Source of the DNA: Pantoea nemavictus
Lineage (GTDB): Bacteria; Pseudomonadota; Gammaproteobacteria; Enterobacterales; Enterobacteriaceae
Direction: 5' to 3'
Length of the DNA: 64,000 nt
NCBI RefSeq assembly: GCF_037479095.1
Contig: NZ_JBBGZW010000001.1
Span: forward strand, 3,658,001 to 3,722,000
Shown here: positions 1-64,000 of the stretch, one piece after another
How positions within the stretch are numbered: position 1 is the first letter of the stretch
Layout: the number at the start of each line of letters is the position of its first letter
The notes under the pieces: generated by a model
The model's database searches: none
What the model was told of the DNA's origin: nothing
The model's input: the letters and a program-made list of their open reading frames with translations, nothing else
Translations under genes and position numbers: made by a program

Positions 1-56
1 TGGTAGCGGTCGCTATCCGGCTGCAGGGCTTGCCACGTAATTTGAGTGCTGGTCAA
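1..56 (-). CDS. lonH: LonH (YcbZ) putative Lon-family protease, N-terminal fragment
   Basis: Only the first 18 or so codons are inside the window. Read on the minus strand from a TTG start they give LTSTQITWQALQPDSDRY, which resembles the beginning of E. coli LonH (MTITKLAWRDLVPDTDSYQ). The divergent position next to matP is also that of E. coli. The start is inferred from homology: no good ribosome binding site precedes the TTG and the frame stays open upstream. A TATAAT-like -10 lies on the minus strand at 91-96. The family is an ATP-independent Lon-like peptidase. The rest of the gene lies outside the window. Confidence 0.6.
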   Translation of the reverse strand, partial: MTSTQITWQALQPDSDRY

Positions 57-226
57 AATATTCGCATTAGTCTGTTTTAGGAAAAGCGCGATTATACAGG
101 ATTCGACCCGGTTAATCACGGCGGAGTTCTGGCCCGAATTGTGACACCAGCAACATGTTTTTCCTTGCTGCATCCAGGAAAAAAGCTGTTATTCTTAGTT
201 TGTTACGTGATCACGATGAGATTCCG

Positions 227-694
227 ATGAAATACCAGCAACTCGAAAATCTTGAAAGTGGATGGAAGTGGAAATACCTGGTGAAAAAGCATCGGGAGGG
301 TGAACAGATCACTCGTCATCTTGAGCTCAGTGCGGCGCACGCTGCGGTGGATGCGCTATTGTCGATGGAGAATAGTCCGGTTGATGTTAACGAGTGGATC
401 GCGCAGCATATTCATCCCGATCTTGAGAATCGCCTAAAGCAGACGATACGTGCCCGCCGTAAACGACACTTTAATGCTGAGCATCAGCACACGCGCAAGA
501 AATCGATCGATCTGGAATATTTGGTTTGGCAACGTCTGGCGGGATTAGCACAGCGTCGCAGCAGTACGTTGTCAGAAACCATTGTGCAGTTAATTGAAGA
601 TGCAGAACGTAAAGAGAAGTACGCCAGCCAGATGTCCACTTTGAAGCAAGATCTGCAGGCAATTCTGGGAAAAGGCAGCTCGGACGGCGAGTAA
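227..694 (+). CDS. matP: MatP, Ter macrodomain organiser
   Basis: This 155-residue protein begins [20 protein letters not shown], as MatP does. MatP binds the 13-bp matS sites of the chromosome terminus and condenses and anchors the Ter macrodomain, also contacting the divisome. The N-terminal part is the four-helix DNA-binding region. Around residues 95-150 is the ribbon-helix-helix and C-terminal coiled-coil region ([14 protein letters not shown], then a charged helix). An upstream in-frame ATG at 155 would add 24 residues with no family similarity, so the start at 227 is chosen. The gene sits between divergent lonH and convergent ompA, as in E. coli. No convincing matS copy was noticed by eye. 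Confidence 0.93.
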
Positions 695-724
695 AACTTC
701 TCGCTGCCACTGATTTTCAGCCAT

Positions 725-754
725 AAAAAAACCCCGCCGAAGCGGGGTTTTTTA
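725..754. terminator. Bidirectional rho-independent terminator between matP and ompA
   Basis: An A-run, a GC-rich stem (ACCCCGC, loop CGAA, GCGGGGT) and a T-run form a terminator that works in both directions. It separates the convergent matP and ompA transcripts. Confidence 0.9.
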
Positions 755-766
755 TTGCGTGATAAC

Positions 767-1840
767 TTAAGCCTGTGGCTGAGTTACAACGTCTTTGATA
801 CCTTTCACGTCGATTTCAACGCGACGGTCTGGCGCCAGGCAGTCGATCAGGGCATTACGGCCTTTCACGCTGTCACAGGTGTTGCCAGTAACTGGGTTAG
901 ATTTGCCCATACCGCGTGCAGAGATCTTGTTGGACGGGATACCTTTAGATACGAGGTAATCGACAACAGACTGAGCGCGTTTCTCAGACAGTTTCTGGTT
1001 GTACTGCTCTGAACCGATGCGATCGGTGAAGCCCAGTACTACAACAGAACCGTCTTTCGGATCCATTGAGCTCAGCTGGCTGTACAGCTGATCCAGAGCC
1101 TGCTGACCTTCTGGCTTCAGAGTTGCCTTGTTGAAGGTGAACAGAACGTCAGACTTCAGGGTGAAACGCTTGGTTTCAACAACTGGAGCTGGAGCTGGAG
1201 CCGGAGCTACAACTGGTGCTGCATCTTCATCCTGACCGAAGCGGTAAGAAACGCCTACGCTCAGCATGCTGTTGTCTGGACGTGCACCAACGGTACCTGC
1301 GTCACCGATGTTGTTAACCCACTGATAGTCCAGGCGAGTCGCCCAGTTTTTGGTCAGTGCGTATTCAACACCAACAGCAGCCAGCGGAGAAACGCCGGTG
1401 TCGTGGTCGCTGATACGGTTGCCAGTACGGCTGTCGAACTGAGTAGAATCAGCACGCCATACCATACCACCCAGACGGGTGTAGACGTCGAGGTCGTCAG
1501 CAATTGGGTAGCTCAGTTTAGCGGCCAGCTGAACGCCTTGTGCTTTGAATGCGCCGTTTACTACGTCGCCTTTGTTAGGCATACGGCCTAACCAGTCATA
1601 ACCCAGCTCGAAGCCCAGGTACGGGTTAGCCTGATAACCCATGAACGCACCAGCACCCAGCTGAGATTCGTGAGTTGGACCGTCGTTGTTCACGTAATTG
1701 TTACCGTAGTAACCAGTATCGTGATACTGAGACCAGCCCAGTTTAGCACCGGTATACCAGGTGTTATCTTTAGGTGCGGCCTGCGCTACGGTAGCGAAGC
1801 CAGCCAGTGCCACTGCAATTGCGATAGCTGTCTTTTTCAT
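767..1840 (-). CDS. ompA: OmpA major outer-membrane porin and structural protein
   Basis: This is OmpA: a 21-residue signal peptide ending AQA|APKDN, then an eight-stranded beta-barrel (about residues 22-200). A proline/alanine hinge ([13 protein letters not shown]) leads to a periplasmic OmpA domain (about 225-345) that binds peptidoglycan. That domain carries the usual [13 protein letters not shown] stretch and the cysteine pair of [13 protein letters not shown]. Length is 357 residues, close to E. coli (346). A long leader with a GAGG ribosome site precedes the ATG. By analogy with enterobacteria, mRNA stability and the MicA small RNA probably regulate it; MicA itself is not in the window. 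Orientation next to sulA is conserved. Confidence 0.97.
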
Positions 1841-1974
1841 TTTTGCGCCTCGTTATCATCCAAATAGGCAATGAGCAAAAAGGTTGCTCTTTGTGTTAAT
1901 CCTTCGCCGGGTCTAAACGCTCGCTTTTGACTCTACCGAAAAAACGGAGGTTATTGAGCACCCTGGCGAGCTAA

Positions 1975-2002
1975 AGTCTACAACGAGATTGGAAACTTAC
2001 AA
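1975..2002 (-). promoter_or_regulatory. ompA promoter and long 5' leader
   Basis: On the minus strand, TTGTAA (positions 1997-2002) and TAGACT (1975-1980) are separated by 16 bp. To my recollection this arrangement and the surrounding bases match the E. coli ompA promoter. Transcription should start near 1968, giving a leader of about 128 nt before the ATG at 1840. The region 1841-2190 holds this leader and promoter and no gene. Confidence 0.75.
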
Positions 2003-2190
2003 GTATGATGTGACGCCGTGCAGCAAAAAAACAGGGATTTATACACACATTTTAACAAATCGCATGGCAAAATCTTCGCCATCAGAAAAGAAAAAAGCGG
2101 CTAAACCATTGTCATAGCTGGCGGGAAAAGAATCAGTGGCTTAGCGGCAACTTATGCAAAAAAAATGCTGAGAAAATTCCTGGAATTTAC

Positions 2191-2682
2191 TTAATGAAAC
2201 AAATCTGACGGAATTTTTGCGGCTTTGGGTTGTCTGGAGAGGGCATATTGGTGTCCCTGAGGACGCAAAATCAGACCAAGCGCTTCACCTTCGGCCGCTG
2301 CTTGTTCCAATTCCAGGCGCTCTTCATCACTCAATTCGTACGGAATCCAGGCTAGAACCACGCTATAATTACCCGTGCGCAATGCTTTCACCATACTTTC
2401 TACCGTATTAAAGCGCTCAGATTCAGTGATGTGCATACTCTTTTCTAACGGCAATCCCGACTGCTGCATCCAGCTACGGTTCAGTTTATGAGCTGGCGTT
2501 AGCCATAACTGCCAGCGTGATTGTTCGCTCAGCTGTTTTAACACCGGCAGCAGCATAAGTTGCATCATTCCAGGCTGTTCGCTGGAACGCAGTTCAGTGA
2601 TTCCACCCAGCGAAGGCTTCGCTAAACTTGATGAAGCGTAACGATGAGAACGATCAGCAGGGCCAAAGAAATGAGTACGCAT
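2191..2682 (-). CDS. sulA: SulA, SOS cell-division inhibitor
   Basis: This 163-residue protein matches SulA, which binds FtsZ and blocks Z-ring formation during the SOS response. The central region (GITELRSSEQPGMMQLMLLP and SRWQLWLTPAHKLNRSW) is the conserved RecA-like fold. The C-terminus ends in His (SDLFH), as in E. coli SulA where this end is recognised by Lon. A near-perfect LexA box lies just upstream, at 2703-2722. The gene is immediately upstream of ompA and divergent from sxy, as in E. coli. Confidence 0.95.
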   Translation of the reverse strand: MRTHFFGPADRSHRYASSSLAKPSLGGITELRSSEQPGMMQLMLLPVLKQLSEQSRWQLWLTPAHKLNRSWMQQSGLPLEKSMHITESERFNTVESMVKALRTGNYSVVLAWIPYELSDEERLELEQAAAEGEALGLILRPQGHQYALSRQPKAAKIPSDLFH

Positions 2683-2702
2683 AATTTAATCACTCAGTAA
2701 TG

Positions 2703-2722
2703 AACTGTATGAATATACAGTA
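2703..2722. promoter_or_regulatory. LexA (SOS) box of sulA
   Basis: The sequence CTGT-N8-ACAG (2705-2720) is a canonical SOS operator with an AT-rich palindromic centre. It lies about 20 bp upstream of the sulA start codon, so LexA bound there would cover the promoter. Confidence 0.93.
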
Positions 2723-2904
2723 ATGGCTTCCTGGATAAAGATCAACCTCAATTTCTGAAAACGCCTCGCAATTTCTGCACAAGATTCCTTTCACACGCTT
2801 TTATTCATTGAACAGCTAAATCGTTTTTCATATCTTCTAAGCAGATGAATCAAAGAGCTTTTATAGGAAATTTCCCGTCCATGGAATGAAATTAAGGGAG
2901 AGTT

Positions 2905-3534
2905 ATGAAAAGAAATAACCCGGTAGTTGAACAATCAAAAGCGCAGTTAGCTGCATTAGGAAAAATCGAATCACGAACCCAGTTCGGTGGTTATGCATTG
3001 ACTGTTGAGAAGGTGATCTTTGCCTACATCAATGAGGATGCGCTCTATTTACGAGCCAGCGAGGCGCTTCACGTCTACAACGCACAGCGTTCACTCGAAC
3101 CCCTGGTATACCGAAAACGTGGCATGCCGGTGACCTTAAGCTACTTCAAAGTTGATAAGCAATTGTGGCAAGACTCTGAGCGATTACTGCAGTTATCGGC
3201 CAGCTCTCTTCGGGCTGCTCAGGATGAAGCCGCGACAAGACTTGTCTCGCTGCGGTTGAAAGATCTGCCCAATCTTAGCCTGCGACTGGAGCTCATGCTG
3301 CATAAGGTGGGGATCTGCTCAGTGCGGCTACTTTGTGAAACGGGATCGCGGCAAAGCTGGCTGAAACTGCGAGCGTTGAATAAGCATATTGGGTTGAAAA
3401 CGCTGCTGGCGCTGGAAGGCGCGATATCAGGACATCACGAAGCAGCACTGCCCAGTGAAATTAGAGAGGAACTCTACGCCTGGTATTTAAAAACGCTCCG
3501 CCAGCATGCGGCGGCGGAGCATTTACAGCGTTAG
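2905..3534 (+). CDS. sxy: Sxy/TfoX, competence activator acting with CRP
   Basis: This 209-residue protein has the two-domain architecture of Sxy (TfoX). The N-terminal domain includes RTQFGGYALTVEKVIFAYI, and the C-terminal domain includes LPNLSLRLELMLHKVGI and a helix-hairpin-helix-like segment. In E. coli and Haemophilus the protein lets CRP act at CRP-S promoters of DNA-uptake genes. A strong ribosome site (AAGGGAGAG) precedes the ATG. The gene is divergent from sulA and its end overlaps convergent yccS by 4 bp, as expected for the enterobacterial locus. Confidence 0.92.
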   Translation: MKRNNPVVEQSKAQLAALGKIESRTQFGGYALTVEKVIFAYINEDALYLRASEALHVYNAQRSLEPLVYRKRGMPVTLSYFKVDKQLWQDSERLLQLSASSLRAAQDEAATRLVSLRLKDLPNLSLRLELMLHKVGICSVRLLCETGSRQSWLKLRALNKHIGLKTLLALEGAISGHHEAALPSEIREELYAWYLKTLRQHAAAEHLQR

Positions 3535-5669
3535 TGATTAACAAGGGTACGGCGCAGCCGGGCAATCTCAGGCATTAATGCGACCAACAATCCCAATTGT
3601 TGAATGACAAGGGGTGCGCGTGTATCTGGGCTGGTTTTCATCTCGCTCAGGCGCATCATTAATTTGTGCTGCATATCTGTGGCTTGAGCATCTGTGACAC
3701 GTTCGATCTGCAGCACATCTTCAATGAAGCAGACCGCATCATCTAGCAAAGTAAGCAGCTTATTATCCGCCAGACGCTCGCGATGCGCTCCTAGCGCAGA
3801 GATATAGCTGAGGAAGGAGTGATTCAGGCATAACAGCCGAAACGCATTTTCACGTAGTGGTTGTTGAAGCTTGAGCTCACCACTAATGTTGGACACCACG
3901 GAGGCGAGCTCAGCATCGGCATTGTGCGCATCGCGACGCGCCACACGATAATCGAGGCGATTATCTTTACCTTGATGGTATTGCAGCATGATCGCATCCA
4001 GATAGCGGCAATTGGCGTCAAGTGTCCGATCGGCCACGGCGGTAATTTTACGAAAGCGCCAATCTGGCCAGACAAACGCAACAGCCAGCCATGCCAGTCC
4101 GCAGCCTAGCAAGGTATCGACTACGCGCGGTAACGCTACTTCAAACCCTTCACCCAGTAGGTTAAAGCACAGCAATACCAGCAGGGTGATAAACAAGGTA
4201 GCTTGAGCATACTGAATCTGGCGAAAGGCGAAGAACAACACGCCGCTCAACACAATCAGCACCAGTTGGCCTTCGATGGACGGCACCAGCCATAGCACCG
4301 GTAAGCCAATAGCGATACCGGCGAGTGTACCGCCGATACGCAATGCCAGGCGCCGTCGGGTCGCGTTGTAGTTAGGTTGGCAGACAAACAGGCTGGTGAG
4401 CAATATCCAGTAGCCGCGATCAACACCGGTGATTTGAATAAAGGCATAGCCGACACAAAGCACCAGTGACATGCGCACCGCATGGCGAAACAGCGCGGAA
4501 TGCGGACTGAGATGACGACTTAGTCGCAAGCGGATATCGGCCCAGCCGCTGAGTCCTTCACGTGAAAGATGGTTATCACTTTGCGGTGAAGGCTCCGCCA
4601 GCATCTGCTCCGACTCAATGGATGCCAGTTGCGCATCAATAGCCCGCAGATTACGCAGCAGCCAAAACAGCGCGTGGATGTGCGGATCCTGTGGCTCATT
4701 TTGCTGCAGCCGTTGCAGCGCGGTTTCCAGTCGTTCGAAGGTGCGTTCAAAATGGCTGTCGTGATGCCATGGCTGACGCAGCAGAATGGTTTCTGCCAGT
4801 TGACGACAGGCCCGCGCCTGCATATTCATTAAACGCTGGAAACGGAATAGCACTTCATTGTAACGCCAGTTATCGCGCAGCAGATGGTATTGCAGATGCG
4901 AGGAGCTGGCACGTTCATGAATATCCTGCGCGACAAAATAGTAGTGCAGGCTGCGGCGGGTGCTGCGTGAACCACGGTCGCCGCGTAGCCGACTCTGAAT
5001 GGTGCTTTTGGTGAGGTTAAGCTGTGCCACCAATTGGCTATTGACCATCGCGGTGGCGACTAAAGTGGCATCATCATGCTCACCGCCATCGGGATCGAAC
5101 AGGTTAGCTTTAGCTTCCAGATAACGCGCCAGCTGTGAAAAGCTACCCGCCAGTTGTTCCTGTACCGGACGTACTGGGAACATTAAATGGCCGATGAAGG
5201 TTAACAGGTTGTACCAAAGGGCCCCAATCAATAGCAGCGACGGTTGCATCCACCATTGCGGGAATAAGCCAATTCCCAACATGGTGTAAACCGCAATTAA
5301 CAGAGCGCCGAAGGCGATGGTGGCATAACGCTGCCCCAGCGCACCGAGCAAAATGAAGCCCCAGCTGGAGAGTGCTAAACCCAAACCGAACGCCCAGGGA
5401 TGCGGAAACAGCAACTCCACCGAAACGGAGGCGATGCAGAAACACACTAATGTGATGACAAGATTGCGTACGCGCCCAACCCAGCGATCGTCGAGGTCGG
5501 CCAGCGCCGCAGCAACCACGCCAAGGGTCAGCGGGATCGTCCACTCGATTTGGTGTAGCCACCACGGCACTGCCGCGCATCCTGTCAAAGCAAAGAAGAT
5601 GCGCAGCAAATAGCGCAAGCTGCTGTTAAACAGATAACGTCGCCAGCCTGGCAAAGCGTCATGCATCAT
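3531..5669 (-). CDS. yccS: YccS, inner-membrane protein of the YccS/YhfK family
   Basis: This 712-residue membrane protein has two sets of about five to six hydrophobic segments (near residues 20-165 and 395-520), each followed by a large helical cytoplasmic region. That is the duplicated architecture of the YccS family (FUSC-like, related to aromatic-acid exporter AaeB). The ending and neighbourhood match E. coli yccS. Its transported substrate is not established. It is followed downstream by convergent sxy and preceded, 9 bp away, by yccF, with which it is probably cotranscribed. Confidence 0.9.
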   Translation of the reverse strand: MMHDALPGWRRYLFNSSLRYLLRIFFALTGCAAVPWWLHQIEWTIPLTLGVVAAALADLDDRWVGRVRNLVITLVCFCIASVSVELLFPHPWAFGLGLALSSWGFILLGALGQRYATIAFGALLIAVYTMLGIGLFPQWWMQPSLLLIGALWYNLLTFIGHLMFPVRPVQEQLAGSFSQLARYLEAKANLFDPDGGEHDDATLVATAMVNSQLVAQLNLTKSTIQSRLRGDRGSRSTRRSLHYYFVAQDIHERASSSHLQYHLLRDNWRYNEVLFRFQRLMNMQARACRQLAETILLRQPWHHDSHFERTFERLETALQRLQQNEPQDPHIHALFWLLRNLRAIDAQLASIESEQMLAEPSPQSDNHLSREGLSGWADIRLRLSRHLSPHSALFRHAVRMSLVLCVGYAFIQITGVDRGYWILLTSLFVCQPNYNATRRRLALRIGGTLAGIAIGLPVLWLVPSIEGQLVLIVLSGVLFFAFRQIQYAQATLFITLLVLLCFNLLGEGFEVALPRVVDTLLGCGLAWLAVAFVWPDWRFRKITAVADRTLDANCRYLDAIMLQYHQGKDNRLDYRVARRDAHNADAELASVVSNISGELKLQQPLRENAFRLLCLNHSFLSYISALGAHRERLADNKLLTLLDDAVCFIEDVLQIERVTDAQATDMQHKLMMRLSEMKTSPDTRAPLVIQQLGLLVALMPEIARLRRTLVNH

Positions 5670-5678
5670 TGAACGGCC

Positions 5679-6122
5679 TCAGTAACGGCGACGCGCATTG
5701 GCTTCACGCGCGGCCTGAGCTTCTTCAACGGATACCACGCGACGGCCTACTGGCCACAGCGCAATGGCAGCGATTTTGAAGTTAGCGATGCCAACCGGAA
5801 TGCCGATGATGGTCAGACATTGCACAATACCTGCTGAGATGTGGGCCAGACACAGCCACCAGCCAAACAGCAGCAGCCAAAAGATATTCAGGAAAGTGCC
5901 GCCGGTATTCATCACGTGGCTTTTGTTGTCTGGACGCAGCACATCAACATGTACCGCTTCATTGCCGAACGGCAGCAGCGATAATTTGGTGATTTCCCAG
6001 CAGGAGCGCGTCAGCGGCAGCGTAAAAATCAGCACAATGCTGACTAATGTGGCAAACAGCCAGCTCAGCGTGGTGAAAAAACCACCGAGAATGAAATTCA
6101 GAATATTTAAAACGGTACGCAT
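5679..6122 (-). CDS. yccF: YccF, small inner-membrane protein with paired YccF domains
   Basis: Starting at MRTVLNILNFILGG the protein is 147 residues, like E. coli YccF. It contains two copies of the YccF domain: FTLPLTRSCWEITKLSLLPFG and the related IIGIPVGIANFKIAAIALWP near the C-terminus, with hydrophobic segments between. An upstream ATG at 6233 would add 37 unrelated residues and is rejected. It is an inner-membrane protein of unknown function, probably in one transcript with yccS. Confidence 0.9.
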   Translation of the reverse strand: MRTVLNILNFILGGFFTTLSWLFATLVSIVLIFTLPLTRSCWEITKLSLLPFGNEAVHVDVLRPDNKSHVMNTGGTFLNIFWLLLFGWWLCLAHISAGIVQCLTIIGIPVGIANFKIAAIALWPVGRRVVSVEEAQAAREANARRRY

Positions 6123-6245
6123 AACGCGATTTTCCTTTTGCAATCCGCAATATGTGGCGCCAAGTTTAGCCTGTTTTAAGGCTGGAGCGCCAAGAGTCTG
6201 ACAGGTAAACTGCGCGATAATCGAATTCCTCATGACGGTGCGGAC

Positions 6246-8300
6246 ATGGAACTGAAAGCAACATCAATGGGTAAACGTCTGGCACAGCATCCCTATAACC
6301 GGGTTCGCCTGTTGGCGGCTGGCGTAGAAGTCAGCGGCGATCGCCATGAATATCTCATCCCGTTCAATCAGCTGCTCAACATTGCCTGCAAACGCGGCAT
6401 GGTGTGGGGCGAGCTGGAATTTTTGCTGCCAGAAGAAAAAGTCGTGCGCCTGCATGGAACTGAATGGCAGGAAACTCAGCGTTTTTTCCACTACTTACAA
6501 CATGCCTGGCAGCAGTGGAGCCAGGAGATGAGCGAGGTAAGCGCTGAGGTGCTGGTGGCGTTGGAACAGGAAATCCTCGCCTTTACGGAGCAGGACCGCT
6601 GGCTAAAACGCAGTGAGCTCAGCGCGGTGAAAGAGAGCATTAGCCGTCAGTTCTCCGCCTTACCATTACCTCTCGAACGGATTGCCGAGTTCGATAACTG
6701 CCGTGAACGTTGGGCGTTCTGCCAACAATGGCTGGAGCAAGGTGAAACGGCCATCCGCCAACGCAATCGCGCATGGACCAGCAAGATCCTCAAGGATTAT
6801 CAGGAATTTTTCTCCACGATCGAAACCACGCCGCTCAATCCATCGCAATGTGAAGCGGTGGTCAACGGCGAAGATGCGCTGCTGGTGCTGGCGGGGGCGG
6901 GCAGCGGCAAAACCTCGGTGCTGGTGGCACGTGCAGGCTGGCTGCTGAAGCGCAAGCTGGGACAACCGGATCAAATTCTGCTGCTGGCGTTTGGACGTCA
7001 GGCGGCGGAAGAGATGAATGAACGCATTCAAACTCGCCTTGGCGAAAGCGCCATTCAGGCGCGTACTTTCCATGCGCTGGCGCTGCACATCATCCGCGAA
7101 GGCAGCAATAAACAACCGGTGATCAGTAAACTGGAGAGCGACAGCAAAGCGCGTCGACAGTTGCTGATTGAGACCTGGCGTGAGCAGTGCAATAGCAAGA
7201 AGGCGCAGGCCAGCGGCTGGCGCCAGTGGTTGCAGGACGAGTTGGAGTGGGAAATCCCCGAAGGCCCATTCTGGCAAGATGACAAACTGGCGCAGCGTAT
7301 CGCCTCGCGTATGGAGCGTTGGCTCGGATTAATGCGCATGCACGGCGGCGCGCAGGCGGCAATGATCGCGGATGTGGCGGAAGAGCAGCGCGACAATTTC
7401 AGCAAGCGCGTCAAGCTGATGGCACCGCTGCTAAAAGCGTGGAAAAGCGCGCTGAAAGAGGAGGGCGCGGTCGATTTTTCCGGGCTGATTCATCAGGCGA
7501 TTGCCATTCTGGATAAAGGGCGTTTTATCAGCCCGTGGAAACATATTCTGGTCGATGAATTCCAGGATATCTCACCGCAGCGCGCCGCACTGCTGACGGC
7601 ACTGCGTCAGCAAAATAAGCGTACCAGCCTCTACGCAGTAGGCGATGACTGGCAGGCGATCTATCGCTTTAGCGGGGCCGAGATGAGTCTGACCACCGCG
7701 TTCCATCACTATTTTGGCGATGGCGACCGTTGTGTGCTGGATACCACTTATCGCTTTAACGATCGCATTGGTGAGATTGCCAATCGTTTTGTGCAACAAA
7801 ACCCGCATCAACTGCGCAAACCGCTTAATAGTCTGAGCAAAGGTAATAAGAAATCGGTGACGTTGCTGCCGCACGAGCAGCTGGAGCCGCTATTGGATAA
7901 ATTAAGTGGCTATGCCAAATCAGATGAGCGTGTGCTACTGCTGGCGCGCTATCACCATTTGCGTCCCACTGTGCTGGATAAAGCCAAAACGCGCTGGCCG
8001 AAACTGCAACTGGATTTCATGACCATTCACGCCAGTAAAGGTCAGCAGGCAGATTTTGTCATTGTGCTGGGCCTGCATCAGGGACGCGACGGCTTCCCAG
8101 CAGAAGCGCGTGAATCGATCATGGAACAGGGTTTGTTGCCGCAGCCGGAAGATTTCCCGGATGCGGAGGAGCGACGTTTGGCGTATGTAGCAATGACGCG
8201 TGCACGCCAACAGGTGTGGCTGATGTTCGATAAAGATCGGCCTTCGGTTTTTGTCGAACACTTCCGCGAGCTGGGTGTACCGCAAAGCCGCAAGGCCTGA
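6246..8300 (+). CDS. helD: DNA helicase IV (HelD), superfamily 1 3'-5' helicase
   Basis: This 684-residue UvrD-like helicase carries an N-terminal helicase IV domain (residues 1-95). Walker A is AGAGSGKT near residue 217 and Walker B is LVDEFQD near 437. Motifs VGDDWQAIYRF, TIHASKGQQADFVIVLG and AYVAMTRARQQVWL follow. HelD unwinds DNA with ATP and takes part in RecF-pathway recombination in E. coli. Length equals the E. coli protein. It is divergent from yccF and ends 3 bp from convergent mgsA. Confidence 0.96.
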   Translation: MELKATSMGKRLAQHPYNRVRLLAAGVEVSGDRHEYLIPFNQLLNIACKRGMVWGELEFLLPEEKVVRLHGTEWQETQRFFHYLQHAWQQWSQEMSEVSAEVLVALEQEILAFTEQDRWLKRSELSAVKESISRQFSALPLPLERIAEFDNCRERWAFCQQWLEQGETAIRQRNRAWTSKILKDYQEFFSTIETTPLNPSQCEAVVNGEDALLVLAGAGSGKTSVLVARAGWLLKRKLGQPDQILLLAFGRQAAEEMNERIQTRLGESAIQARTFHALALHIIREGSNKQPVISKLESDSKARRQLLIETWREQCNSKKAQASGWRQWLQDELEWEIPEGPFWQDDKLAQRIASRMERWLGLMRMHGGAQAAMIADVAEEQRDNFSKRVKLMAPLLKAWKSALKEEGAVDFSGLIHQAIAILDKGRFISPWKHILVDEFQDISPQRAALLTALRQQNKRTSLYAVGDDWQAIYRFSGAEMSLTTAFHHYFGDGDRCVLDTTYRFNDRIGEIANRFVQQNPHQLRKPLNSLSKGNKKSVTLLPHEQLEPLLDKLSGYAKSDERVLLLARYHHLRPTVLDKAKTRWPKLQLDFMTIHASKGQQADFVIVLGLHQGRDGFPAEARESIMEQGLLPQPEDFPDAEERRLAYVAMTRARQQVWLMFDKDRPSVFVEHFRELGVPQSRKA

Positions 8301-8303
8301 TGA

Positions 8304-8765
8304 TTACGATTTCAGGCGATCGGCGAGGTAACGCTGATAGTCTGGAATCTGGATCTCAATCTGCTCGGCAAACTTCGGTGACTGGATAATAAAATCTGCG
8401 GTGGTGCGATTATTGGCCACCGGGATGTTCCACACCGTTGCCAGGCGCAGCAACGCTTTCACATCCGGATCGTGCGGCACAGCGTTCAACGGATCCCAGA
8501 AGAAAATCAACACATCAATTTTGCCTTCCGAAATCAACGCACCAACCTGCTGATCGCCACCCATCGGCCCGCTCAGCATGGCGTTAACATCCAAACCGGT
8601 ATGACGATTTATCAGGTTACCGGTCGTACCGGTGGCGTACAGCACATGAGTTTGCAAGGTACTTTGGTTAATTTGCACCCACTCCAGCAGCGAGGCTTTA
8701 CAGTGGTCATGTGCAACGAGGGCGATATGTTTTTGAACCTGAAGGGTACGAACGGTCTGCTCCAT
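8304..8765 (-). CDS. mgsA: Methylglyoxal synthase
   Basis: MgsA converts dihydroxyacetone phosphate to methylglyoxal and phosphate, a bypass of lower glycolysis under phosphate limitation. The 153 residues include the conserved [11 protein letters not shown] phosphate site, [13 protein letters not shown], and the active-site stretch [21 protein letters not shown]. Size matches the E. coli enzyme (152). It converges on helD with only 3 bp between the stops. No separate terminator was seen, so its transcript may run into the antisense of helD. Confidence 0.96.
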
Positions 8766-8833
8766 AGGGCTTCCTGTTTCTTCTCATGCATTATTTGTTA
8801 ATGCAGGAGTTTACCCCTGGCGTTTCATTACTA

Positions 8834-9460
8834 TCAACTTGCGCGTAAGGTTTTCATCCAGCTAATAAAACGCAAACGGGTTGCAGCATCAAAACGCTTG
8901 AACCAGCCTTGCAAAGCGGGTAGATCGCTGACGTCTTGCCAGGCGTAATCGAGATTCAGCTGTGCCTCATTAGCACTGAGCGAATGGAGGGCAAAGCGTG
9001 GCACCGAAGCCGCGTGCGCATCGCGATTGTAATTCACCATCGCTTTTTCAAAATCGTTATCACTTGCCCGCGGCAGGTGGTCGCGCAAGCTAGTAATTTC
9101 GATGCCTCGCTCATCAATTAGTTGAAAGTTCAAGGTTTTATCAAAAGCGTTGCGCTCACGACGGTTATTTAAGGCAGGTAAGCGGATAGCAACAGAATGG
9201 GCGTTGGCATTAAAAGTGACAATCATGGGCACCGACTGAAAATGCGTGGCATCGGCAGCCGGTTTTTCTACACGGAAGAGAAACTGATGCTGTCCACGTT
9301 CCAGCTCAAGACTTCCAGCGCCTTTCAATAACGAGCCGGAAATTTTGCGACCGTCTAACACCAACAATTCGATCTCGGGATCGAGCTTAAGCGTAATGGC
9401 ATGACAGGATGCTGATACGAGCAACATGAGTAAACCCGTAGCAGTAAAGGACAGCTTCAT
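8834..9460 (-). CDS. yccT: YccT/CsgI periplasmic protein (DUF2057), curli inhibitor family
   Basis: Beginning at MKLSFTATGLL the product is 208 residues with a Sec signal peptide (cleavage near SCHA|ITLKLD). The DUF2057 segment LLVLDGRKISGSLLKGAGSLEL follows. An in-frame ATG 15 bp upstream is less likely. The E. coli homologue, renamed CsgI, is a periplasmic protein reported to inhibit CsgA polymerisation. No csg genes are in this window, so that role is inferred only from homology. The gene is divergent from yccU. Confidence 0.85.
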   Translation of the reverse strand: MKLSFTATGLLMLLVSASCHAITLKLDPEIELLVLDGRKISGSLLKGAGSLELERGQHQFLFRVEKPAADATHFQSVPMIVTFNANAHSVAIRLPALNNRRERNAFDKTLNFQLIDERGIEITSLRDHLPRASDNDFEKAMVNYNRDAHAASVPRFALHSLSANEAQLNLDYAWQDVSDLPALQGWFKRFDAATRLRFISWMKTLRAS

Positions 9461-9637
9461 TGCAACTCCCGGCAAAAGGGGGGTAATCGAATATGTGTAG
9501 CAAAGTATTACATTATGGCAGTAAATTTACATTTTTACATATTTATTCGTGCGGCTGCGCAAACTTCTGGTGCGCAGCATTAGCAGCGTAAAGTGCAATG
9601 CCAACTACACTTAGGCGAATGAACCAGGAGAAAAAAG

Positions 9638-10051
9638 ATGAATGATCAAACAATTCGCGATGTGCTCACCAAAACTAAACGTATCGCATTAGTAGGCGCC
9701 AGCGATCGCCCCGACCGACCAAGCTATGGCGTAATGAAATATTTGCTCGATCAGGGCTACGAGGTGATTCCGGTCAGTCCGAAACTGGCTGGTCAGCAGC
9801 TTCTGGGCCAAACGGCTTATGCCACGCTGGCAGATGTTCCGGGAAAAGTGGATATGGTAGATGTGTTTCGCAATGCCGAAGCGGCATGGGGCGTGGCGCA
9901 GGAAGCGATCGCCATTGGTGCGGATACCTTGTGGCTACAGCTGGGTGTGATTAATGAGCAGGCTGCAGTGTTAGCGCAGGACGCGGGTATGACGGTGATC
10001 ATGGATCGTTGTCCGAAAATTGAAATTCCGCGCTTGGGAATAACGCACTAA
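9638..10051 (+). CDS. yccU: YccU, CoA-binding Rossmann-fold protein
   Basis: This 137-residue protein is a single CoA-binding domain. It has ALVGASDRPDRPSYGVMKYL near the N-terminus, GYEVIPVSP in the second strand, and DTLWLQLGVINEQAA followed by MDRCPKIE at the end. It resembles the CoA-binding part of succinyl-CoA synthetase alpha chains. The exact cellular function is unknown. A strong terminator follows directly at 10056-10079. Confidence 0.9.
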   Translation: MNDQTIRDVLTKTKRIALVGASDRPDRPSYGVMKYLLDQGYEVIPVSPKLAGQQLLGQTAYATLADVPGKVDMVDVFRNAEAAWGVAQEAIAIGADTLWLQLGVINEQAAVLAQDAGMTVIMDRCPKIEIPRLGITH

Positions 10052-10055
10052 AAGT

Positions 10056-10079
10056 AACGGCGACCTGAGTCGCCGTTTT
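10056..10079 (+). terminator. Terminator after yccU
   Basis: AACGGCGAC, loop CTGA, GTCGCCGTT and then a T-rich end form a perfect 9-bp stem directly after the yccU stop. It also faces hspQ on the other strand. Confidence 0.85.
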
Positions 10080-10081
10080 GA

Positions 10082-10399
10082 TTAATGGCGCAGGCTGGGT
10101 GCCTGCAGCTGCTGCCGAATTGAAGCGGCCAGCTCATCCATGGAAGGTTGTTCAGGATGTTCGAACGAGGTTTCACCTGCCAGCTGAACCTCAGCCACGT
10201 AAGTGTGCACCTGATCGCCTTCTTCATCTTCCATCACCACGTGATACCAAGGCGCGGCGCGTAATGTTTCGCTAGAGGCGACATCATCCACCTCTGGCTC
10301 ATCTAGCGAAAACTCCGGATCAACATCCACAATAACGCCGAGCACCCCGGAGAGACGGTGTCGGACCTGCTGTCCAATTCCAAATTTAGTCGTAATCAT
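10082..10399 (-). CDS. hspQ: HspQ heat-shock protein
   Basis: This 105-residue protein has the YccV/HspQ fold: [26 protein letters not shown], then [22 protein letters not shown], then a helical C-terminus. In enterobacteria HspQ is induced by heat, promotes degradation of denatured DnaA, and acts as a specificity factor for Lon. A strong GGGAGG ribosome site precedes the ATG. It lies downstream of rlmI, as in E. coli. Confidence 0.95.
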
Positions 10400-10458
10400 T
10401 GTGACCTCCCAAAAGACTGCCCTATCACCAATATGGAGGCAGGGACAGCGTTTTCAAG

Positions 10459-11649
10459 TCACAGCACGCGGCAGGCAAAACCTTTCAGATAAAGCCCTTC
10501 AGGATAGCTGGCAATCACTGGATGGTCGGCTGCCTGACGGAACTGCTCTATAAATTGTACATCACGACCGGCATCAACGGCGGCGTCAGCGATGATTTTC
10601 TGGAACAAATCGGTTGGCATCAAGCCGGAACAAGAGAAGGTGAGCAAGACGCCGCCGGGATTCAACAGCTGGATCGCCAGCATGTTGATATCTTTATAAC
10701 CGCGGCACGCACCCATCAGTTGGTTCTTATTCTCGACGAATTTCGGCGGGTCCATCACGATCACGTCGAACTTCTCACCGCTGTCGCGATAGCGGCGCAG
10801 CAGTTTAAATACATCGTCGCGTACAAACTGCGCGCGCGACACATCGAGGCCATTCAGCTCAACGTTTTGTTTTGCCACATCGAGCGCATCCTGCGAGGTG
10901 TCGACGCTGATCACTTCACGGCAGCCGCCCATCAATGCTGAAACCGCAAAACCACCGGTATAAGAGAAGCAATTCAGTACGCGGGCGTTCTCTGCGTAGC
11001 GACGTGTCGCCAGGCGGCTGTCACGCTGATCAAGGTAATAACCGGTTTTATGACCGCCCTGAATATCCACCAACAGCTTCATGCCGTGCTCAGTGATAGG
11101 CAGCAGCGGCGGCGGCAGTTCACCTGAAACCGGACCTTGCGCCAGTTCCAGTCCCTCTTTTTTACGCACCGCGACGTCTGAACGATCGTAAATAGCGCAG
11201 TCAGGGAAGCACTGTTGTAAAGCCGAGACGATGGCTGGACGCTGATACTCTGCGCCCGCTGACAACAGTTGCAGCACGAGGAAGTCACCGAAGCGATCGA
11301 TGGTGACGCCCGGCATGCCATCGGACTCACCGGCGATCAGACGATAGCTATCCAACCCATCGCGTTTTGCCAGCCAGTCGCGCCATAGCTGTGCTTGCTC
11401 AAAGCGGCGAACGAAGAAGGTGATGTCGATTGACTCATCCTGCTGCCAGCTCCAGACGCGTGCGCGAATTTGTGATTGCGGAGAGTACGCGGCACGAGCC
11501 AGCCATTTGCCATTGCTGTCGCAGACATCAATGGTCTCACCAGACTGGGCTTTACCTTCCATACGTGCAACGGCACCTGAGAACACCCACGGATGGCGGC
11601 GGAGCAGGGATTTTTCACGTCCCTTTGCGAGAATCAATCGAACGGTCAT
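10459..11649 (-). CDS. rlmI: RlmI, 23S rRNA m5C1962 methyltransferase
   Basis: RlmI methylates C1962 of 23S rRNA using SAM. The 396 residues match E. coli in length. There is an N-terminal PUA domain (about residues 1-80) and an EEHD-like middle region. The Rossmann methyltransferase domain shows [19 protein letters not shown] (SAM loop), VIVMDPPKF (motif IV) and [10 protein letters not shown] with the catalytic Cys. It is divergent from yccX. Confidence 0.96.
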
Positions 11650-11734
11650 AGTTTGCTATGCTTACCTGAAAAAATGAGGCGCCATTTTCCGGCGGATGGC
11701 CGCAAATTGCAACGCACAGTGATGGGAGAACGTA

Positions 11735-12013
11735 ATGGCAACCACTTGCTGCAAAATCTGGGTGCACGGCATGGTGCAGGGCGTGGGATTCCGTTATCAC
11801 ACGCAAACTCAGGCCAGAGCATTGAATATCAACGGCTATGCGCACAATTTAGCGGATGGCAGCGTTGAAGTGCTGGCGTCCGGTGATGCGCAACAGGTCG
11901 ATGAATTAATCAGCTGGTTAAAAGCGGGTGGACCGCGCAGCGCGCGCGTCGACAAAGTGCTGGTGGAACCGCATCAGCCGGCGGAGCTTCCCACCCGGTT
12001 TACCACAGGCTGA
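11735..12013 (+). CDS. yccX: Acylphosphatase
   Basis: This 92-residue enzyme hydrolyses carboxyl-phosphate bonds. The catalytic Arg is in [13 protein letters not shown] and the catalytic Asn in [17 protein letters not shown], both canonical. It is divergent from rlmI, and its stop codon abuts the stop of convergent tusE. Confidence 0.95.
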
Positions 12014-12340
12014 TTACAGGCATTTAGCCGGTTTTGGCAAACCCGCAATTTTAGTCGCCTGTTTTGCTGGACCTTCAGGAAACAGGCGGAATAGGTAGCG
12101 GCTGTTGCCTTTCTCCTCGCCATATTTTTGCGCCATGGCTTTTACCAGCATGCGTACCGCCGGTGAGGTATTAAATTCCTGATAAAACGCCCGGACAAAG
12201 TGCACCACTTCCCAGTGAGCTTCACTCATTACGATCGCTTCCTGCTCCGCGATGGCGACAGCCAGCGGCTCGCTCCAGTCCGCGCTATTTTTTAAATAGC
12301 CTTCCGCATCGGTGGCAATCTCTTTACCGGCAAAAATCAC
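12014..12340 (-). CDS. tusE: TusE sulfurtransferase
   Basis: TusE accepts sulfur from the TusBCD complex and passes it to MnmA for 2-thiolation of the wobble uridine in tRNA. The 108 residues match the DsrC/TusE family: [32 protein letters not shown], and the C-terminal KPAKCL with the penultimate active Cys. The stop abuts that of yccX. Confidence 0.95.
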
Positions 12341-12396
12341 AGTTCTTCCTCATCACGTTAATCGGCACATTGTAAATTCGCCCGGCCATAAAAAGC

Positions 12397-12420
12397 AAAA
12401 ACCCTGCCGAAGCAGGGTTT
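12397..12420 (-). terminator. Terminator after yccA
   Basis: On the minus strand the stem AAACCCTGC/GCAGGGTTT with a 4-nt TTCG loop is followed by T-rich sequence. It closes the yccA transcript before tusE. Confidence 0.85.
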
Positions 12421-12440
12421 GAAAGACTATTGCGAACAAC

Positions 12441-13097
12441 TTAATCGCGGTTAGCGAAGCCCAGCAGGCTGAGCAGGCTAACAAAGATGTTATACAGCGA
12501 AACATACAGGCTTACGGTGGCGCGAATGTAGTTAGTTTCGCCGCCGTGAATGATGTTGCTGGTTTCCCACAGGATGGCACCGGCAGAGAACAGGATAAAC
12601 AGAGCGCTGATCGCCAGATGCAGCGCAGGCAGTTGCAGGAAGATGTTAGCAACAACCGCTACCAGCAACACCACGAAGCCCGCCATCATCATGCCGCTCA
12701 GGAATGACATATCGCGACGCGTGGTCAGCACATATGCCGAGCAACCAAAGAACACCAACGCGGTACCGCCCAGCGCCATGGCAATCACATCACCCATGCC
12801 TGCGGTCAGGAACGAGCTGAGGATTGGGCCAAGGCAATAACCGAGGAAACCGGTAAAGGCGAAGGCAGCCAGAATACCTGCCGGGCTGTTAGCCAGTTTA
12901 TGCGTCAGGAACATCAAACCATAAAAGCCAACCAGCATCAGAATCAGGCCCGGCGAAGGCAAGGCAAACACGGTGCTGAGTGTGGCGGTGACCGCCGAGA
13001 AGGCTAGCGTAAAGCCAAGTAACAGATAAGTATTGCGCAGCACCTTGTGGGTGCTGACTAACGATTGCTGCGACGAGCTAAAAATTCTTTCCATCAT
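12441..13097 (-). CDS. yccA: YccA, inner-membrane BAX-inhibitor-1 family protein
   Basis: This 218-residue protein has seven hydrophobic segments and the Bax inhibitor-1/TMBIM signature. It closely follows E. coli YccA ([56 protein letters not shown]). E. coli YccA is a substrate and modulator of the FtsH-HflKC protease. The first two codons are both ATG, so the true start may be one codon later. Confidence 0.94.
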
Positions 13098-13316
13098 GCG
13101 CTCCTTAAAGAGAGAAACACCAAATATGGCACGAGGATACGCAGCGTCTGAAAGACAGAAAAGGCGTTTTACCCATCTTTACGCGATAAATTGCTGTTTC
13201 GCTGAGCAGAATGGCGAATTTGACGCCGAAAAAATAAAATTTGGCTGTTTTTCAGCCGAACGATTCAATGCAGGCTTTACATCGTTCGGGGGGATGTTTA
13301 TAGTGCGCCTCATTGC

Positions 13317-13404
13317 GGAGGGGTGGCCGAGTGGCTTAAGGCAACGGTCTTGAAAACCGTCGATGGGAAACCATCCGAGAGTTCGAATCTCTCCTCCTCC
13401 GCCA
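13317..13404 (+). tRNA. serT: tRNA-Ser (anticodon UGA), copy 1
   Basis: This 88-nt class II tRNA includes an encoded CCA. The 7-bp acceptor stem pairs GGAGGGG with CTCCTCC, and the anticodon TGA is at 13351-13353 in the loop CTTGAAA. It has a long variable arm and the T-stem GAGAG/CTCTC. It is syntenic with E. coli serT downstream of yccA. Confidence 0.96.
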
Positions 13405-13439
13405 TTCACTCTTGCAGAGTGACGCAACACAAAATCCCC

Positions 13440-13527
13440 GGAGGGATGGCCGAGTGGCTTAAGGCAACGGTCTTGAAAACCGTCGATGGGAAACCATCCC
13501 AGAGTTCGAATCTCTGTTCCTCCGCCA
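13440..13527 (+). tRNA. serT: tRNA-Ser (anticodon UGA), copy 2
   Basis: A second 88-nt tRNA-Ser lies 35 nt after the first, with anticodon TGA at 13474-13476 and encoded CCA. It differs in the acceptor stem (GGAGGGA with TTCCTCC) and in the T-stem (CAGAG with CTCTG). These changes are compensatory, so both copies fold. Confidence 0.96.
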
Positions 13528-13536
13528 TATTAAAGA

Positions 13537-13560
13537 AGCCCGCAGCAATGCGGGCTTTTT
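13537..13560 (+). terminator. Terminator after the tRNA-Ser pair
   Basis: AGCCCGCA, loop GCAA-like, TGCGGGCT and five or more T residues form a classical terminator 9 nt after the second CCA. The following stretch to 13783 shows no further feature that I can support. Confidence 0.9.
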
Positions 13561-13783
13561 GCTTTCCAGCATTCACAGATTCCGAAAAACATCGCGTTGC
13601 TTTTCAATCTGCTGCCGTTACCCGACGGCACGCGCGTTTACTGCTATATTCCATTCACGGTTTTTGCAAACATCTGGCGATTTTCCGATGCAAGCTGGGT
13701 TACACTGTGCGGTAATCCGCTCTTTGGCGTGCTAATCGCTTGAAAGCCAGAGTGTTTCACTGATGAATTATGGAATAGGCACA

Positions 13784-15391
13784 ATGATCAAGAAACTGAG
13801 TCTTTGCGCGTTGTCAGTCATCGCTGCGCTCCCGATGGGCATGTCCGCGTACGCGGCGGATGGAGATATGCAACTCCAGCAGGTGCTAATGTTAAGTCGG
13901 CATAACCTGCGTGCGCCGTTAGCCAATAATGGTAGCGTGCTGGAGCAATCCACCAAAAAAAGCTGGCCGCAGTGGGATGTCGCGGGTGGCGAGCTGACCA
14001 CCAAAGGTGGCGTGCTGGAAGTCTACATGGGTAACTACACCCGTCAGTGGCTGGCACAGCAGGGGCTGGTGCAAAACGGCACCTGCCCGGACAGCAGCAA
14101 TATCTTCGTTTATGCCAACAGCCTGCAGCGCACCGTCGCTACCGCGCAGTACTTTATCACTGGCGCCTTCCCGGGCTGCGATATCGCGGTAACCCATCAG
14201 GATGCGATGGGTACCATGGATCCTATCTTTAATCCGGTTGTTACCGACGGCAGCGATGAGTTCAACAAAAAAGCGCTGGCTGCCATGACCGCTGCCAATG
14301 AAAAACTGGCGTTAAAGCCGGCCTTCCAGCATCTGGAAAAAATTGTTGATTACAAATCTGCTCCTGCCTGTAACGGCAAAAAACAGTGTGATCTGAGCAG
14401 CGGCGACAACACGTTCAGCGCAGATAACGGCAAAGAGCCGAACGTCAGCGGCCCGCTGAAGATTGGCAACTCGCTGGTGGATGCGTTCACGCTGCAATAT
14501 TACGAAGGTTTCCCGGCCGATCAGGTGGCGTGGGGCCAGATCAAAACGCCTGAGCAGTGGAAAGAGTTGGCGTCGATCAAAAATGGTTATCAGGATGCGT
14601 TGTTCGCCTCGCCTGAAGTGGCGCGCGAAGTGGCCGCACCGCTGGTGGATTATATCCGCAGCCAGTTAGTCGATCAGGATAAAGCCAACGCGCCGAAAGT
14701 GACGTTGATGGTCGGTCATGACTCCAATATCGCCTCCTTGCTCAGTGCGCTGCAGGTGAAGCCTTATGAGCTGCCAGGCAATGATGAGAAAACGCCCATT
14801 GGCGGCCAGGTAGTATTTGAACGCTGGCACGATGTGAAGAACAACAAAGATCTGCTGAAAATTGAGTACGTTTATCAAACCGCCGATCAGCTGCGCGATG
14901 CCGATGTGCTGAGCCTGAAAAATCCGCCGAAACGCGTCACGCTGCAGCTGGCGGGTTGTGAAACAGATGCCAACGGCTACTGCAGCTGGGATCAGTTCAC
15001 TGGCGCGTTGAATGGCGCTCTGCAAGGTACGCCATTGCAGCCTGCAGCTGCAGCTGCACCGGCTCCGACAGAACAGCCAGCCGCTGCAGCACCTGCTGCC
15101 GATGATGCTAAGCAGAAAGCCGATCAGGCCGCTGCAGACAAAGCGGTTGCAGACAAAGTCGCAGCGGATAAAGCCGCAGCGCAGAAAGCGTCTGATGCGA
15201 AAGCCGCCGAAGAGAAAGTGAAAGCGGATAAAGCGGCAGCGCAGAAAGCCGCTGACGAGAAAGCCAAAGCGGAGAAAACCACTGCTCAGAAAGCAGCGGA
15301 TGACAAAGCCAAGGCCGATGCGGCAGCCGCGCAGAAAGCGCAAGCGGATGCGACGCCAGCAGAACCGGCTAAACCGGCGACCAGCAATTAA
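13784..15391 (+). CDS. agp: Glucose-1-phosphatase Agp with a TolA-like C-terminal extension
   Basis: Agp is a periplasmic histidine acid phosphatase that releases glucose from glucose-1-phosphate and also acts on inositol phosphates. A signal peptide ends near residue 24 (MSAYA). The phosphohistidine motif RHNLRAP begins at residue 39 and the HD motif (VGHDSN) lies near 311. The start at 13784 is chosen because GGAATAGG precedes it; an ATG 21 bp upstream lacks a ribosome site. The core ends near residue 419. About 116 further residues are Ala/Lys/Asp-rich ([18 protein letters not shown] type) and resemble the TolA helical stalk, whereas E. coli Agp is 413 residues in total. Such a tail could form a long helix in the periplasm. 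Convergent with the aldehyde dehydrogenase gene. Confidence 0.9.
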
Positions 15392-15406
15392 GATTGACGC
15401 CAAAAG

Positions 15407-15433
15407 AAAAACCCCGCCGCGGCGGGGTTTTTT
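15407..15433. terminator. Bidirectional terminator between agp and the aldehyde dehydrogenase gene
   Basis: An A-run, ACCCCGCCGCGGCGGGGT and a T-run form a strong GC stem flanked symmetrically. It can serve both convergent genes. Confidence 0.9.
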
Positions 15434-15447
15434 GTATCTGGTTACCG

Positions 15448-16821
15448 TTAACCGGCGACCACCACCAGTTTTTGGTTGGCAAACTCTTTAATACCCAAAT
15501 CCGACAGTTCACGTCCGTAACCGGATCGCTTCACGCCACCAAACGGCAGCTCTGCGGAGGTATCGCTCTGCGAATTGATGAATACCATGCCAGTTTCAAT
15601 TTGCGATGCCATCTTACGACCACGTGCAATATCTTTGGTCCAGACTGAACCGCCAAGGCCATAGTTCGAGTCATTCGCCAGCGCGACGGCTGCACGATCG
15701 TCGGCCACCACATACACTTGCGCCACCGGACCAAAGAACTCTTGATAGTAAGCCGGGTTATCCGGCGTCAGACCGGTGAGCACCGTTGGCTGGTAATAGC
15801 AGCCGACGCCTTCAATCGCACGACCGCCAAACTCCAGGCGTGCGCCGTGCTTAACCGCATCATCAACCTGCTTCACTAAACGATCGCGTGCATCTTTAGA
15901 AGATAGCGGACCCAGCGTGGTTTTCTCATCCAGCGGATCGCCCGGCGTGGCCGATTGCAGTGCCGCGCTGAATTTCGCCATAAAGGTATCGGCGATTTTT
16001 TCATGCAGAATAAAGCGTTTGGCCGCAGTACAGACCTGGCCGCAGTTGCTGAGGCGGCCCTGAGCGCCCTGGCGAACCGCTTCATCAATATCGGCATCGT
16101 CCAGCACCACGAATACATCATTACCGCCCAATTCCAGCGTTGATTTCTTCAGATGTTTGCCAGCTTGCTCTGCTACCGCGCTACCGGCACGTTCGGAACC
16201 GGTCAGCGCCACGCCCTGCACCCGTGAGTCGGCAATCAAATCCGCAACCTGATCGGTGGAGATAAACAGATTGGTCCACGCACCTTTTGGCGCGCCAGCT
16301 TCTGCCACCAATTTTTCAAACACGTCTGCACAGTGCGGCACGATATTGGCATGTTTCGCCAGTACCGGATTGCCAAGCGCCAGGTTTGGCGCCAATACGC
16401 GCATCAGCTGGTAGTAGGGGAAGTTCCACGGTTCAACCGCGACGATCACACCAATCGGATGATACTCAAGCCAGGCGTCGCCCACTTCGCTGGCATAAGG
16501 TTGCGGCTGCAAAAAGGTGGCAGCATGTTCAGCGTAATAGCGGGCAATCTGCGAACAAATTTTCACTTCACCACGGCTTTGCCCAATCAGCTTGCCCATC
16601 TCTTTACTGGCGATAGTTGCCAGCTCTTCGGCACGTTGGTCGATCAAATCGGCTAAACGATGCAACACCTGTAGACGTGGCTGAATATCGCCTTTGCTCC
16701 AGCTGGAGTGATAAAGCTCATCCGCGGTTTTCAGCGCCTGTTGCGCATAAGCGTCATCGTGTTCGTCCCACGCTTTGAGCAGTTGGTTGTTGGCCGGATT
16801 GATACTTTGATAGGTTGACAT
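15448..16821 (-). CDS. NAD(P)-dependent succinate-semialdehyde dehydrogenase-like protein (Sad/YneI type)
   Basis: This 457-residue member of the aldehyde dehydrogenase superfamily has the Sad-type N-terminus (SINPANNQLLKAWDEHD). Other motifs are VEPWNFPYYQLMRVLAPNLALGN, the catalytic Glu in LELGGND, and the catalytic Cys in SNCGQVCTAAKRF. It ends with ELPFGGVKRSGYGREL. Similarity to E. coli Sad (succinate semialdehyde to succinate) is clear but not tight, so the substrate may differ. It lies 57 bp downstream of yccJ. A hairpin (GGCGGG/CCCGCC, 16855-16872) lies between them, so it may be only partly cotranscribed with wrbA-yccJ. Confidence 0.85.
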   Translation of the reverse strand: MSTYQSINPANNQLLKAWDEHDDAYAQQALKTADELYHSSWSKGDIQPRLQVLHRLADLIDQRAEELATIASKEMGKLIGQSRGEVKICSQIARYYAEHAATFLQPQPYASEVGDAWLEYHPIGVIVAVEPWNFPYYQLMRVLAPNLALGNPVLAKHANIVPHCADVFEKLVAEAGAPKGAWTNLFISTDQVADLIADSRVQGVALTGSERAGSAVAEQAGKHLKKSTLELGGNDVFVVLDDADIDEAVRQGAQGRLSNCGQVCTAAKRFILHEKIADTFMAKFSAALQSATPGDPLDEKTTLGPLSSKDARDRLVKQVDDAVKHGARLEFGGRAIEGVGCYYQPTVLTGLTPDNPAYYQEFFGPVAQVYVVADDRAAVALANDSNYGLGGSVWTKDIARGRKMASQIETGMVFINSQSDTSAELPFGGVKRSGYGRELSDLGIKEFANQKLVVVAG

Positions 16822-16878
16822 ATAAGGCTCCCTGAAAATCTAAAAGATAGCGAAGGCGGGACACGGCCCGCCTGCAAT

Positions 16879-17109
16879 TCAAACGTTTTTGCGCTCAACG
16901 GTTTTGTCGTCCCAGGTCAGAACGTCCTGGTCGGTCTTTTTGAAAGCGCGAATCAGCACTTCATCACTGCCTTGCTGACTCCAAATCTGCTCTGCTAGAC
17001 GTTCGTCGTAGTTGGCTACCTCAAAAATGGCTTCAGCAATTTCGCGCGATGTATGGCGCAGTGAAGCCCATTCGCCCACGTGATGCTCTTTCGACTGTTC
17101 TGTTGTCAT
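16879..17109 (-). CDS. yccJ: YccJ family protein
   Basis: This 76-residue soluble protein carries the YccJ signature [24 protein letters not shown] and the ending ERKNV, as in E. coli. Function is unknown. It lies 21 bp downstream of wrbA and is likely cotranscribed with it. In E. coli the wrbA-yccJ pair belongs to the stationary-phase response. Confidence 0.92.
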
Positions 17110-17130
17110 AAAGGTCTCCTGTTGTGGATT

Positions 17131-17730
17131 TTATCCTTGCAGCTTTACCGCCAGTCCGGCGACGTGTTGGCCCTGATAACGGGCTATATCCAGTTCTTCC
17201 GCCGAGGGTTGACGCGATCCATCTCCGCCAGCCAGCGTGGTTGCGCCATAAGGCGTGCCGCCGCGCACATGCGAGATGTCGAAAAGTTCTTTGGTGCCGT
17301 AGCCGATGGGAACAATTACCATGCCGTGGTGGGCGAGAGTGGTCCAGACAGAGGTGATGGTTTGTTCCTGACCGCCGCCGGTACCGGTTGAAGCAAAAAC
17401 GCTGGCGATTTTGCCGTACAGCGCGCCCGAGGCCCACAGTCCGCCGGTGCGATCCCAGAAGTTACGCATCTGGCCGGCCATATTGCCAAAACGGGTCGGG
17501 GTGCCGACGATAATGGCATCGTACTGCGGCAAATCCTCCGGTTTAGCCTCAGGCGCCGCCTGATTCACTTTGCCGCCAACCTGGGCGAAACGCTCCGCAT
17601 CCATGCTTTCCGGCACGCGCAAAATGGTGACTTCTGCGCCACTTACGCTCTTTGCACCTTCGGCCACGGCCTGCGCCATGGTTTCAATATGTCCGTACAT
17701 CGAATAGTAGAGCACCAAAATCTTTGCCAT
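17131..17730 (-). CDS. wrbA: WrbA, NAD(P)H:quinone oxidoreductase
   Basis: From [20 protein letters not shown] the protein is 199 residues, a flavodoxin-like FMN enzyme reducing quinones by two electrons. FMN-binding stretches are [29 protein letters not shown] and [11 protein letters not shown]. An ATG 9 bp upstream is less conserved. The gene is followed by yccJ. The roughly 300 bp upstream to ymdF hold divergent promoters only. Confidence 0.96.
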
Positions 17731-17928
17731 AGTTTTCATCCTGCTGGAGGTGATGAGTAATCAGAAGTATAGAAGAGCCTGCGCAGGCTGCTGTACAGAG
17801 CTTGAGCAGGTGCTAATAATTGGCGGATAACTCGTTGTAACGCGGCGGTAAATTTGGGTTTTTGCAGCTAAATGAGTGAATTATCTGTTTCAAAATATGA
17901 ACAGCAGGCGGGGTTATCGGTGGGTTGT

Positions 17929-17935
17929 CTATTCT
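17929..17935 (+). promoter_or_regulatory. Candidate sigma-S-type -10 element of ymdF
   Basis: CTATTCT within TCTATTCTTTAAG resembles the extended -10 preferred by RpoS. It lies about 95 bp upstream of the ymdF start. This fits the general stress expression of ymdF/gsiB-like genes, but it was found by eye only. Confidence 0.35.
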
Positions 17936-18027
17936 TTAAGCAGGTGAGCGGAACATCCGCCACCCTGCTTTTCACAGTTGCAACGTGATGAGTCCTCAAA
18001 CTGGACGCTCAATCTCTGGAGGAAATG

Positions 18028-18192
18028 ATGGCACAACATCGTGGAGGTTCCGGCAATTTCGCAGAAGACCGTGAAAGAGCTGCAGAAGCGGGCCGCAAAG
18101 GCGGTAAAAACAGCGGCGGTAATTTCAGAAACGACCCACAGCGCGCTTCTGAAGCCGGTGAAAAAGGGGGACGCAGCCGCGCTAAAAAATAG
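18028..18192 (+). CDS. ymdF: YmdF, KGG-repeat general stress protein
   Basis: This 54-residue hydrophilic protein begins MAQHRGGSGNFAEDRERA. It carries the Gly-rich stress motif repeats EAGRKGGKNSGGNF and EAGEKGGRSRAKK, a close match to E. coli YmdF and to the GsiB/con-10 family. A strong GGAGG site lies upstream; ATGATG offers two starts and the second matches the family. It sits between wrbA and the rut region, as in E. coli. Confidence 0.93.
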   Translation: MAQHRGGSGNFAEDRERAAEAGRKGGKNSGGNFRNDPQRASEAGEKGGRSRAKK

Positions 18193-18215
18193 TGCTCCTG
18201 CCCATTCATCCCCGG

Positions 18216-18235
18216 CCGCCGGGTTCGCCCGGCGG
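18216..18235 (+). terminator. UUCG-capped hairpin after ymdF
   Basis: CCGCCGGG-TTCG-CCCGGCGG is a perfect 8-bp stem with a UUCG tetraloop, 23 bp after the ymdF stop. There is no T-run, so it may stabilise the mRNA end rather than terminate. Confidence 0.6.
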
Positions 18236-18301
18236 TAACAAGCATTGCAATTTCCCTTATCTCTGCGCAAACTGACCGCCAATTGACTATTTTGGTGCGT
18301 T

Positions 18302-19216
18302 ATGTCCGCTTCATCTTCCCGTCTCAGCCTGCGAATTTCACGTCAGGAACTGGTACTCATTTTCATTACCATGGTCTGGGGTGGCACCTTTTTGGTGGTG
18401 CATCGGGCGATGGCCCATTCCGGCCCGTTTTTCTTCGTTGGGCTGCGTTTTGCTACGGCTTCACTACTGCTGGCGTTTTTCTTTCGTCGCTATCTTAAAC
18501 AGGTAACCTGGCTGGAAATCAAAGCTGGCGCGCTGATTGGTTTGTCGATCGCTGGCGGCTACGGCTTGCAGACCTGGGGCATGCAGACCATTTCCAGCAG
18601 TCAGTCGGCGTTTCTCACCGCGCTGTATGTGCCGGTGGTGCCGTTATTGCAATGGGTGTTCCTGCGGCGTCCGCCGGGATTAATGGCGTGGCTGGGTATT
18701 CTGCTGGCATTTACCGGCTTAGTGCTGGTGGCGGGTCCACAGGATGGCAGTTTGACGCTGAATGCCGGCGAAATCGCCACCTTACTCAGTACGCTGGCGA
18801 TTGCGGCGGAGATCATCCTGATTAGCCGCTATGCCGGGCAAGTCGATGTGCGCCGTGTGACGCTGATTCAGCTGATGGTCGCATCCGCCTGTGCCTTTGT
18901 CTTGATGGTCCCGAATGGCGAATCGATTCCTGCCATGTCCACGCCACTGCTGCTCAGCGCGCTGGGTTTAGGTGCGGCCAGTGCATTAATCCAGGTGACG
19001 ATGAACTGGGCGCAACGTAGCGTATCGCCAACGCGTGCCACGGTAATCTATGCCGGTGAACCGGTTTGGGCGGGCGTAGTAGGGCGTATCGCGGGGGAAC
19101 GTTTGCCTGCCGCTGCGCTGTTGGGCGCGGCACTGATTGTGTGCGGGGTCATCGTTAGCGAGCTGCGTATTCGCCGTAAGAAAGCGGTGCCCGATGAGGC
19201 ACCGCTCGAACCTTAA
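18302..19216 (+). CDS. DMT-superfamily (EamA) transporter
   Basis: This 304-residue protein has about ten hydrophobic segments forming two EamA repeats. The first starts LVLIFITMVWGGTFLVVHRAM. The second starts near LNAGEIATLLSTLAIAAEIILI and includes VIYAGEPVWAGVVGRIAGERL. Family members export small metabolites such as amino acids; the substrate here cannot be read from sequence. Its stop overlaps the stop of convergent rutG by 4 bp. This gene is not part of the E. coli ymdF-rut neighbourhood. Confidence 0.85.
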   Translation: MSASSSRLSLRISRQELVLIFITMVWGGTFLVVHRAMAHSGPFFFVGLRFATASLLLAFFFRRYLKQVTWLEIKAGALIGLSIAGGYGLQTWGMQTISSSQSAFLTALYVPVVPLLQWVFLRRPPGLMAWLGILLAFTGLVLVAGPQDGSLTLNAGEIATLLSTLAIAAEIILISRYAGQVDVRRVTLIQLMVASACAFVLMVPNGESIPAMSTPLLLSALGLGAASALIQVTMNWAQRSVSPTRATVIYAGEPVWAGVVGRIAGERLPAAALLGAALIVCGVIVSELRIRRKKAVPDEAPLEP

Positions 19217-20538
19217 GGATGTTGCCGTGCCGCCTGGTTCACCCGTGCGGCACCGCGTCGTTGCAGAATGGCGTTGAGGATGATGGCACCAAAGGTCGCG
19301 GTGCCAATACCGCCAATTGTGAAGCTACCAATCTTCAGCGCAAAATCACCGGCACCGAGCACCAGCGTGGTCGCCACCATGATCAGATTACCGTTCTGAT
19401 TGAAGTCCACATGGTTCTGCACCCAAATACGTGCCCCTGCCACCGCAATCAAACCAAACACCACAATCGATGCACCGCCAATCACCGGGCCGGGAATGGT
19501 GTGGATCAGCGCGCCAAATTTTGGTGAGAAGCCGAGCACCAGTGCAATGACCGCCGCCGCGACGAATGCTAAGGTCGAATAGACTTTCGTCACCGCCATC
19601 ACGCCGATATTTTCTGCATAGGTGGTTACACCGCTGCCGCCCATCGAGCCGGATAGCATGGTTGCTAATCCATCGCCGACGAATGCGCGGCCCATCCACG
19701 GATCGAGGTTGCGTCCGGTCATACCCGCCACCGCTTTAATATGACCGAGGTTTTCCGCCACCAGAATGATCGCCACCGGTGCAATCATCACGATGGCCTG
19801 CATATCAAAGATCGGCGCGGTGGTGTGCGGCAGACCAAACCACGGCGCATTGGCAAGACCGCTGAAATCCACCGGCTTGCCAAAGCCCATCACGTTGGTC
19901 AGCAAGGCGTAGATTGCCCATGCCACAATCAGCCCGACCAGGATCAGCAGCCGCTGAATCATCCCGCGGGTAAATACTGCCACCAGGCCGATGCACAACA
20001 CCGTCATCACCGCCATCCAGCTGTCGAACATCGAGCCGGAGACGCCGTGCACGGCTATCGGGGCCAGGTTCAGACCAATCGCCATCACCACCGCACCCGT
20101 CACCACTGGCGGCATCAGGCGCTCGATCCAGCCGGTGCCGACTTTCATCACCACCAGACCAATCAGCGTATAGAGCGCACCGCAGGCGATCACGCCGCCG
20201 AGCGCCAGCGCCAGATTAGGATTAAGTCCCTGGCCGTTAAAGCCGGTTACCGCAATAATCACGCCCACAAACGCCGCGCTGGAGCCGAGATAGCTGGGCA
20301 CGCGTCCGCCGGTGACGACAAAAAACAGCAGCGTACCGATGCCGGAAACCAGAATCGCCAGATTGGGGTCCAGTCCCATCAGCAACGGCATCAATACCGT
20401 TGCGCCAAACATTGCCACAGCATGCTGCAGGCCAAGGACGACCGTCTGCGCAAACGGCAGCGTTTCATCCGGCGCAATCAGCCCATCATCGGTCAAGGCT
20501 GACTTTTTCTGCCAGCGGGGGAACCAGGAACTCGCCAT
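19213..20538 (-). CDS. rutG: RutG, pyrimidine permease (NCS2/NAT family)
   Basis: This protein of about 441 residues has some 12-14 membrane segments and is very close to E. coli RutG. Shared stretches include QHAVAMFGATVLMPLLMGLD, GGRVPSYLGSSAAFVG, RLMPPVVTGAVVMAIGLN, AENLGHIKAVAGMTGRN and GGSGVTTYAENIGVMA. It imports uracil or other pyrimidines for the Rut pathway. The start at 20538 is preferred because GGAG lies 6 nt upstream; an ATG two codons earlier abuts the ribosome site. Last gene of the rut operon. Confidence 0.94.
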   Translation of the reverse strand: MASSWFPRWQKKSALTDDGLIAPDETLPFAQTVVLGLQHAVAMFGATVLMPLLMGLDPNLAILVSGIGTLLFFVVTGGRVPSYLGSSAAFVGVIIAVTGFNGQGLNPNLALALGGVIACGALYTLIGLVVMKVGTGWIERLMPPVVTGAVVMAIGLNLAPIAVHGVSGSMFDSWMAVMTVLCIGLVAVFTRGMIQRLLILVGLIVAWAIYALLTNVMGFGKPVDFSGLANAPWFGLPHTTAPIFDMQAIVMIAPVAIILVAENLGHIKAVAGMTGRNLDPWMGRAFVGDGLATMLSGSMGGSGVTTYAENIGVMAVTKVYSTLAFVAAAVIALVLGFSPKFGALIHTIPGPVIGGASIVVFGLIAVAGARIWVQNHVDFNQNGNLIMVATTLVLGAGDFALKIGSFTIGGIGTATFGAIILNAILQRRGAARVNQAARQHP

Positions 20539-20583
20539 CGTCATCTCCAGGGTGTCAGTGAAAGCGGGCCGCACAGCGCGGCG

Positions 20584-21105
20584 TTAGCGGGCATCCTGCC
20601 GTAAAAGGTGATGATATCCACGGTCAAACCATGCCAGGCCGTGCGTTTCATCATTGCGCACCAGCGCCAGCACTTCGCAAAACAGGATGTCGTGTGTCCC
20701 GACGCTGACCACCTGCGACACTTTGCAATCAAACGACACCAGCGCGCCGTCTAACAGGGGTGCACCGCTGGCAAGCGTCTGCCAACCGGCGGCGGCGAAG
20801 CGTTGATCCATCGGCGTTTTGCCACCAAACAGCGTCGAAAGTTCTTCATGCCCGGCGGCCAGCGTGTTGACGCACAGATAGCCGTTATCGCGAAAAATCG
20901 GCCATACCGACGCTGAGCGGTTAAGGCAGACCAGCAACGTCGGCGGCGTATCCGTCACGCTGCACACCGCTGAAGCGGTAAAACCGGCGCGTCCGGCGGG
21001 GCCATCGGTGGTGATGATATTCACTGCTGCGCCTAGGCACGCCATGGCGTTACGAAACGCATCGCGCTCCACGAGGGGTAAAACCGGCAGTTCGTGCACG
21101 CTCAT
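20584..21105 (-). CDS. rutF: RutF, flavin reductase of the Rut pathway
   Basis: This 173-residue NAD(P)H:flavin reductase regenerates FMNH2 for RutA. The flavin-reductase-like domain shows [27 protein letters not shown], the typical [21 protein letters not shown] and a final HHLLRQDAR. It lies between rutD (15 bp upstream) and rutG. In E. coli rutE would lie between rutD and rutF; here the two genes are adjacent. Confidence 0.94.
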
Positions 21106-21120
21106 CAGCGGCTCCTGTGA

Positions 21121-21924
21121 TTAGCTGGCCGCACGTTGGGCAGGCGCAGCCGTATCGGCCAGCCAGCGCAACAGCAGCGCGTTAAAGTTGTCGGCATCCG
21201 TCACGCTCATGGCGTGTCCACCCCAGCGCATCTCAATCAGGCTGCCATTAGGCAATGCCTGCGCCAGCTGTGGCGAGCAGCTCCACGGCACCAGCAGGTC
21301 GTCCTGACTGCAAATCGCTAATACCGGCTGCGTGATACGCGCTATCTGCGCACGGAAGTCGGCGCTTTTCAGCGCGTGCAGACGACGCAGCAGATTTTCC
21401 ATACCCTGAAAATGGGCCACATGGTGCGCATCTTCCGCCGTAATGCGCGCCTGATTACGTGCCAGCCATTCGGCGGGATAGAGGAACAGCGGCTGAGCGC
21501 GTACAAAGGCTTCAACGCCAACGTTCATCAGCAGATCCTGACGCACCTGGAAGCAGCGTTGCGTATGCGCATCCAGCGACAGCCAGCCGTTGATCACGAC
21601 CACGCGGCCAACGCGTGCGGGGAAATCCAGCGCCAACTGCAGGCCAATCAAACCGCCCAGCGCATGACCGATAACGTCGTAATGTTCAATGCCCCGTTGT
21701 TCCAGCGCAGCGGCCAGTTCCGCCGCCATCATCGCCATGCTGTAGCCTTCCGGCAGCGTATCGGCACTGCGACCAGTACCGCGCTGATCGTAAGTCACCA
21801 CGCGAAAGTGTGGCGTCAGCGCCGCCAGCTGCGGCTGCCAGAATCCGGCAACGCCGCCTAAACCTGAAGCCAGCACCAGCGTCGGCGCATCTGCGGCGGT
21901 TAACCCCTGAATATCCAGATGCAT
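21121..21924 (-). CDS. rutD: RutD, putative aminoacrylate hydrolase (alpha/beta fold)
   Basis: This 267-residue alpha/beta hydrolase speeds release of 3-aminoacrylate products in the Rut pathway. The nucleophile elbow reads GHALGG, with Ala where Ser is usual; E. coli RutD has the same substitution, so it is a family trait. Other motifs are TYDQRGTGRSAD, VINGWLSLDAHTQRCFQVR and the late His in GGHAMSVTD. The start overlaps the rutC stop (GTGATG), with GGAGG upstream. Confidence 0.94.
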   Translation of the reverse strand: MHLDIQGLTAADAPTLVLASGLGGVAGFWQPQLAALTPHFRVVTYDQRGTGRSADTLPEGYSMAMMAAELAAALEQRGIEHYDVIGHALGGLIGLQLALDFPARVGRVVVINGWLSLDAHTQRCFQVRQDLLMNVGVEAFVRAQPLFLYPAEWLARNQARITAEDAHHVAHFQGMENLLRRLHALKSADFRAQIARITQPVLAICSQDDLLVPWSCSPQLAQALPNGSLIEMRWGGHAMSVTDADNFNALLLRWLADTAAPAQRAAS

Positions 21925-22319
21925 CACGCCTCCTGCTTGCCGATATGGGCAACGGTGGCGATTTCAATCAGCGCATCCGGTTTCACCAGCCCACACTGAA
22001 TGCAGAAGCGCGCCGGTTTATCGCCGGGGAAATATTCGGCATAAATCTGGTTAATCGCCGCGTAGTTGCTCCAGTCGGTGAGAAAGATCGAGTTGAACGT
22101 GACGTCATCCATGGTGCCGCCTGCGGTTTCAATCACCTTTTTGATGGTGTCCAGCACGTGGCGTGTTTGCGCTGCCGCATCACCGACATGCACTACATTG
22201 TTGTTAGCATCAAAGGGCAAGGTGCCGGAGACGTACACCACGCCATCGGCTAAGGTGCCGGGCACGAATGGGGCGATGGGTGTTCCAGTGCCGGGCGGAA
22301 TAATCACACTTTTAGGCAT
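21924..22319 (-). CDS. rutC: RutC, aminoacrylate deaminase (RidA/YjgF family)
   Basis: This 131-residue RidA-family protein acts on 3-aminoacrylate in uracil catabolism. Signatures are [35 protein letters not shown] and the C-terminal [20 protein letters not shown], where Arg and Glu of the family active site are present. Translationally coupled to rutD by overlap. Confidence 0.95.
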
Positions 22320-22361
22320 GGCGAAATCCTCTTCTTATCAGTTTGCAGATGAAGCGGTACG

Positions 22362-23072
22362 TTAGCTTTTTAGCGCTTCACAGAACGTGTCGGTATTGCT
22401 GACCCAGCCAAAGAACGTCTCGATATTAAAAATGGCCGCCTGCTGGGCAAACGCAGGTCCTGCCTGATAAGTAGCGTCTTCCAAAACCACGCCAAAATAC
22501 TCAAGGAAGAAGCCGTCACGCAGCGTTGATTCGACGCAGACATTGGTGGCAATACCGGTAAACACCAGATGGCGAATACCTCGGCTGCGCAGCATGCTGT
22601 CGAGCGGGGTATTGAAAAAGCCGCTGTAGCGCGGTTTCGGCAGCACAATATCGCCAGCCTGCGGCACCAGTTCATCCACCAGCGCATAATCCCAGCCGCC
22701 TTTCGACAGCAGCGTGCCCTGCAGCTCCGGGCGTTTGCGCATAGTTTTCAGCGCATTGGATTTGTGGAAATTGGGTGAACCGGCATCCCCGGCTTCAACG
22801 TATTGATCGTCCCAGCCATTCTGGAACCAGATAATCTGCATACCTGCTGCTCGCGCAGCGGTCACCGCCTGATGAATTTTGGCAATTACCGGTTTAGTGG
22901 CAGAGACATCAAAGCCCGCCAGGTCGAGATATCCGCCTTCGGTGGCGTAAGCATTCTGCATATCCACCACAATCAGCGCACTTTGCGCGGCGGGCAGCGC
23001 GATAGCTTCCGGACGCGCGGGCAAGGTGATGTTCGGTAAACTTTCGCTATGGGCGCAAACAACGGTACTCAT
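22362..23072 (-). CDS. rutB: RutB, ureidoacrylate amidohydrolase
   Basis: This isochorismatase-like cysteine hydrolase cleaves ureidoacrylate to 3-aminoacrylate and carbamate. The catalytic set is visible as Asp in [11 protein letters not shown], Lys in [11 protein letters not shown] and Cys in [13 protein letters not shown]. The start [10 protein letters not shown] at 23072 overlaps the rutA stop (ATGA) and has GGAGG upstream. The longer frame would add 14 residues inside rutA. Confidence 0.95.
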
Positions 23073-24163
23073 CAGGCAACCTCCTGCTGTGATGCAATTA
23101 AATCGTGACGGCACTGCATTAATGGCTGAATACGCTCACCGAAATCTTCAATGCCTTGCAGGAAGTCATCAAAGGTCAGCAAGACGCCTTGGGTGCCGTC
23201 GACTAATGCAACTTCATCCAACATTCGTGCCACATTGGCGTAAGAGCCAACCAGCGTGCCCATATTGATGTTGACCGCTGAGGTCGGATCGGCCATCTGG
23301 CGCACGTTGGTGTCGCTGCCGGACTTGGTGTCCTGCTGACTTTGCGTGGTGAGCCAGGCGAGCGCCTCTTCATCGGCACCGGCTTTGTAGTGCTCCCATT
23401 TGACGCGTGCGGCTTCGTCGCTTTCGGCGGCGATAATCATAAACAGCACATAGGAACCGACATCACGACCGGCTTTATCGGCGGCCTGTTTCATGCGCGT
23501 GGCGGTCGGGGCGAAGGCGGTTGGCGTGTTGACGCCTTTGCCGAAGCAGAAGTTGTAATCGGCGTGCTGCGCCGAGAACGCCATGCCGGCATCGCTCTGA
23601 CCGGCGCAAATCACCTTCATCGGTTTCTGCGGCTGCGGGCTGACGCGGCAATCGTTCATGGTGAAGAATTCGCCTTTGAAATCGCTCTGGCCGGTGCCCC
23701 ACAAATCGCGCAGCACGGTGACGTATTCGGTCAGATATTGGTAGCGGCTGGAGAAGTAGGCATCGCCTGGCCACAGGCCCATTTGTTCATACTCGGGTTT
23801 CTGCCAGCCGGTAACCAGATTGACGCCAAAGCGGCCATTGGAGATGGAATCAATGGTGGATGCCATGCGCGCGACAATCGCGGGCGGTAAGGTCAGCGTG
23901 GCGGCGGTAGCGTAGATCTCAATGCGTGAGGTCACTGCCGCGAGGCCCGCCATCAAGGTGAAGGATTCGAGGTTGTGATCCCAAAACTCGGTTTTCCCGC
24001 CGAAGCCGCGCAGCTTGATCATCGAAAGCGCAAAGTCGAAATGATAATGCTCCGCTTTCAGCACGATCTCTTTGTTCAGTTCAAAGGTGGGCTTGTACTG
24101 CGGCGCATGGGTGGAGATCAGCCAGCCGTTATTACCAATCGGGATAAAGACGCCAATTTTCAT
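23072..24163 (-). CDS. rutA: RutA, pyrimidine monooxygenase
   Basis: This luciferase-like flavin monooxygenase opens the uracil ring between N3 and C4 using FMNH2 and O2. From [17 protein letters not shown] it is 363 residues, the E. coli length. An upstream ATG at 24355 would add 64 residues of non-family sequence spanning the promoter and is rejected. An AGAGAGG ribosome site precedes the chosen start. First gene of the minus-strand operon rutABCDFG, driven by a sigma-54 promoter at 24252-24267. Confidence 0.96.
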
Positions 24164-24251
24164 GTGAAACCTCTCTGCATTAGACGGGGATTGCTTCACG
24201 CGCTGCGCTGCTTCCTGCACGCATCCTGCGGGCGGCGCTCCATCACAAATC

Positions 24252-24267
24252 TGCAAAGCCTGTGCCA
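24252..24267 (-). promoter_or_regulatory. Sigma-54 promoter of the rut operon
   Basis: The minus strand reads TGGCACAGGCTTTGCA. The invariant GG and GC are 10 bp apart, an essentially perfect RpoN -24/-12 element. It would start transcription near 24242, about 80 nt before rutA. In E. coli the rut operon is NtrC-activated. A weak NtrC-like TGCACG-N5-CATGCG occurs at 24362-24378 on the plus strand, but I do not rely on it. Confidence 0.85.
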
Positions 24268-24339
24268 CATTTTTAAAGGGCTTATATAACAATGCGTTAA
24301 AATTTACATGGGGTGTAAACTGGAGTAATTGGTCCAAAT

Positions 24340-24355
24340 CAGACCGTTTGGTCAA
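24340..24355. promoter_or_regulatory. Candidate RutR operator
   Basis: CAGACCGTTTGGTCAA matches the RutR palindrome TTGACCANNTGGTCAA at 11 of 14 defined positions, with a perfect right half. A further TGGTCAA half-site is at 24384-24390, and TTGGTCCAA at 24329-24337. It lies between divergent rutA and rutR, as expected for local control. Confidence 0.6.
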
Positions 24356-24469
24356 AACGGCTGCACGTTTTTCATGCGCGGCGTGGTCAAAAAAGGTGCA
24401 GGCGGCGAATTAGGCAGGAAAGGAGGCCTTTGTTATGATGCGGTTAAGCAGGACGGATGAGGTAACAGT

Positions 24470-25105
24470 GTGAAAAGCGATGAAAAAAAACCGGGACGCC
24501 GTTCGCGTGCGGTCGCCGCTAAGCGGGCAGCCATTCTTGAAGCGGCTTTAGCCTTCTTCTCGCAATACGGCATTCACGGCACCAGCCTGGATAAAGTGGC
24601 CGAACGTGCCGATGTCTCCAAAACCAATCTGCTCTATTACTTTCCGTCAAAAGAAGTGCTGTATGTGGCGGTTCTGAAAGAGATTCTTGATGTGTGGCTG
24701 GCGCCGCTGCGTGCGCTGCAGCACGATCACGATCCGCTGACGGCCATTCGCCAATACATTCGTCTGAAACTGGAGGTCTCGCGCGACCATCCGCAAGCCT
24801 CGCGCTTATTCTGCCTCGAGATGTTGCAGGGCGCGCCGCTGTTAAAAGGCGAACTGGCCGGTGATTTAAAGGCGCTGGTGGATGAAAAGGCAGCGATTAT
24901 CGAACAGTGGATCGCCGAAGGTCGACTGGCGGGCGTGCAGCCACAGCACCTGTTTTTCCTGCTGTGGGCCACCACCCAGCACTATGCGGATTTCGCCTCG
25001 CAGGTTGAAGCGATTACCGGCCAAACGTTGAACGATGCGGCGTTCTTTGAACAGACGCTGGAAAACGTGCAGCGCATGATTATTGAAGGGATCCGCGTGC
25101 GCTGA
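24470..25105 (+). CDS. rutR: RutR, TetR-family pyrimidine-responsive regulator
   Basis: This 211-residue TetR regulator responds to uracil and thymine. It has a GTG start with GAGG upstream. The N-terminal HTH reads AILEAALAFFSQYGIHGTSLDKVAERADVSKTNLLYYF in sequence, and a YcdC-type C-terminal ligand domain includes SRDHPQASRLFCLEMLQGAP and FFLLWATTQHYADF. It is divergent from rutA. In E. coli it represses rut genes and affects carAB and purine genes. Confidence 0.95.
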   Translation: MKSDEKKPGRRSRAVAAKRAAILEAALAFFSQYGIHGTSLDKVAERADVSKTNLLYYFPSKEVLYVAVLKEILDVWLAPLRALQHDHDPLTAIRQYIRLKLEVSRDHPQASRLFCLEMLQGAPLLKGELAGDLKALVDEKAAIIEQWIAEGRLAGVQPQHLFFLLWATTQHYADFASQVEAITGQTLNDAAFFEQTLENVQRMIIEGIRVR

Positions 25106-25128
25106 TCCCGCTTTTTCAAGGAGAGTGC

Positions 25129-26103
25129 ATGGATTCATTATCGCAACTGACGTTAGGCGCGGCGGTAACCGTCGCCGTGATGGGCAAACGCGTGCCGGTG
25201 TGGCAGGCGGCGCTGGTGGGCGCGGTCGCCGGCACCTTGCCGGACCTCGATGTGTTCATCGATCACGGCGATGCCATCCGCAATATGACGCTGCATCGCA
25301 CCGAAAGTCATGCGCTGATATTTCTCACCTTGATTGCGCCGCTGCTCGGCTGGCTGGTGGCGGGCGCGATGCGCAGTCGAACTCACTGGCGCGGCTGGAC
25401 GCTGGCAATCTGGCTGGCGCTGGTGACGCATCCGCTGCTGGACCTCACCACGGTGTATGGCACGCAGCTGGGTCTGCCGCTCACCGATTTCCCTTATGCC
25501 ATTGGCAGCATGTACATCATCGATCCGCTGTATACCTTGCCCCTGCTGATTGCACTGCTGGTCGCCTTATGGCGGCGCGATGCCCGAGGCTTACGCTGGA
25601 ATCAGGCGGGGCTATTGGTGAGTACGCTGTATCTCGCCTGGAGCGTGGTGATTCAAAGCATGGCGACGCAGCATATTGAGCAACAGTTGACGCAGCAATC
25701 GGTGCAACCTGAGCAGCTGTTGGTGACGCCGACCGCGTTCAATACGCTGGTATGGCGCACGGTGATCATCACGCCAGATCGCTATGGCGAAGCCTATTGG
25801 TCGCTGCTGTCGTCGCAGCGTCCGCTGCAGATTAGCTGGCACGATCGCAAACCTGAGTTGTTTGCCCCGTTTAAAGGCCAATGGCATGCCGAACGCGTGG
25901 CGTGGTTTAGCCATGGTTTCTACGCGATGCAGCAGCAGGGCGATGATACGTTGATTAGCGACTTGCGCATGGGCGAAGAGCCGAATTACACCTTCACCTT
26001 TAATCTGGGATCGCCGCAGTCGCCTGAGGTGGCGCCACAACGTGAACCTTCGCTGCGTCCCGCGTTAGGTGAAGCGTGGCGAAAATTGCTGGAGAGGTTA
26101 TAA
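25129..26103 (+). CDS. YdjM-like inner-membrane metal-dependent hydrolase (COG1988)
   Basis: This 324-residue protein starts MDSLSQLTLGAAVTVAVMG, typical of the YdjM/DUF457 family. It has Asp/His motifs GTLPDLDVFIDH, LHRTESHALIFL and VTHPLLDLTTVYG that would bind metal at the membrane face. Four hydrophobic segments fill residues 75-190 and a soluble C-terminal domain follows. E. coli YdjM is LexA-regulated, but no SOS box is seen here. It lies 23 bp after rutR with its own ribosome site and may be cotranscribed. Function is unknown. In E. coli putA would follow rutR instead. Confidence 0.85.
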   Translation: MDSLSQLTLGAAVTVAVMGKRVPVWQAALVGAVAGTLPDLDVFIDHGDAIRNMTLHRTESHALIFLTLIAPLLGWLVAGAMRSRTHWRGWTLAIWLALVTHPLLDLTTVYGTQLGLPLTDFPYAIGSMYIIDPLYTLPLLIALLVALWRRDARGLRWNQAGLLVSTLYLAWSVVIQSMATQHIEQQLTQQSVQPEQLLVTPTAFNTLVWRTVIITPDRYGEAYWSLLSSQRPLQISWHDRKPELFAPFKGQWHAERVAWFSHGFYAMQQQGDDTLISDLRMGEEPNYTFTFNLGSPQSPEVAPQREPSLRPALGEAWRKLLERL

Positions 26104-26107
26104 CGAG

Positions 26108-26135
26108 AAAGGCCCGGTGAAATCACCGGGCCTTT
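26108..26135. terminator. Bidirectional terminator between the YdjM-like gene and cycA
   Basis: AAAGGCCCGGTGA, AA, TCACCGGGCCTTT is a perfect 13-bp stem with A and T ends, serving both convergent genes. Confidence 0.9.
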
Positions 26136-26146
26136 GGCTGTGCAAA

Positions 26147-27538
26147 TCAGGCCTTACGACGACGCAACAACCATCCCATCGTCAGAATCACAAACCATAA
26201 TGGTGTGATCATCAGCGCCTGGCGGGTATCTTCCTGTAGCGTCAGCAGTACCAGCACAAAGGCGAAAAACGCCATGCACACCCAGCACATAAACTTGCCC
26301 AGCGGCATCTTGAATTTCGATTCCGCATGACGCTGTGGATGCTGCTTACGGTAAGCCAGATAGCTGCACAGGATGATCGTCCAGACGAACATAAACAGAA
26401 TCGCCGATACGGTGGTGACCATGGTAAATACGGTCATCACATCCGGAATCAGGTAAATCAGCGCCACGCCAGCCAGCAGGCACAGGCAGGAGAAGAACAG
26501 TCCGGTCGTTGGCACCGCACGCGCCGAGAGGCGACCAAAGGATTTATGCGCCACGCCCTGTTCTGCCAGGCCATACAGCATGCGGCTGGTAGAGAAGATA
26601 CCGCTATTGGCAGACGAGGCCGCCGACGTCAGCACCACAAAGTTAACAATGCTGGCGGCTGCAGGCAGGCCAATCAGCACAAACATTTCTACGAACGGGC
26701 TGCGATTCGGCAGCACCTGATTCCACGGCGTCACCGCCATGATCACCATCAGCGCCAGCACGTAAAACATAATGATACGCAGCGGAATGGCATTAATCGC
26801 ACGCGGTAAAACTTTGTGCGGATCTTTAGTTTCTGCCGCGGCGGTGCCGACCAGCTCAATGCCGACAAAGGCGAACACGGCAATCTGGAAGCCGGCAAAG
26901 AAGCCACTCAACCCTTTCGGGAACATGCCACCGTGATCCCAGATATTACTCAATGCTGCGCTGCCGCCGTTCGGAGACGGATAATGCATGCTCACCAGCA
27001 CAATACCGGTGATGATTAGGGCGACAATGGCGACGATTTTGATAATCGCAAACCAGAATTCCATCTCGCCGAACAACTTCACCGTGGCAATATTCAGCGC
27101 CAGGAAGACGAAGACGCACAGCAGGGCGCTCATCCAGATGGAGAAGTCCGGGAACCACAGTTGGAAATAGGCGCTAATGGCAACCACGTCGGCAATACCG
27201 GTCACCACCCAACAGAACCAATAGGTCCAGCCGGTAAAATATCCCGCCCACGGGCCAAGTAGATCGGCAGCAAAATCGCTAAAGGATTTGTATTCGAGAT
27301 TCGACAGCAGCAGCTCGCCCATGGCGCGCATCACGAAGAACAGCATAAAGCCAATGATCATATACACGAAGATGATCGATGGGCCGGCAAGGCTAATGGT
27401 TTTTCCCGAACCCATAAACAGTCCGGTGCCGATGGCGCCACCAATGGCAATGAGCTGGATGTGACGATTATGCAGATTACGCTGGAGTTTATCCGGCTGT
27501 TCGGCCTCGTTGAGCGCCTCTTTAGATTGATCAACCAT
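26147..27538 (-). CDS. cycA: CycA, D-serine/D-alanine/glycine:proton symporter
   Basis: This 463-residue APC-superfamily permease has 12 membrane segments and is nearly identical to E. coli CycA in long blocks, such as LIAIGGAIGTGLFMGSGKTI, MRAMGELLLSNLEYKSF, GLSGFFAGFQIAVFAFVGIE and SAASSANSGIFSTSRML. It imports glycine, D-serine and D-alanine. In E. coli cycA lies elsewhere, so the location differs. GcvB commonly represses cycA in enterobacteria; that was not checked here. Confidence 0.93.
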   Translation of the reverse strand: MVDQSKEALNEAEQPDKLQRNLHNRHIQLIAIGGAIGTGLFMGSGKTISLAGPSIIFVYMIIGFMLFFVMRAMGELLLSNLEYKSFSDFAADLLGPWAGYFTGWTYWFCWVVTGIADVVAISAYFQLWFPDFSIWMSALLCVFVFLALNIATVKLFGEMEFWFAIIKIVAIVALIITGIVLVSMHYPSPNGGSAALSNIWDHGGMFPKGLSGFFAGFQIAVFAFVGIELVGTAAAETKDPHKVLPRAINAIPLRIIMFYVLALMVIMAVTPWNQVLPNRSPFVEMFVLIGLPAAASIVNFVVLTSAASSANSGIFSTSRMLYGLAEQGVAHKSFGRLSARAVPTTGLFFSCLCLLAGVALIYLIPDVMTVFTMVTTVSAILFMFVWTIILCSYLAYRKQHPQRHAESKFKMPLGKFMCWVCMAFFAFVLVLLTLQEDTRQALMITPLWFVILTMGWLLRRRKA

Positions 27539-27589
27539 AAATTTTTCTTTCCTGTCGGGGATGTTGTGTCAGCTCTAATGGCTGATTTG

Positions 27590-27709
27590 CCCGTCATACT
27601 TCAAGCCGCAGATGCGTTGGCTGCGCATGTTCACCCCAGTCACTTACTTAAGTAAGCTCCTGAGGATTTACATACTTGCCGCCTTCCTGCAGCTCGAATT
27701 ATTTAGGGC
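27590..27709. repeat. ERIC (IRU) element
   Basis: The core TTCACCCCAGTCACTTACTT and the following AGTAAGCTCCTGAGGATTTA are the enterobacterial repetitive intergenic consensus. It is flanked by the usual outer arms (CGTCATACTTCAAG and CTCGAATTATTTAGGG). The element is a roughly 120-bp imperfect palindrome occupying the centre of the 408-bp gap 27539-27946. The rest of that gap is AT-rich and shows no gene. Confidence 0.92.
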
Positions 27710-27946
27710 ATTGTTAGGTGCCCTTTATAGGGCAAGGGGCATAAGATAGTGGAAAGGCAGGCAGTTTCGATAATGGTTTTTCCCCCTTTGTGACCTTTTA
27801 CGCGCTTTGCTCTGTCAGTAATTATTTACAGTGTTTAAAGCGCAGTCATTTTGCGTAAATCTTCAGCAATTAAGCCATTTACGTCACTCTCTCCGCGCGC
27901 GACCTCTACACTTGTTAGTTCATTTCATCAGGAAAAGTGAGGCATT

Positions 27947-28645
27947 GTGCGCGCTTTGTTAGCCGTCGCGTTGCTGGCCGTTTGCGGCTGGTTAAGCCTG
28001 CCGTGGTTGAAAACCCATCTGCCACCGCAGTGGAATCCGTTTACACCACTTAAAGTGACCGACCCGCCGGGTTGGATGACGCGTTATAAGCTGAAGAAGT
28101 TGAGTGGCGATCCTGCGGCCTGCATGGCGGTAATGCGTCAGGCAAGTGAACAGCGGCTGGTGCAGTTCCGTGCGTTGCCGCCGATGCAAGGCGGTTGCCC
28201 GCTAGAGCAGCCGCTGCGCATCAGTGGCTACGGCGACGTTACGCTCAGCAGCAGTTTTCTCGCCAGCTGTCCAATGGCAGTCACCAGCACCATGTTCGTG
28301 ATCAATAGCGATAGCGCATTGCGCCAGGCGGGAATTAATAGCCCGCTTAAGCGGATTTCTCACGTTGGCAGTTATGCCTGCCGCAATATTTATCATCGTC
28401 AGGAAGGTCGCTTGAGCGAGCATGCAAGCGCCGATGCCTGGGATGTCACTGGGTTTCAACTCGCGAATGGGCGCTGGTTACAGGTGGGGAAGAACTGGCA
28501 GCAGCCGGAAGAGGCAGCGGCAGGACTGCATGCGCTGTGGCGTAATGGTTGCGCCACTTTTGGCAACGCGCTGGGGCCCGACTACAACGCGGCGCACGCC
28601 ACTCATTTTCATCTTGGCATGCGCGGCTCGGGTTACTGTCGATAA
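27947..28645 (+). CDS. Extensin-like C-terminal domain protein
   Basis: This 232-residue protein starts at GTG after an AAGTGAGG-like ribosome site. An N-terminal hydrophobic segment (ALLAVALLAVCGWLSLPWL) should be a signal anchor. The remainder is the bacterial extensin-like domain (PF06904 type) with several Cys (GGCPLEQPLRISGYG, ASCPMAV, YACRNIY, NGCATFGNALGPDYN). It ends AHATHFHLGMRGSGYC; the ASADAWDVTGF and THFH residues suggest a metal site like those of D,D-peptidase-like folds. Function is unestablished; it probably acts in the periplasm. Its stop abuts that of the next, convergent gene. Confidence 0.82.
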   Translation: MRALLAVALLAVCGWLSLPWLKTHLPPQWNPFTPLKVTDPPGWMTRYKLKKLSGDPAACMAVMRQASEQRLVQFRALPPMQGGCPLEQPLRISGYGDVTLSSSFLASCPMAVTSTMFVINSDSALRQAGINSPLKRISHVGSYACRNIYHRQEGRLSEHASADAWDVTGFQLANGRWLQVGKNWQQPEEAAAGLHALWRNGCATFGNALGPDYNAAHATHFHLGMRGSGYCR

Positions 28646-29320
28646 CTACACGGCGGGATTAAGTCCACGTTTTATCAGGAAATGATTAGCTGGCCACGAG
28701 AAAACAAAGCCAATCAATATTGCTAATTGCAGCATAAACCAGAATGCTGCCAGCAGCGGGTCAATCTGCTGGTTTAGCACAAATTTTAGGGCCAGCGCCA
28801 TAAAGATAAAGATCCCTAATTGGTAAATGAGTAAGGGAAAAATTTCGGTTTTCAGCGCGAGTAATAATGCGCGGACGAATGAAAGTTTTTCACGTTGGCG
28901 AATAGCCAGAAATTGAAAGAGTAATCCGATAAACAATGAAACGATCACGCAAATAATTGCCTGCATCCATAGCGTCGGATTAATAGCAAATTGTTTTAGT
29001 AAGGTGATTATCGGGATTGTGATGATATCGCCGAATATACAGGCCGCAGCGGATAATGAAGTGGAAATAAATATGGTTTGCCAGCCGGGATTGCCCGCTA
29101 TTTTTTGCGAAACCAGCAGCGCAAGTTTTTGCTGGCGCGAAGGTTTACGGCCCAGGTACCACCAGGCGATCCAGCCAATAAATGGCATATACAACCCGGT
29201 TACAGGCCAAATAATATTCATCACCCGCACAGGATGTGGATGGCGAAAAAGATCTTTTAAAATCATCAGGGCAGTGCAGCCACCCAAGACAAGGAAAGGT
29301 AATGCAAACTGGTTCAACAT
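28646..29320 (-). CDS. Polytopic membrane protein, DUF4396-like
   Basis: This 224-residue protein has about six hydrophobic segments (residues 5-20, 32-55, 80-105, 115-140, 160-180, 190-215). The N-terminal RVMNIIWPVTGLYMPFIGWIAWWYLGR, the mid-protein GDIITIPI and the C-terminal FSWPANHFLIKRGL resemble the DUF4396 family. I do not see the Cys/His-rich centre that many members carry. Function is unknown. It lies divergent from sdiA across a 567-bp AT-rich gap and is not at this position in E. coli. AT-rich codons set it apart from neighbours and may indicate acquisition. Confidence 0.6.
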   Translation of the reverse strand: MLNQFALPFLVLGGCTALMILKDLFRHPHPVRVMNIIWPVTGLYMPFIGWIAWWYLGRKPSRQQKLALLVSQKIAGNPGWQTIFISTSLSAAACIFGDIITIPIITLLKQFAINPTLWMQAIICVIVSLFIGLLFQFLAIRQREKLSFVRALLLALKTEIFPLLIYQLGIFIFMALALKFVLNQQIDPLLAAFWFMLQLAILIGFVFSWPANHFLIKRGLNPAV

Positions 29321-29574
29321 AGTCAGTTCCGCTAAAACGCCAACCTACGTGCGACAATGCGCCTGATGAGTGCTGCGCCACTGTCTCCCCTTGCAAACTC
29401 GCCGTGCATGATTCTGCTCTCACCGATTAAGCGTAGCCGGAAAAGAGCCTGAGAGAGATCATACCGCAGCGTATTACATTATCTTAACCGCATAAATAAG
29501 TGGGATTAAGATTAAGTCGAAACTAATTCACCCCCTATAATCCTTTCATGACAAAAGAATCTGCTCTGACCATG

Positions 29575-29586
29575 ACTAATTTTAGT
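29575..29586. promoter_or_regulatory. Palindrome ACTAATTTTAGT upstream of sdiA
   Basis: ACTAA-TT-TTAGT is an inverted repeat identical to the 12-bp core of the 20-bp palindrome between sdiA and luxI. It lies about 90 bp upstream of the predicted sdiA transcription start. The shared core suggests a binding site for the same regulator, possibly SdiA itself; this is inference. Confidence 0.5.
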
Positions 29587-29642
29587 TAATGTCGATGCTA
29601 AAAATTTATCAATCTAATGATCATTTTCGATGAATAGGGTGA

Positions 29643-29671
29643 TTGAAAGTGCTTCAGAAAAATCCTATTCT
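29643..29671 (+). promoter_or_regulatory. Candidate sigma-70 promoter of sdiA
   Basis: TTGAAA (29643-29648), a 17-bp spacer and TATTCT (29666-29671) form a good promoter. It predicts a start near 29678 and a leader of about 210 nt before the sdiA ATG. Confidence 0.5.
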
Positions 29672-29887
29672 AATATGCTGAGGAATTAACGTTGTGAACC
29701 TGTTAAAAAAATAGCGCGAACTCACACTCTCCCATTAGGTTAACGCATTGACATTAAGAGAGTTATGCTTGCTGCTAGTAGATTTGCTCTCTTTTCAATC
29801 AATATTTTTTGTCTGACTAATTTATTTTTTTGCGTTAGCAACAATGAATTTCAGGATGTAAAAGCGTGAAACAGCGCTAAGGCAATA

Positions 29888-30610
29888 ATGACGACCGATA
29901 ATTATTTCGTCTGGCGAGGCGAAATGGAAAATGAATTTCTGGCGCTCAAAGAAGTGATGCAATTGAAATCGCTATTGCAAAAGCAGATTGAAGCGTTGGG
30001 TTTTGATTACTTCGCTTTTCTGGTTCAGCATCCGGTGCCTTTTACCCGGCCGCGGCTCTTTTTGTTTAGTAGTTATCCAGAAAGCTGGGTAAAACGCTAC
30101 GAAAGTGAGAACTATTATGCAGTCGATCCGGTGCTATTACTTTGCCAGCGACCAGGCCGCGGCGTGGAGTGGACGCGCGATTTATTTACCGGTGCGGGTA
30201 ATTTATGGGCGGAAGCCAACGCGGCAGGATTAATGAGTGGCTTTTCCTGCTCAGCAATGGCGCCAAATCGTACCATTGGTATATTATCTATTGCATCGAA
30301 GCTTCACAGTAAGACCCAACACTTACGCATCCAGCTAGAGGTGAAACTGCATCTTCTGGCGGAACTGAGTTTGCGCGTGCTGGAGCATCTGAACGATAGT
30401 TCTATGGTGGTTTTATCTAATGATTTTAGTCAGCGTGAGTTGGAAATTCTGAAATGGACGGCAGAAGGGAAAACCTCTGCGGAAATTTCACTTATTTTAG
30501 CCATATCTGAACATACGGTGAATTTTCACCAAAAGAATATGCAAAAGCGTTTTAATGTTTCCAATAAAACGCAGATTGCTTGTTACGCCGCAGCGGTTGG
30601 CCTGATATAG
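29888..30610 (+). CDS. sdiA: SdiA/PhzR-type LuxR quorum-sensing regulator
   Basis: This 240-residue LuxR protein follows E. coli SdiA closely (HPVPFTRPRLFLFSSYPESWVKRY; WTAEGKTSAEISLILAISEH; YAAAVGLI). The acyl-homoserine-lactone pocket residues Tyr63, Trp67, Tyr71 and Asp80 are all present. The C-terminal GerE-type HTH covers about residues 175-240. The position before yecF-uvrY-uvrC is that of E. coli sdiA. Unlike the E. coli orphan receptor, it is followed by a luxI gene, so it should have its own signal. In Pantoea and Erwinia this pair is known as PhzR/PhzI or ExpR/ExpI-like. AAGG precedes the ATG. Confidence 0.93.
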   Translation: MTTDNYFVWRGEMENEFLALKEVMQLKSLLQKQIEALGFDYFAFLVQHPVPFTRPRLFLFSSYPESWVKRYESENYYAVDPVLLLCQRPGRGVEWTRDLFTGAGNLWAEANAAGLMSGFSCSAMAPNRTIGILSIASKLHSKTQHLRIQLEVKLHLLAELSLRVLEHLNDSSMVVLSNDFSQRELEILKWTAEGKTSAEISLILAISEHTVNFHQKNMQKRFNVSNKTQIACYAAAVGLI

Positions 30611-30619
30611 CGAAAAGGC

Positions 30620-30639
30620 AACTACTAATTTTAGTAGTT
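30620..30639. promoter_or_regulatory. 20-bp perfect palindrome between sdiA and luxI, candidate lux-type box
   Basis: AACTACTAATTTTAGTAGTT is perfectly palindromic around a TT centre. Its inner 18 bp match the phz/lux-box type ACTAC-N8-GTAGT as I recall it. It begins 10 bp after the sdiA stop and ends 89 bp before the luxI ATG. It could be the operator of luxI. A hairpin role at the sdiA 3' end is the alternative, but there is no T-run. Confidence 0.6.
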
Positions 30640-30728
30640 CCTTCTGCCGTGTCAGTTGTCTACCCTGCGCGCAACGTTGCCAGGCTGGCTCAAAGAAATC
30701 ATTGCATACATGAGGATGTCAGAGGCGC

Positions 30729-31343
30729 ATGATGAAAGTAATTCAAACACAGCTTAAGGATATGCCGTCCTCACTGTTGGCAGAACTGGGAACGTATCGT
30801 TACAGCGTATTTGCGCGTGGCGAAGGGTGGTCAATTCCACCACGATTGAGTACCCCGGGGCAGGAGTATGACCGATTTGATCGCTCGGATGTCACATGGC
30901 TGATTGCCTGGAATGCGCGACAGGGTATTTGCGGTTGCGCGCGTTTATTACCCTGGCATGAACCTGAAGTGCCTGAAGGCTTTGTTCTGCCTTTTGATCA
31001 GGAAAAGGTCTGGGAGATGTCGCGCTTTTCGGCGCGCCTCGAAGTCGATGCGGAGCTGCCGCTGAGTATTTTGTGGCACTCGGTGCAGTTAGCCGAATTG
31101 AACGGCATGGAGTATTTGATCAGCTCGGCCACGCCGATGCTGGAGAAGATGTTTGAGCAGCACCAGGTGGTGTACGAGCCGCTGTCGCCAGGTCTGATCC
31201 AATCTGAAGATAATCTGTTCGCCATTCGCATCCCGGTTAATCAGCCGGCACTGGCGGAGAAGTATCGTGGTACGCGCCGCTTTAGTCCGGAAGAGGTATT
31301 GCCGTCGCTGGGCGTATCGGTGAACTGGCAATCACACAGCTAA
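30729..31343 (+). CDS. Acyl-homoserine-lactone synthase (LuxI family, RhlI/PhzI-like)
   Basis: This 204-residue LuxI-family enzyme makes N-acyl-homoserine lactone from SAM and an acyl-ACP. All family-invariant positions are recognisable: Arg24 and Phe28 (YRYSVF), Trp34, Asp48 and Asp51 (EYDRFD), Arg72 (GCARLLP), and Glu96 and Arg99 (WEMSRF). AELGTYRYSVF and RQGICGCARLLP resemble RhlI. The gene is intact and in the same direction as sdiA, 118 bp downstream. Codons 1 and 2 are both ATG. The acyl chain length cannot be read. E. coli lacks this gene at the locus. Confidence 0.92.
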   Translation: MMKVIQTQLKDMPSSLLAELGTYRYSVFARGEGWSIPPRLSTPGQEYDRFDRSDVTWLIAWNARQGICGCARLLPWHEPEVPEGFVLPFDQEKVWEMSRFSARLEVDAELPLSILWHSVQLAELNGMEYLISSATPMLEKMFEQHQVVYEPLSPGLIQSEDNLFAIRIPVNQPALAEKYRGTRRFSPEEVLPSLGVSVNWQSHS

Positions 31344-31375
31344 CTACCCCGCGCATCGCGCGCGGGGCATAGCGC

Positions 31376-31603
31376 TTATTGACGGTAAGCGGTTTTGATC
31401 TGACGAATAGTATTGTTAAATACTTCCGCCTGCGGCTTATCGCCTAACGAAGCTTGCACATAACGCTCCATGTTGATGATCACCTTACCGGCATCGGCTT
31501 GACCCATCCCTTTCAGAATCAGCGTCACCATCATTTTCAGACAGGCTACTTCGTCTGCCAGCGCCTGCGTGTCTCGTGAAGTTGCAAAATCCTCATCACT
31601 CAT
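31376..31603 (-). CDS. yecF: YecF family protein (DUF2594)
   Basis: From MSDEDFATSRDTQALADEV the protein is 75 residues, matching E. coli YecF in length and in the block LADEVACLKMMVTLILKGMGQADAGKV and the ending IKTAYRQ. An AAGGAG site lies upstream of a doubled ATG; the second is preferred by spacing and homology. A longer frame from 31639 is unlikely. Function is unknown. Convergent with luxI. Confidence 0.9.
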   Translation of the reverse strand: MSDEDFATSRDTQALADEVACLKMMVTLILKGMGQADAGKVIINMERYVQASLGDKPQAEVFNNTIRQIKTAYRQ

Positions 31604-32033
31604 CATTGACTCCTTGGTGGTGTTACTCAGTGTTGACACATTCTTCCTGTGCGTAAAAAAGAGAGTATATCATATGGTTGTCAGCCGAATTTTAATCAAG
31701 CCGAAGCGGTGAACGGAGATTGCTTTTTAATTGTTCATTGCGCTATTTATCTGCAAACAGAAAAGACGTTTACGCGTTATTTATGCGGCAAATCGGCTAA
31801 ACGAATGAAAATGAGCTATAAATTATAACTTAATGATATTAGTCACAATTTCACATTTGGGTTTTCGCATGTTATTGCCATTTGTTAAAAAAACAGGATC
31901 AAAGCAATCTAATTGATTTGTATCATTTCATTTGAGATTTATCTGTGGCGATAGATGTTTTTTCCACCTGAAAACGGGTAAGATAACGGCTCTGTAATAT
32001 ATTTCCCTTTCTTAACCTGCGGAGTACGTCCCG
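31604..32033. other. Intergenic region between yecF and uvrY
   Basis: This AT-rich divergent region of about 430 bp presumably contains both promoters. I see no gene or strong repeat in it. Runs of A and T are frequent between 31800 and 31950. Confidence 0.6.
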
Positions 32034-32693
32034 TTGATCAGCCTGCTTCTTGTTGATGACCATGAACTGGTACGCGCCGGTATTCGCCGTATTCTGGAAG
32101 ATATGAAAGGACTTGTGATTGCCGGTGAAGTGGCCTGCGGTGAAGACGCGGTAAAATGGTGCCGTAACCATCCCGTCGACGTGGTGCTGATGGATATGAA
32201 CATGCCGGGTATCGGTGGTCTGGAAGCGACGCGTAAAATCGTCCGTTTTAATCCCGATATCCGCATCATCATGCTCACCATCCATACTGAAAATCCACTG
32301 CCTGCCAAAGTGATGCAGGCGGGAGCCGCCGGTTATCTCAGCAAAGGTGCCGCGCCGCAGGAGGTGGTAAGCGCCATCCGCTCGGTACACTCAGGTCAGC
32401 GCTACATTGCTTCGGATATCGCCCAGCAAATGGCGCTAAGCCAGATCGAGCCGCAAAAAGCCGAATCACCGTTCAGCTGTTTGTCGGAAAGGGAATTGCA
32501 GATTATGCTGATGATCACGCGCGGGCAGAAAGTGACGGAAATATCCGAACAACTTAGTCTCAGCCCGAAAACCGTTAACAGCTACCGTTATCGCATGTTC
32601 AGTAAGCTGAATATCAGTGGCGACGTAGAGTTAACGCATTTAGCCATTCGACATGGTCTATTCAATGCGGAGCCGTTAATCAGTAGTGAGTGA
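32034..32693 (+). CDS. uvrY: UvrY, response regulator of the BarA-UvrY (GacS-GacA) system
   Basis: This 219-residue FixJ/NarL-type regulator has the phospho-acceptor Asp54 in [20 protein letters not shown], preceded by the acidic pair in [14 protein letters not shown]-terminal HTH ([39 protein letters not shown]) follows. It starts with TTG, as I recall for E. coli. UvrY activates the csrB/csrC small RNAs, controlling carbon storage and biofilm genes. It overlaps uvrC by 8 bp. BarA is not in this window. Confidence 0.96.
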
Positions 32694-34518
32694 CGTTTTC
32701 AATTCCAAAGCCTTTCTCAGCACCGTGACCAGTCAACCCGGCGTCTACCGCATGTACGATGCGACCGGCACGGTGATCTATGTTGGTAAAGCCAAAGACC
32801 TCAAAAAGCGCCTGACCAGCTACTTCCGTACGCAGGTGGGCAGTCGCAAAACTGAAGTGCTGGTAAGCAACATCCACAACATTGACGTCACTGTGACGCA
32901 CACCGAAACAGAAGCGCTGCTGCTGGAGCATAACTACATCAAGCTCTACCAGCCGCGCTATAACGTGCTGCTGCGCGATGACAAATCGTATCCCTATATT
33001 TTTCTTAGCGGCGATAGTCACCCGCGTCTGGCGATGCATCGCGGGGCGAAGCATGCCAAAGGCGAGTACTTTGGGCCGTTCCCCAATGGCTACGCGGTGC
33101 GTGAAACGCTGGCGTTGCTGCAGAAGGTGTTTCCAATACGGCAGTGCGAGAATAGCGTTTACCGCAACCGTTCGCGTCCATGTTTGCAGTATCAGATTGG
33201 CCGCTGCCTTGGCCCTTGCGTCGCGGGTTTGGTGAGCGAAGAAGAGTATGCGCAGCAAACTGAATACGTGCGGCTGTTTCTCGCTGGCAAAGATGATCAG
33301 GTGATCAATCAGCTGGTTAACCGCATGGAAAATGCCAGTCAGGAACTGCGATTTGAAGAGGCGGGAATTTTACGCGATCAAATCCAGGCCGTGCGACGCG
33401 TCACCGAGCGACAGTTTGTCTCCAATCAGGGCGACGACCTCGATGTCATGGGTGTGGCGTTTGATGCCGGAATGGCCTGTTTGCACGTGCTGTTTATTCG
33501 TCAGGGCAAAGTGCTGGGGAGCCGAAGCTATTTCCCTAAAGTGCCAGCCGATACCGAACTGACCGAAGTGGTGCAAACTTTTGTTGGGCAATTTTATCTG
33601 CAGGGGAGTGAAGCGCGCACCTTGCCGGCGGAAATCTTGCTGGACTTTACTCTGCCAGAACGTGAGCTACTGGCCGAATCGCTCAGCGTCCTGGCGGGAC
33701 GCAAGGTGAACATTCAAAGTAAGCCGCGTGGTGACCGTGCGCGCTATCTGAAACTGGCGCGCACTAACGCGGCAACCGCGCTGACCACCAAGCTTTCGCA
33801 GCACTCGACTATCCAGCAGCGTCTGGCGGCGCTGGCGACGTTCCTTGAGCTCGACACCATCAACCGCATGGAGTGCTTCGATATTAGCCATACCATGGGC
33901 GAGCAGACGATTGCGTCGTGCGTGGTGTTTAATCGGGATGGTCCGCTGCGTTCCGATTATCGTCGCTACAACATAGAAGGCATCACGCCTGGCGATGATT
34001 ATGCTGCGATGAATCAGGTGTTGCGTCGTCGTTACGGTAAAGCGCTGGAAGAGGATAAAATCCCCGACGTCATCATCATCGACGGCGGTAAAGGTCAGTT
34101 GGCCCAGGCGAAACAGGTTTTTGCTGAGTTAAATGTTCCCTGGGATAAAGATCGCCCAATTTTACTCGGTGTTGCTAAAGGCAGCGATCGTAAAGCCGGG
34201 CTGGAAACGCTGTTCTTTGAAGCGGAAGGCGAGGGCGTTTCCTTGCCGCCTGACTCGCCTGCGCTGCATGTCATTCAGCATATTCGTGACGACTCTCACA
34301 ATCATGCGATTTCAGGTCATCGGAAAAAACGCGCCAAAGTGAAGAACACCAGTGCGCTGGAAAGTATCGAAGGCGTAGGACCAAAACGCCGCCAGCAGTT
34401 GCTTAAGTACATGGGCGGCCTGCAACCGTTGATGAATGCCAGCGTGGATGAAATCGCCAAAGTGCCGGGGATTTCTACCGCCCTGGCGGAAAAAATATAC
34501 TACTCACTGAAACACTAA
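32686..34518 (+). CDS. uvrC: UvrC, excinuclease ABC subunit C
   Basis: This 610-residue nucleotide-excision-repair endonuclease has an N-terminal GIY-YIG domain ([25 protein letters not shown]). It also has a Cys-rich segment ([13 protein letters not shown]), a UVR motif near residue 205-235, an RNase H-like endonuclease domain ([27 protein letters not shown]) and C-terminal helix-hairpin-helix repeats. It starts at GTG inside the uvrY end, so the two are coupled. Confidence 0.97.
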
Positions 34519-34586
34519 CGTTGAAACAGGGTGGGCAATGTAGGAACATACGTGAAATCCTACTCACACCAGACAGTTACTGGCAT

Positions 34587-35135
34587 ATGCAATTTAACAT
34601 TCCGACGTGTCTTACCCTGTTTCGAGTCGTACTTATTCCCTTCTTTGTCCTGGCGTTCTATTTGCCATTTCAATGGGCTCCCTTTGCCACTGCACTGATC
34701 TTTGTGATCGCTGCGGTAACTGACTGGTTTGATGGTTTTTTGGCGCGTCGCTGGAAGCAAACGACGCGTTTTGGCGCGTTCCTCGATCCGGTTGCGGATA
34801 AAGTGCTGGTGGCCATTGCGCTGGTGCTGGTCGCTGAGCATTTTCATGCGTGGTGGATTACGCTGCCCGCAGCAACCATGATTGCGCGTGAAATCATTAT
34901 CTCTGCACTGCGTGAGTGGATGGCGGAGATTGGCAAGCGCAGCAGCGTGGCGGTGTCGTGGATTGGTAAAGTGAAAACCACCGCGCAGATGTTCTCGCTG
35001 TTTGCGTTGTTGTGGCGTCCAGAAGCTACGGTGGTGGGCGTTGGGGTGATTGCGCTGTACATCGCGGCAGTGCTGACTTTCTGGTCAATGTTCCAGTATT
35101 TGAGCGCGGCGCGCGGCGATTTGCTCGATAGCTGA
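34587..35135 (+). CDS. pgsA: PgsA, phosphatidylglycerophosphate synthase
   Basis: PgsA transfers a phosphatidyl group from CDP-diacylglycerol to glycerol-3-phosphate, the committed step to phosphatidylglycerol and cardiolipin. From [15 protein letters not shown] it is 182 residues, as in E. coli. The CDP-alcohol phosphotransferase motif DG-x2-AR-x8-G-x3-D-x3-D is intact ([13 protein letters not shown] then [12 protein letters not shown]). The longer frame from 34521 adds 22 residues without similarity. Confidence 0.96.
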
Positions 35136-35185
35136 TCGATGCGATTTAAAAAGCAGCAAACGGACGCAGTGTGTGGATAATTCTA

Positions 35186-35213
35186 TTGACTCACTGCGTC
35201 AGATAAGTAGAAT
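35186..35213 (+). promoter_or_regulatory. Promoter of the tRNA Gly-Cys-Leu cluster
   Basis: TTGACT, a 16-bp spacer and TAGAAT form a strong sigma-70 promoter about 190 nt before tRNA-Gly. The 270-bp gap 35136-35405 otherwise shows no feature that I can support. Confidence 0.65.
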
Positions 35214-35405
35214 GCATCGCATCGAACGGCAGCGAGTCTGCAAGAAGCTGAATAAAATCAGCAAGTTTGATAAAGAAATACCAAAACCGAGTAGTTGAGT
35301 TGGTAATAACGCGGCAACTAAACAATTCCCTGAAAGCTTACACAAGTAAGTGGTCTGGATGAGTGAAAGAAGCTATGCAGTGACAAACTCAAGTGCGATG
35401 GTGAT

Positions 35406-35481
<76 letters not shown>

Positions 35482-35523
35482 AATTTAGTGATTCGTATTC
35501 AACGGATTACATACCAGATTAAA

Positions 35524-35597
35524 GGCGCGTTGGCAGAGTGGCCATGCAACGGATTGCAAATCCGTCTACCTCGGTTCGACTCCGGGACGCGCCTCCA
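35524..35597 (+). tRNA. cysT: tRNA-Cys (anticodon GCA)
   Basis: A 74-nt cloverleaf with CCA. GGCGCGT pairs with ACGCGCC, and anticodon GCA is at 35556-35558. Syntenic with E. coli cysT. Confidence 0.96.
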
Positions 35598-35608
35598 ATT
35601 TACACCCT

Positions 35609-35694
35609 GCCCGGGTGGTGAAATCGGTAGACACAAGGGATTTAAAATCCCTCGGCTTATGGCTGTGCGGGTTCAAGTCCCGCCCCGGGCACCA
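35609..35694 (+). tRNA. leuZ: tRNA-Leu (anticodon UAA)
   Basis: An 86-nt class II tRNA with a long variable arm and CCA. GCCCGGG pairs with CCCGGGC, and anticodon TAA is at 35643-35645. Syntenic with E. coli leuZ. Confidence 0.96.
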
Positions 35695-35745
35695 TATTCG
35701 CAGTTGATAAAACGAATAAAATAAAGCAATAAGCAGCAATGTCGT

Positions 35746-35768
35746 GACCGCCTAAGGGCGGTTTTTTT
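35746..35768 (+). terminator. Terminator of the tRNA cluster
   Basis: ACCGCC, TAA, GGGCGGT followed by seven T residues, 50 nt after tRNA-Leu. Confidence 0.88.
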
Positions 35769-35794
35769 GTTTTTGTCGTTTACACATAGCCAAT

Positions 35795-35815
35795 AAAAAA
35801 CCCGGCGAAGCCGGG
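35795..35815 (-). terminator. Terminator after the small lipoprotein gene
   Basis: On the minus strand a CCCGGC/GCCGGG stem with a 3-nt loop is followed by six T residues, 7 bp beyond the stop at 35823. This supports a real transcript from the small gene. Confidence 0.85.
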
Positions 35816-35822
35816 CATATCA

Positions 35823-35993
35823 TCAAGACTGAGGTTGTCCTACTGGACCCGCGCCTTCGCTGGCGCCCGGCACCGGTTGGTTACTTGGAGCATGTGGGCG
35901 TCCATCACCGCCTACAGCGTCACTTTTATGCATACAGCCGGCAAGCGATACCAACGTCAACGTCACTATTACTGCTTTTGTTAAAACCTTCAT
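35823..35993 (-). CDS. Small predicted lipoprotein of unknown function
   Basis: The product has 56 residues: MKVLTKAVIVTLTLVSLAGC is a lipoprotein signal peptide with lipobox LAGC, so Cys20 would be acylated. A mature part of only 37 residues follows, rich in Gly, Pro and Ser (SDAVGGDGRPHAPSN, then PGASEGAGPVGQPQS). A GGAG ribosome site precedes the ATG and a terminator follows the stop. Met at +2 and His at +3 do not suggest inner-membrane retention, so it is probably an outer-membrane lipoprotein. No homologue is recognised. Confidence 0.8.
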   Translation of the reverse strand: MKVLTKAVIVTLTLVSLAGCMHKSDAVGGDGRPHAPSNQPVPGASEGAGPVGQPQS

Positions 35994-36164
35994 CTGCTAC
36001 TCCCCATTATTAAGCGATTACGTAATCAATCTCAAAGAGATCAAGGCATTGACCTAGAGGTAAGCAAAGACAGCAGCAGCCTATTACGCAAGCGAAGCGG
36101 CAGTGCATTGATGAAAAACACCCCCTTTTCGGCGTTTTTCATCTCAATCCTAAGCGAAGTCGAC

Positions 36165-37697
36165 TTAACCTAAATTTCCGCTCAGCCGATCGCGGAAATC
36201 GCTGCTGCGGTTATCCAAACCAATAAAGGTTACGGTCGCGCCGTGGCGTTGATAGCGGTACTCGATAGCATCGAGGGCCGCGACGCTGGATGCATCCCAA
36301 ATTTGCGCGTGTGTCAGATCGATGGTGACAGCTTTAGGATCGTGGCCGTAATCAAAGTGTTCAAACAAATCATTGCTGCTGCCGAAGAACAGCGGGCCAC
36401 GCACGGTGTAATTAACCTGCTCGCCATCGTCGCTCAACTGACGCTCTGCATGAATCACATGGGCGATACGGCGGGCAAACAGCATCATCGCCAGAATCAC
36501 ACCGATCAGTACGCCAATTGCCAGGTTGCCGGTCCATACGGTAACAGCGACGGTAATCACCATCACACAGGTTTCCGACCACGGCATACGCTTCAGCGTT
36601 GCCGGTTGCAGGCTGTGCCAGTTCACGGTTTTTACCGCCACCACCATCATAATGCCTGCCAGCACCACCATAGGAATCTGCGCCATAATTTGGCTCAGTC
36701 CGGTCACCAGCAGCAGTAAAACAATACCTGCCGCTACAGTGGAAACGCGCGTACGCGCTTCGCCCAGCTCAACGTTAACGATGGTTTGCCCAATCATCGC
36801 GCAACCAGCAATGCCGCCATAAAAGCCCGCCAGAATATTGCCGATGCCCAGCGCCCAGGATTCGCGACGTTTGCCGGACGGCGTATCAGTGATGTCATCC
36901 ACCAATTTTGCCGTCAGCAATGACTCCATCAGACCAACAAAGGCGATACTCAGCGCGGTTGGCCAGATAATTTGCAGCGTCTGTAGATTGATCGGCACCA
37001 GCAGCGTAGTGAAACCTGGCAGACCGGCCGTCATTGGGCCTTCATCGCCCACGTTCGGCACGCGATAACCCAGCAGCAGTGCCACGGCGGTCACCACCAC
37101 AATCGCGACCAGCGGAGATGGCACACTTTTCAACACTTTCGGCAACAGCAGAACAATCGCCAGCGTCACGGCAAACAGCACCCACACCAGGCTGGATTGC
37201 CCCCACACGTGTGGAACCTGCGCGAAGAAAATCAAAATGCCGAGAGCATTAACAAAACCGATCATCACCGAGCGCGGGATATAGCGCATCATGCGCGATA
37301 AGCCAGCGAAGCCAAAAATGATCTGGATGATGCCGCCCATGATCACCGCCGGCAGGATGTATTCGACGCCGTGCGCGTGCACCATTGGGCCAATCACCAG
37401 CGCCACGGAACCGGCAGCGGCGGTCACCATCGCCGGACGACCGCCCAGAATCGACAACGTCAGACACAGCACCACCGAGGCAACAAGACTGACTTTGGGA
37501 TCAACTCCCGCAATCACCGAGAAGGAGATAACTTCAGGAATCAGCGCCAGGGCGGTAATGATCCCCGCCAGACATTCGCGCGTGAGCAGGGCAGGCGAGC
37601 GGAGTACGCGCCCCACGGTAATATCGCTCTCCACCGCAGTGGCGCGATCGGTTGGTTGGCTCATAGATTGTGCAGGCTCTTTTATTATTGTGCGCAT
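36165..37697 (-). CDS. SulP-family anion transporter with STAS domain
   Basis: A 510-residue SulP protein. The membrane part (about residues 40-410, 10-14 segments) includes LAGIITALALIPEVISFSVIAGVDPK, GGRPAMVTAAAGSVALVIGP, and GFYGGIAGCAMIGQTIVNVELGEARTR split by loops. A C-terminal STAS domain follows (VRGPLFFGSSNDLFEHF, VTIDLTHAQIWDASSVAALDAIE). Substrates of the family are sulfate, bicarbonate or dicarboxylates; which one applies here is not readable. The start could be ATG at 37697 or at 37664 (MSQPTDRATAVE); neither has a strong ribosome site. Confidence 0.88.
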   Translation of the reverse strand: MRTIIKEPAQSMSQPTDRATAVESDITVGRVLRSPALLTRECLAGIITALALIPEVISFSVIAGVDPKVSLVASVVLCLTLSILGGRPAMVTAAAGSVALVIGPMVHAHGVEYILPAVIMGGIIQIIFGFAGLSRMMRYIPRSVMIGFVNALGILIFFAQVPHVWGQSSLVWVLFAVTLAIVLLLPKVLKSVPSPLVAIVVVTAVALLLGYRVPNVGDEGPMTAGLPGFTTLLVPINLQTLQIIWPTALSIAFVGLMESLLTAKLVDDITDTPSGKRRESWALGIGNILAGFYGGIAGCAMIGQTIVNVELGEARTRVSTVAAGIVLLLLVTGLSQIMAQIPMVVLAGIMMVVAVKTVNWHSLQPATLKRMPWSETCVMVITVAVTVWTGNLAIGVLIGVILAMMLFARRIAHVIHAERQLSDDGEQVNYTVRGPLFFGSSNDLFEHFDYGHDPKAVTIDLTHAQIWDASSVAALDAIEYRYQRHGATVTFIGLDNRSSDFRDRLSGNLG

Positions 37698-37816
37698 ACC
37701 GTCACGGTACGGCAGTAACCAGTTGGAATAGTGCGAGGGAGGATGTTACCGGGCAATAAGCGAAGACGCTAGCGTGATGGGGGAGGTGAGAGTGATTCCA
37801 TCCCTGGAATCCGGCT

Positions 37817-38074
37817 TTAGACCGCGAGATCGTCAGGTGTTTTATTCACGACCAATTCAAGCAGGTGGCGATAAATGTCCAGCTGAATCACATCGCTTTC
37901 CATTTCAAGGCGGTTAATCAGAGAGGAAATAATCGCTTTATTAGAAACCGGCATACCGGCTTGCAGGATTTCGGCAATGATCTGCCCGAAAACTTCCATC
38001 TCAGCGCTATCGCTGTTACCTGCCAGTTTGAAGTAGTCAGCAATGGCGTTGTTACTGGTTGCGGCGTTTTGCAT
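37817..38074 (-). CDS. AriR/YmgB-family biofilm and acid-resistance regulator
   Basis: This 85-residue helical protein resembles E. coli YmgB/AriR (IADYFKLAGNSDSAEMEVFGQIIAEIL; VSNKAIISSLINRLEMESDV; KTPDDLAV). In E. coli the YcgZ/YmgA/AriR group acts downstream of the BluR/BluF light and cold response and lowers curli expression through the Rcs pathway. Here it is alone, preceded by a leader with a strong hairpin (38188-38222). Which member of the group it equals is uncertain. Confidence 0.8.
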   Translation of the reverse strand: MQNAATSNNAIADYFKLAGNSDSAEMEVFGQIIAEILQAGMPVSNKAIISSLINRLEMESDVIQLDIYRHLLELVVNKTPDDLAV

Positions 38075-38085
38075 ATGTGAAGCCC

Positions 38086-38208
38086 TTAAGATCGGCCTGA
38101 GGGCGATGTGCCTTCAGCTCCATGATGAAAAAACTCACGCGCGGACAGGCGCGCTAGACCCAACTCATCAACCAACGCAAAAAGACACCTCTGAAGGTGG
38201 AAATCCAT
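38086..38208 (-). CDS. Possible leader peptide upstream of the AriR-like gene
   Basis: A 40-residue frame begins MDFHLQRCLFALVDELGLAR and ends 12 bp before the AriR-like start. GAAGG lies 5 nt upstream of the ATG. Its start codon sits in the loop of the hairpin at 38188-38222. No homologue is recognised and codon evidence is thin. Another possible short frame overlaps its 3' end. It may be a regulatory upstream ORF or only chance. Confidence 0.3.
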   Translation of the reverse strand: MDFHLQRCLFALVDELGLARLSAREFFHHGAEGTSPSGRS

Positions 38209-38222
38209 AACACCTTCAGAGG
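38188..38222 (-). promoter_or_regulatory. Leader hairpin upstream of the AriR-like gene (possible attenuator)
   Basis: On the minus strand CCTCTGAAGGTG and CACCTTCAGAGG form a perfect 12-bp stem around an 11-nt loop containing an ATG. TGTCTTTTTG follows, so it looks like an intrinsic terminator placed before the coding region. Confidence 0.6.
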
Positions 38223-38483
38223 CGACGCAAAGTGCATCATTCGTTACGGAGCCATCAGCTGGCTCACGGGACGTAAACTTATACAATCCAGCTCAACTTG
38301 TACAACAAGCTTTTTAAGCAATTAGTGCTAATCCTTATTTAACAATTAGTTGTGATTTGTAATGTTTTCTAAAAGCTATACAAGAAAGTGAATTCCTGGC
38401 AAAATTTGCCCTAGGTTGTACAACTGATAAAGAAAATTTGTGAGTGTTAATCGCGTCAACTACGTTTGTTGGTATCAGCAAAC

Positions 38484-38541
38484 TTTTCATTGCTATGCGG
38501 CTTCGCATATAATAACGCCCCCATTTAGTTAGATACCTAAC
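38484..38541 (+). promoter_or_regulatory. Promoter and palindromic operator of the MarR-efflux operon
   Basis: TTTTCA (38484-38489), an 18-bp spacer and a perfect TATAAT (38508-38513) form the promoter. Just downstream GTTAG-ATAC-CTAAC (38528-38541) is an inverted repeat lying between the expected transcription start and the TTG start codon. That is the usual place for an autorepressing MarR operator. Confidence 0.65.
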
Positions 38542-38558
38542 CATTAGGCCACTACGTT

Positions 38559-38990
38559 TTGAGCGACTATCCGCAACCCTTTTCTCGTTTACTGCATCTC
38601 ACCGCGCACGCATGGCGGCTGGCAGTTGATCGTCGCTTAAAAGAGAGCGGACTGAGTATGAGTAGCTGGATGGCGATTGCCAGCGTTGCCACCGCAGCCG
38701 AACCGCCAACGCAGAAAGCGCTGGCACAGCTACTCGGCCTGGAGGAGGCAAGCGTGGTGCCGCTGGTCGATCGATTAGTGAAGCAGCAGCTATTAGCGCG
38801 CGTCCAGCCACCGGAAGATCGCCGCAAGCGTCTGTTGATGCTGACCGAGCAAGGCCGCGTAGCGTTTGCTGAAGTGAAAACGCAAGCCGATGCGCTGCGT
38901 GCGCAGTTGCTGGCAGATATTGATGCGGAATCGTTAGCCATCACTGAAAAAGTCTTACAACAGTTGCTCACCCGACTAGGAAGCGTCTGA
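38559..38990 (+). CDS. MarR-family transcriptional regulator
   Basis: A 143-residue winged-helix regulator starting with TTG. The core is MSSWMAIASVATAAEPPTQKALAQLLGLEEASVVPLVDRL and the wing is PPEDRRKRLLMLTEQG, both typical of MarR. It heads a four-gene operon encoding a tripartite efflux pump and probably represses it until an inducer binds. An operator-like palindrome overlaps its promoter. The next start codon lies 2 bp after its stop. Confidence 0.9.
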   Translation: MSDYPQPFSRLLHLTAHAWRLAVDRRLKESGLSMSSWMAIASVATAAEPPTQKALAQLLGLEEASVVPLVDRLVKQQLLARVQPPEDRRKRLLMLTEQGRVAFAEVKTQADALRAQLLADIDAESLAITEKVLQQLLTRLGSV

Positions 38991-38992
38991 TC

Positions 38993-40663
38993 GTGGCCAA
39001 ACGTAATCCCTACGCCCAACGCGAATGGCTGCCGCATGAAAAACCGATGCTGCCGGGCTCGCCCTCTACGCCGCTGCATTCGCCCTCTAAACGCATCGCC
39101 TTTGGCATTATCGGCCTGCTGATCTCGATTACCGGTGCGCTGAGTAACGCGCTGGTATCCGCCAATCTTACCAATCTGCAAGGCACCTTTGCCGCCTATA
39201 GCAATGAGATCGCCTGGCTGCCCGCGGTGTATGTGATGGGCAACATCTCCATCAACCTGCTGTTGGTGAAGTTTCGCCAGCAGTTTGGTCTGCGACTCTT
39301 TACCGAAGCCTTTCTGGTGCTGTACGTCATCGTGGCGTTTTTCCATATTCTCGCCAACGATCTCAGCTCGGCGATTATTGTGCGCACCGCGCACGGCATG
39401 GTGGGCGCCGCGCTCAGCTCGCTCGGCATCTATTACCAGATTCAGGCATGGCCGGCGAAGCATCGTCTTAAGGCGTTAGTGATTGGCATTACCGCTTCGC
39501 AGCTGGCGATCCCGCTGGCGCGACTCTTTTCGACCGAACTGCTGCAGCTGGAAGCATGGCGCGGCCTGTACCTGTTTGAACTCGGTCTGGCGCTGATCTC
39601 GTTGGGTTGCGTGCTGTTAGTGAAGCTGCCGCCCGGCGATCGCATCAAAGCGTTCGAGAAGATGGATTTCCTCACCTTTATGCTGATGGCGCCGGGCATG
39701 GCGCTGCTGTGCGCGGTACTGTCGCTTGGCCGTATCGAGTGGTGGTTCAGCACGCCGTGGCTCGGTGTGGCATTGGCGCTGGCGCTGGTGTTGATCGTGG
39801 CGGCGATTGTGGTTGAGCATAATCGCAAAAACCCGTTGCTCAACACGCGCTGGCTCAGCAACGGCACGATTGTGCGGTTAGGCATTGTGATGATCATGAT
39901 GCGTATTCTGCTGGCCGAACAGAACACCGGCGCGGTGGGGTTCCTGCAGCAGCTTGGCTTGCTTAACGATCAGATGCGCGGTCTGGCGTTTGCCATCATT
40001 GCTGGGGTAATTTGCGGCATCATTGCCAGTGCCTTAACCATTAAACCAACGCATCTGAGCTGGCCGATTGTGGCCTCGCTGGTGGTGATGATCGTCGCCT
40101 CGCTGATGGATGCGCAATCCAACCCGCTGACGCGCGCTCACAATCTCTATTTCAGCCAGTTTTTACTCGGATTCGGCAGCGCCTTCTTCCTCGCGCCGGC
40201 CATGCTGTTGGGGATTGGTGGCGTGGTCACGCAGCCGAAGAACCTGGTCAGCTTCTCGGTGCTGTTTGGCATGAGCCAGAACTTAGGCGGATTGATTGGC
40301 GCGGCGATTCTCGGCACCTTCCAGACGTGGCGCGAAAAGTATCACTCCAGCCTGCTGGGCGATCAGCTGTCACAGCTCGATCCCAACGTCACTGAACGAC
40401 TGAGCCAGTACAGTTCATTATTCAGCAGCCAGCTGCCCGATAACGTGTTGCTCAGCGCGCAAAGTAGCGCTCAGCTGCAAGCGGTAGCCACGCTGCAGGC
40501 CAACGTGTTGGCCTATAACGACACCTATCTTCTTACCGCTGCGCTGGCGTTCGTCACCTTAATTTGGGTGCTGTATCGCCTGACGCGTTTACGCTATCTC
40601 AACTGGCGTCAGACAAAAATGAATGCGGCACAACCCGCAGTAAACCCGACGGAGAATTCATGA
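38993..40663 (+). CDS. Inner-membrane MFS efflux pump (DHA2-like, 14 TM)
   Basis: This 556-residue major facilitator protein has a GTG start and about 14 hydrophobic segments starting near residue 36 (GIIGLLISITGALSNALV). It has a large periplasmic loop near residues 440-500 (SSLLGDQLSQLDPNVTERLSQ). It resembles EmrB-type pumps that work with an EmrA-type adaptor, and the adaptor gene follows with a 4-bp overlap (ATGA). The substrate is unknown; drugs, bile salts or phenolics are common for the family. Confidence 0.86.
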   Translation: MAKRNPYAQREWLPHEKPMLPGSPSTPLHSPSKRIAFGIIGLLISITGALSNALVSANLTNLQGTFAAYSNEIAWLPAVYVMGNISINLLLVKFRQQFGLRLFTEAFLVLYVIVAFFHILANDLSSAIIVRTAHGMVGAALSSLGIYYQIQAWPAKHRLKALVIGITASQLAIPLARLFSTELLQLEAWRGLYLFELGLALISLGCVLLVKLPPGDRIKAFEKMDFLTFMLMAPGMALLCAVLSLGRIEWWFSTPWLGVALALALVLIVAAIVVEHNRKNPLLNTRWLSNGTIVRLGIVMIMMRILLAEQNTGAVGFLQQLGLLNDQMRGLAFAIIAGVICGIIASALTIKPTHLSWPIVASLVVMIVASLMDAQSNPLTRAHNLYFSQFLLGFGSAFFLAPAMLLGIGGVVTQPKNLVSFSVLFGMSQNLGGLIGAAILGTFQTWREKYHSSLLGDQLSQLDPNVTERLSQYSSLFSSQLPDNVLLSAQSSAQLQAVATLQANVLAYNDTYLLTAALAFVTLIWVLYRLTRLRYLNWRQTKMNAAQPAVNPTENS

Positions 40664-41751
40664 GCCAACAGGACGACATTCAGGCTGCGGAGCGCGAGCG
40701 CACCAACCGCCGACGCATTCTTTCCATCGCTGCCGGTAGCGGTATTGTCATCGTCGGCGTGCTGGTGATTTTATATGCCTGGCAGCTGTGGCCGTTTACC
40801 AGCACCATCCAATCCACGGAAAACGCCTACGTGCGTGGTCAGGTGACCTTTATCAGCCCGCAGGTCAGTGGCTATCTCACCGAGGTCAAGGTCGTGGATT
40901 TGCAGCCGGTGACCAAAGGCCAGCTGCTGATGACCATTGACGATCGTATTTATCGTCAGCGAGTGCATCAGGCGCAGGCGCAGCTGGATATGAAAATCGC
41001 CGCGCAGAACAATAACCAGCAGCAGCGCAAAAGTGCTGAAGCCACTATTCTCAGCAATAAAGCGGCGCTGGAAAATGCTAAAGCTCAGGCGCTGAAAAGC
41101 AGCCTCGATCTCAAGCGCGTGGAGAATCTGGCAGCCGACGGTTCGCTGTCGGTGCGTGAACGCGACGCGGCGCGTGCGGCCAACGCCCAGGCTCAAGCGC
41201 AGCTGCGTCAGGCGGATGCGCAGGTCGCGGTAGCGCAGCAAAATCTGCAAACCGTGGTGGTTAACCGCGGATCTCTGCAAGGCGATGTCGCCAGCGCCCA
41301 GGCGGCGTTGGAGCTGGCGAATATCGATCTGGCAAATACCCGTATTATCGCGCCAGATAGCGGCCAGCTTGGTCAGCTTTCGGTGCGCAAAGGGACCTAC
41401 GTCACCGCCGGCACGCGTTTAACGTCGGTGGTGCCAGAGAACAAATGGATCATCGCCAACCTGAAAGAGACCCAGCTGGCACGCGTGCGTCCCGGCTTGC
41501 CGGTGAGCATTCGCGTCGATGCGCTGGACGGCAAGCATTATGACGGTCGGGTCGAGTTTATTTCCCCTGCTGCCGGCTCCGAATTCAGTGCCATCTCGCC
41601 AGATAATGCCACCGGCAACTTTGTGAAGATTGCCCAGCGCATTCCGGTGCGGATTAAGATTCTTAACGACGATCTGCACGCGCTACGTCCAGGTATGTCG
41701 GTAGAAGTACACATTGATACCGCCGCTGAGCCACACAAGGATGCGCCATGA
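40660..41751 (+). CDS. HlyD/EmrA-family periplasmic adaptor
   Basis: From MSQQDDIQAAERERTNRRR the protein has 363 residues. One membrane anchor lies near residues 25-45 (ILSIAAGSGIVIVGVLVIL). A lipoyl half-motif (TENAYVRGQVTFISPQVSGYL) precedes an alpha-helical hairpin of about 100 residues rich in Ala and Gln. The second lipoyl half and a beta-barrel (LANTRIIAPDSGQLGQLSVR; IRVDALDGKHYDGRVEFI) follow. It should bridge the MFS pump to the outer-membrane factor. The frame from 40564 lies inside the MFS gene and is rejected. Confidence 0.9.
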   Translation: MSQQDDIQAAERERTNRRRILSIAAGSGIVIVGVLVILYAWQLWPFTSTIQSTENAYVRGQVTFISPQVSGYLTEVKVVDLQPVTKGQLLMTIDDRIYRQRVHQAQAQLDMKIAAQNNNQQQRKSAEATILSNKAALENAKAQALKSSLDLKRVENLAADGSLSVRERDAARAANAQAQAQLRQADAQVAVAQQNLQTVVVNRGSLQGDVASAQAALELANIDLANTRIIAPDSGQLGQLSVRKGTYVTAGTRLTSVVPENKWIIANLKETQLARVRPGLPVSIRVDALDGKHYDGRVEFISPAAGSEFSAISPDNATGNFVKIAQRIPVRIKILNDDLHALRPGMSVEVHIDTAAEPHKDAP

Positions 41752-43118
41752 AGCGCTTACTGTTAGCCACGGTTGTGGCGTTGATGGTGAGCGGCTGTGC
41801 GACAGAAGTCGAAAAGGCGCCGTCATCGTTGCCGATTCCCGATAGCTGGCGTCAGCAGGTGGGGCCGCAGGCCGCACCAGAGGCGCAGTGGTGGCAAAAC
41901 TTTGGTGATGCCAACCTCAATCGCCTGGTTAATCAGGCGCTGCAGCACAACAGCGATATCCTCACCGCACGTTCGCGCGTTGACCAATACCGCGCCGAGT
42001 TGCGCGCCGCGCAGGGCGATAATTTCCCGACCTTGTCAGCCGGCGTCGCGGCGACGCATCAGCGCGCGCTGTCGGCGGCAACCGGTCAGCCGTATGAAAG
42101 CGCGGTGTTTCAGGGGCTGTTGCAGGCCAACTATGACGTGGATTTATGGGGCAGCCGCAGCAACAGCATTCGCGCAGCCGAAGCCACGCTGGATGCGCAG
42201 CGTGCCGCCGCCTCGGCTGCCGAGTTAACCGTTGCCAGTTCGGTGGCATCGGGCTATCTCAGCCTGTGCGCGCTGGACGAACAGTTGCGCGTCACCGAAG
42301 CCACGCTGGCGACGCGGGAAAACTCACTTAATCTGGCACAGCGTCAGTTTGAAACCGGCTATACCTCACGCCTTGAGTGGATGCAGGCGGCATCGGAATA
42401 CCAAACGGCCAAAGCCCAGATTCCCCAGCTGCAGCATCAGATCGAGCAGCAGGAGAATGCGCTCAGCGTGCTGGTGGGCATGAATCCGCGTGAAATTGCG
42501 CGCAGCAGCCAGTTCGATCATATCAAGCCGCAAACCTTGCCCTCACTGCTGCCTTCGCAGTTGCTCAATCGTCGGCCAGATATTGTGCAGGCGCAGCGCC
42601 AACTGCTGGCAGCGGATGCTTCACTGGCGTCAACGCAGGCGAACCTGCTGCCGTCACTCAATCTCACCGCCAGCGGCACGTTACAAAGTAGCGAGCTGCA
42701 TCAACTGCTGGATAACCCGTTCCGCTTGTGGAGTATTGGCGGCAGCATTCTGGCACCGCTGCTGAATCGCGAAGCGCTCACCGCGCAGGTGGATGTGGCG
42801 ATGGCGACGCGCAATCAGGCACTCTACGGCTATGAGAAAGTGGTACGCAACGCGTTCTCCGAGGTGGATAATGCGCTGGACGCGATTCGCCGCAGCCAGC
42901 AGCAGCTGACGGAGTTGCAGAAGCAGGAAGAGTATGTGACAGAAGCCTATCGTATTGCGCATAACCGATATCAGAACGGTTACGCCTCCTATCTTGACGA
43001 GCTGGATGCCCAGCGCACGCTGTTCAGCACCCAGCTGAATATCGTGTCGGTGAAAAACACCTTGCTGCTGGCGCAGATCGATCTTTATCGCTCCCTCGGC
43101 GGCGGCTGGCAGGGTTAA
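41748..43118 (+). CDS. Outer-membrane efflux lipoprotein (NodT/TolC family)
   Basis: A 456-residue RND-type outer-membrane factor. The signal peptide ends with lipobox VSGC (Cys17). The duplicated OEP domain carries WWQNFGDANLNRLVNQALQHNSDI near the start and repeated coiled-coil helices, including LPSLLPSQLLNRRPDIVQAQRQL and the C-terminal YDLGGGW-like SLGGGWQG. It overlaps the adaptor gene by 4 bp, so all three pump genes are coupled. Confidence 0.92.
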   Translation: MKRLLLATVVALMVSGCATEVEKAPSSLPIPDSWRQQVGPQAAPEAQWWQNFGDANLNRLVNQALQHNSDILTARSRVDQYRAELRAAQGDNFPTLSAGVAATHQRALSAATGQPYESAVFQGLLQANYDVDLWGSRSNSIRAAEATLDAQRAAASAAELTVASSVASGYLSLCALDEQLRVTEATLATRENSLNLAQRQFETGYTSRLEWMQAASEYQTAKAQIPQLQHQIEQQENALSVLVGMNPREIARSSQFDHIKPQTLPSLLPSQLLNRRPDIVQAQRQLLAADASLASTQANLLPSLNLTASGTLQSSELHQLLDNPFRLWSIGGSILAPLLNREALTAQVDVAMATRNQALYGYEKVVRNAFSEVDNALDAIRRSQQQLTELQKQEEYVTEAYRIAHNRYQNGYASYLDELDAQRTLFSTQLNIVSVKNTLLLAQIDLYRSLGGGWQG

Positions 43119-43132
43119 ACATCATGCCGCAA

Positions 43133-43169
43133 GGCCATTTTACGGTAGAAATTCCGCTGTAAAATGGCC
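43133..43169 (+). terminator. Hairpin after the efflux operon
   Basis: GGCCATTTTAC and GTAAAATGGCC form a perfect 11-bp stem around a 15-nt loop, 14 bp after the stop. There is no clean T-run, so termination is plausible but not certain. Confidence 0.55.
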
Positions 43170-43351
43170 AGCGTCTGGTTTTAGATTGGCCTTAAACCCT
43201 TCTTAAGTGATTCATGCTTCTTTTTACTTGTCTTTACAAATAATGTTATTATCCGCCCGCTTTACACAGTCTGAACGGAACAATGCTGGTACCTATAACA
43301 GCGCAGTCGCCAACCTGGGCGGCTGATAAGACAGGGGAAAAAAAGGAAATG

Positions 43352-43741
43352 ATGAATAAAAAAATCGGCTTAATGTTGTTGGTTACGGCGGCACTGTTAA
43401 GCGGTTGCGCATCGCGTACCGCGCCGATTAAAAATGTTAGCCAAACCGTTGCTCAAAGCTACTCTGATGAACAGATGAAGCAGGCGATTATTCAGGCTGG
43501 CACGACCAATAAATGGACCATGACGCCAGTAGGCCCCGGCGCTATTGATGGCTACCTGGCCGCGCGCGGCTACAGTGCAGATATTCGCGTTAACTACACC
43601 GCGAACAGCTATCAAATCCTCTATGTCAGCAGCCAGAATTTAAAAGCGGGTAGTGGTCAGATTCACCGCAATTATAATGTCTGGATTGATCGGTTGGATC
43701 GCAGCATCCAAACACGTTTAAAGGCTAATGCCTACAAATAA
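43352..43741 (+). CDS. Lipoprotein next to the aryl polyene cluster
   Basis: The second ATG of a doubled start (AAGGAAATGATG) gives 129 residues. A lipoprotein signal peptide (MNKKIGLMLLVTAALLSGC) has lipobox LSGC, followed by SRTAPIKNVSQTVA. The compact domain includes QAIIQAGTTNKWTMTPVGPGAIDGY and the beta-rich IRVNYTANSYQILYVSS, then a Lys/Arg-rich end. Small lipoproteins of this kind are common at the head of APE clusters, where the first gene is apeA, but I cannot confirm the identity. A terminator at 43802-43830 separates it from the ape operon. Confidence 0.8.
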   Translation: MNKKIGLMLLVTAALLSGCASRTAPIKNVSQTVAQSYSDEQMKQAIIQAGTTNKWTMTPVGPGAIDGYLAARGYSADIRVNYTANSYQILYVSSQNLKAGSGQIHRNYNVWIDRLDRSIQTRLKANAYK

Positions 43742-43801
43742 GCGCGAAGCGTGCTGACGGACATAATGTTGTAAAGTTAGCCGCAACGCTGCCGAAATAG
43801 A

Positions 43802-43830
43802 AAACAGGCGGGCCATGTGCCCGCCTTGTT
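43802..43830 (+). terminator. Terminator between the lipoprotein gene and the ape operon
   Basis: AACAGGCGGGC and GCCCGCCTTGTT pair with one bulge around CATGT and end in TT. The ape operon should therefore start from its own promoter between here and 43932. I could not pick that promoter confidently. Confidence 0.7.
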
Positions 43831-43931
43831 AATCGGCGACATCCGCATGGGATGACGGGTATAGAGAGCAAGGAAGGGATGCCGGACAGTGGAAATCTGA
43901 CCCGCCCTGAGGCTGAAGAAAGAATACAGGT

Positions 43932-44663
43932 ATGAAACTCGCTTACTCCCTTGTTGACTGGCATGCCATTGCGCCGGGTCACAGCACCGCAGAAGAGTGG
44001 CAGCGCTGGGCGCAACAGGCGCCAGTGCTGAACGCCACACAACCCATCGCGAAACCCCAATTTTTGCCGATGATGACCGCGCGTCGTCTCAGCGCGGGCA
44101 GCCGAGCGGCTGTAGAGTGCGGGCTGGCGCTATTGGCGCGACAAACGGTCGATGCCATCGTCTTTACCAGTCGCCACGGTGAGCTCGAGCGCAACCTGCG
44201 TATTCTTAGCGCGCTGTCCGAGCAGCAAGCGCTGTCGCCGACCGACTTCGCCATGTCGGTCCACAACTCTGCGGTGGGGAGCTTAACCATTGCCGCGCGT
44301 CAGCCGCTGGTGTCAACGTCGATCTCGGCGGGCATCGATAGCTTCCAGCAAGGTTTACTCGAAGTCGCGGCACTGCATCAGGCCGGCTATGCGCAGGTGT
44401 TACTGGTGGATTTTGACGGCAGCGTACCGCCGTACTACCGTCCGTGGCTGCCGGAGATCGATCATTTCAATGCGCCCTATGCGCTGGCGTTGCTGCTGCG
44501 CGCGGGCGACGAGTGGCGCTGTACGGCGCAGGCCGCTCCACCCGCAGCGCACCCGCTGCCGCAAAGCCTGCAGGTACTCTCGGCGATATTGCGTGATGCG
44601 GCAGCGTTTAGCGTACCAGGCGAGCGCCATCATTGGATGTGGGAGCGTCAGCATGGTGGATAA
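43932..44663 (+). CDS. apeC: ApeC-like chain-length factor (beta-ketoacyl synthase-like, no catalytic Cys)
   Basis: This 243-residue protein has the short ketoacyl-synthase-like domain (Ketoacyl-synt_2) of APE clusters. It carries AIVFTSRHGELERNLRILSAL and FAMSVHNSAVGSLTIAARQP, without the active-site Cys. In the Xenorhabdus APE system ApeC pairs with the ketosynthase ApeO as chain-length factor. ApeO is encoded at 53766-54923. It is the first gene of the 16-gene operon and overlaps apeD by 11 bp. Confidence 0.86.
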   Translation: MKLAYSLVDWHAIAPGHSTAEEWQRWAQQAPVLNATQPIAKPQFLPMMTARRLSAGSRAAVECGLALLARQTVDAIVFTSRHGELERNLRILSALSEQQALSPTDFAMSVHNSAVGSLTIAARQPLVSTSISAGIDSFQQGLLEVAALHQAGYAQVLLVDFDGSVPPYYRPWLPEIDHFNAPYALALLLRAGDEWRCTAQAAPPAAHPLPQSLQVLSAILRDAAAFSVPGERHHWMWERQHGG

Positions 44664-45450
44664 TTCGCTGGTGCAGTCGCGTCCCGGTTTTAACTATTAC
44701 TGGCGACTGGCGATGACCGCCGTCAGCTTCACGCTGTTCAGCGTCGGCGGCCTATTACTGTCGCTCATCTGGTTTAATGTGCTGCTGCTGGTGCAGCGCG
44801 ATGGCCTGCGTCGTCGGCAAATCGCGCGCAGCAGTATCGCCTGGAGCTTCCGCTGCTTCCTGCGCTTCTGCCGTTTTGTCGGTGTTTACGATTACCAGAT
44901 TATCGGCGCAGAACAGCTGCGCCAGGATCGTGGCTGCCTGATCGTCGCTAATCATCCGTCGTTGATCGATTACGTGATGATTGCCTCGGTGTTGCCGGAG
45001 ATGGATTGTCTGGTCAAAGCCGAGCTGCAGCACAACATCTTCTTCCGCGGCGTGATTCGTGCCGCCGATTATCTGATTAATAGCGAAGCCGATACGCTGC
45101 TGCCGGATAGTCAGCAGCGGCTGGCGCGCGGCGATACCATCCTGATTTTTCCTGAAGGGACGCGCACGCGCTACGGCGAGCCACTGAAGCTGCAGCGCGG
45201 TGCCGCCAATATTGCGGTGCGTGCCGGATGCGACCTGCGCGTGGTTCATATCACCTGCAGCGAACGCATGCTTGATAAGCAAAGCCGCTGGTATCAGATT
45301 CCGCTGGTTAAACCGCTTTTTACTGTACGCGTACAATCGCGTATCGCTAGCCAGGCCTTTAGTGAAGCCGAAGAGGATGCGCAGCCGCTGGCCGCCCGTC
45401 GCCTGACGCGACATCTGCAACAGGCGCTGGTACCTGAAGAGACTAACTAA
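44653..45450 (+). CDS. apeD: ApeD, PlsC-like acyltransferase
   Basis: From MVDNSLVQSRPGF the product is 265 residues. A hydrophobic segment (residues 20-48) anchors a lysophospholipid-acyltransferase-like domain with NHPSLID (HX4D) and FPEGTRTR. It probably attaches an acyl chain while the polyene is joined to its lipid carrier at the inner membrane. A longer frame from 44290 runs inside apeC and is not used. Confidence 0.9.
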   Translation: MVDNSLVQSRPGFNYYWRLAMTAVSFTLFSVGGLLLSLIWFNVLLLVQRDGLRRRQIARSSIAWSFRCFLRFCRFVGVYDYQIIGAEQLRQDRGCLIVANHPSLIDYVMIASVLPEMDCLVKAELQHNIFFRGVIRAADYLINSEADTLLPDSQQRLARGDTILIFPEGTRTRYGEPLKLQRGAANIAVRAGCDLRVVHITCSERMLDKQSRWYQIPLVKPLFTVRVQSRIASQAFSEAEEDAQPLAARRLTRHLQQALVPEETN

Positions 45451-45453
45451 GTT

Positions 45454-45711
45454 ATGCAAGTACTGATCAACGACATCAAACAGATGATTATCGACACGCT
45501 GAATCTGGAAGATATCAGCCCTGACGACATTGAAACCGATGCGCCGCTGTTTGGCGAAGGGCTGGGACTCGATTCTATCGATGCGCTGGAGCTGGGACTG
45601 GCGGTCAAAAATCGCTTTGGCGTACAGCTCTCCGCCGAGAGTGAAACGCTGCGTGCGCACTTTTTTTCCGTGGCTACACTGGCCGCGTTTGTTGAACAAC
45701 AGCAAGCCTGA
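45454..45711 (+). CDS. apeE: ApeE, acyl carrier protein
   Basis: An 85-residue ACP with the phosphopantetheine site Ser41 in GLGLDSIDALELG. It is acidic, with the four-helix pattern of type II ACPs. It is one of two ACPs of the cluster and likely carries the growing polyene. Confidence 0.93.
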   Translation: MQVLINDIKQMIIDTLNLEDISPDDIETDAPLFGEGLGLDSIDALELGLAVKNRFGVQLSAESETLRAHFFSVATLAAFVEQQQA

Positions 45712-45722
45712 GAACAGTCAAC

Positions 45723-45977
45723 ATGATGAACAAAAACGAAATTTACCAGGAAGTGGCCACGCTACTCACTTCGCTGTTTGAAATTGAGCCGGATGCGATT
45801 CGACCAGATGCCCGTCTGTATGAAGATCTCGAGCTGGATAGCATTGATGCGGTGGATATGGTGGTGCATTTGCAAAAGCGCACGGGTCGGAAGATCAAAC
45901 CGGAAACCTTCCGTGCGGTGCGTACCGTGCAGGACGTGGTTGACGCCGTCGACCAGCTGATGCGCGACGAAGCCTGA
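45723..45977 (+). CDS. apeF: ApeF, acyl carrier protein
   Basis: An 84-residue ACP with Ser40 in LELDSIDAVDMVVHLQKRTG. It lies 11 bp after apeE and 8 bp before apeG. The two ACPs probably have separate roles, such as starter loading and chain extension. Confidence 0.93.
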   Translation: MMNKNEIYQEVATLLTSLFEIEPDAIRPDARLYEDLELDSIDAVDMVVHLQKRTGRKIKPETFRAVRTVQDVVDAVDQLMRDEA

Positions 45978-45985
45978 TTTCTGTC

Positions 45986-46546
45986 ATGTGCACGCTTCTG
46001 CGGCTGCTGAATGGCGCGGCGCTGTTGGCCTGGCCTTTTCTGGTGTGGTTAACCCTCACCCAGCCGCAGTGGCGCGGCATCACCGGCCTGCTGGCGCTGC
46101 TGTTTGTGCTGCGCGTCTGGAGTTTACGCCGCGCGGCGGGCCCGATGGGCCGCGTGATGCTGCTGCTGGCGCTGGTTGGCACCGTGCTGTGTCTCACCAG
46201 CCTGCTGCTGCGCTCGCAACATCTGCTGCTGTGGTATCCGCTGGTGGTCAACGTTTTGCTGCTGCTGCTGTTTGGCGCGTCGCTGTGGAGCCCAATGCCG
46301 CTGGTGGAACGCCTGGCGCGACTGCGTGAAGCAGATTTACCCGCGCGCGCGGTGCGCTACACCCGCCGGGTAACGCAAGTGTGGTGCGGCTTTTTCATCT
46401 TTAACGGCAGCGTGGCGCTGGTCACCTGTTTGCTCAACGATGTCACGCTTTGGACCCTCTGGAATGGGTGCATCAGCTACCTGCTGATGGGCACGCTGAT
46501 GGGCGGCGAATGGCTGCTGCGTCAGCGCATAAGGAAACAGACATGA
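45986..46546 (+). CDS. apeG: ApeG, inner-membrane protein of the APE cluster (COG4648 type)
   Basis: A 186-residue protein with about five hydrophobic segments (residues 6-26, 31-47, 55-73, 80-100 and 130-175). It has a conserved loop ERLARLREADLPARAVRYTRRVTQVW split by charges. A membrane protein of this type stands at this position in APE clusters. Its role is unknown; it may act in transport of the lipid-linked intermediate. It overlaps apeH by 4 bp. Confidence 0.85.
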   Translation: MCTLLRLLNGAALLAWPFLVWLTLTQPQWRGITGLLALLFVLRVWSLRRAAGPMGRVMLLLALVGTVLCLTSLLLRSQHLLLWYPLVVNVLLLLLFGASLWSPMPLVERLARLREADLPARAVRYTRRVTQVWCGFFIFNGSVALVTCLLNDVTLWTLWNGCISYLLMGTLMGGEWLLRQRIRKQT

Positions 46547-47871
46547 AGCTACGCAGCATCCGCGACTGGCTCACTGCACCGGATCGCACGGTTGCCTGGC
46601 ACGGCACGCAGCACACTACGCTGCACACCCTGCGCCAGCAGGTACAGGCGCTGGTCGAGCGGCTGCTCCAGCATCCAGGCCAGCATTGGGCGCTGTGCTT
46701 TGACAACAGCTATGCGTTCACCGCCGCGCTGCTGGCGCTGTGGTATGCGGGAAAAACGCCGGTGATCCCCGGACACTGCCGCGCAGCCCAGTTGGAAGAG
46801 ATGGCCGACAGCCTCGACGGCGTGCTTTGCGATATGCCGCTGGCGGTGTCATTACCGCAGCTGCGCTGGGACGGTAGGCTGGCCAGCGGCGAGCTGCCGC
46901 CAATCGCCGATGATGCTCACCTGGTGCTGTTTACCTCCGGCTCGACCGGCACGCCGCGCCGGGTAACGAAATCACTGCGCGCGCTCGATCTCGAAGCCAG
47001 CTGGCTCCACAGCTTGTGGGGCGATCGGTTGCGCGATTGCCATGTGATTGCCTCGGTGAGTCATCAACATCTGTATGGTCTGAGTTTCCGCATTATCTTG
47101 CCGATGGCGCTGGGTTTACCGTTTGCCGCGCAACAGATTTTTTACGGCGAACAACTGGCGGATCAACCCAGCGACCGTCGCTACGCTTTTATCAGCAGCC
47201 CGGCGTTTCTCCGTCGGCTGGATACGTCGCTTGCTGCACCGCGCTGTGAGCTGATTGTCTCTGCCGGCGGTGCGTTGCCGTGGACGGCGGCGCAGCAGGC
47301 GCAACAGACGCTGAGCTGTGCGGTGGATGAAATCTATGGCAGCACCGAAACCGGGGTAATTGGCTGGCGCTGCGCCACGGCGGAAAACGTGCTGTGGCAC
47401 TGTTTCCCGCACATTACCCTGCGCGAGCAGGAAGCCGGTCGCTGGCGGGTGTTTTCCGCCTTGTTGGACACCGAAGAGGGTTGTGCGCTCGACGATCGCA
47501 TTGTGCAGCAGCCGTCCGGCCAGTTTCAGCTGGCGGGCCGCCAGGATCGCGTGGTGAAGATTGAAGATAAACGCGTGTCGCTGAGTGAAATTGAACGGCG
47601 CTTGCTGGCACTGCCGGGCGTAGAAGATGCCGCCGCGCTGGCGATTCAGCGCCATGGACGTCACGCCATCGGCGTGGTGCTGGCGCTAGCCGAGCAGAGG
47701 GATGTGGCGACGCTGCATCAGCTAAAAATCGCGTGGAAGCGCGCGTTGCAACCCTGGCTGGAGCCGGTGGCGATGCCGCGCTATTGGCGCGTGGTGACGT
47801 CGATTCCTGTCACGGCGCAAAGCAAGCGCGCGTGGCCGCAAATTGAGGAGTTGTTTGATGTTGCCGGTTGA
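46543..47871 (+). CDS. apeH: ApeH, AMP-dependent aryl/acyl-ACP ligase
   Basis: A 442-residue adenylate-forming ligase. It has the P-loop LVLFTSGSTGTPRRVTKS near residue 125, the EIYGSTETGVIGW motif and a compact C-terminal domain (VVKIEDKRVSLSEIERRLLALPGVEDAA). In APE synthesis it activates the aromatic starter acid and loads the ACP. The start MKLRSIRDW overlaps the apeG stop; the frame from 46450 lies in apeG. Confidence 0.92.
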   Translation: MKLRSIRDWLTAPDRTVAWHGTQHTTLHTLRQQVQALVERLLQHPGQHWALCFDNSYAFTAALLALWYAGKTPVIPGHCRAAQLEEMADSLDGVLCDMPLAVSLPQLRWDGRLASGELPPIADDAHLVLFTSGSTGTPRRVTKSLRALDLEASWLHSLWGDRLRDCHVIASVSHQHLYGLSFRIILPMALGLPFAAQQIFYGEQLADQPSDRRYAFISSPAFLRRLDTSLAAPRCELIVSAGGALPWTAAQQAQQTLSCAVDEIYGSTETGVIGWRCATAENVLWHCFPHITLREQEAGRWRVFSALLDTEEGCALDDRIVQQPSGQFQLAGRQDRVVKIEDKRVSLSEIERRLLALPGVEDAAALAIQRHGRHAIGVVLALAEQRDVATLHQLKIAWKRALQPWLEPVAMPRYWRVVTSIPVTAQSKRAWPQIEELFDVAG

Positions 47872-48205
47872 ATTAGATGCCCAGCAGCAGGGCGATGCGC
47901 TGACGTTGCGTCTGCACGCTGCCGCCGATCTGTTTTGGTTTCGTGGTCACTTTCCCACCTTGCCCATTCTGCCTGGCGTGGCGCAGCTCGACTGGGCGCT
48001 GCATTACGGTCTGACGCGTTTAGCGCCGGGAAAAAGCTTCGCCTCGATTGATAATATTAAATTCCAGCAGCCGGTGCCGCCGGATGCCGAACTGGAGTTA
48101 CGGCTACAGTGGCAAGCGGAAAAATCGCTGCTCAGTTTCAGCTACAGCCTGATCAACGGCGAGGTGGCGACGGTGGCCAGCAGCGGGAAGATCCGCCTGT
48201 GTTGA
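47858..48205 (+). CDS. apeI: ApeI, hot-dog dehydratase
   Basis: A 115-residue FabZ/FabA-like dehydratase with catalytic His in FRGHFPTLPILPGVAQLDWA; Asp stands where FabZ has Glu. ApeI forms a heterodimer with ApeP in the Xenorhabdus system and removes water from 3-hydroxyacyl-ACP. It starts 14 bp inside the apeH end. Confidence 0.9.
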   Translation: MLPVELDAQQQGDALTLRLHAAADLFWFRGHFPTLPILPGVAQLDWALHYGLTRLAPGKSFASIDNIKFQQPVPPDAELELRLQWQAEKSLLSFSYSLINGEVATVASSGKIRLC

Positions 48206-49893
48206 GCCCTCACTTCACGCCCTGCATATTGATTCCCTGCTATAACCACGGCGCGATGCTGGCCTCGGTGCTGGCGCGGTTGGCGCCGTTTAACTTGCCG
48301 GTGCTGCTGGTGGACGATGGCAGCAATGCCGAGACCAAACGGCAGATCGCCGCGCTGGCGGCGCCGCAATTGCAGGTGCTGACGTTGCCGCACAATCAGG
48401 GCAAAGGGGCGGCAGTCATTGCCGGCATGCGCGCGGCGGCGGCGGCGGGCTATACGCACGCGCTGCAGCTGGATGCCGATGGTCAGCATCAGGTGGAAGA
48501 TGCGCCGCGCATGTTGGCCGAAGCGCAACGCTATCCGCACTGTTTGATCTCCGGTCAGCCGATTTACGATGATTCGATCCCTAAATCGCGCCTGTATGGC
48601 CGCTACATCACCCATTTCTGGGTGTGGGTGGAAACGCTGTCGCTGTCACTTAAAGACAGCATGTGCGGCTTCCGCGTCTATCCGCTTGCGCCGTCGCTCA
48701 GGCTTTGCGACCGCCGTCCAATTGGCCAACGTATGGATTTCGATACCGAGATCATGGTGCGTCTCTATTGGCAGGGCACGCCGAGCCGTTTTCTCGCCAC
48801 GCGCGTCACCTATCCAGAGAGCGGCGTGTCGCATTTCGATGCGCTGCGTGACAACCTGCGTATTTCGTGGATGCACACGCGCCTGTTCTTCGGCATGTTG
48901 CCGCGGATCCCGCAGTTGCTGCGCCAGCGTGGCGATGCGCAGCACTGGTCGGCCACGCCGGAACGCCGTGGGCAGAGCGGTATGCGCTTTATGCTGTGGC
49001 TCTATCGCCGTGCTGGACGCTTGCCCTTTGTGCTGCTGCTGTGGCCGGTGGTGGCGGTTTACTGGCTAACCGGACGCGCCGCGCGCGCCGCGTCGCAGCA
49101 GTGGCTGACGCGTGTGCAAGCGGTGGCGCAGCAGCAGAACATCACGCTGCCTGCACCGGTGAGTAGCTATCGTCACTTTTTGCGTTTCGGCTACAGCATG
49201 CTAGATAAAGTGGCCAGCTGGCGCGGCGATCTGCAGTGGGGTCGCGATATCGATTTCGCGCCCGGCGCTGAAGCCACCATTCGTGCCGCCGAAGGCAAAG
49301 GCCATCTGATTCTGGCATCGCATTTAGGTGATATCGAAGCCTGCCGCGCGATGGCCAAACAGGTCAGCGGGCTGGTGATTAACGCGCTGGTGTTTACCGA
49401 CAACGCGCAGCGTTTTCGCGAGGTGCTGGAGAGCATTGCGCCGCAGGCAGGCGTGAATTTGATGCCGGTGACCGATATCGGTCCGGATACCGCCATTCTG
49501 CTGCAGCAAAAACTGGATGCCGGTGAATGGGTGGCGATTGTTGGCGATCGCACGGCGATCCATCGCCAGCGCGGCGGTGAGCGTCGCGTAGTGTGGAGCG
49601 AATTTATGGGCCGTCCTGCGCCGTTTCCACAAGGGCCGTTTGTGCTGGCGGCCGCGTTGCGCTGTCCGGTGCTGCTGATGTTTGCCCTGCGCGAACAGGA
49701 CCGCCTGCGAGTGCATTGTGAAGCCTTTGCCGATCCGCTACTGCTGCCACGCGCCCAGCGCCAGCAGGCGTTGCAGGCCACGGTGGATCGCTATGCCGAG
49801 CGGCTGCAACAGCATGCGCTGATGGCACCGCTCGACTGGTTTAACTTTTACGATTTCTGGACGTTGCCCGAGGAGAAAAGCCGCGATGAGTGA
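48199..49893 (+). CDS. apeJ: ApeJ, glycosyltransferase-acyltransferase fusion
   Basis: This 564-residue protein has two domains. Residues 1-240 are a GT2 glycosyltransferase (CILIPCYNHGAMLASVLARL, VLLVDDGSNAETK, LQLDADGQHQ). After a membrane-associated stretch (near 275-300), residues 330-560 are an LpxL-like acyltransferase with HLILASHLGDIEACRA (HX4E) and VAIVGDRTAIH. It starts at GTG 48199 (or TTG 48202), overlapping the apeI stop. It probably glycosylates and acylates the polyene carrier. Confidence 0.9.
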   Translation: MLSPHFTPCILIPCYNHGAMLASVLARLAPFNLPVLLVDDGSNAETKRQIAALAAPQLQVLTLPHNQGKGAAVIAGMRAAAAAGYTHALQLDADGQHQVEDAPRMLAEAQRYPHCLISGQPIYDDSIPKSRLYGRYITHFWVWVETLSLSLKDSMCGFRVYPLAPSLRLCDRRPIGQRMDFDTEIMVRLYWQGTPSRFLATRVTYPESGVSHFDALRDNLRISWMHTRLFFGMLPRIPQLLRQRGDAQHWSATPERRGQSGMRFMLWLYRRAGRLPFVLLLWPVVAVYWLTGRAARAASQQWLTRVQAVAQQQNITLPAPVSSYRHFLRFGYSMLDKVASWRGDLQWGRDIDFAPGAEATIRAAEGKGHLILASHLGDIEACRAMAKQVSGLVINALVFTDNAQRFREVLESIAPQAGVNLMPVTDIGPDTAILLQQKLDAGEWVAIVGDRTAIHRQRGGERRVVWSEFMGRPAPFPQGPFVLAAALRCPVLLMFALREQDRLRVHCEAFADPLLLPRAQRQQALQATVDRYAERLQQHALMAPLDWFNFYDFWTLPEEKSRDE

Positions 49894-50302
49894 AAGCAAC
49901 TACCGCGCAGAGGTGGAGATAACCGTGTCGTTTCACGACTGCGATCCGATGGGCGTGGTGTGGCACGGCAACTACTTCCGCTATTTTGAGCTGGCGCGCG
50001 AAGCCTTGCTGCGCAGCATCAACTACAGCTACGGCGAAATGGCCGCCAGCGGCTACGTCTGGCCGGTGGTCGATACCCACGTGAAATATCGCCAGCCGCT
50101 GCGCTGTGAAGAGGTGGTGCGCGTGGCCGCCAGCATCAGTGAATATGAAAACCGTCTGCGCATCGATTATGTGATTCGTAACGCGGCAGGGCAGGTGACC
50201 ACCAAAGCCCACACGCTGCAGGTCGCCGTCAACGCCGCGACGCAGGAGATGTGTTTTGTCTCGCCTGACATTCTGTTTGCCCGCCTGGGAGTGAAGCCGT
50301 GA
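49886..50302 (+). CDS. apeK: ApeK, 4-hydroxybenzoyl-CoA-type thioesterase
   Basis: This 138-residue hot-dog thioesterase carries the YbgC-type motif VSFHDCDPMGVVWHGNYFRYFELARE, with catalytic Asp and His visible, read in two parts. It may act as an editing thioesterase or release the product. Overlaps both neighbours by a few bases. Confidence 0.91.
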   Translation: MSESNYRAEVEITVSFHDCDPMGVVWHGNYFRYFELAREALLRSINYSYGEMAASGYVWPVVDTHVKYRQPLRCEEVVRVAASISEYENRLRIDYVIRNAAGQVTTKAHTLQVAVNAATQEMCFVSPDILFARLGVKP

Positions 50303-50910
50303 TTCGAACCTTTTGTCTGCTGTTGCTGATGGTGTGTGCCAACGCCAGCGCGGTAACGCTCGAGCAGCTGCAACAGCGCTTCGCCAGCCAGCCGGTGATT
50401 CGCGTCAATTTTGTTCAGGTGCGCACCATTGCTGGCATGGCGCAGCCGCTGGTGTCGCGCGGTCAGCTGTTGATCGCCCAGCAGCAGGGCTTGTGGTGGC
50501 AGCAAGCGACGCCGTTCCCGCTGATGCTGATCCTCGATGAAAAGCGCATGGTGCAGAGCATCAGCGGCCAGCCGCCGCAGGTGATCACCGCCGACAGTAA
50601 TCCACAGATGTTCCAGTTCAACCATCTGCTGCGCGCGCTGTTCCAGGCCGATGAGAAAGTGCTGCGCGAGAATTTTGTGCTCGATTTCCACGATCGTGGC
50701 AATGACCGCTGGCAGCTGGGTCTGACGCCGAAAGCCGCGCCGCTGAATAAGATCTTTAACCGCATCGATCTGCAGGGCGATAAATTCCTCAATCGCATCA
50801 CGCTGGATGATAAGCAGGGCGATAAGACCGACATCACCCTGAGCGATACCCGCACCGAACCGCAACAGTTGACCGATGAAGAGCGAGCGCGTTTTGCCCC
50901 AGCGCAGTGA
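50299..50910 (+). CDS. apeL: ApeL, LolA-like periplasmic carrier
   Basis: A 203-residue protein with a GTG start and a signal peptide ending NASA|VTLEQLQQ. The outer-membrane lipoprotein carrier fold includes RVNFVQVRTIAGMAQPLVSRGQL, LWWQQATPFPLMLIL and WQLGLTPKAAPLNKIFNRIDL. It likely carries the lipidated polyene across the periplasm. It overlaps apeM by 35 bp. Confidence 0.9.
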   Translation: MIRTFCLLLLMVCANASAVTLEQLQQRFASQPVIRVNFVQVRTIAGMAQPLVSRGQLLIAQQQGLWWQQATPFPLMLILDEKRMVQSISGQPPQVITADSNPQMFQFNHLLRALFQADEKVLRENFVLDFHDRGNDRWQLGLTPKAAPLNKIFNRIDLQGDKFLNRITLDDKQGDKTDITLSDTRTEPQQLTDEERARFAPAQ

Positions 50911-53197
50911 GAAAACCGTCGCGCTGCTGTGGCTGGCGGTGTGTCTGACGTTAGCGGTAGCGCTGGCGATCCTGTTGCCGCGCAGTCAGCTCAATAGCAG
51001 CGTGCTGGCGCTGTTGCCGCAGCAGAACCTCGGCCAGGCACCGGCGGAGATTCAGCAAGGCTTTATGCAGCGCCTCGATCGTCAACTGGTGTGGCTGGTG
51101 AGCGCCAACGATCAGGAGGGTGATGCGGTCGCAGCCTGGTGGCAAACGCAGTTACAAGCCCTGCCGATGCTGAAACAGGTGAGCGGCGAGCTGGATGACG
51201 ATCAGCTGCAGCGCTGGGGCGCGTATGCGTTTCAGCATCGAAATGGCCTGATCGATCCCGCCACGCGCGGCCGACTGCAAAACGGCGGCGATGCGCAGGC
51301 CGACTGGATTCTGGCGCAGCTGTTCTCGGCGTTCGCCGGCGTCGGCAGCAAGGAGATCGGCAACGATCCGCTGCTGCTGGTGCGCGGTGCGCAGCTGGCG
51401 CTGCAGCAAAGCGCCAACAAAATGCTGCTGCATGACGGCTGGCTAACGGTGAAGGATGCGCAGCAGCGCCGCTGGTATTTCCTGCACGGTGAACTGGCGA
51501 GCAATGCCTTCAGCATTAAAGAGAGCCATCAGCTGGTGACGGCGCTCAATCAGCTGCAATCCCAGCTCAAAACGCGCTGGCCGGATGCGCAGCTGCTAAC
51601 GCGCGGCACGGTATTATTCAGTGATGATGCCAGCCAGCGCGCGCAGCATGATGTGGAAACCCTCGGCAGTGCGACGCTGGCAGGATTGCTGCTGCTGGTG
51701 TGGCTGGTATTTCGCTCACTGCGGCCGCTGGCGCTGTGTGCGCTGTCGGTGGCGATAGGCGCGATGGCGGGCACGGTGCTGACGCTACTCTGTTTTGGCG
51801 AACTGCATCTCACCACCTTAGTGATGAGCCTAAGCATTGTCGGCATCTCGGCCGATTATACCCTCTACTATCTGACGGAGCGCATGGTGCACGGCGAGCA
51901 AGCCACGCCGTGGCAGAGTTTGCACAAGGTGCGCGGCACGCTGCTGCTGGCGCTTGGCACCACGGCGATTGCCTGGCTGCTGATGCTGCTGGCACCGTTC
52001 CCCGGCTTACGCCAGCTGGCGGTGTTTGCCGCCAGCGGATTGAGCGCCTCCTGCCTGACGGTAATCTGCTTTTATCCGTGGCTGGTACGTGGCTTACCGG
52101 TGCGTCCCATTCCGGCGATGGTATGGCTGGCACGCTGGCTGGCAGCCTGGCGGCGCAATAATTGGCTGAAGCGCGGATTGCCGGCGCTGGTGGCGATCTA
52201 TGCGCTGAGCGGCATGCTGCAGCTGCAGGTCGACGATGATATCGCCCATCTGCAGAGTGCACCGGCGCAGCTGCTGGCGCAGGATCGTCAATTGGCGCAA
52301 CTGACCGGCCAGCAGGCCGATCAAACCTGGTTTGTGGTGTGGGGCGATGATGAGCAGCAAGCGCTGCAGCGACTTAGCGCGCTGGCACCGCAGCTGCAGC
52401 AGGCGCAGCAGCAAGGCTGGCTGGCCGGTTATCGCATCTTGCCGCTCAGTTCGCTGGCACAGCAGCAGCAGGATGTGGCGCTGCTGCAGCAGGCGGCACC
52501 GAACATTCTGCAACGTTTGCAGCAAGCGGGCATTAGCGTGGCGAACGCCCATCTTAGCGCGATGCCGGTGAGCGCCGCCGACTGGCAGGCAAGCCCACTG
52601 AGTGAAGGCTGGCGGCTGTTATGGCTGTCGCTGCCGGACGGGCGCAGCAGCGTGCTGGTGCCGGTCAGCGGCGTGAAAAACAGCGCCGCGCTGCAACAGC
52701 TGGCAGCGCAGCAGGCAGGCGTGAGCTGGGTCGATCGCAAAGCCAGCTACGATGAACTGTTCCGCTTCTGGCGCACCTTGCTGAGCGGCTTACTGGCGCT
52801 GGCGCTGTTGCTGATTACCGCCAGCTACATGCTGCGGCTGGGGGTAAAAGCCGGCATGCGCAGCGCGCTGCCGTCGTGGTTGTCGCTGGCGGCGGCGCTG
52901 GCGACACTGGGCTGGATCGGCGCGAGCCTCAATCTGTTTGCTCTGCTGGCGCTGATTCTGGTGCTCGGCATCGGCATCAACTACACGCTGTTCTTCAGCA
53001 ATCCGCGCGGTACGCCGTTAACCTCAATGCTGGCGGTAACGCTGGCAATGATGACCACGCTATTAACGCTTGGCATGCTGGTGTTCAGCAGCACCGCCGC
53101 CATCAGCGGCTTTGGTATCGTGCTGTGTAGCGGGATTTTTTGTGCATTCTTGCTGGCGCCACTGGCGCTGGCGCCGGGGAAAAGGAAGCAACGATGA
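50876..53197 (+). CDS. apeM: ApeM, MMPL/RND-type exporter
   Basis: A 773-residue exporter with two repeats of one leading and five clustered membrane segments (residues 15-35 and 250-420; about 430-450 and 625-765). Two large periplasmic loops lie between them. MSLSIVGISADYTLYYLTE and LALILVLGIGINYTLFF are the Asp/Gly-containing fourth-helix signatures of MMPL proteins. It should move the lipid-linked polyene to the outer leaflet with ApeL and ApeN. Confidence 0.92.
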   Translation: MKSERVLPQRSEKTVALLWLAVCLTLAVALAILLPRSQLNSSVLALLPQQNLGQAPAEIQQGFMQRLDRQLVWLVSANDQEGDAVAAWWQTQLQALPMLKQVSGELDDDQLQRWGAYAFQHRNGLIDPATRGRLQNGGDAQADWILAQLFSAFAGVGSKEIGNDPLLLVRGAQLALQQSANKMLLHDGWLTVKDAQQRRWYFLHGELASNAFSIKESHQLVTALNQLQSQLKTRWPDAQLLTRGTVLFSDDASQRAQHDVETLGSATLAGLLLLVWLVFRSLRPLALCALSVAIGAMAGTVLTLLCFGELHLTTLVMSLSIVGISADYTLYYLTERMVHGEQATPWQSLHKVRGTLLLALGTTAIAWLLMLLAPFPGLRQLAVFAASGLSASCLTVICFYPWLVRGLPVRPIPAMVWLARWLAAWRRNNWLKRGLPALVAIYALSGMLQLQVDDDIAHLQSAPAQLLAQDRQLAQLTGQQADQTWFVVWGDDEQQALQRLSALAPQLQQAQQQGWLAGYRILPLSSLAQQQQDVALLQQAAPNILQRLQQAGISVANAHLSAMPVSAADWQASPLSEGWRLLWLSLPDGRSSVLVPVSGVKNSAALQQLAAQQAGVSWVDRKASYDELFRFWRTLLSGLLALALLLITASYMLRLGVKAGMRSALPSWLSLAAALATLGWIGASLNLFALLALILVLGIGINYTLFFSNPRGTPLTSMLAVTLAMMTTLLTLGMLVFSSTAAISGFGIVLCSGIFCAFLLAPLALAPGKRKQR

Positions 53198-53769
53198 AAA
53201 GGGGTGCGCTTGTGCTGATGTTGAGCCTGCTGCTAAGCGGTTGTGCTGAGCATGCCAGCGAAATTAATCGGCCAACCGCCTGGCTGAAACCGGGCGTACG
53301 CGTGACGCTACCGCCGCCAGGAATTTCGCCCGCTTTTCAGCAGCAGCAACTGCTGACCGGGCACGCCAAAGGGAAAACCCATTCGCTGCTGGTATTACTC
53401 AGCGCCGATGCGCAGCAGCTGAGCCTGGCGGGGTTATCGTCGCTCGGCATTCGTTTGTTCCGCGTCACCTATGATAAAAACGGCATTCACACCCAGCAGA
53501 TGATGGCGCTGCCGGAAATGCCGCCCGCCAGTCAGGTGCTGGCCGACGTGATGCTGAGCCATTGGCCAATCAGCGCGTGGCAGCCGCAGTTGCCGCGCGG
53601 CTGGACGCTGATCGATATTGATGATCGCCGCGAGCTGCGCGATCCGGCCGGCAAGGTGGTGACGTTGATTCGTTATTTACAACGCGGTGCGCAGCGTGAG
53701 CCGATCAGCATCGATCAACGCGCCTTTGGTTATCAGATTCAAATCCAACAACTGGATGCGTCATCATGA
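53194..53769 (+). CDS. apeN: ApeN, DUF3261 lipoprotein
   Basis: A 191-residue lipoprotein (lipobox LSGC, Cys16 region) with the DUF3261 body: WLKPGVRVTLPPPG, LTGHAKGKTHSLLVLLSADAQQL, and GIRLFRVTYDKNGI. It resembles LolB in size and topology and may receive the product at the outer membrane. The start overlaps the apeM stop (ATGA). Confidence 0.88.
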   Translation: MKRGALVLMLSLLLSGCAEHASEINRPTAWLKPGVRVTLPPPGISPAFQQQQLLTGHAKGKTHSLLVLLSADAQQLSLAGLSSLGIRLFRVTYDKNGIHTQQMMALPEMPPASQVLADVMLSHWPISAWQPQLPRGWTLIDIDDRRELRDPAGKVVTLIRYLQRGAQREPISIDQRAFGYQIQIQQLDASS

Positions 53770-54923
53770 TCTACATTTCCGCCTTTGGCATGGTCAATGC
53801 GCTGGGCAATAACCTGGCGCAGATTGCTGTGCAGCTGCAAGCGGGCCGCGCGCCGGGCATGCAGCCGCATGACGGCTGGTTGCAGGCGGGCAAACGCTGC
53901 TGGCTGGGGCAGGTGCAGGGCGAGTTACCGGCAATCCCTGCCGCGTTAGCCGCGCACAACACGCGTAACAATCAGCTGCTGCTGGCGGCGCTGGCGCAAC
54001 TGCGTCCAGCGCTGGAGGCGGCCATCGCGCAATATGGGCGCGATCGCGTGGCGATTGTGCTCGGCACCAGCACGTCCGGCGTGGATGAAGGCGATCGTCA
54101 GGTCGCTGGCGGCTTGCCGGGCTACGATTACCGCATGCAGGAGCTGGGCGATCCGTCGCGCTTCCTCGCCCACTTTTTAGCACTGGAGGGCCCGGCTTAT
54201 ACCATTTCTACCGCTTGCTCCTCCAGCGCGCGCGCAATGATCAGCGGCCAACGTTTGATTGATGCCGGGTTAGTGGATGTGGCGCTGGTGGGCGGCGCGG
54301 ATTCGCTGAGCCGCATGCCGATCAACGGCTTCGCCAGTCTTGATTCGCTCTCGGATCGCCACTGCGCACCCTTTAGCGCCGACCGCGACGGCATTTCGAT
54401 TGGCGAAGCCGCGGCGCTGCTGTTGCTGACGCGGGAGAAGCAGCCGCTGGCGCTGCTCGGCTGCGGTGAGTCATCGGATGCGTGGCACATGTCGGCACCG
54501 CATCCGGAAGGCGTCGGTGCGGAGCGCGCGATGCTGATGGCGCTGCAGCAGGCGGGATTAAAGCCGCAGGATGTCGGTTACATCAACCTGCACGGCACCG
54601 CGACGCCGCTCAACGATCGGGTGGAATCTGCGGTTATCCAGCGGCTATTTGGCGAGCGCGTGCCGTGCAGCTCAACCAAACATCTCACCGGCCATACGCT
54701 GGGCGCGGCGGGCGCCACTGAAGCGGCGCTGGCGGCGCTGATTCTGCAGCAAAATTTGCCGCTGCCGCCGCAGGATTTCTCTGTGGCAGCACGTGATGCC
54801 TCACTGCCGGAATGCGGTTTGCTCACCACGCCACAACCTTTGCAGCGTCCAATCATCGCTTCAAACTCATTTGCTTTTGGCGGGAACAATACCTGCCTGA
54901 TTGTAGGAAAGCCTCATGACTGA
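53766..54923 (+). CDS. apeO: ApeO, ketosynthase of the KS:CLF pair
   Basis: A 385-residue beta-ketoacyl-ACP synthase with the full Cys-His-His triad: Cys151 in STACSSSARA, then LHGTATPLND and KHLTGHTLGAAG. It partners with ApeC in the characterised system and elongates the polyene with malonyl-ACP. Coupled by 4-8 bp overlaps to apeN and apeP. Confidence 0.93.
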   Translation: MIYISAFGMVNALGNNLAQIAVQLQAGRAPGMQPHDGWLQAGKRCWLGQVQGELPAIPAALAAHNTRNNQLLLAALAQLRPALEAAIAQYGRDRVAIVLGTSTSGVDEGDRQVAGGLPGYDYRMQELGDPSRFLAHFLALEGPAYTISTACSSSARAMISGQRLIDAGLVDVALVGGADSLSRMPINGFASLDSLSDRHCAPFSADRDGISIGEAAALLLLTREKQPLALLGCGESSDAWHMSAPHPEGVGAERAMLMALQQAGLKPQDVGYINLHGTATPLNDRVESAVIQRLFGERVPCSSTKHLTGHTLGAAGATEAALAALILQQNLPLPPQDFSVAARDASLPECGLLTTPQPLQRPIIASNSFAFGGNNTCLIVGKPHD

Positions 54924-55404
54924 TTTTCTGCCGGTCGCGGCTTATTTGCCGCACCGCGCGCCGATGCTGCTGCTCGACCGCGCTATCCTGGTCAGCGATG
55001 ACAGCGTGATCTGCGAAGTCAGCATCAACGCTGACGGCGTGCTGGCGCCGTTCCTTACACCACAAGGTGATTTGCCGGCGTGGTACGGCGTGGAGATCAT
55101 GGCGCAAACCATTGGCGTCTGGTCTGGCTTTCATGCCCGCCAGCGCGGCGAGAGCGAGATTCATCCCGGCATGTTGCTCGGTGGACGTGGCTATCGCGCC
55201 AATAGCGCCACCTTTGCCGCCAATAGCACGCTGCGCGTTGAGATGCGTCTGCTGATGCGTGACGACCGGCTGGGCAGCTTCGAAGGGGAGATCCGCTGCA
55301 ACGACGTAATGATCGCCAGCGGGCGGCTGAACACCTATCAGCCTAATCAACAAGAGTTAATTCAATTGCAACAAACGCCGTTAAAACAAGGAGTTCAGCC
55401 ATGA
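54916..55404 (+). CDS. apeP: ApeP, hot-dog dehydratase partner
   Basis: This 162-residue FabA-like hot-dog protein has YLPHRAPMLLLDRAILV near the N-terminus and YGVEIMAQTIGVWSGFHAR in the central helix, with Glu at the catalytic position. In the Xenorhabdus APE system it forms a dehydratase with ApeI. The helix here keeps Glu while ApeI keeps His, which fits a shared active site. Confidence 0.91.
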   Translation: MTDFLPVAAYLPHRAPMLLLDRAILVSDDSVICEVSINADGVLAPFLTPQGDLPAWYGVEIMAQTIGVWSGFHARQRGESEIHPGMLLGGRGYRANSATFAANSTLRVEMRLLMRDDRLGSFEGEIRCNDVMIASGRLNTYQPNQQELIQLQQTPLKQGVQP

Positions 55405-56132
55405 CACGCAGCGTATTAGTCACCGGCGCCAGTAAAGGGATTGGCCGCGCCATTGCGCAACGTCTGGCGCTGGACGGTTTTGAGATTGTGGTGCATTACC
55501 ATCGCGATGCCAGCGGTGCACAGCAAACGCTGGCCGGGATTGAACAGGCGGGCGGACGCGGACGCACCTTGCAGTTTGACGTGGCGCAGCGTGAAACCAC
55601 GCGCAACGCGCTGGAGCAGGATATCGCCACGCACGGCGCCTATTACGGCGTGGTGAGCAATGCGGGTATCACGCGTGATGCGGCGTTTCCGGCGTTGACC
55701 GACGATGAGTGGGACAGCGTAATCCACACCAATCTCGACAGCTTTTACAATGTGATTCATCCGTGCGTGATGCCAATGATTGGCCTGCGCAAAGGCGGAC
55801 GCATTATTACGCTCTCCTCAGTATCGGGAATAATGGGCAATCGTGGTCAGGTCAACTACAGCGCGGCCAAAGCTGGCATTATTGGCGCCACCAAAGCGTT
55901 AGCGATTGAGCTGGCAAAACGCAAAATTACCGTTAACTGCATCGCACCGGGTTTAATTGATACCGGCATGACCGATCTCGAGCCGTTGGTGATTGATGAG
56001 GCGATGAAGCTGATCCCGATGAAGCGCATGGGCGCGGCGGAGGAAGTGGCCGGACTGGCCAGTTATCTGATGTCGGACATCGCGGGCTACGTCACGCGTC
56101 AGGTGATTTCAATCAATGGAGGTATGCTGTGA
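55401..56132 (+). CDS. apeQ: ApeQ, 3-oxoacyl-ACP reductase
   Basis: A 243-residue short-chain dehydrogenase: VLVTGASKGIGRAIA cofactor motif, NAG in VSNAGITRD, the Ser/Tyr/Lys set in LSSVSGIMGNRGQVNYSAAKAG, and the tail GYVTRQVISINGGML. It reduces the beta-keto group after each extension, using NADPH as FabG does. Overlaps both neighbours by 4 bp. Confidence 0.94.
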   Translation: MTRSVLVTGASKGIGRAIAQRLALDGFEIVVHYHRDASGAQQTLAGIEQAGGRGRTLQFDVAQRETTRNALEQDIATHGAYYGVVSNAGITRDAAFPALTDDEWDSVIHTNLDSFYNVIHPCVMPMIGLRKGGRIITLSSVSGIMGNRGQVNYSAAKAGIIGATKALAIELAKRKITVNCIAPGLIDTGMTDLEPLVIDEAMKLIPMKRMGAAEEVAGLASYLMSDIAGYVTRQVISINGGML

Positions 56133-57364
56133 TTCAGCGCGTAGTGGTAACCGGTATGGGTGGCGTAACCGCCTTTGGTGACAGCTGGAGCGCGGTGGCC
56201 GAGCGCATTAAGCAGGGCAAAAATGCCGTGCGTCACATGCCGGAGTGGCAGGTTTACGATGGCTTGCACACGCTGCTGGGTGCGCCGGTGGACGACTTCA
56301 CGCTGCCTGCCCATTACACGCGTAAGCGCATTCGCTCGATGGGTCGCGTCTCGCTGATGGCGACGCGCGCGACCGAACTGGCGCTGGAGCAGGCCGGCTT
56401 GATCGATCATCCGGTGCTGACCAGCGGTGAAACCGGCATTGCCTACGGCTCCTCAACCGGCAGCACCGGCCCGGTGAGCGAGTTCGCCACCATGCTGACG
56501 GAAAAGCACACCAATAACATTACCGGCACCACCTATGTGCAGATGATGCCGCACACCACCGCCGTTAATGCCGGTCTATTCTTTGGCCTGCGCGGCCGGG
56601 TGATACCGACGTCCAGCGCCTGCACATCGGGCAGCCAGGCGATTGGCTACGCATGGGAAGCGATCCGCCACGGCTATCAAACCGTGATGGTCGCCGGTGG
56701 TGCGGAAGAGTTGTGTCCTTCCGAAGCGGCGGTGTTCGACACGCTGTTCGCCACCAGCCAGCGCAACGATGCGCCACACAGCTCGCCTGCGCCGTTTGAT
56801 CAGCAGCGCGATGGTTTAGTGATTGGCGAAGGCGCGGGCACCTTGATCCTCGAGTCGCTGGATCATGCACAGGCGCGCGGTGCCACCATTTACGCCGAGC
56901 TGGTGGGTTTCCACACTAACTGCGATGCCGCGCATATCACCCAGCCGCAGCGCGAAACTATGCAGATTTGTATTGAGCGCGCGCTTAAAACGGCCGATGT
57001 CACGGCGGATCAGATTGGCTATATCAATGCCCACGGCACCGCGACCGATCGCGGCGATATCGCCGAGAGCCAGGCAACGGCGGCGATCTTTGGCCGCAGC
57101 ACGCCAATCTCCTCACTGAAGAGCTATTTTGGCCATACGCTGGGTGCCTGCGGAGCGCTGGAAGCGTGGATGAGCATTGAGATGATGCGTGAAGGCTGGT
57201 TCGCGCCGACGCTGAATCTGACGCAACCGGCAGCGGAGTGCGGTGAGCTGGATTACATTATCGGCGCGGCGCGGCAGGTGGAGACCGATTACATCCAATC
57301 CAATAACTTCGCGTTTGGCGGTATCAACACCTCGCTGGTGTTTAAACGCTGGCGTGATGCCTGA
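56129..57364 (+). CDS. apeR: ApeR, FabF-like ketosynthase
   Basis: A 411-residue ketosynthase with Cys165 in TSSACTSGSQAIG, then NAHGTATDRGD and KSYFGHTLGACG. The characterised ApeR is a homodimer distinct from ApeO:ApeC and is thought to act in early extension. It is the last gene of the operon. A palindromic element follows 6 bp after the stop and may help end the transcript. Confidence 0.93.
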   Translation: MIQRVVVTGMGGVTAFGDSWSAVAERIKQGKNAVRHMPEWQVYDGLHTLLGAPVDDFTLPAHYTRKRIRSMGRVSLMATRATELALEQAGLIDHPVLTSGETGIAYGSSTGSTGPVSEFATMLTEKHTNNITGTTYVQMMPHTTAVNAGLFFGLRGRVIPTSSACTSGSQAIGYAWEAIRHGYQTVMVAGGAEELCPSEAAVFDTLFATSQRNDAPHSSPAPFDQQRDGLVIGEGAGTLILESLDHAQARGATIYAELVGFHTNCDAAHITQPQRETMQICIERALKTADVTADQIGYINAHGTATDRGDIAESQATAAIFGRSTPISSLKSYFGHTLGACGALEAWMSIEMMREGWFAPTLNLTQPAAECGELDYIIGAARQVETDYIQSNNFAFGGINTSLVFKRWRDA

Positions 57365-57369
57365 TATAG

Positions 57370-57541
57370 CAGGTCGCCATAAATGGCGTAATGCTGGTTA
57401 GTTAAGAGATGAAACCCCAATAATCGAGCGCACACGTTGTAGCGGCGCAATTCATTGCGCGATAAATCGCGCCGCTACGGAACGTGCGGTGATTCAATAC
57501 GGGGCTCAACTGATCGGCATTACGCCATTTATGGCGACCTG
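57370..57541. repeat. 172-bp palindromic MITE-like element
   Basis: Positions 57370-57394 and 57517-57541 are perfect 25-bp terminal inverted repeats, beginning CAGGTCGCCATAAATGGCG. Inside, ACCCCAATAATCGAG-type sequence pairs imperfectly with the mirrored half. A central perfect 10-bp pair GTAGCGGCGC/GCGCCGCTAC (57439-57448, 57469-57478) caps the structure. It fills most of the 300-bp gap between apeR and the receptor gene and codes for nothing. No second copy was noticed here. Confidence 0.8.
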
Positions 57542-57586
57542 ATGCAGCTCCTCTCCATTATCTGTGTGGCGAAAGTAGGATTTTTC

Positions 57587-57614
57587 TTGCTTTCGCGCAA
57601 CGACTGCGCATAAT
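57587..57614 (+). promoter_or_regulatory. Promoter of the siderophore receptor gene
   Basis: TTGCTT, a 16-bp spacer and CATAAT lie directly upstream of the Fur box, so bound Fur would cover the transcription start. Confidence 0.55.
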
Positions 57615-57626
57615 CGCAAACCGCAA

Positions 57627-57641
57627 TAATAATGATTATCA
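57627..57641. promoter_or_regulatory. Fur box
   Basis: TAATAATGATTATCA matches the 7-1-7 Fur consensus TGATAATNATTATCA at all but one defined position. It lies 24 bp before the receptor start codon and predicts iron repression. Confidence 0.88.
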
Positions 57642-57664
57642 CTTCGTTTGCATTAGGGGATCCC

Positions 57665-59866
57665 ATGCGCGCTATGCCTTTCAATCCCGGACTGAAACCG
57701 ACGCTGTTGGCCGTAATGGTCAGCGCCGGTTGTTTGCCAGTGATGGCTGCTACTACCAACACCACAACCTCAACTAACGCGAAAAAAGAACAGCAGACGC
57801 TGACCGTGACCGCGACACCGCAAACGGATTTCAAGCCAGGCGGCAATGATTTAGTGCCTGCGTTTCTGGATGGTCAAATCGCCCACGGCGGCCGCCTGGG
57901 CATGCTGGGTGAGCAAAACGCGATGGACGTGCCGTTCAACGTGATTGGCTTCACCTCGAAAATGATTCAGGACCAGCAGGCGCAAACCATCGGTGACGTC
58001 ATGCGCAACGATGCCGGCGTGCAGAATCTGAAAGGCTACGGCAACTTCGCTGAAAGCTATCGCATTCGTGGCTTCAAGCTGGATGGCGATGCTATGACCT
58101 ATGGCGGTCTGGCCGGTATCGTGCCGCGCCAGGTGATGGATGCTTCGCTGATTGACCGGGTGGAAATTTTCAAAGGTGCCAACGCGCTGCTGAACGGTTC
58201 AGCTGAGAGCGGCGTCGGCGGCATGATTAACCTTGAGCCAAAGCACGCTGATGACACGCCACTGACGCGTATCGGTGTGGATTACACCTCCGGTTCACAG
58301 GTGGGCGGCAGCGCCGATATTGGTCGTCGTTTTGGCGACAATAACCAGTTTGGCGTGCGTCTGAATGCGGTCAACCGCGAAGGCGGCACTGAAGTCGACG
58401 GCGAGAAAAAACGTACAACCGCCGCCTCGCTGGGGTTGGATTACCGTGGCGATCGTCTGCGCACCTCGCTCGACGTCGGTTACCAGAAGAAGACCTTCCA
58501 CGATGCGCGCAACGGCATCAACATCAGCGGCATCGATTTCATTCCTGATGTGCCCTCTAACTCGAAAAACTACAGCCAGAATTGGGTGTTCAGCGATATT
58601 GAGTCGGAATTTGGTCTGGCGAAAGCCGAGTACGATCTGAACGATCAATGGACTGCCTATGCCGGCCTGGGTGCGCAGCATACCCATGAAGTGGGCAACT
58701 ACGGTACGCCGAAGATTCTAGATAGCGCCGGTAATGCCACCATCGGCCGTTTCCGTACCAATCGCGTGCAGGACAACATGAGCGGCATGGTTGGCCTGCG
58801 TGGTGATTTCACCACCGGCCCGGTGACGCACAAAGTGAACTTTGGCTATTCGGCGATGACGGCAAATGCGAAAAACAGCTATCGCATGTCATCAGGTAAC
58901 GATGCTGACATCAATATCTACCATCCGCAGGATGTGGCAGAGCCAGACAGCGTGTTCGCCGGTGGCGACAAATTCAGCGACCCGCTGACCACTTACCGTT
59001 CGCGCTCGCAGGGTTATCTGCTGAGCGATACGCTGGGCTTCTTTGATGACACCTTGCTGGCAACGGTGGGCGCGCGTCACCAGAAAGTGGTGGTGCGTAA
59101 CTACGGTTATGACGGCGCGGAAGATACAGCGACACGTTTTGACAGCAGCCGTTGGTTACCGGCGTATGGCTTGCTGTATAAAGCGACGCAAAATATCTCG
59201 CTGTATGCCAACCATACCGAGTCACTGACGCCGGGCACCGCCGCGCCATATACCGCCATAAACTACGGTAGCGTCACCGGCATTGTGCACGCTAAGCAGA
59301 ACGAAGTCGGGGTGAAAGCGGACTTTGGTCGTGTTGGCGGATCGCTGGCGTTGTTTGAAATTAAACAGCCGGTCGGTGTGTTGAATAATTCGATCTACAA
59401 GTTGAATGGCGAGCAGCGTAACCGCGGTGTTGAGCTGAATGTGTTCGGTGAGCCGGTGTTGGGTTTGCGTCTGAACAGCAGCGCCACCTGGATCGATCCG
59501 GATATGACCAAAACCGGCGATAGCGGTCAGGATGGCAAGAATGCCATTGGCGTGCCGCGCTTTACGGCGGCGCTGGGTGCTGAGTATGACATCAAGCCGG
59601 TTGAGGGTTTGACCGCCACGGCATTGCTGAACTACACCGGTTCCCAGTATGCCAACCTGGCAAACACCACCAAGCTGGATGACTACACCACATTGGATCT
59701 AGGTCTGCGTTACCGCATGAAGGTTAACCAGAATGATATGGTGTGGCGCGTGGGCGTTGAAAACGTCACCAATGAGAAATATTGGGCCAACGTGGATGAC
59801 AGCGGCACCTATTTGTCGCAGGGTGAACCGCGTACGGTGAAAGTCTCGCTGAGCTACGATTTCTAA
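57665..59866 (+). CDS. TonB-dependent siderophore receptor
   Basis: A 733-residue outer-membrane receptor starting MRAMPFNPGLK, with AGGGGA upstream; an earlier ATG falls in the Fur box. A signal peptide ends near PVMAAT. A TonB-box-like QTLTVTAT follows, then the plug domain (DVPFNVIGFTSKMIQDQQAQTIGDVM, ESYRIRGFKLDGD, VEIFKGANALLNG) and a 22-strand-type barrel ending in Phe (VKVSLSYDF). It imports an Fe(III)-siderophore across the outer membrane using TonB. The ligand is not clear; it looks closest to the Fiu/FhuE-like receptors. No siderophore biosynthesis genes are near. Confidence 0.92.
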   Translation: MRAMPFNPGLKPTLLAVMVSAGCLPVMAATTNTTTSTNAKKEQQTLTVTATPQTDFKPGGNDLVPAFLDGQIAHGGRLGMLGEQNAMDVPFNVIGFTSKMIQDQQAQTIGDVMRNDAGVQNLKGYGNFAESYRIRGFKLDGDAMTYGGLAGIVPRQVMDASLIDRVEIFKGANALLNGSAESGVGGMINLEPKHADDTPLTRIGVDYTSGSQVGGSADIGRRFGDNNQFGVRLNAVNREGGTEVDGEKKRTTAASLGLDYRGDRLRTSLDVGYQKKTFHDARNGINISGIDFIPDVPSNSKNYSQNWVFSDIESEFGLAKAEYDLNDQWTAYAGLGAQHTHEVGNYGTPKILDSAGNATIGRFRTNRVQDNMSGMVGLRGDFTTGPVTHKVNFGYSAMTANAKNSYRMSSGNDADINIYHPQDVAEPDSVFAGGDKFSDPLTTYRSRSQGYLLSDTLGFFDDTLLATVGARHQKVVVRNYGYDGAEDTATRFDSSRWLPAYGLLYKATQNISLYANHTESLTPGTAAPYTAINYGSVTGIVHAKQNEVGVKADFGRVGGSLALFEIKQPVGVLNNSIYKLNGEQRNRGVELNVFGEPVLGLRLNSSATWIDPDMTKTGDSGQDGKNAIGVPRFTAALGAEYDIKPVEGLTATALLNYTGSQYANLANTTKLDDYTTLDLGLRYRMKVNQNDMVWRVGVENVTNEKYWANVDDSGTYLSQGEPRTVKVSLSYDF

Positions 59867-59876
59867 TCTCCTCCAG

Positions 59877-59898
59877 ACGGGGCGTGCACGCGCCCCGT
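59877..59898 (+). terminator. Terminator after the receptor gene
   Basis: ACGGGGCG, loop TGCACG, CGCCCCGT is a perfect 8-bp stem 10 bp after the stop; TATTT follows. Confidence 0.7.
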
Positions 59899-59996
59899 TA
59901 TTTCTCTGGCAGAAATATTCCTGTAACTTACGGCGCATTGCATTACACTCTGTGCGGCAATCCTGCTCGAAAACTCGCCTTTATGTTTGAGTCATC

Positions 59997-60140
59997 ATGA
60001 GTTCACCTGCACCACCAGACGATCACGATGAACCCTATCGACAGCCGCTCGACGACGCGCTCTTCGCCATTGTGGTACTTGCAGTGACGTCGGTTACGCT
60101 TATAATCTTCGTCCTGATGATTACGCTGTGGATGAGTTAA
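59997..60140 (+). CDS. Small single-pass membrane protein, unknown
   Basis: 47 residues: a charged N-terminus (MSSPAPPDDHDEPYRQPLDD) then one hydrophobic helix (FAIVVLAVTSVTLIIFVLMI) and a short end TLWMS. N-terminal side acidic, so probably exposed to the periplasm or a small subunit partner. No clear ribosome site. It stands 39 bp before a second small membrane-protein gene, which suggests a pair. No homologue recognised. Confidence 0.55.
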   Translation: MSSPAPPDDHDEPYRQPLDDALFAIVVLAVTSVTLIIFVLMITLWMS

Positions 60141-60179
60141 CGTCAGCAACGGGAAACGGAAGCCGGTAAGGAGATGTCG

Positions 60180-60353
60180 ATGGAAGCCAGAGATGACAAA
60201 CTGATCGCCATAATTGGCCTGTTATCCGCCTGCCTGATTGGTGTGGTGTTTCTCTTCACCATGACCTGGCTTACCGATGTGCGGCATCCCGCCGATCCCT
60301 CGCTTGATGTACAAACCTGCCCGCAACAAAGCGTCACCACCCAACACTCTTAA
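60180..60353 (+). CDS. Second small single-pass membrane protein, unknown
   Basis: 57 residues starting MEARDDKLIAIIGLLSACLI. AAGGAG lies 6 nt upstream of this ATG; an ATG two codons earlier abuts it. One hydrophobic helix (residues 9-32) is followed by a hydrophilic tail DVRHPADPSLDVQTCPQQS with one Cys. Its last 4 bp overlap the end of the convergent glycoside-hydrolase-like gene. The good ribosome site makes expression likely. Function unknown. Confidence 0.65.
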   Translation: MEARDDKLIAIIGLLSACLIGVVFLFTMTWLTDVRHPADPSLDVQTCPQQSVTTQHS

Positions 60354-61498
60354 TCTTTTGTCTGCCGGTTCTGCCACTTAATCTGTTGACTGCGCAACTC
60401 CAGCGCCAGCGCCTCATGTAAGGTGCGATTACCGTTGGGATCGCCGAGGCCAAACAGCGCGCCTGGGGAACGCCGATCGTCGGCCCATGCCGGATACTCC
60501 ACCACCGGATAGAGCGAAATCCCTTCCAGCGCCACACCTTGCTCTAGCGCCAATCGCGCTTCTTCACTCACCTGACGCAGCCAGGGCGCGCGCGCATCGC
60601 CTTCGGCGCCGGTTTCCGCCAGGATCATCGGCCGCTGGTAGCGCTGCCAGCACTGCAGCAATAAACGGTGCAACGGTTGCCGCGTGGGATGATCGAGCGG
60701 AATAGTGTCGCCGGAGAAGAACCAATGATTATCCGGATAGTAGTTCAGGCCGAGAACATCGAGAAAATCTTCGCGTCCACCCAGTTCAGGCGCATCGCGT
60801 CCGGCAAGCCAGTCCCAGGCTTCAAACTGGGCCTGATGCTGGGCATCAGCATAAGGTTTGCTGTCGGGATTATCGGGATGGGTTGCAACTTGCACCAGCG
60901 GATCGGTCAGCACAAAGCGCGCATCGGGATAGACCTCACGAATCGCATGCATCGCCGCCAGCGAGGCGCGCACCAGTTGGCGCTTTAGCTCACGCCCGCG
61001 ATCGCTGGCGTAGGGATCGAGCCAGGAGACATCGGCACCCGCCCATGACCAGAATGAAATTTGATTGATCGGTGTGAAAAAGGGTTTTTCAATACCTTCA
61101 TCGCGCATCAGCTGCGCCATGGCGCGTGCGAAACGTTCGAAATGGTCAACAAAACTGGCTTTCCAGATATCAAGGTGATCGGGATAGCCAAAGTGTGCCA
61201 GCTCCCAGATAATCTGCATGTCATGGCGCGCCGCGGCATGCACCATCGGTAGAAAGGTGCGCCAGTCATATTCGTTGGGCACGGCTTCGATCAGGTGCCA
61301 GCGTGCGCCATCGCGCGCGGTGTGCAAACCCTCTCGCGCCAGGGCGGCATAATCCTTCTCCAGCAGCATATCGTGGCCGCTGCTGATCACCATATCCAGC
61401 CGACGTCCGCCCGCGCGACATGCGGTGGAACAGGGAAAACTGCCTTGAAAAAAGCTTCGGAACAGCTGAGGGTGATGGCGCAGGGATTGCTGAGTCAT
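60350..61498 (-). CDS. GH1-like glycoside hydrolase with Gln at the acid/base position
   Basis: From MTQQSLRHHPQLFRSFFQGS the protein has 382 residues; GGAGAGG precedes this ATG. The fold appears to be a (beta/alpha)8 barrel of the beta-glucosidase type (COG2723-like): ARDGARWHLIEAVPNEYDW, IIWELAHFGYPDHLD, DVLGLNYYPDNHW and a nucleophile region MILAETGAEGD. The segment equivalent to TFNEP reads TPINQ (Gln codon at 61061-61063), so the acid/base Glu seems replaced. It may be inactive, act on activated substrates, or be a glycan-binding or transfer protein. The stop overlaps the small gene on the other strand. Confidence 0.72.
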   Translation of the reverse strand: MTQQSLRHHPQLFRSFFQGSFPCSTACRAGGRRLDMVISSGHDMLLEKDYAALAREGLHTARDGARWHLIEAVPNEYDWRTFLPMVHAAARHDMQIIWELAHFGYPDHLDIWKASFVDHFERFARAMAQLMRDEGIEKPFFTPINQISFWSWAGADVSWLDPYASDRGRELKRQLVRASLAAMHAIREVYPDARFVLTDPLVQVATHPDNPDSKPYADAQHQAQFEAWDWLAGRDAPELGGREDFLDVLGLNYYPDNHWFFSGDTIPLDHPTRQPLHRLLLQCWQRYQRPMILAETGAEGDARAPWLRQVSEEARLALEQGVALEGISLYPVVEYPAWADDRRSPGALFGLGDPNGNRTLHEALALELRSQQIKWQNRQTKD

Positions 61499-61651
61499 AA
61501 TCCTCTCCTCACGGTGAACGCCGGATGCAGAACGCTTGGCTAAGTCTAGACTAAATTGACGACGCGCCATTTGGCAGATGAGGAAGGCTCCGATTGCCAT
61601 TTATCGCGCCGATACTAACAATAATAGGTCCACAGCTTTCAGGGATTCACT

Positions 61652-63115
61652 ATGAGTGAAGCAGCACAATCTTTGCCGCCCGAGGAGCATCCGGGCAAAG
61701 GGCTGAAACCGAATGTTGATGCGCGCTGCGCACAGCATCCTGGCATGAGCGGTATTCATCCGCTCAACGATGGCTTAGACGCTTTTGCTGCGCGCTATCA
61801 GATGATGAGCAGGGCGCAGCACAGCATTGATGTGCAGTACTACATCTGGCACAACGACATGTCCGGCCGCTTGCTGTTTAGCGCGCTGCTGGATGCCGCC
61901 GAGCGCGGGGTGAAAGTGCGTTTGCTGCTCGATGACAACAACACGCCGGGTTTGGATGAGACGCTGGCCGAACTCGATCGTCATCCCAACATTGCCGTGC
62001 GCTTGTTCAATCCCTTTTCGTTTCGCACATTGCGCGCGCTAGGGTATCTCACCGATTTCTCACGTCTTAATCGACGCATGCACAATAAAAGTCTGACGGT
62101 CGATGGCGCGGCCACGCTGGTGGGCGGACGCAATATCGGCGATGAATATTTCGGCACGGGCGATGAGCCGCTGTTTACCGATCTTGATGTGCTGGCGATC
62201 GGTCCGGTGGTGGACGAGGTGACGCAGGATTTCGAGCGCTACTGGCGCAGTAAAGCGGTATCAACGCTGCGTAAGGTGGTTGACGTCAGCGGCGAGGCGC
62301 ATCAGGCGGTGCGCTTGCCGGTGGAGTGGCAGCAGAGTGAAGCGGTGGAACGCTATCTGGCGCGGCTGGAGCACTCCTCATTCATCAACCAGATGGAGCA
62401 GGGCGAGCTGGAGATGACGTGGGCGGAGTCGCGCTTACTGAGCGATGACCCGCGCAAAGGCCTCGGCAAGGCGAAGCGGCGTAATTTGTTGCCGCAGCGC
62501 ATGCTGGAGGTGATCGGGATGCCGCAGCAGCAGTTCGATATTATCTCCGCCTATTTTGTTCCTACGCGTTCTGGCGTGGCGCAGCTGCTGGCGCTGAAGC
62601 GGCGCGGGGTTAAAATCGCCATACTCACCAACTCGCTGGCGGCTAATGACGTTACGGTGGTGCACGCCGGTTATGCGCGCTGGCGTAAAAAACTGCTGCG
62701 TCATGGCATCGCGCTGTATGAGCTGAAGCCACAGGATAATCCGCAAAGCGCGCCGCACGACCGCGGTTTAACCGGTAACTCAGGCTCCAGTTTGCATGCC
62801 AAAACCTTTACCGTGGACAACCGTAAAGTGTTTATCGGCTCGTTTAATTTCGATCCGCGCTCGGCGATGTTGAATACCGAAATGGGTTTGGTGATTGAGA
62901 GCGAAGCGTTGGCACAGCAAACCCACCAACGTTTTATTGCCGGCATGCGCGATCGCGCCTGGACACTGCGTCTCGATAAGTGGGGGCGCGTCAACTGGGT
63001 AGAGTATGCTCATGAGCAGGGCGAAGTGGTGCACAAGCATGAACCGCAGTGCACGCTGCTGCAGCGCTTGCTGGTGCGCCTGGTGTGGCGTCTGCCGGTG
63101 GAGTGGTTGCTCTAA
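61652..63115 (+). CDS. clsC: ClsC, cardiolipin synthase C (phospholipase D family)
   Basis: A 487-residue PLD-family enzyme with two HKD motifs: MHNKSLTVDGAATLVGGRN near residue 147 and LHAKTFTVDNRKVFIGSFN near 382. E. coli ClsC (YmdC) makes cardiolipin from phosphatidylglycerol and phosphatidylethanolamine. The gene is convergent with opgC, as in E. coli, where ymdB precedes it; ymdB is absent here. Confidence 0.92.
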   Translation: MSEAAQSLPPEEHPGKGLKPNVDARCAQHPGMSGIHPLNDGLDAFAARYQMMSRAQHSIDVQYYIWHNDMSGRLLFSALLDAAERGVKVRLLLDDNNTPGLDETLAELDRHPNIAVRLFNPFSFRTLRALGYLTDFSRLNRRMHNKSLTVDGAATLVGGRNIGDEYFGTGDEPLFTDLDVLAIGPVVDEVTQDFERYWRSKAVSTLRKVVDVSGEAHQAVRLPVEWQQSEAVERYLARLEHSSFINQMEQGELEMTWAESRLLSDDPRKGLGKAKRRNLLPQRMLEVIGMPQQQFDIISAYFVPTRSGVAQLLALKRRGVKIAILTNSLAANDVTVVHAGYARWRKKLLRHGIALYELKPQDNPQSAPHDRGLTGNSGSSLHAKTFTVDNRKVFIGSFNFDPRSAMLNTEMGLVIESEALAQQTHQRFIAGMRDRAWTLRLDKWGRVNWVEYAHEQGEVVHKHEPQCTLLQRLLVRLVWRLPVEWLL

Positions 63116-63147
63116 AACAACGGGCCAGCTTAGCTGGCCCGTTGTTT
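63115..63147. terminator. Bidirectional terminator between clsC and opgC
   Basis: AAACAACGGGCCAGCT and AGCTGGCCCGTTGTTT form a perfect 16-bp stem with a 1-nt centre, ending in T and A runs. It overlaps the clsC stop and the opgC end. Confidence 0.9.
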
Positions 63148-64000
63148 ATTTGCGCTGTGGCTTCCCGGAGAACAGGAAACGCAGCAGTGGAATGCGCAGA
63201 TGAATTTCGTACAGCGTAAAGGCCACGCCAAACACCATCAATAAACCGAGGAAGAAGCCGAGCGTGTTATTACCAATGTGCGGCGTAATGTAGATGCCAT
63301 ACAAAATGGTCAGCGGATGGTGCACCAGATAGATAAACAGCGAGGCATTAACCAGATACATGATGCGCGGTGAATGGCTGTTCAGCAGCTTGTGACCGAA
63401 GCTAAAGCAGACGTTGAGCATGCACAAACCCATGAGCGTGGTGATGATCATATCAATCTCATACAGCCAACCTTCGCCACTGCTGTAACGCTGATTCAGA
63501 CTGTAGGCGATAAACACGGCAATGGCGCCAAAGCACATCACCGGATTAAAGCGCACAAACAGCGCTTTCAACTCCTGATGCTTCCAGCTCAACGCGCCCA
63601 ACATAAAGAACGGCAGGAACGTCAACATTTGCATCACGGCAATGCTGAACAGGCCATCGGCAAAAACCGCCGGGACGAAATAAAACAGCACGCGGCGGAA
63701 CGCACACCATATCAAGGCATAAATCAGCAGCGCCAGCGTCAGTTTCCCCCAGCCGATTTGCTGATAATTGATAACGCGCTGCTGTTTGTTCAGCCAGCGA
63801 AACGTCAACATGCCGAGCGTGGTGAGAATGACCAGGACCAGTAAAAACCATAGATGCGAAATCAGCTCCCACATCAGCGTATTGTACTTGTCGTACAGCG
63901 AGAAACTGTTCCAGTCGCCGATTTTATCGGTGAGATTTTTGGTGATGAAAAACTGCGGCAACGTAATCAGCGGAACGGCTGTCAACATGGGAATGCCGAC
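63146..64000 (-). CDS. opgC: OpgC (MdoC), glucan succinyltransferase, 3' part
   Basis: The C-terminal 284 residues are present and the frame stays open to the window edge (VGIPMLTAVPLITLPQ). Similarity to E. coli MdoC is clear: SLYDKYNTLMWELISHLWFLLVL, SFGHKLLNSHSPRIMYLVNASLFIY, VHHPLTILYG and IHLRIPLLRFLFSGKP. It is an acyltransferase-3 inner-membrane protein that adds succinyl groups to osmoregulated periplasmic glucans. opgG and opgH should lie just beyond the edge, divergent from it, in the E. coli arrangement. Confidence 0.94.
   Translation of the reverse strand, partial: VGIPMLTAVPLITLPQFFITKNLTDKIGDWNSFSLYDKYNTLMWELISHLWFLLVLVILTTLGMLTFRWLNKQQRVINYQQIGWGKLTLALLIYALIWCAFRRVLFYFVPAVFADGLFSIAVMQMLTFLPFFMLGALSWKHQELKALFVRFNPVMCFGAIAVFIAYSLNQRYSSGEGWLYEIDMIITTLMGLCMLNVCFSFGHKLLNSHSPRIMYLVNASLFIYLVHHPLTILYGIYITPHIGNNTLGFFLGLLMVFGVAFTLYEIHLRIPLLRFLFSGKPQRK

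Follow-up and report, generated by a model that had tools for sequence, protein, structure and literature searches.

A conserved rhl/phz-type box at the luxI promoter of Pantoea and Erwinia, a candidate ancestral SdiA box

The rhl and las boxes of Pseudomonas aeruginosa carry a CT-N12-AG dyad, which the operator described below has in common with them, and its presumed regulator SdiA stands near RhlR in sequence. The closest described systems are the SdiA/ExpR/PhzR and ExpI/PhzI pairs of Erwinia and Pantoea, i.e. the same gene pair at the same place before sirA/uvrY, for which the gene order sdiA-luxI-yecF-uvrY-uvrC was already published in 2012, along with a proposed RhlR ancestry of SdiA and with oxoC6 as the reported product of ExpI and PhzI (PMC3474713). 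For SdiA of E. coli and Salmonella there is no agreed DNA motif, and the regulons of the species overlap little (PMC12086679, PMC11619404). The box proposed for E. coli, AAAAG(N8)GAAAA (PMC12086679, PMC7286202, PMC13209580), was still being used in a 2026 paper on Klebsiella oxytoca, according to which the required nucleotides are not yet pinned down (PMC13209580); a 2025 review, which leaves the question of an SdiA box unsettled, reports it to be absent at ler and at the Salmonella targets (PMC12086679). The box considered here is likewise proposed as an SdiA site but has a different sequence. Compared with the passages of the 2012 account considered here, the operator, its conservation and the loss of its core together with sdiA are additions (PMC3474713). 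Also new is that a matrix derived from luxI boxes matches upstream of gadW and fepE, on the basis of which we propose an ancestral SdiA box; in the literature searched, which lay mostly outside subscription papers, we found no earlier account of the luxI operator or of these matches.

The locus lies in a window of 64,000 nucleotides, i.e. the whole stretch of Pantoea nemavictus DNA that was analysed (NZ_JBBGZW010000001.1, positions 3,658,001 to 3,722,000), and its features are given in Table 1.

Table 1. Features of the sdiA-luxI locus (positions within the window)
Feature	Position	Strand	Description
ACTAATTTTAGT	29575-29586	.	upstream of sdiA; not conserved, judged a coincidence outside the operator system
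sdiA (phzR/expR)	29888-30610	+	240 aa AHL receptor / HTH regulator; Autoind_bind and GerE domains
luxI operator AACTACTAATTTTAGTAGTT	30620-30639	.	rhl/phz-type box, proposed SdiA box
conserved core promoter TTGTCTACCCTGCGC	30656-30670	+	from conservation in the intergenic alignment
-10-like TACCCT	30661-30666	+	inferred
ACATGAGGATGT in luxI leader	30708-30719	+	CsrA-like GGA site, lead only
luxI (phzI/expI)	30729-31343	+	204 aa AHL synthase; PF00765, 27.7 bits (cut-off 24)
yecF (DUF2594)	31376-31639	-	context gene
uvrY (sirA)	32034-32693	+	response regulator, context gene

The gene order is sdiA-luxI-yecF-uvrY-uvrC. A preliminary description of this DNA had read an intact AHL synthase between sdiA and yecF, had seen the conserved LuxI residues and four SdiA pocket residues in the translations, and had noted that the pairing of sdiA with a cognate luxI in Erwinia and Pantoea was on record; in each of these respects it was right. 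LuxI belongs to its family by a PF00765 score above the cut-off and by the conserved R, F, W, E/D, R and E-S-R residues; the motifs YRYSVF, GW, E-x-D-x-x-D, ARLLP and WEMSRF can be read in its translation. SdiA is placed in the LuxR-type SdiA family by its AHL-binding and GerE domains, the position of its gene before uvrY/sirA and its ligand pocket, in which Tyr63, Trp67, Tyr71 and Asp80 are identical to those of E. coli K-12 SdiA. The DNA-binding domains of these two proteins share 48 of 65 residues, with an almost identical recognition helix, and the closest solved structures to the window's SdiA are RhlR variants and SdiA. The window's genome encodes a single AHL-type LuxR and a single LuxI, and the luxI and sdiA proteins of Pantoea sp. 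RIT-PI-b are 100% identical to those of the window. Of the 197 genomes searched, 69 have a luxI match; within the genus it is 58/60, a count taking in the window and a pseudogene (L060, G014) from a 2.4 Mb genome in which luxI and sdiA survive only as fragments. The luxI start reads ATGATG (30729-30734), and since the second ATG (30732) is spaced better from AGAGG, LuxI may be 203 aa long.

The luxI box starts 9 nt past the sdiA stop codon. It had been described as a 20-bp perfect palindrome, a description that has to be amended: 18 of the 20 bases are symmetric, in arms of 9+9, and the central TT is unpaired. Its likeness to lux/phz boxes was upheld by the CT-N12-AG dyad, by its preservation in about 80 distinct loci and by the fit to the 18-mer phz-box consensus of P. 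chlororaphis PhzR (PMC7048289), which is matched at 16 positions in the window and at all 18 in L106 and L125 (levels reached by 0.23% and 0.0016% of window positions, respectively), and at 16-18 in 74 of the 78 tabulated sites. This fit is in keeping with the 2012 proposal of an RhlR ancestry (PMC3474713), although the Pantoea centre is AT-richer than the phz-box, which moreover belongs to another regulator in another genus (PMC7048289). The palindrome is kept across Pantoea, Mixta, Erwinia and Winslowiella. In an intergenic alignment of 75 distinct sequences (from these genera, Izhakiella and other relatives; identical sequences were counted once, and L054, L109, L111, L116 and L119 come in addition), the information content is 1.1-2.0 bits at box positions 1-8 and 13-20; the box counts exclude L059 and L060-L062, and the boxes of L032 and L056 were anchored by eye. 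In 26 of 36 genus genomes searched, the window's own included, there is a single strict dyad AACTACN8GTAGTT, always at the luxI promoter; the other 10, from which it is absent, have variants or no intact pair. Judged from the alignment, the conservation of the palindrome is beyond chance, and the operator is a well-supported new case of the rhl/phz kind of box as far as sequence can tell. Compensatory evolution was discarded as support for the box, as there is only one paired switch of symmetric bases on the tree, next to two one-sided changes. The luxI promoter gave no match in a plasmid collection.

Behind the box, 13 of 15 bases carry 0.05-0.85 bits, after which GTTGTCTACCCTGCGC is again almost fixed (75 distinct sequences), which leaves two islands of conservation, namely the arms of the box and the core promoter. 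In 74/75 distinct loci the box is followed, at a spacing of exactly 21 nt, by the start of a TAnnnT hexamer, a fixed distance that adds to the case for a lux/phz-like operator, as does the loss of the core where sdiA was lost (see below). From the centre of the dyad to the first base of the -10-like hexamer it is 31.5 nt, and the box overlaps the place where a -35 region would be expected. In class II LuxR-type promoters the box is centred near -42.5 relative to the start site; the box-to-hexamer distance would fit this spacing, and a start site near 30673 would put the box centre near -43. By this geometry, box and hexamer may represent an operator together with a -10 element, at a class II-like distance.

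The luxI operator is most likely an SdiA box, and it is quite probable that SdiA controls luxI through it and that it represents the ancestral SdiA box. The CT-N12-AG dyad would be bound by a dimer of SdiA, with the AHL from LuxI favouring this, and luxI would most likely be activated, resulting in autoinduction; binding, AHL requirement and sign are all inferred. SdiA might also bind the box to repress luxI, in the manner of EsaR, and be released by AHL, in line with the overlap with the expected -35 region and with the repression of some other genes by SdiA (PMC2812512, PMC11619404). Yet we consider this unlikely, in view of the class II-like distance and the kinship with RhlR, both of which favour activation. 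The case of gadW, which has a box similarly far from its start codon and is activated, points the same way (PMC7286202).

A natural test of the operator's purpose is offered by four lineages in which sdiA is missing or interrupted by several stops and luxI is still open, namely Erwinia sp. OLFS4 (L119), E. endophytica (L109), E. psidii (L111) and a stink-bug symbiont (L056). In 4/4 of these loci the CT-N12-AG core is either broken or missing; it is kept in 73 of the 75 loci with an intact sdiA and broken or gone in the other 2 (Fisher p = 1e-5, treating loci as independent despite their kinship). A tree-based test, in which L109, L111 and L119 were coded as sdiA-less, L116 as boxless and L056 and L032 as having both, yielded three independent pairs (L109, L111, L119), all in the expected direction and too few for significance. 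The two exceptions with intact sdiA are L116 (Pantoea sp. 1.19), in which the box is missing and the recognition helix has TVNYHQ in place of TVNFHQ, and, with a degenerate box, L032 (P. agglomerans NBRC 102470). L054, whose truncated SdiA has 222 aa and whose box is intact, is in neither count; L034 was counted as sdiA-intact despite one stop in its translation (its initial alignment started from residue 14). The synthases of the four sdiA-broken lineages are orphans, the reverse of an SdiA solo.

A symmetric weight matrix, for which luxI boxes alone were used (35 distinct ones, or 63 once reverse complements are added), was run over nine stretches around chosen SdiA-linked genes of E. coli K-12 (64 kb in total). 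The best score, 17.7 bits, belongs to AACTGCCAGATTTGGTAGGA in the gadW-gadX region, and the next best is 6.0; 0.0004-0.002 matches as good as this one are expected in about 3.2 kb. The match, at 3664701-3664720 of NC_000913.3, is centred 92.5 nt ahead of the gadW start codon, the luxI box 99.5 nt ahead of its own. It is kept, with a changed centre, in 2/2 Escherichia-like genomes aligned, which are of one genus and in this region 88-91% identical to K-12. The sole AHL-responsive fusion to emerge from an unbiased K-12 screen was gadW (PMC2812512). A response to SdiA plus AHL is also reported for a gadW fragment spanning -258 to -1, by a mechanism whose directness the authors call unclear, with no AHL response from a gadY fragment (PMC7286202). 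The matrix scan gave no comparable match at K-12 fepE, gadE, hdeA, fliE, ftsQ P2, uvrY, menF or qmcA; most SdiA-linked promoters scanned, several reported SdiA targets among them, are thus without the box.

In Enterobacter cloacae, fepE depends on SdiA and AHL (PMC4444967), which is why this gene was taken up after gadW. Among 295 family genomes, 187 had a match to it; the best 30 were taken and 27 counted, leaving aside L278, L281 and L292 (short locus or missing start), which have no box match. Boxes of 12-20 bits were found at -110 to -141 in 7 of these 27 upstream regions, against an expectation of 0.07 (64% AT), and the remaining 20 are without a strong box, those of Escherichia-like genomes being without any. 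The seven come from four genus codes, genomes of one genus not being independent of each other, and they may not be E. cloacae, the species of the regulatory data. A primer sequence from PMC4444967, used as a marker of E. cloacae, matched none of the 295 genomes. In the rest of the fepE loci, 2 of 78,471 positions reach 8 bits, and only 1 of 500 column-permuted matrices equalled the result. In E. coli, SdiA is reported to repress fepE without a need for AHL (PMC11619404).

These matches at SdiA-regulated promoters in genera without luxI go beyond what the preliminary description had claimed, and on balance we lean towards the view that the Pantoea/Erwinia luxI operator is the ancestral SdiA box, of which an AACTRC-N8-GYAGTT-type dyad persisted or arose at gadW and fepE. 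The box would have been inherited together with an RhlR/RhlI-like pair, luxI-less lineages would have lost their luxI copy, and the same kind of box would serve at gadW in Escherichia and at fepE in several other genera. If so, the eavesdropper SdiA still reads the operator of a lost synthase, and its targets without a box are indirect or bound otherwise. The species that keep the synthase show the operator under selection, and thereby offer a concrete motif with base-level predictions for K-12 gadW and a means to tell direct from indirect SdiA targets.

Recognition by another GerE-type regulator, such as UvrY (which is encoded nearby and has a GerE domain) or an Rcs protein, seems very unlikely to us: the core was lost with sdiA although L111 retains the uvrY reading frame, the genome is without a second AHL-type LuxR, and the matrix matches lie at SdiA-regulated genes. 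Scarcely any weight can be given to an RNA hairpin, e.g. at the 3' end of the sdiA transcript, in place of a DNA site; it would account for the position just past the sdiA stop, and a terminator of sdiA would likewise decay along with the gene, yet no T-run follows the palindrome, its distance to the luxI core promoter is fixed and the motif also lies upstream of gadW and fepE.

The proposed SdiA box at luxI had been paired with a second site, i.e. the 12-mer that forms its core (30624-30635) and recurs, exactly as had been reported, 301 nt ahead of the sdiA ATG. An exact copy of any box 12-mer arises in only 35 of 20,000 Markov-1 resamples of the 567 bases concerned. Among 113 loci with sdiA upstream sequence (which include one species under two labels), this copy is present in 2, the window and Pantoea sp. 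RIT-PI-b, i.e. in one lineage; in other close relatives the left half of the site differs and the right half lies within a longer conserved stretch. It has no CT...AG core, its matrix score of -7.6 bits is ordinary (p about 0.48 for the region), and the pattern CTRCN8GYAG does not occur within 420 nt upstream of sdiA in 58 loci. With its core absent and its sequence unconserved in luxI-bearing relatives, it does not qualify as an rhl/phz-type box, and the copy is most likely a coincidence. Conservation among luxI-keeping strains, named beforehand as the test for both sites, thus speaks for the one at luxI and against the one at sdiA. That SdiA binds both and controls sdiA and luxI jointly, in the autoinduction loop originally suggested, hardly merits any credence despite the rarity of the shared 12-mer, given its presence in 2/113 loci, its unconserved left half, its missing core and ordinary score, and the 58 loci without the pattern.

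Sites with one mismatch to the dyad were also found in the genus, among the matches listed near csrB, a PAS-MCP gene, fliC and lipoprotein genes. A control pattern was commoner in most genomes, so that by their number these extra sites are no evidence. The csrB site is present in 5 of the 51 upstream regions read, all in a single group, and the PAS-MCP site in 8 of 30 (two degenerate copies included, a further partial one not counted), all in one Pantoea group (L187-L194); both are absent from the window's genome, and L202 and L212 showed no true upstream region in this reading. The one extra site of the window's genome (L152) lies inside a long reading frame. A search of 295 family genomes with the strict pattern returned 7 sites, spread over 6 genomes (none for the control), which were rejected: four are embedded in longer GC-rich inverted repeats that separate two genes, one comes after the end of a gene and two are inside genes. 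Just after sdiA, a CT-N12-AG match occurs only in E. coli and L146 among 20 luxI-less loci read; a box remnant was rejected, L146 being without resemblance and the E. coli stretch falling within a shared TTCTGCGTGYCAGAC element. This hairpin-like element is seen just past the sdiA stop in L121 (2044-2110) and in several of L132-L151, where Pantoea has the luxI box. Upstream of a flagellin gene, L167 and L168 carry CCTACTATATTTAGTAGT.

In the luxI leader, ACATGRGGATGT precedes the Shine-Dalgarno sequence. The GGA motif there, which by the CsrA consensus we take to resemble a CsrA site, is kept, as judged by eye, in 53/53 Pantoea-type and 14/16 Erwinia-type leaders aligned. With csrB present in the window's genome, luxI translation could be tied to the UvrY-CsrB-CsrA pathway, whose regulator UvrY is encoded next to the luxI locus.
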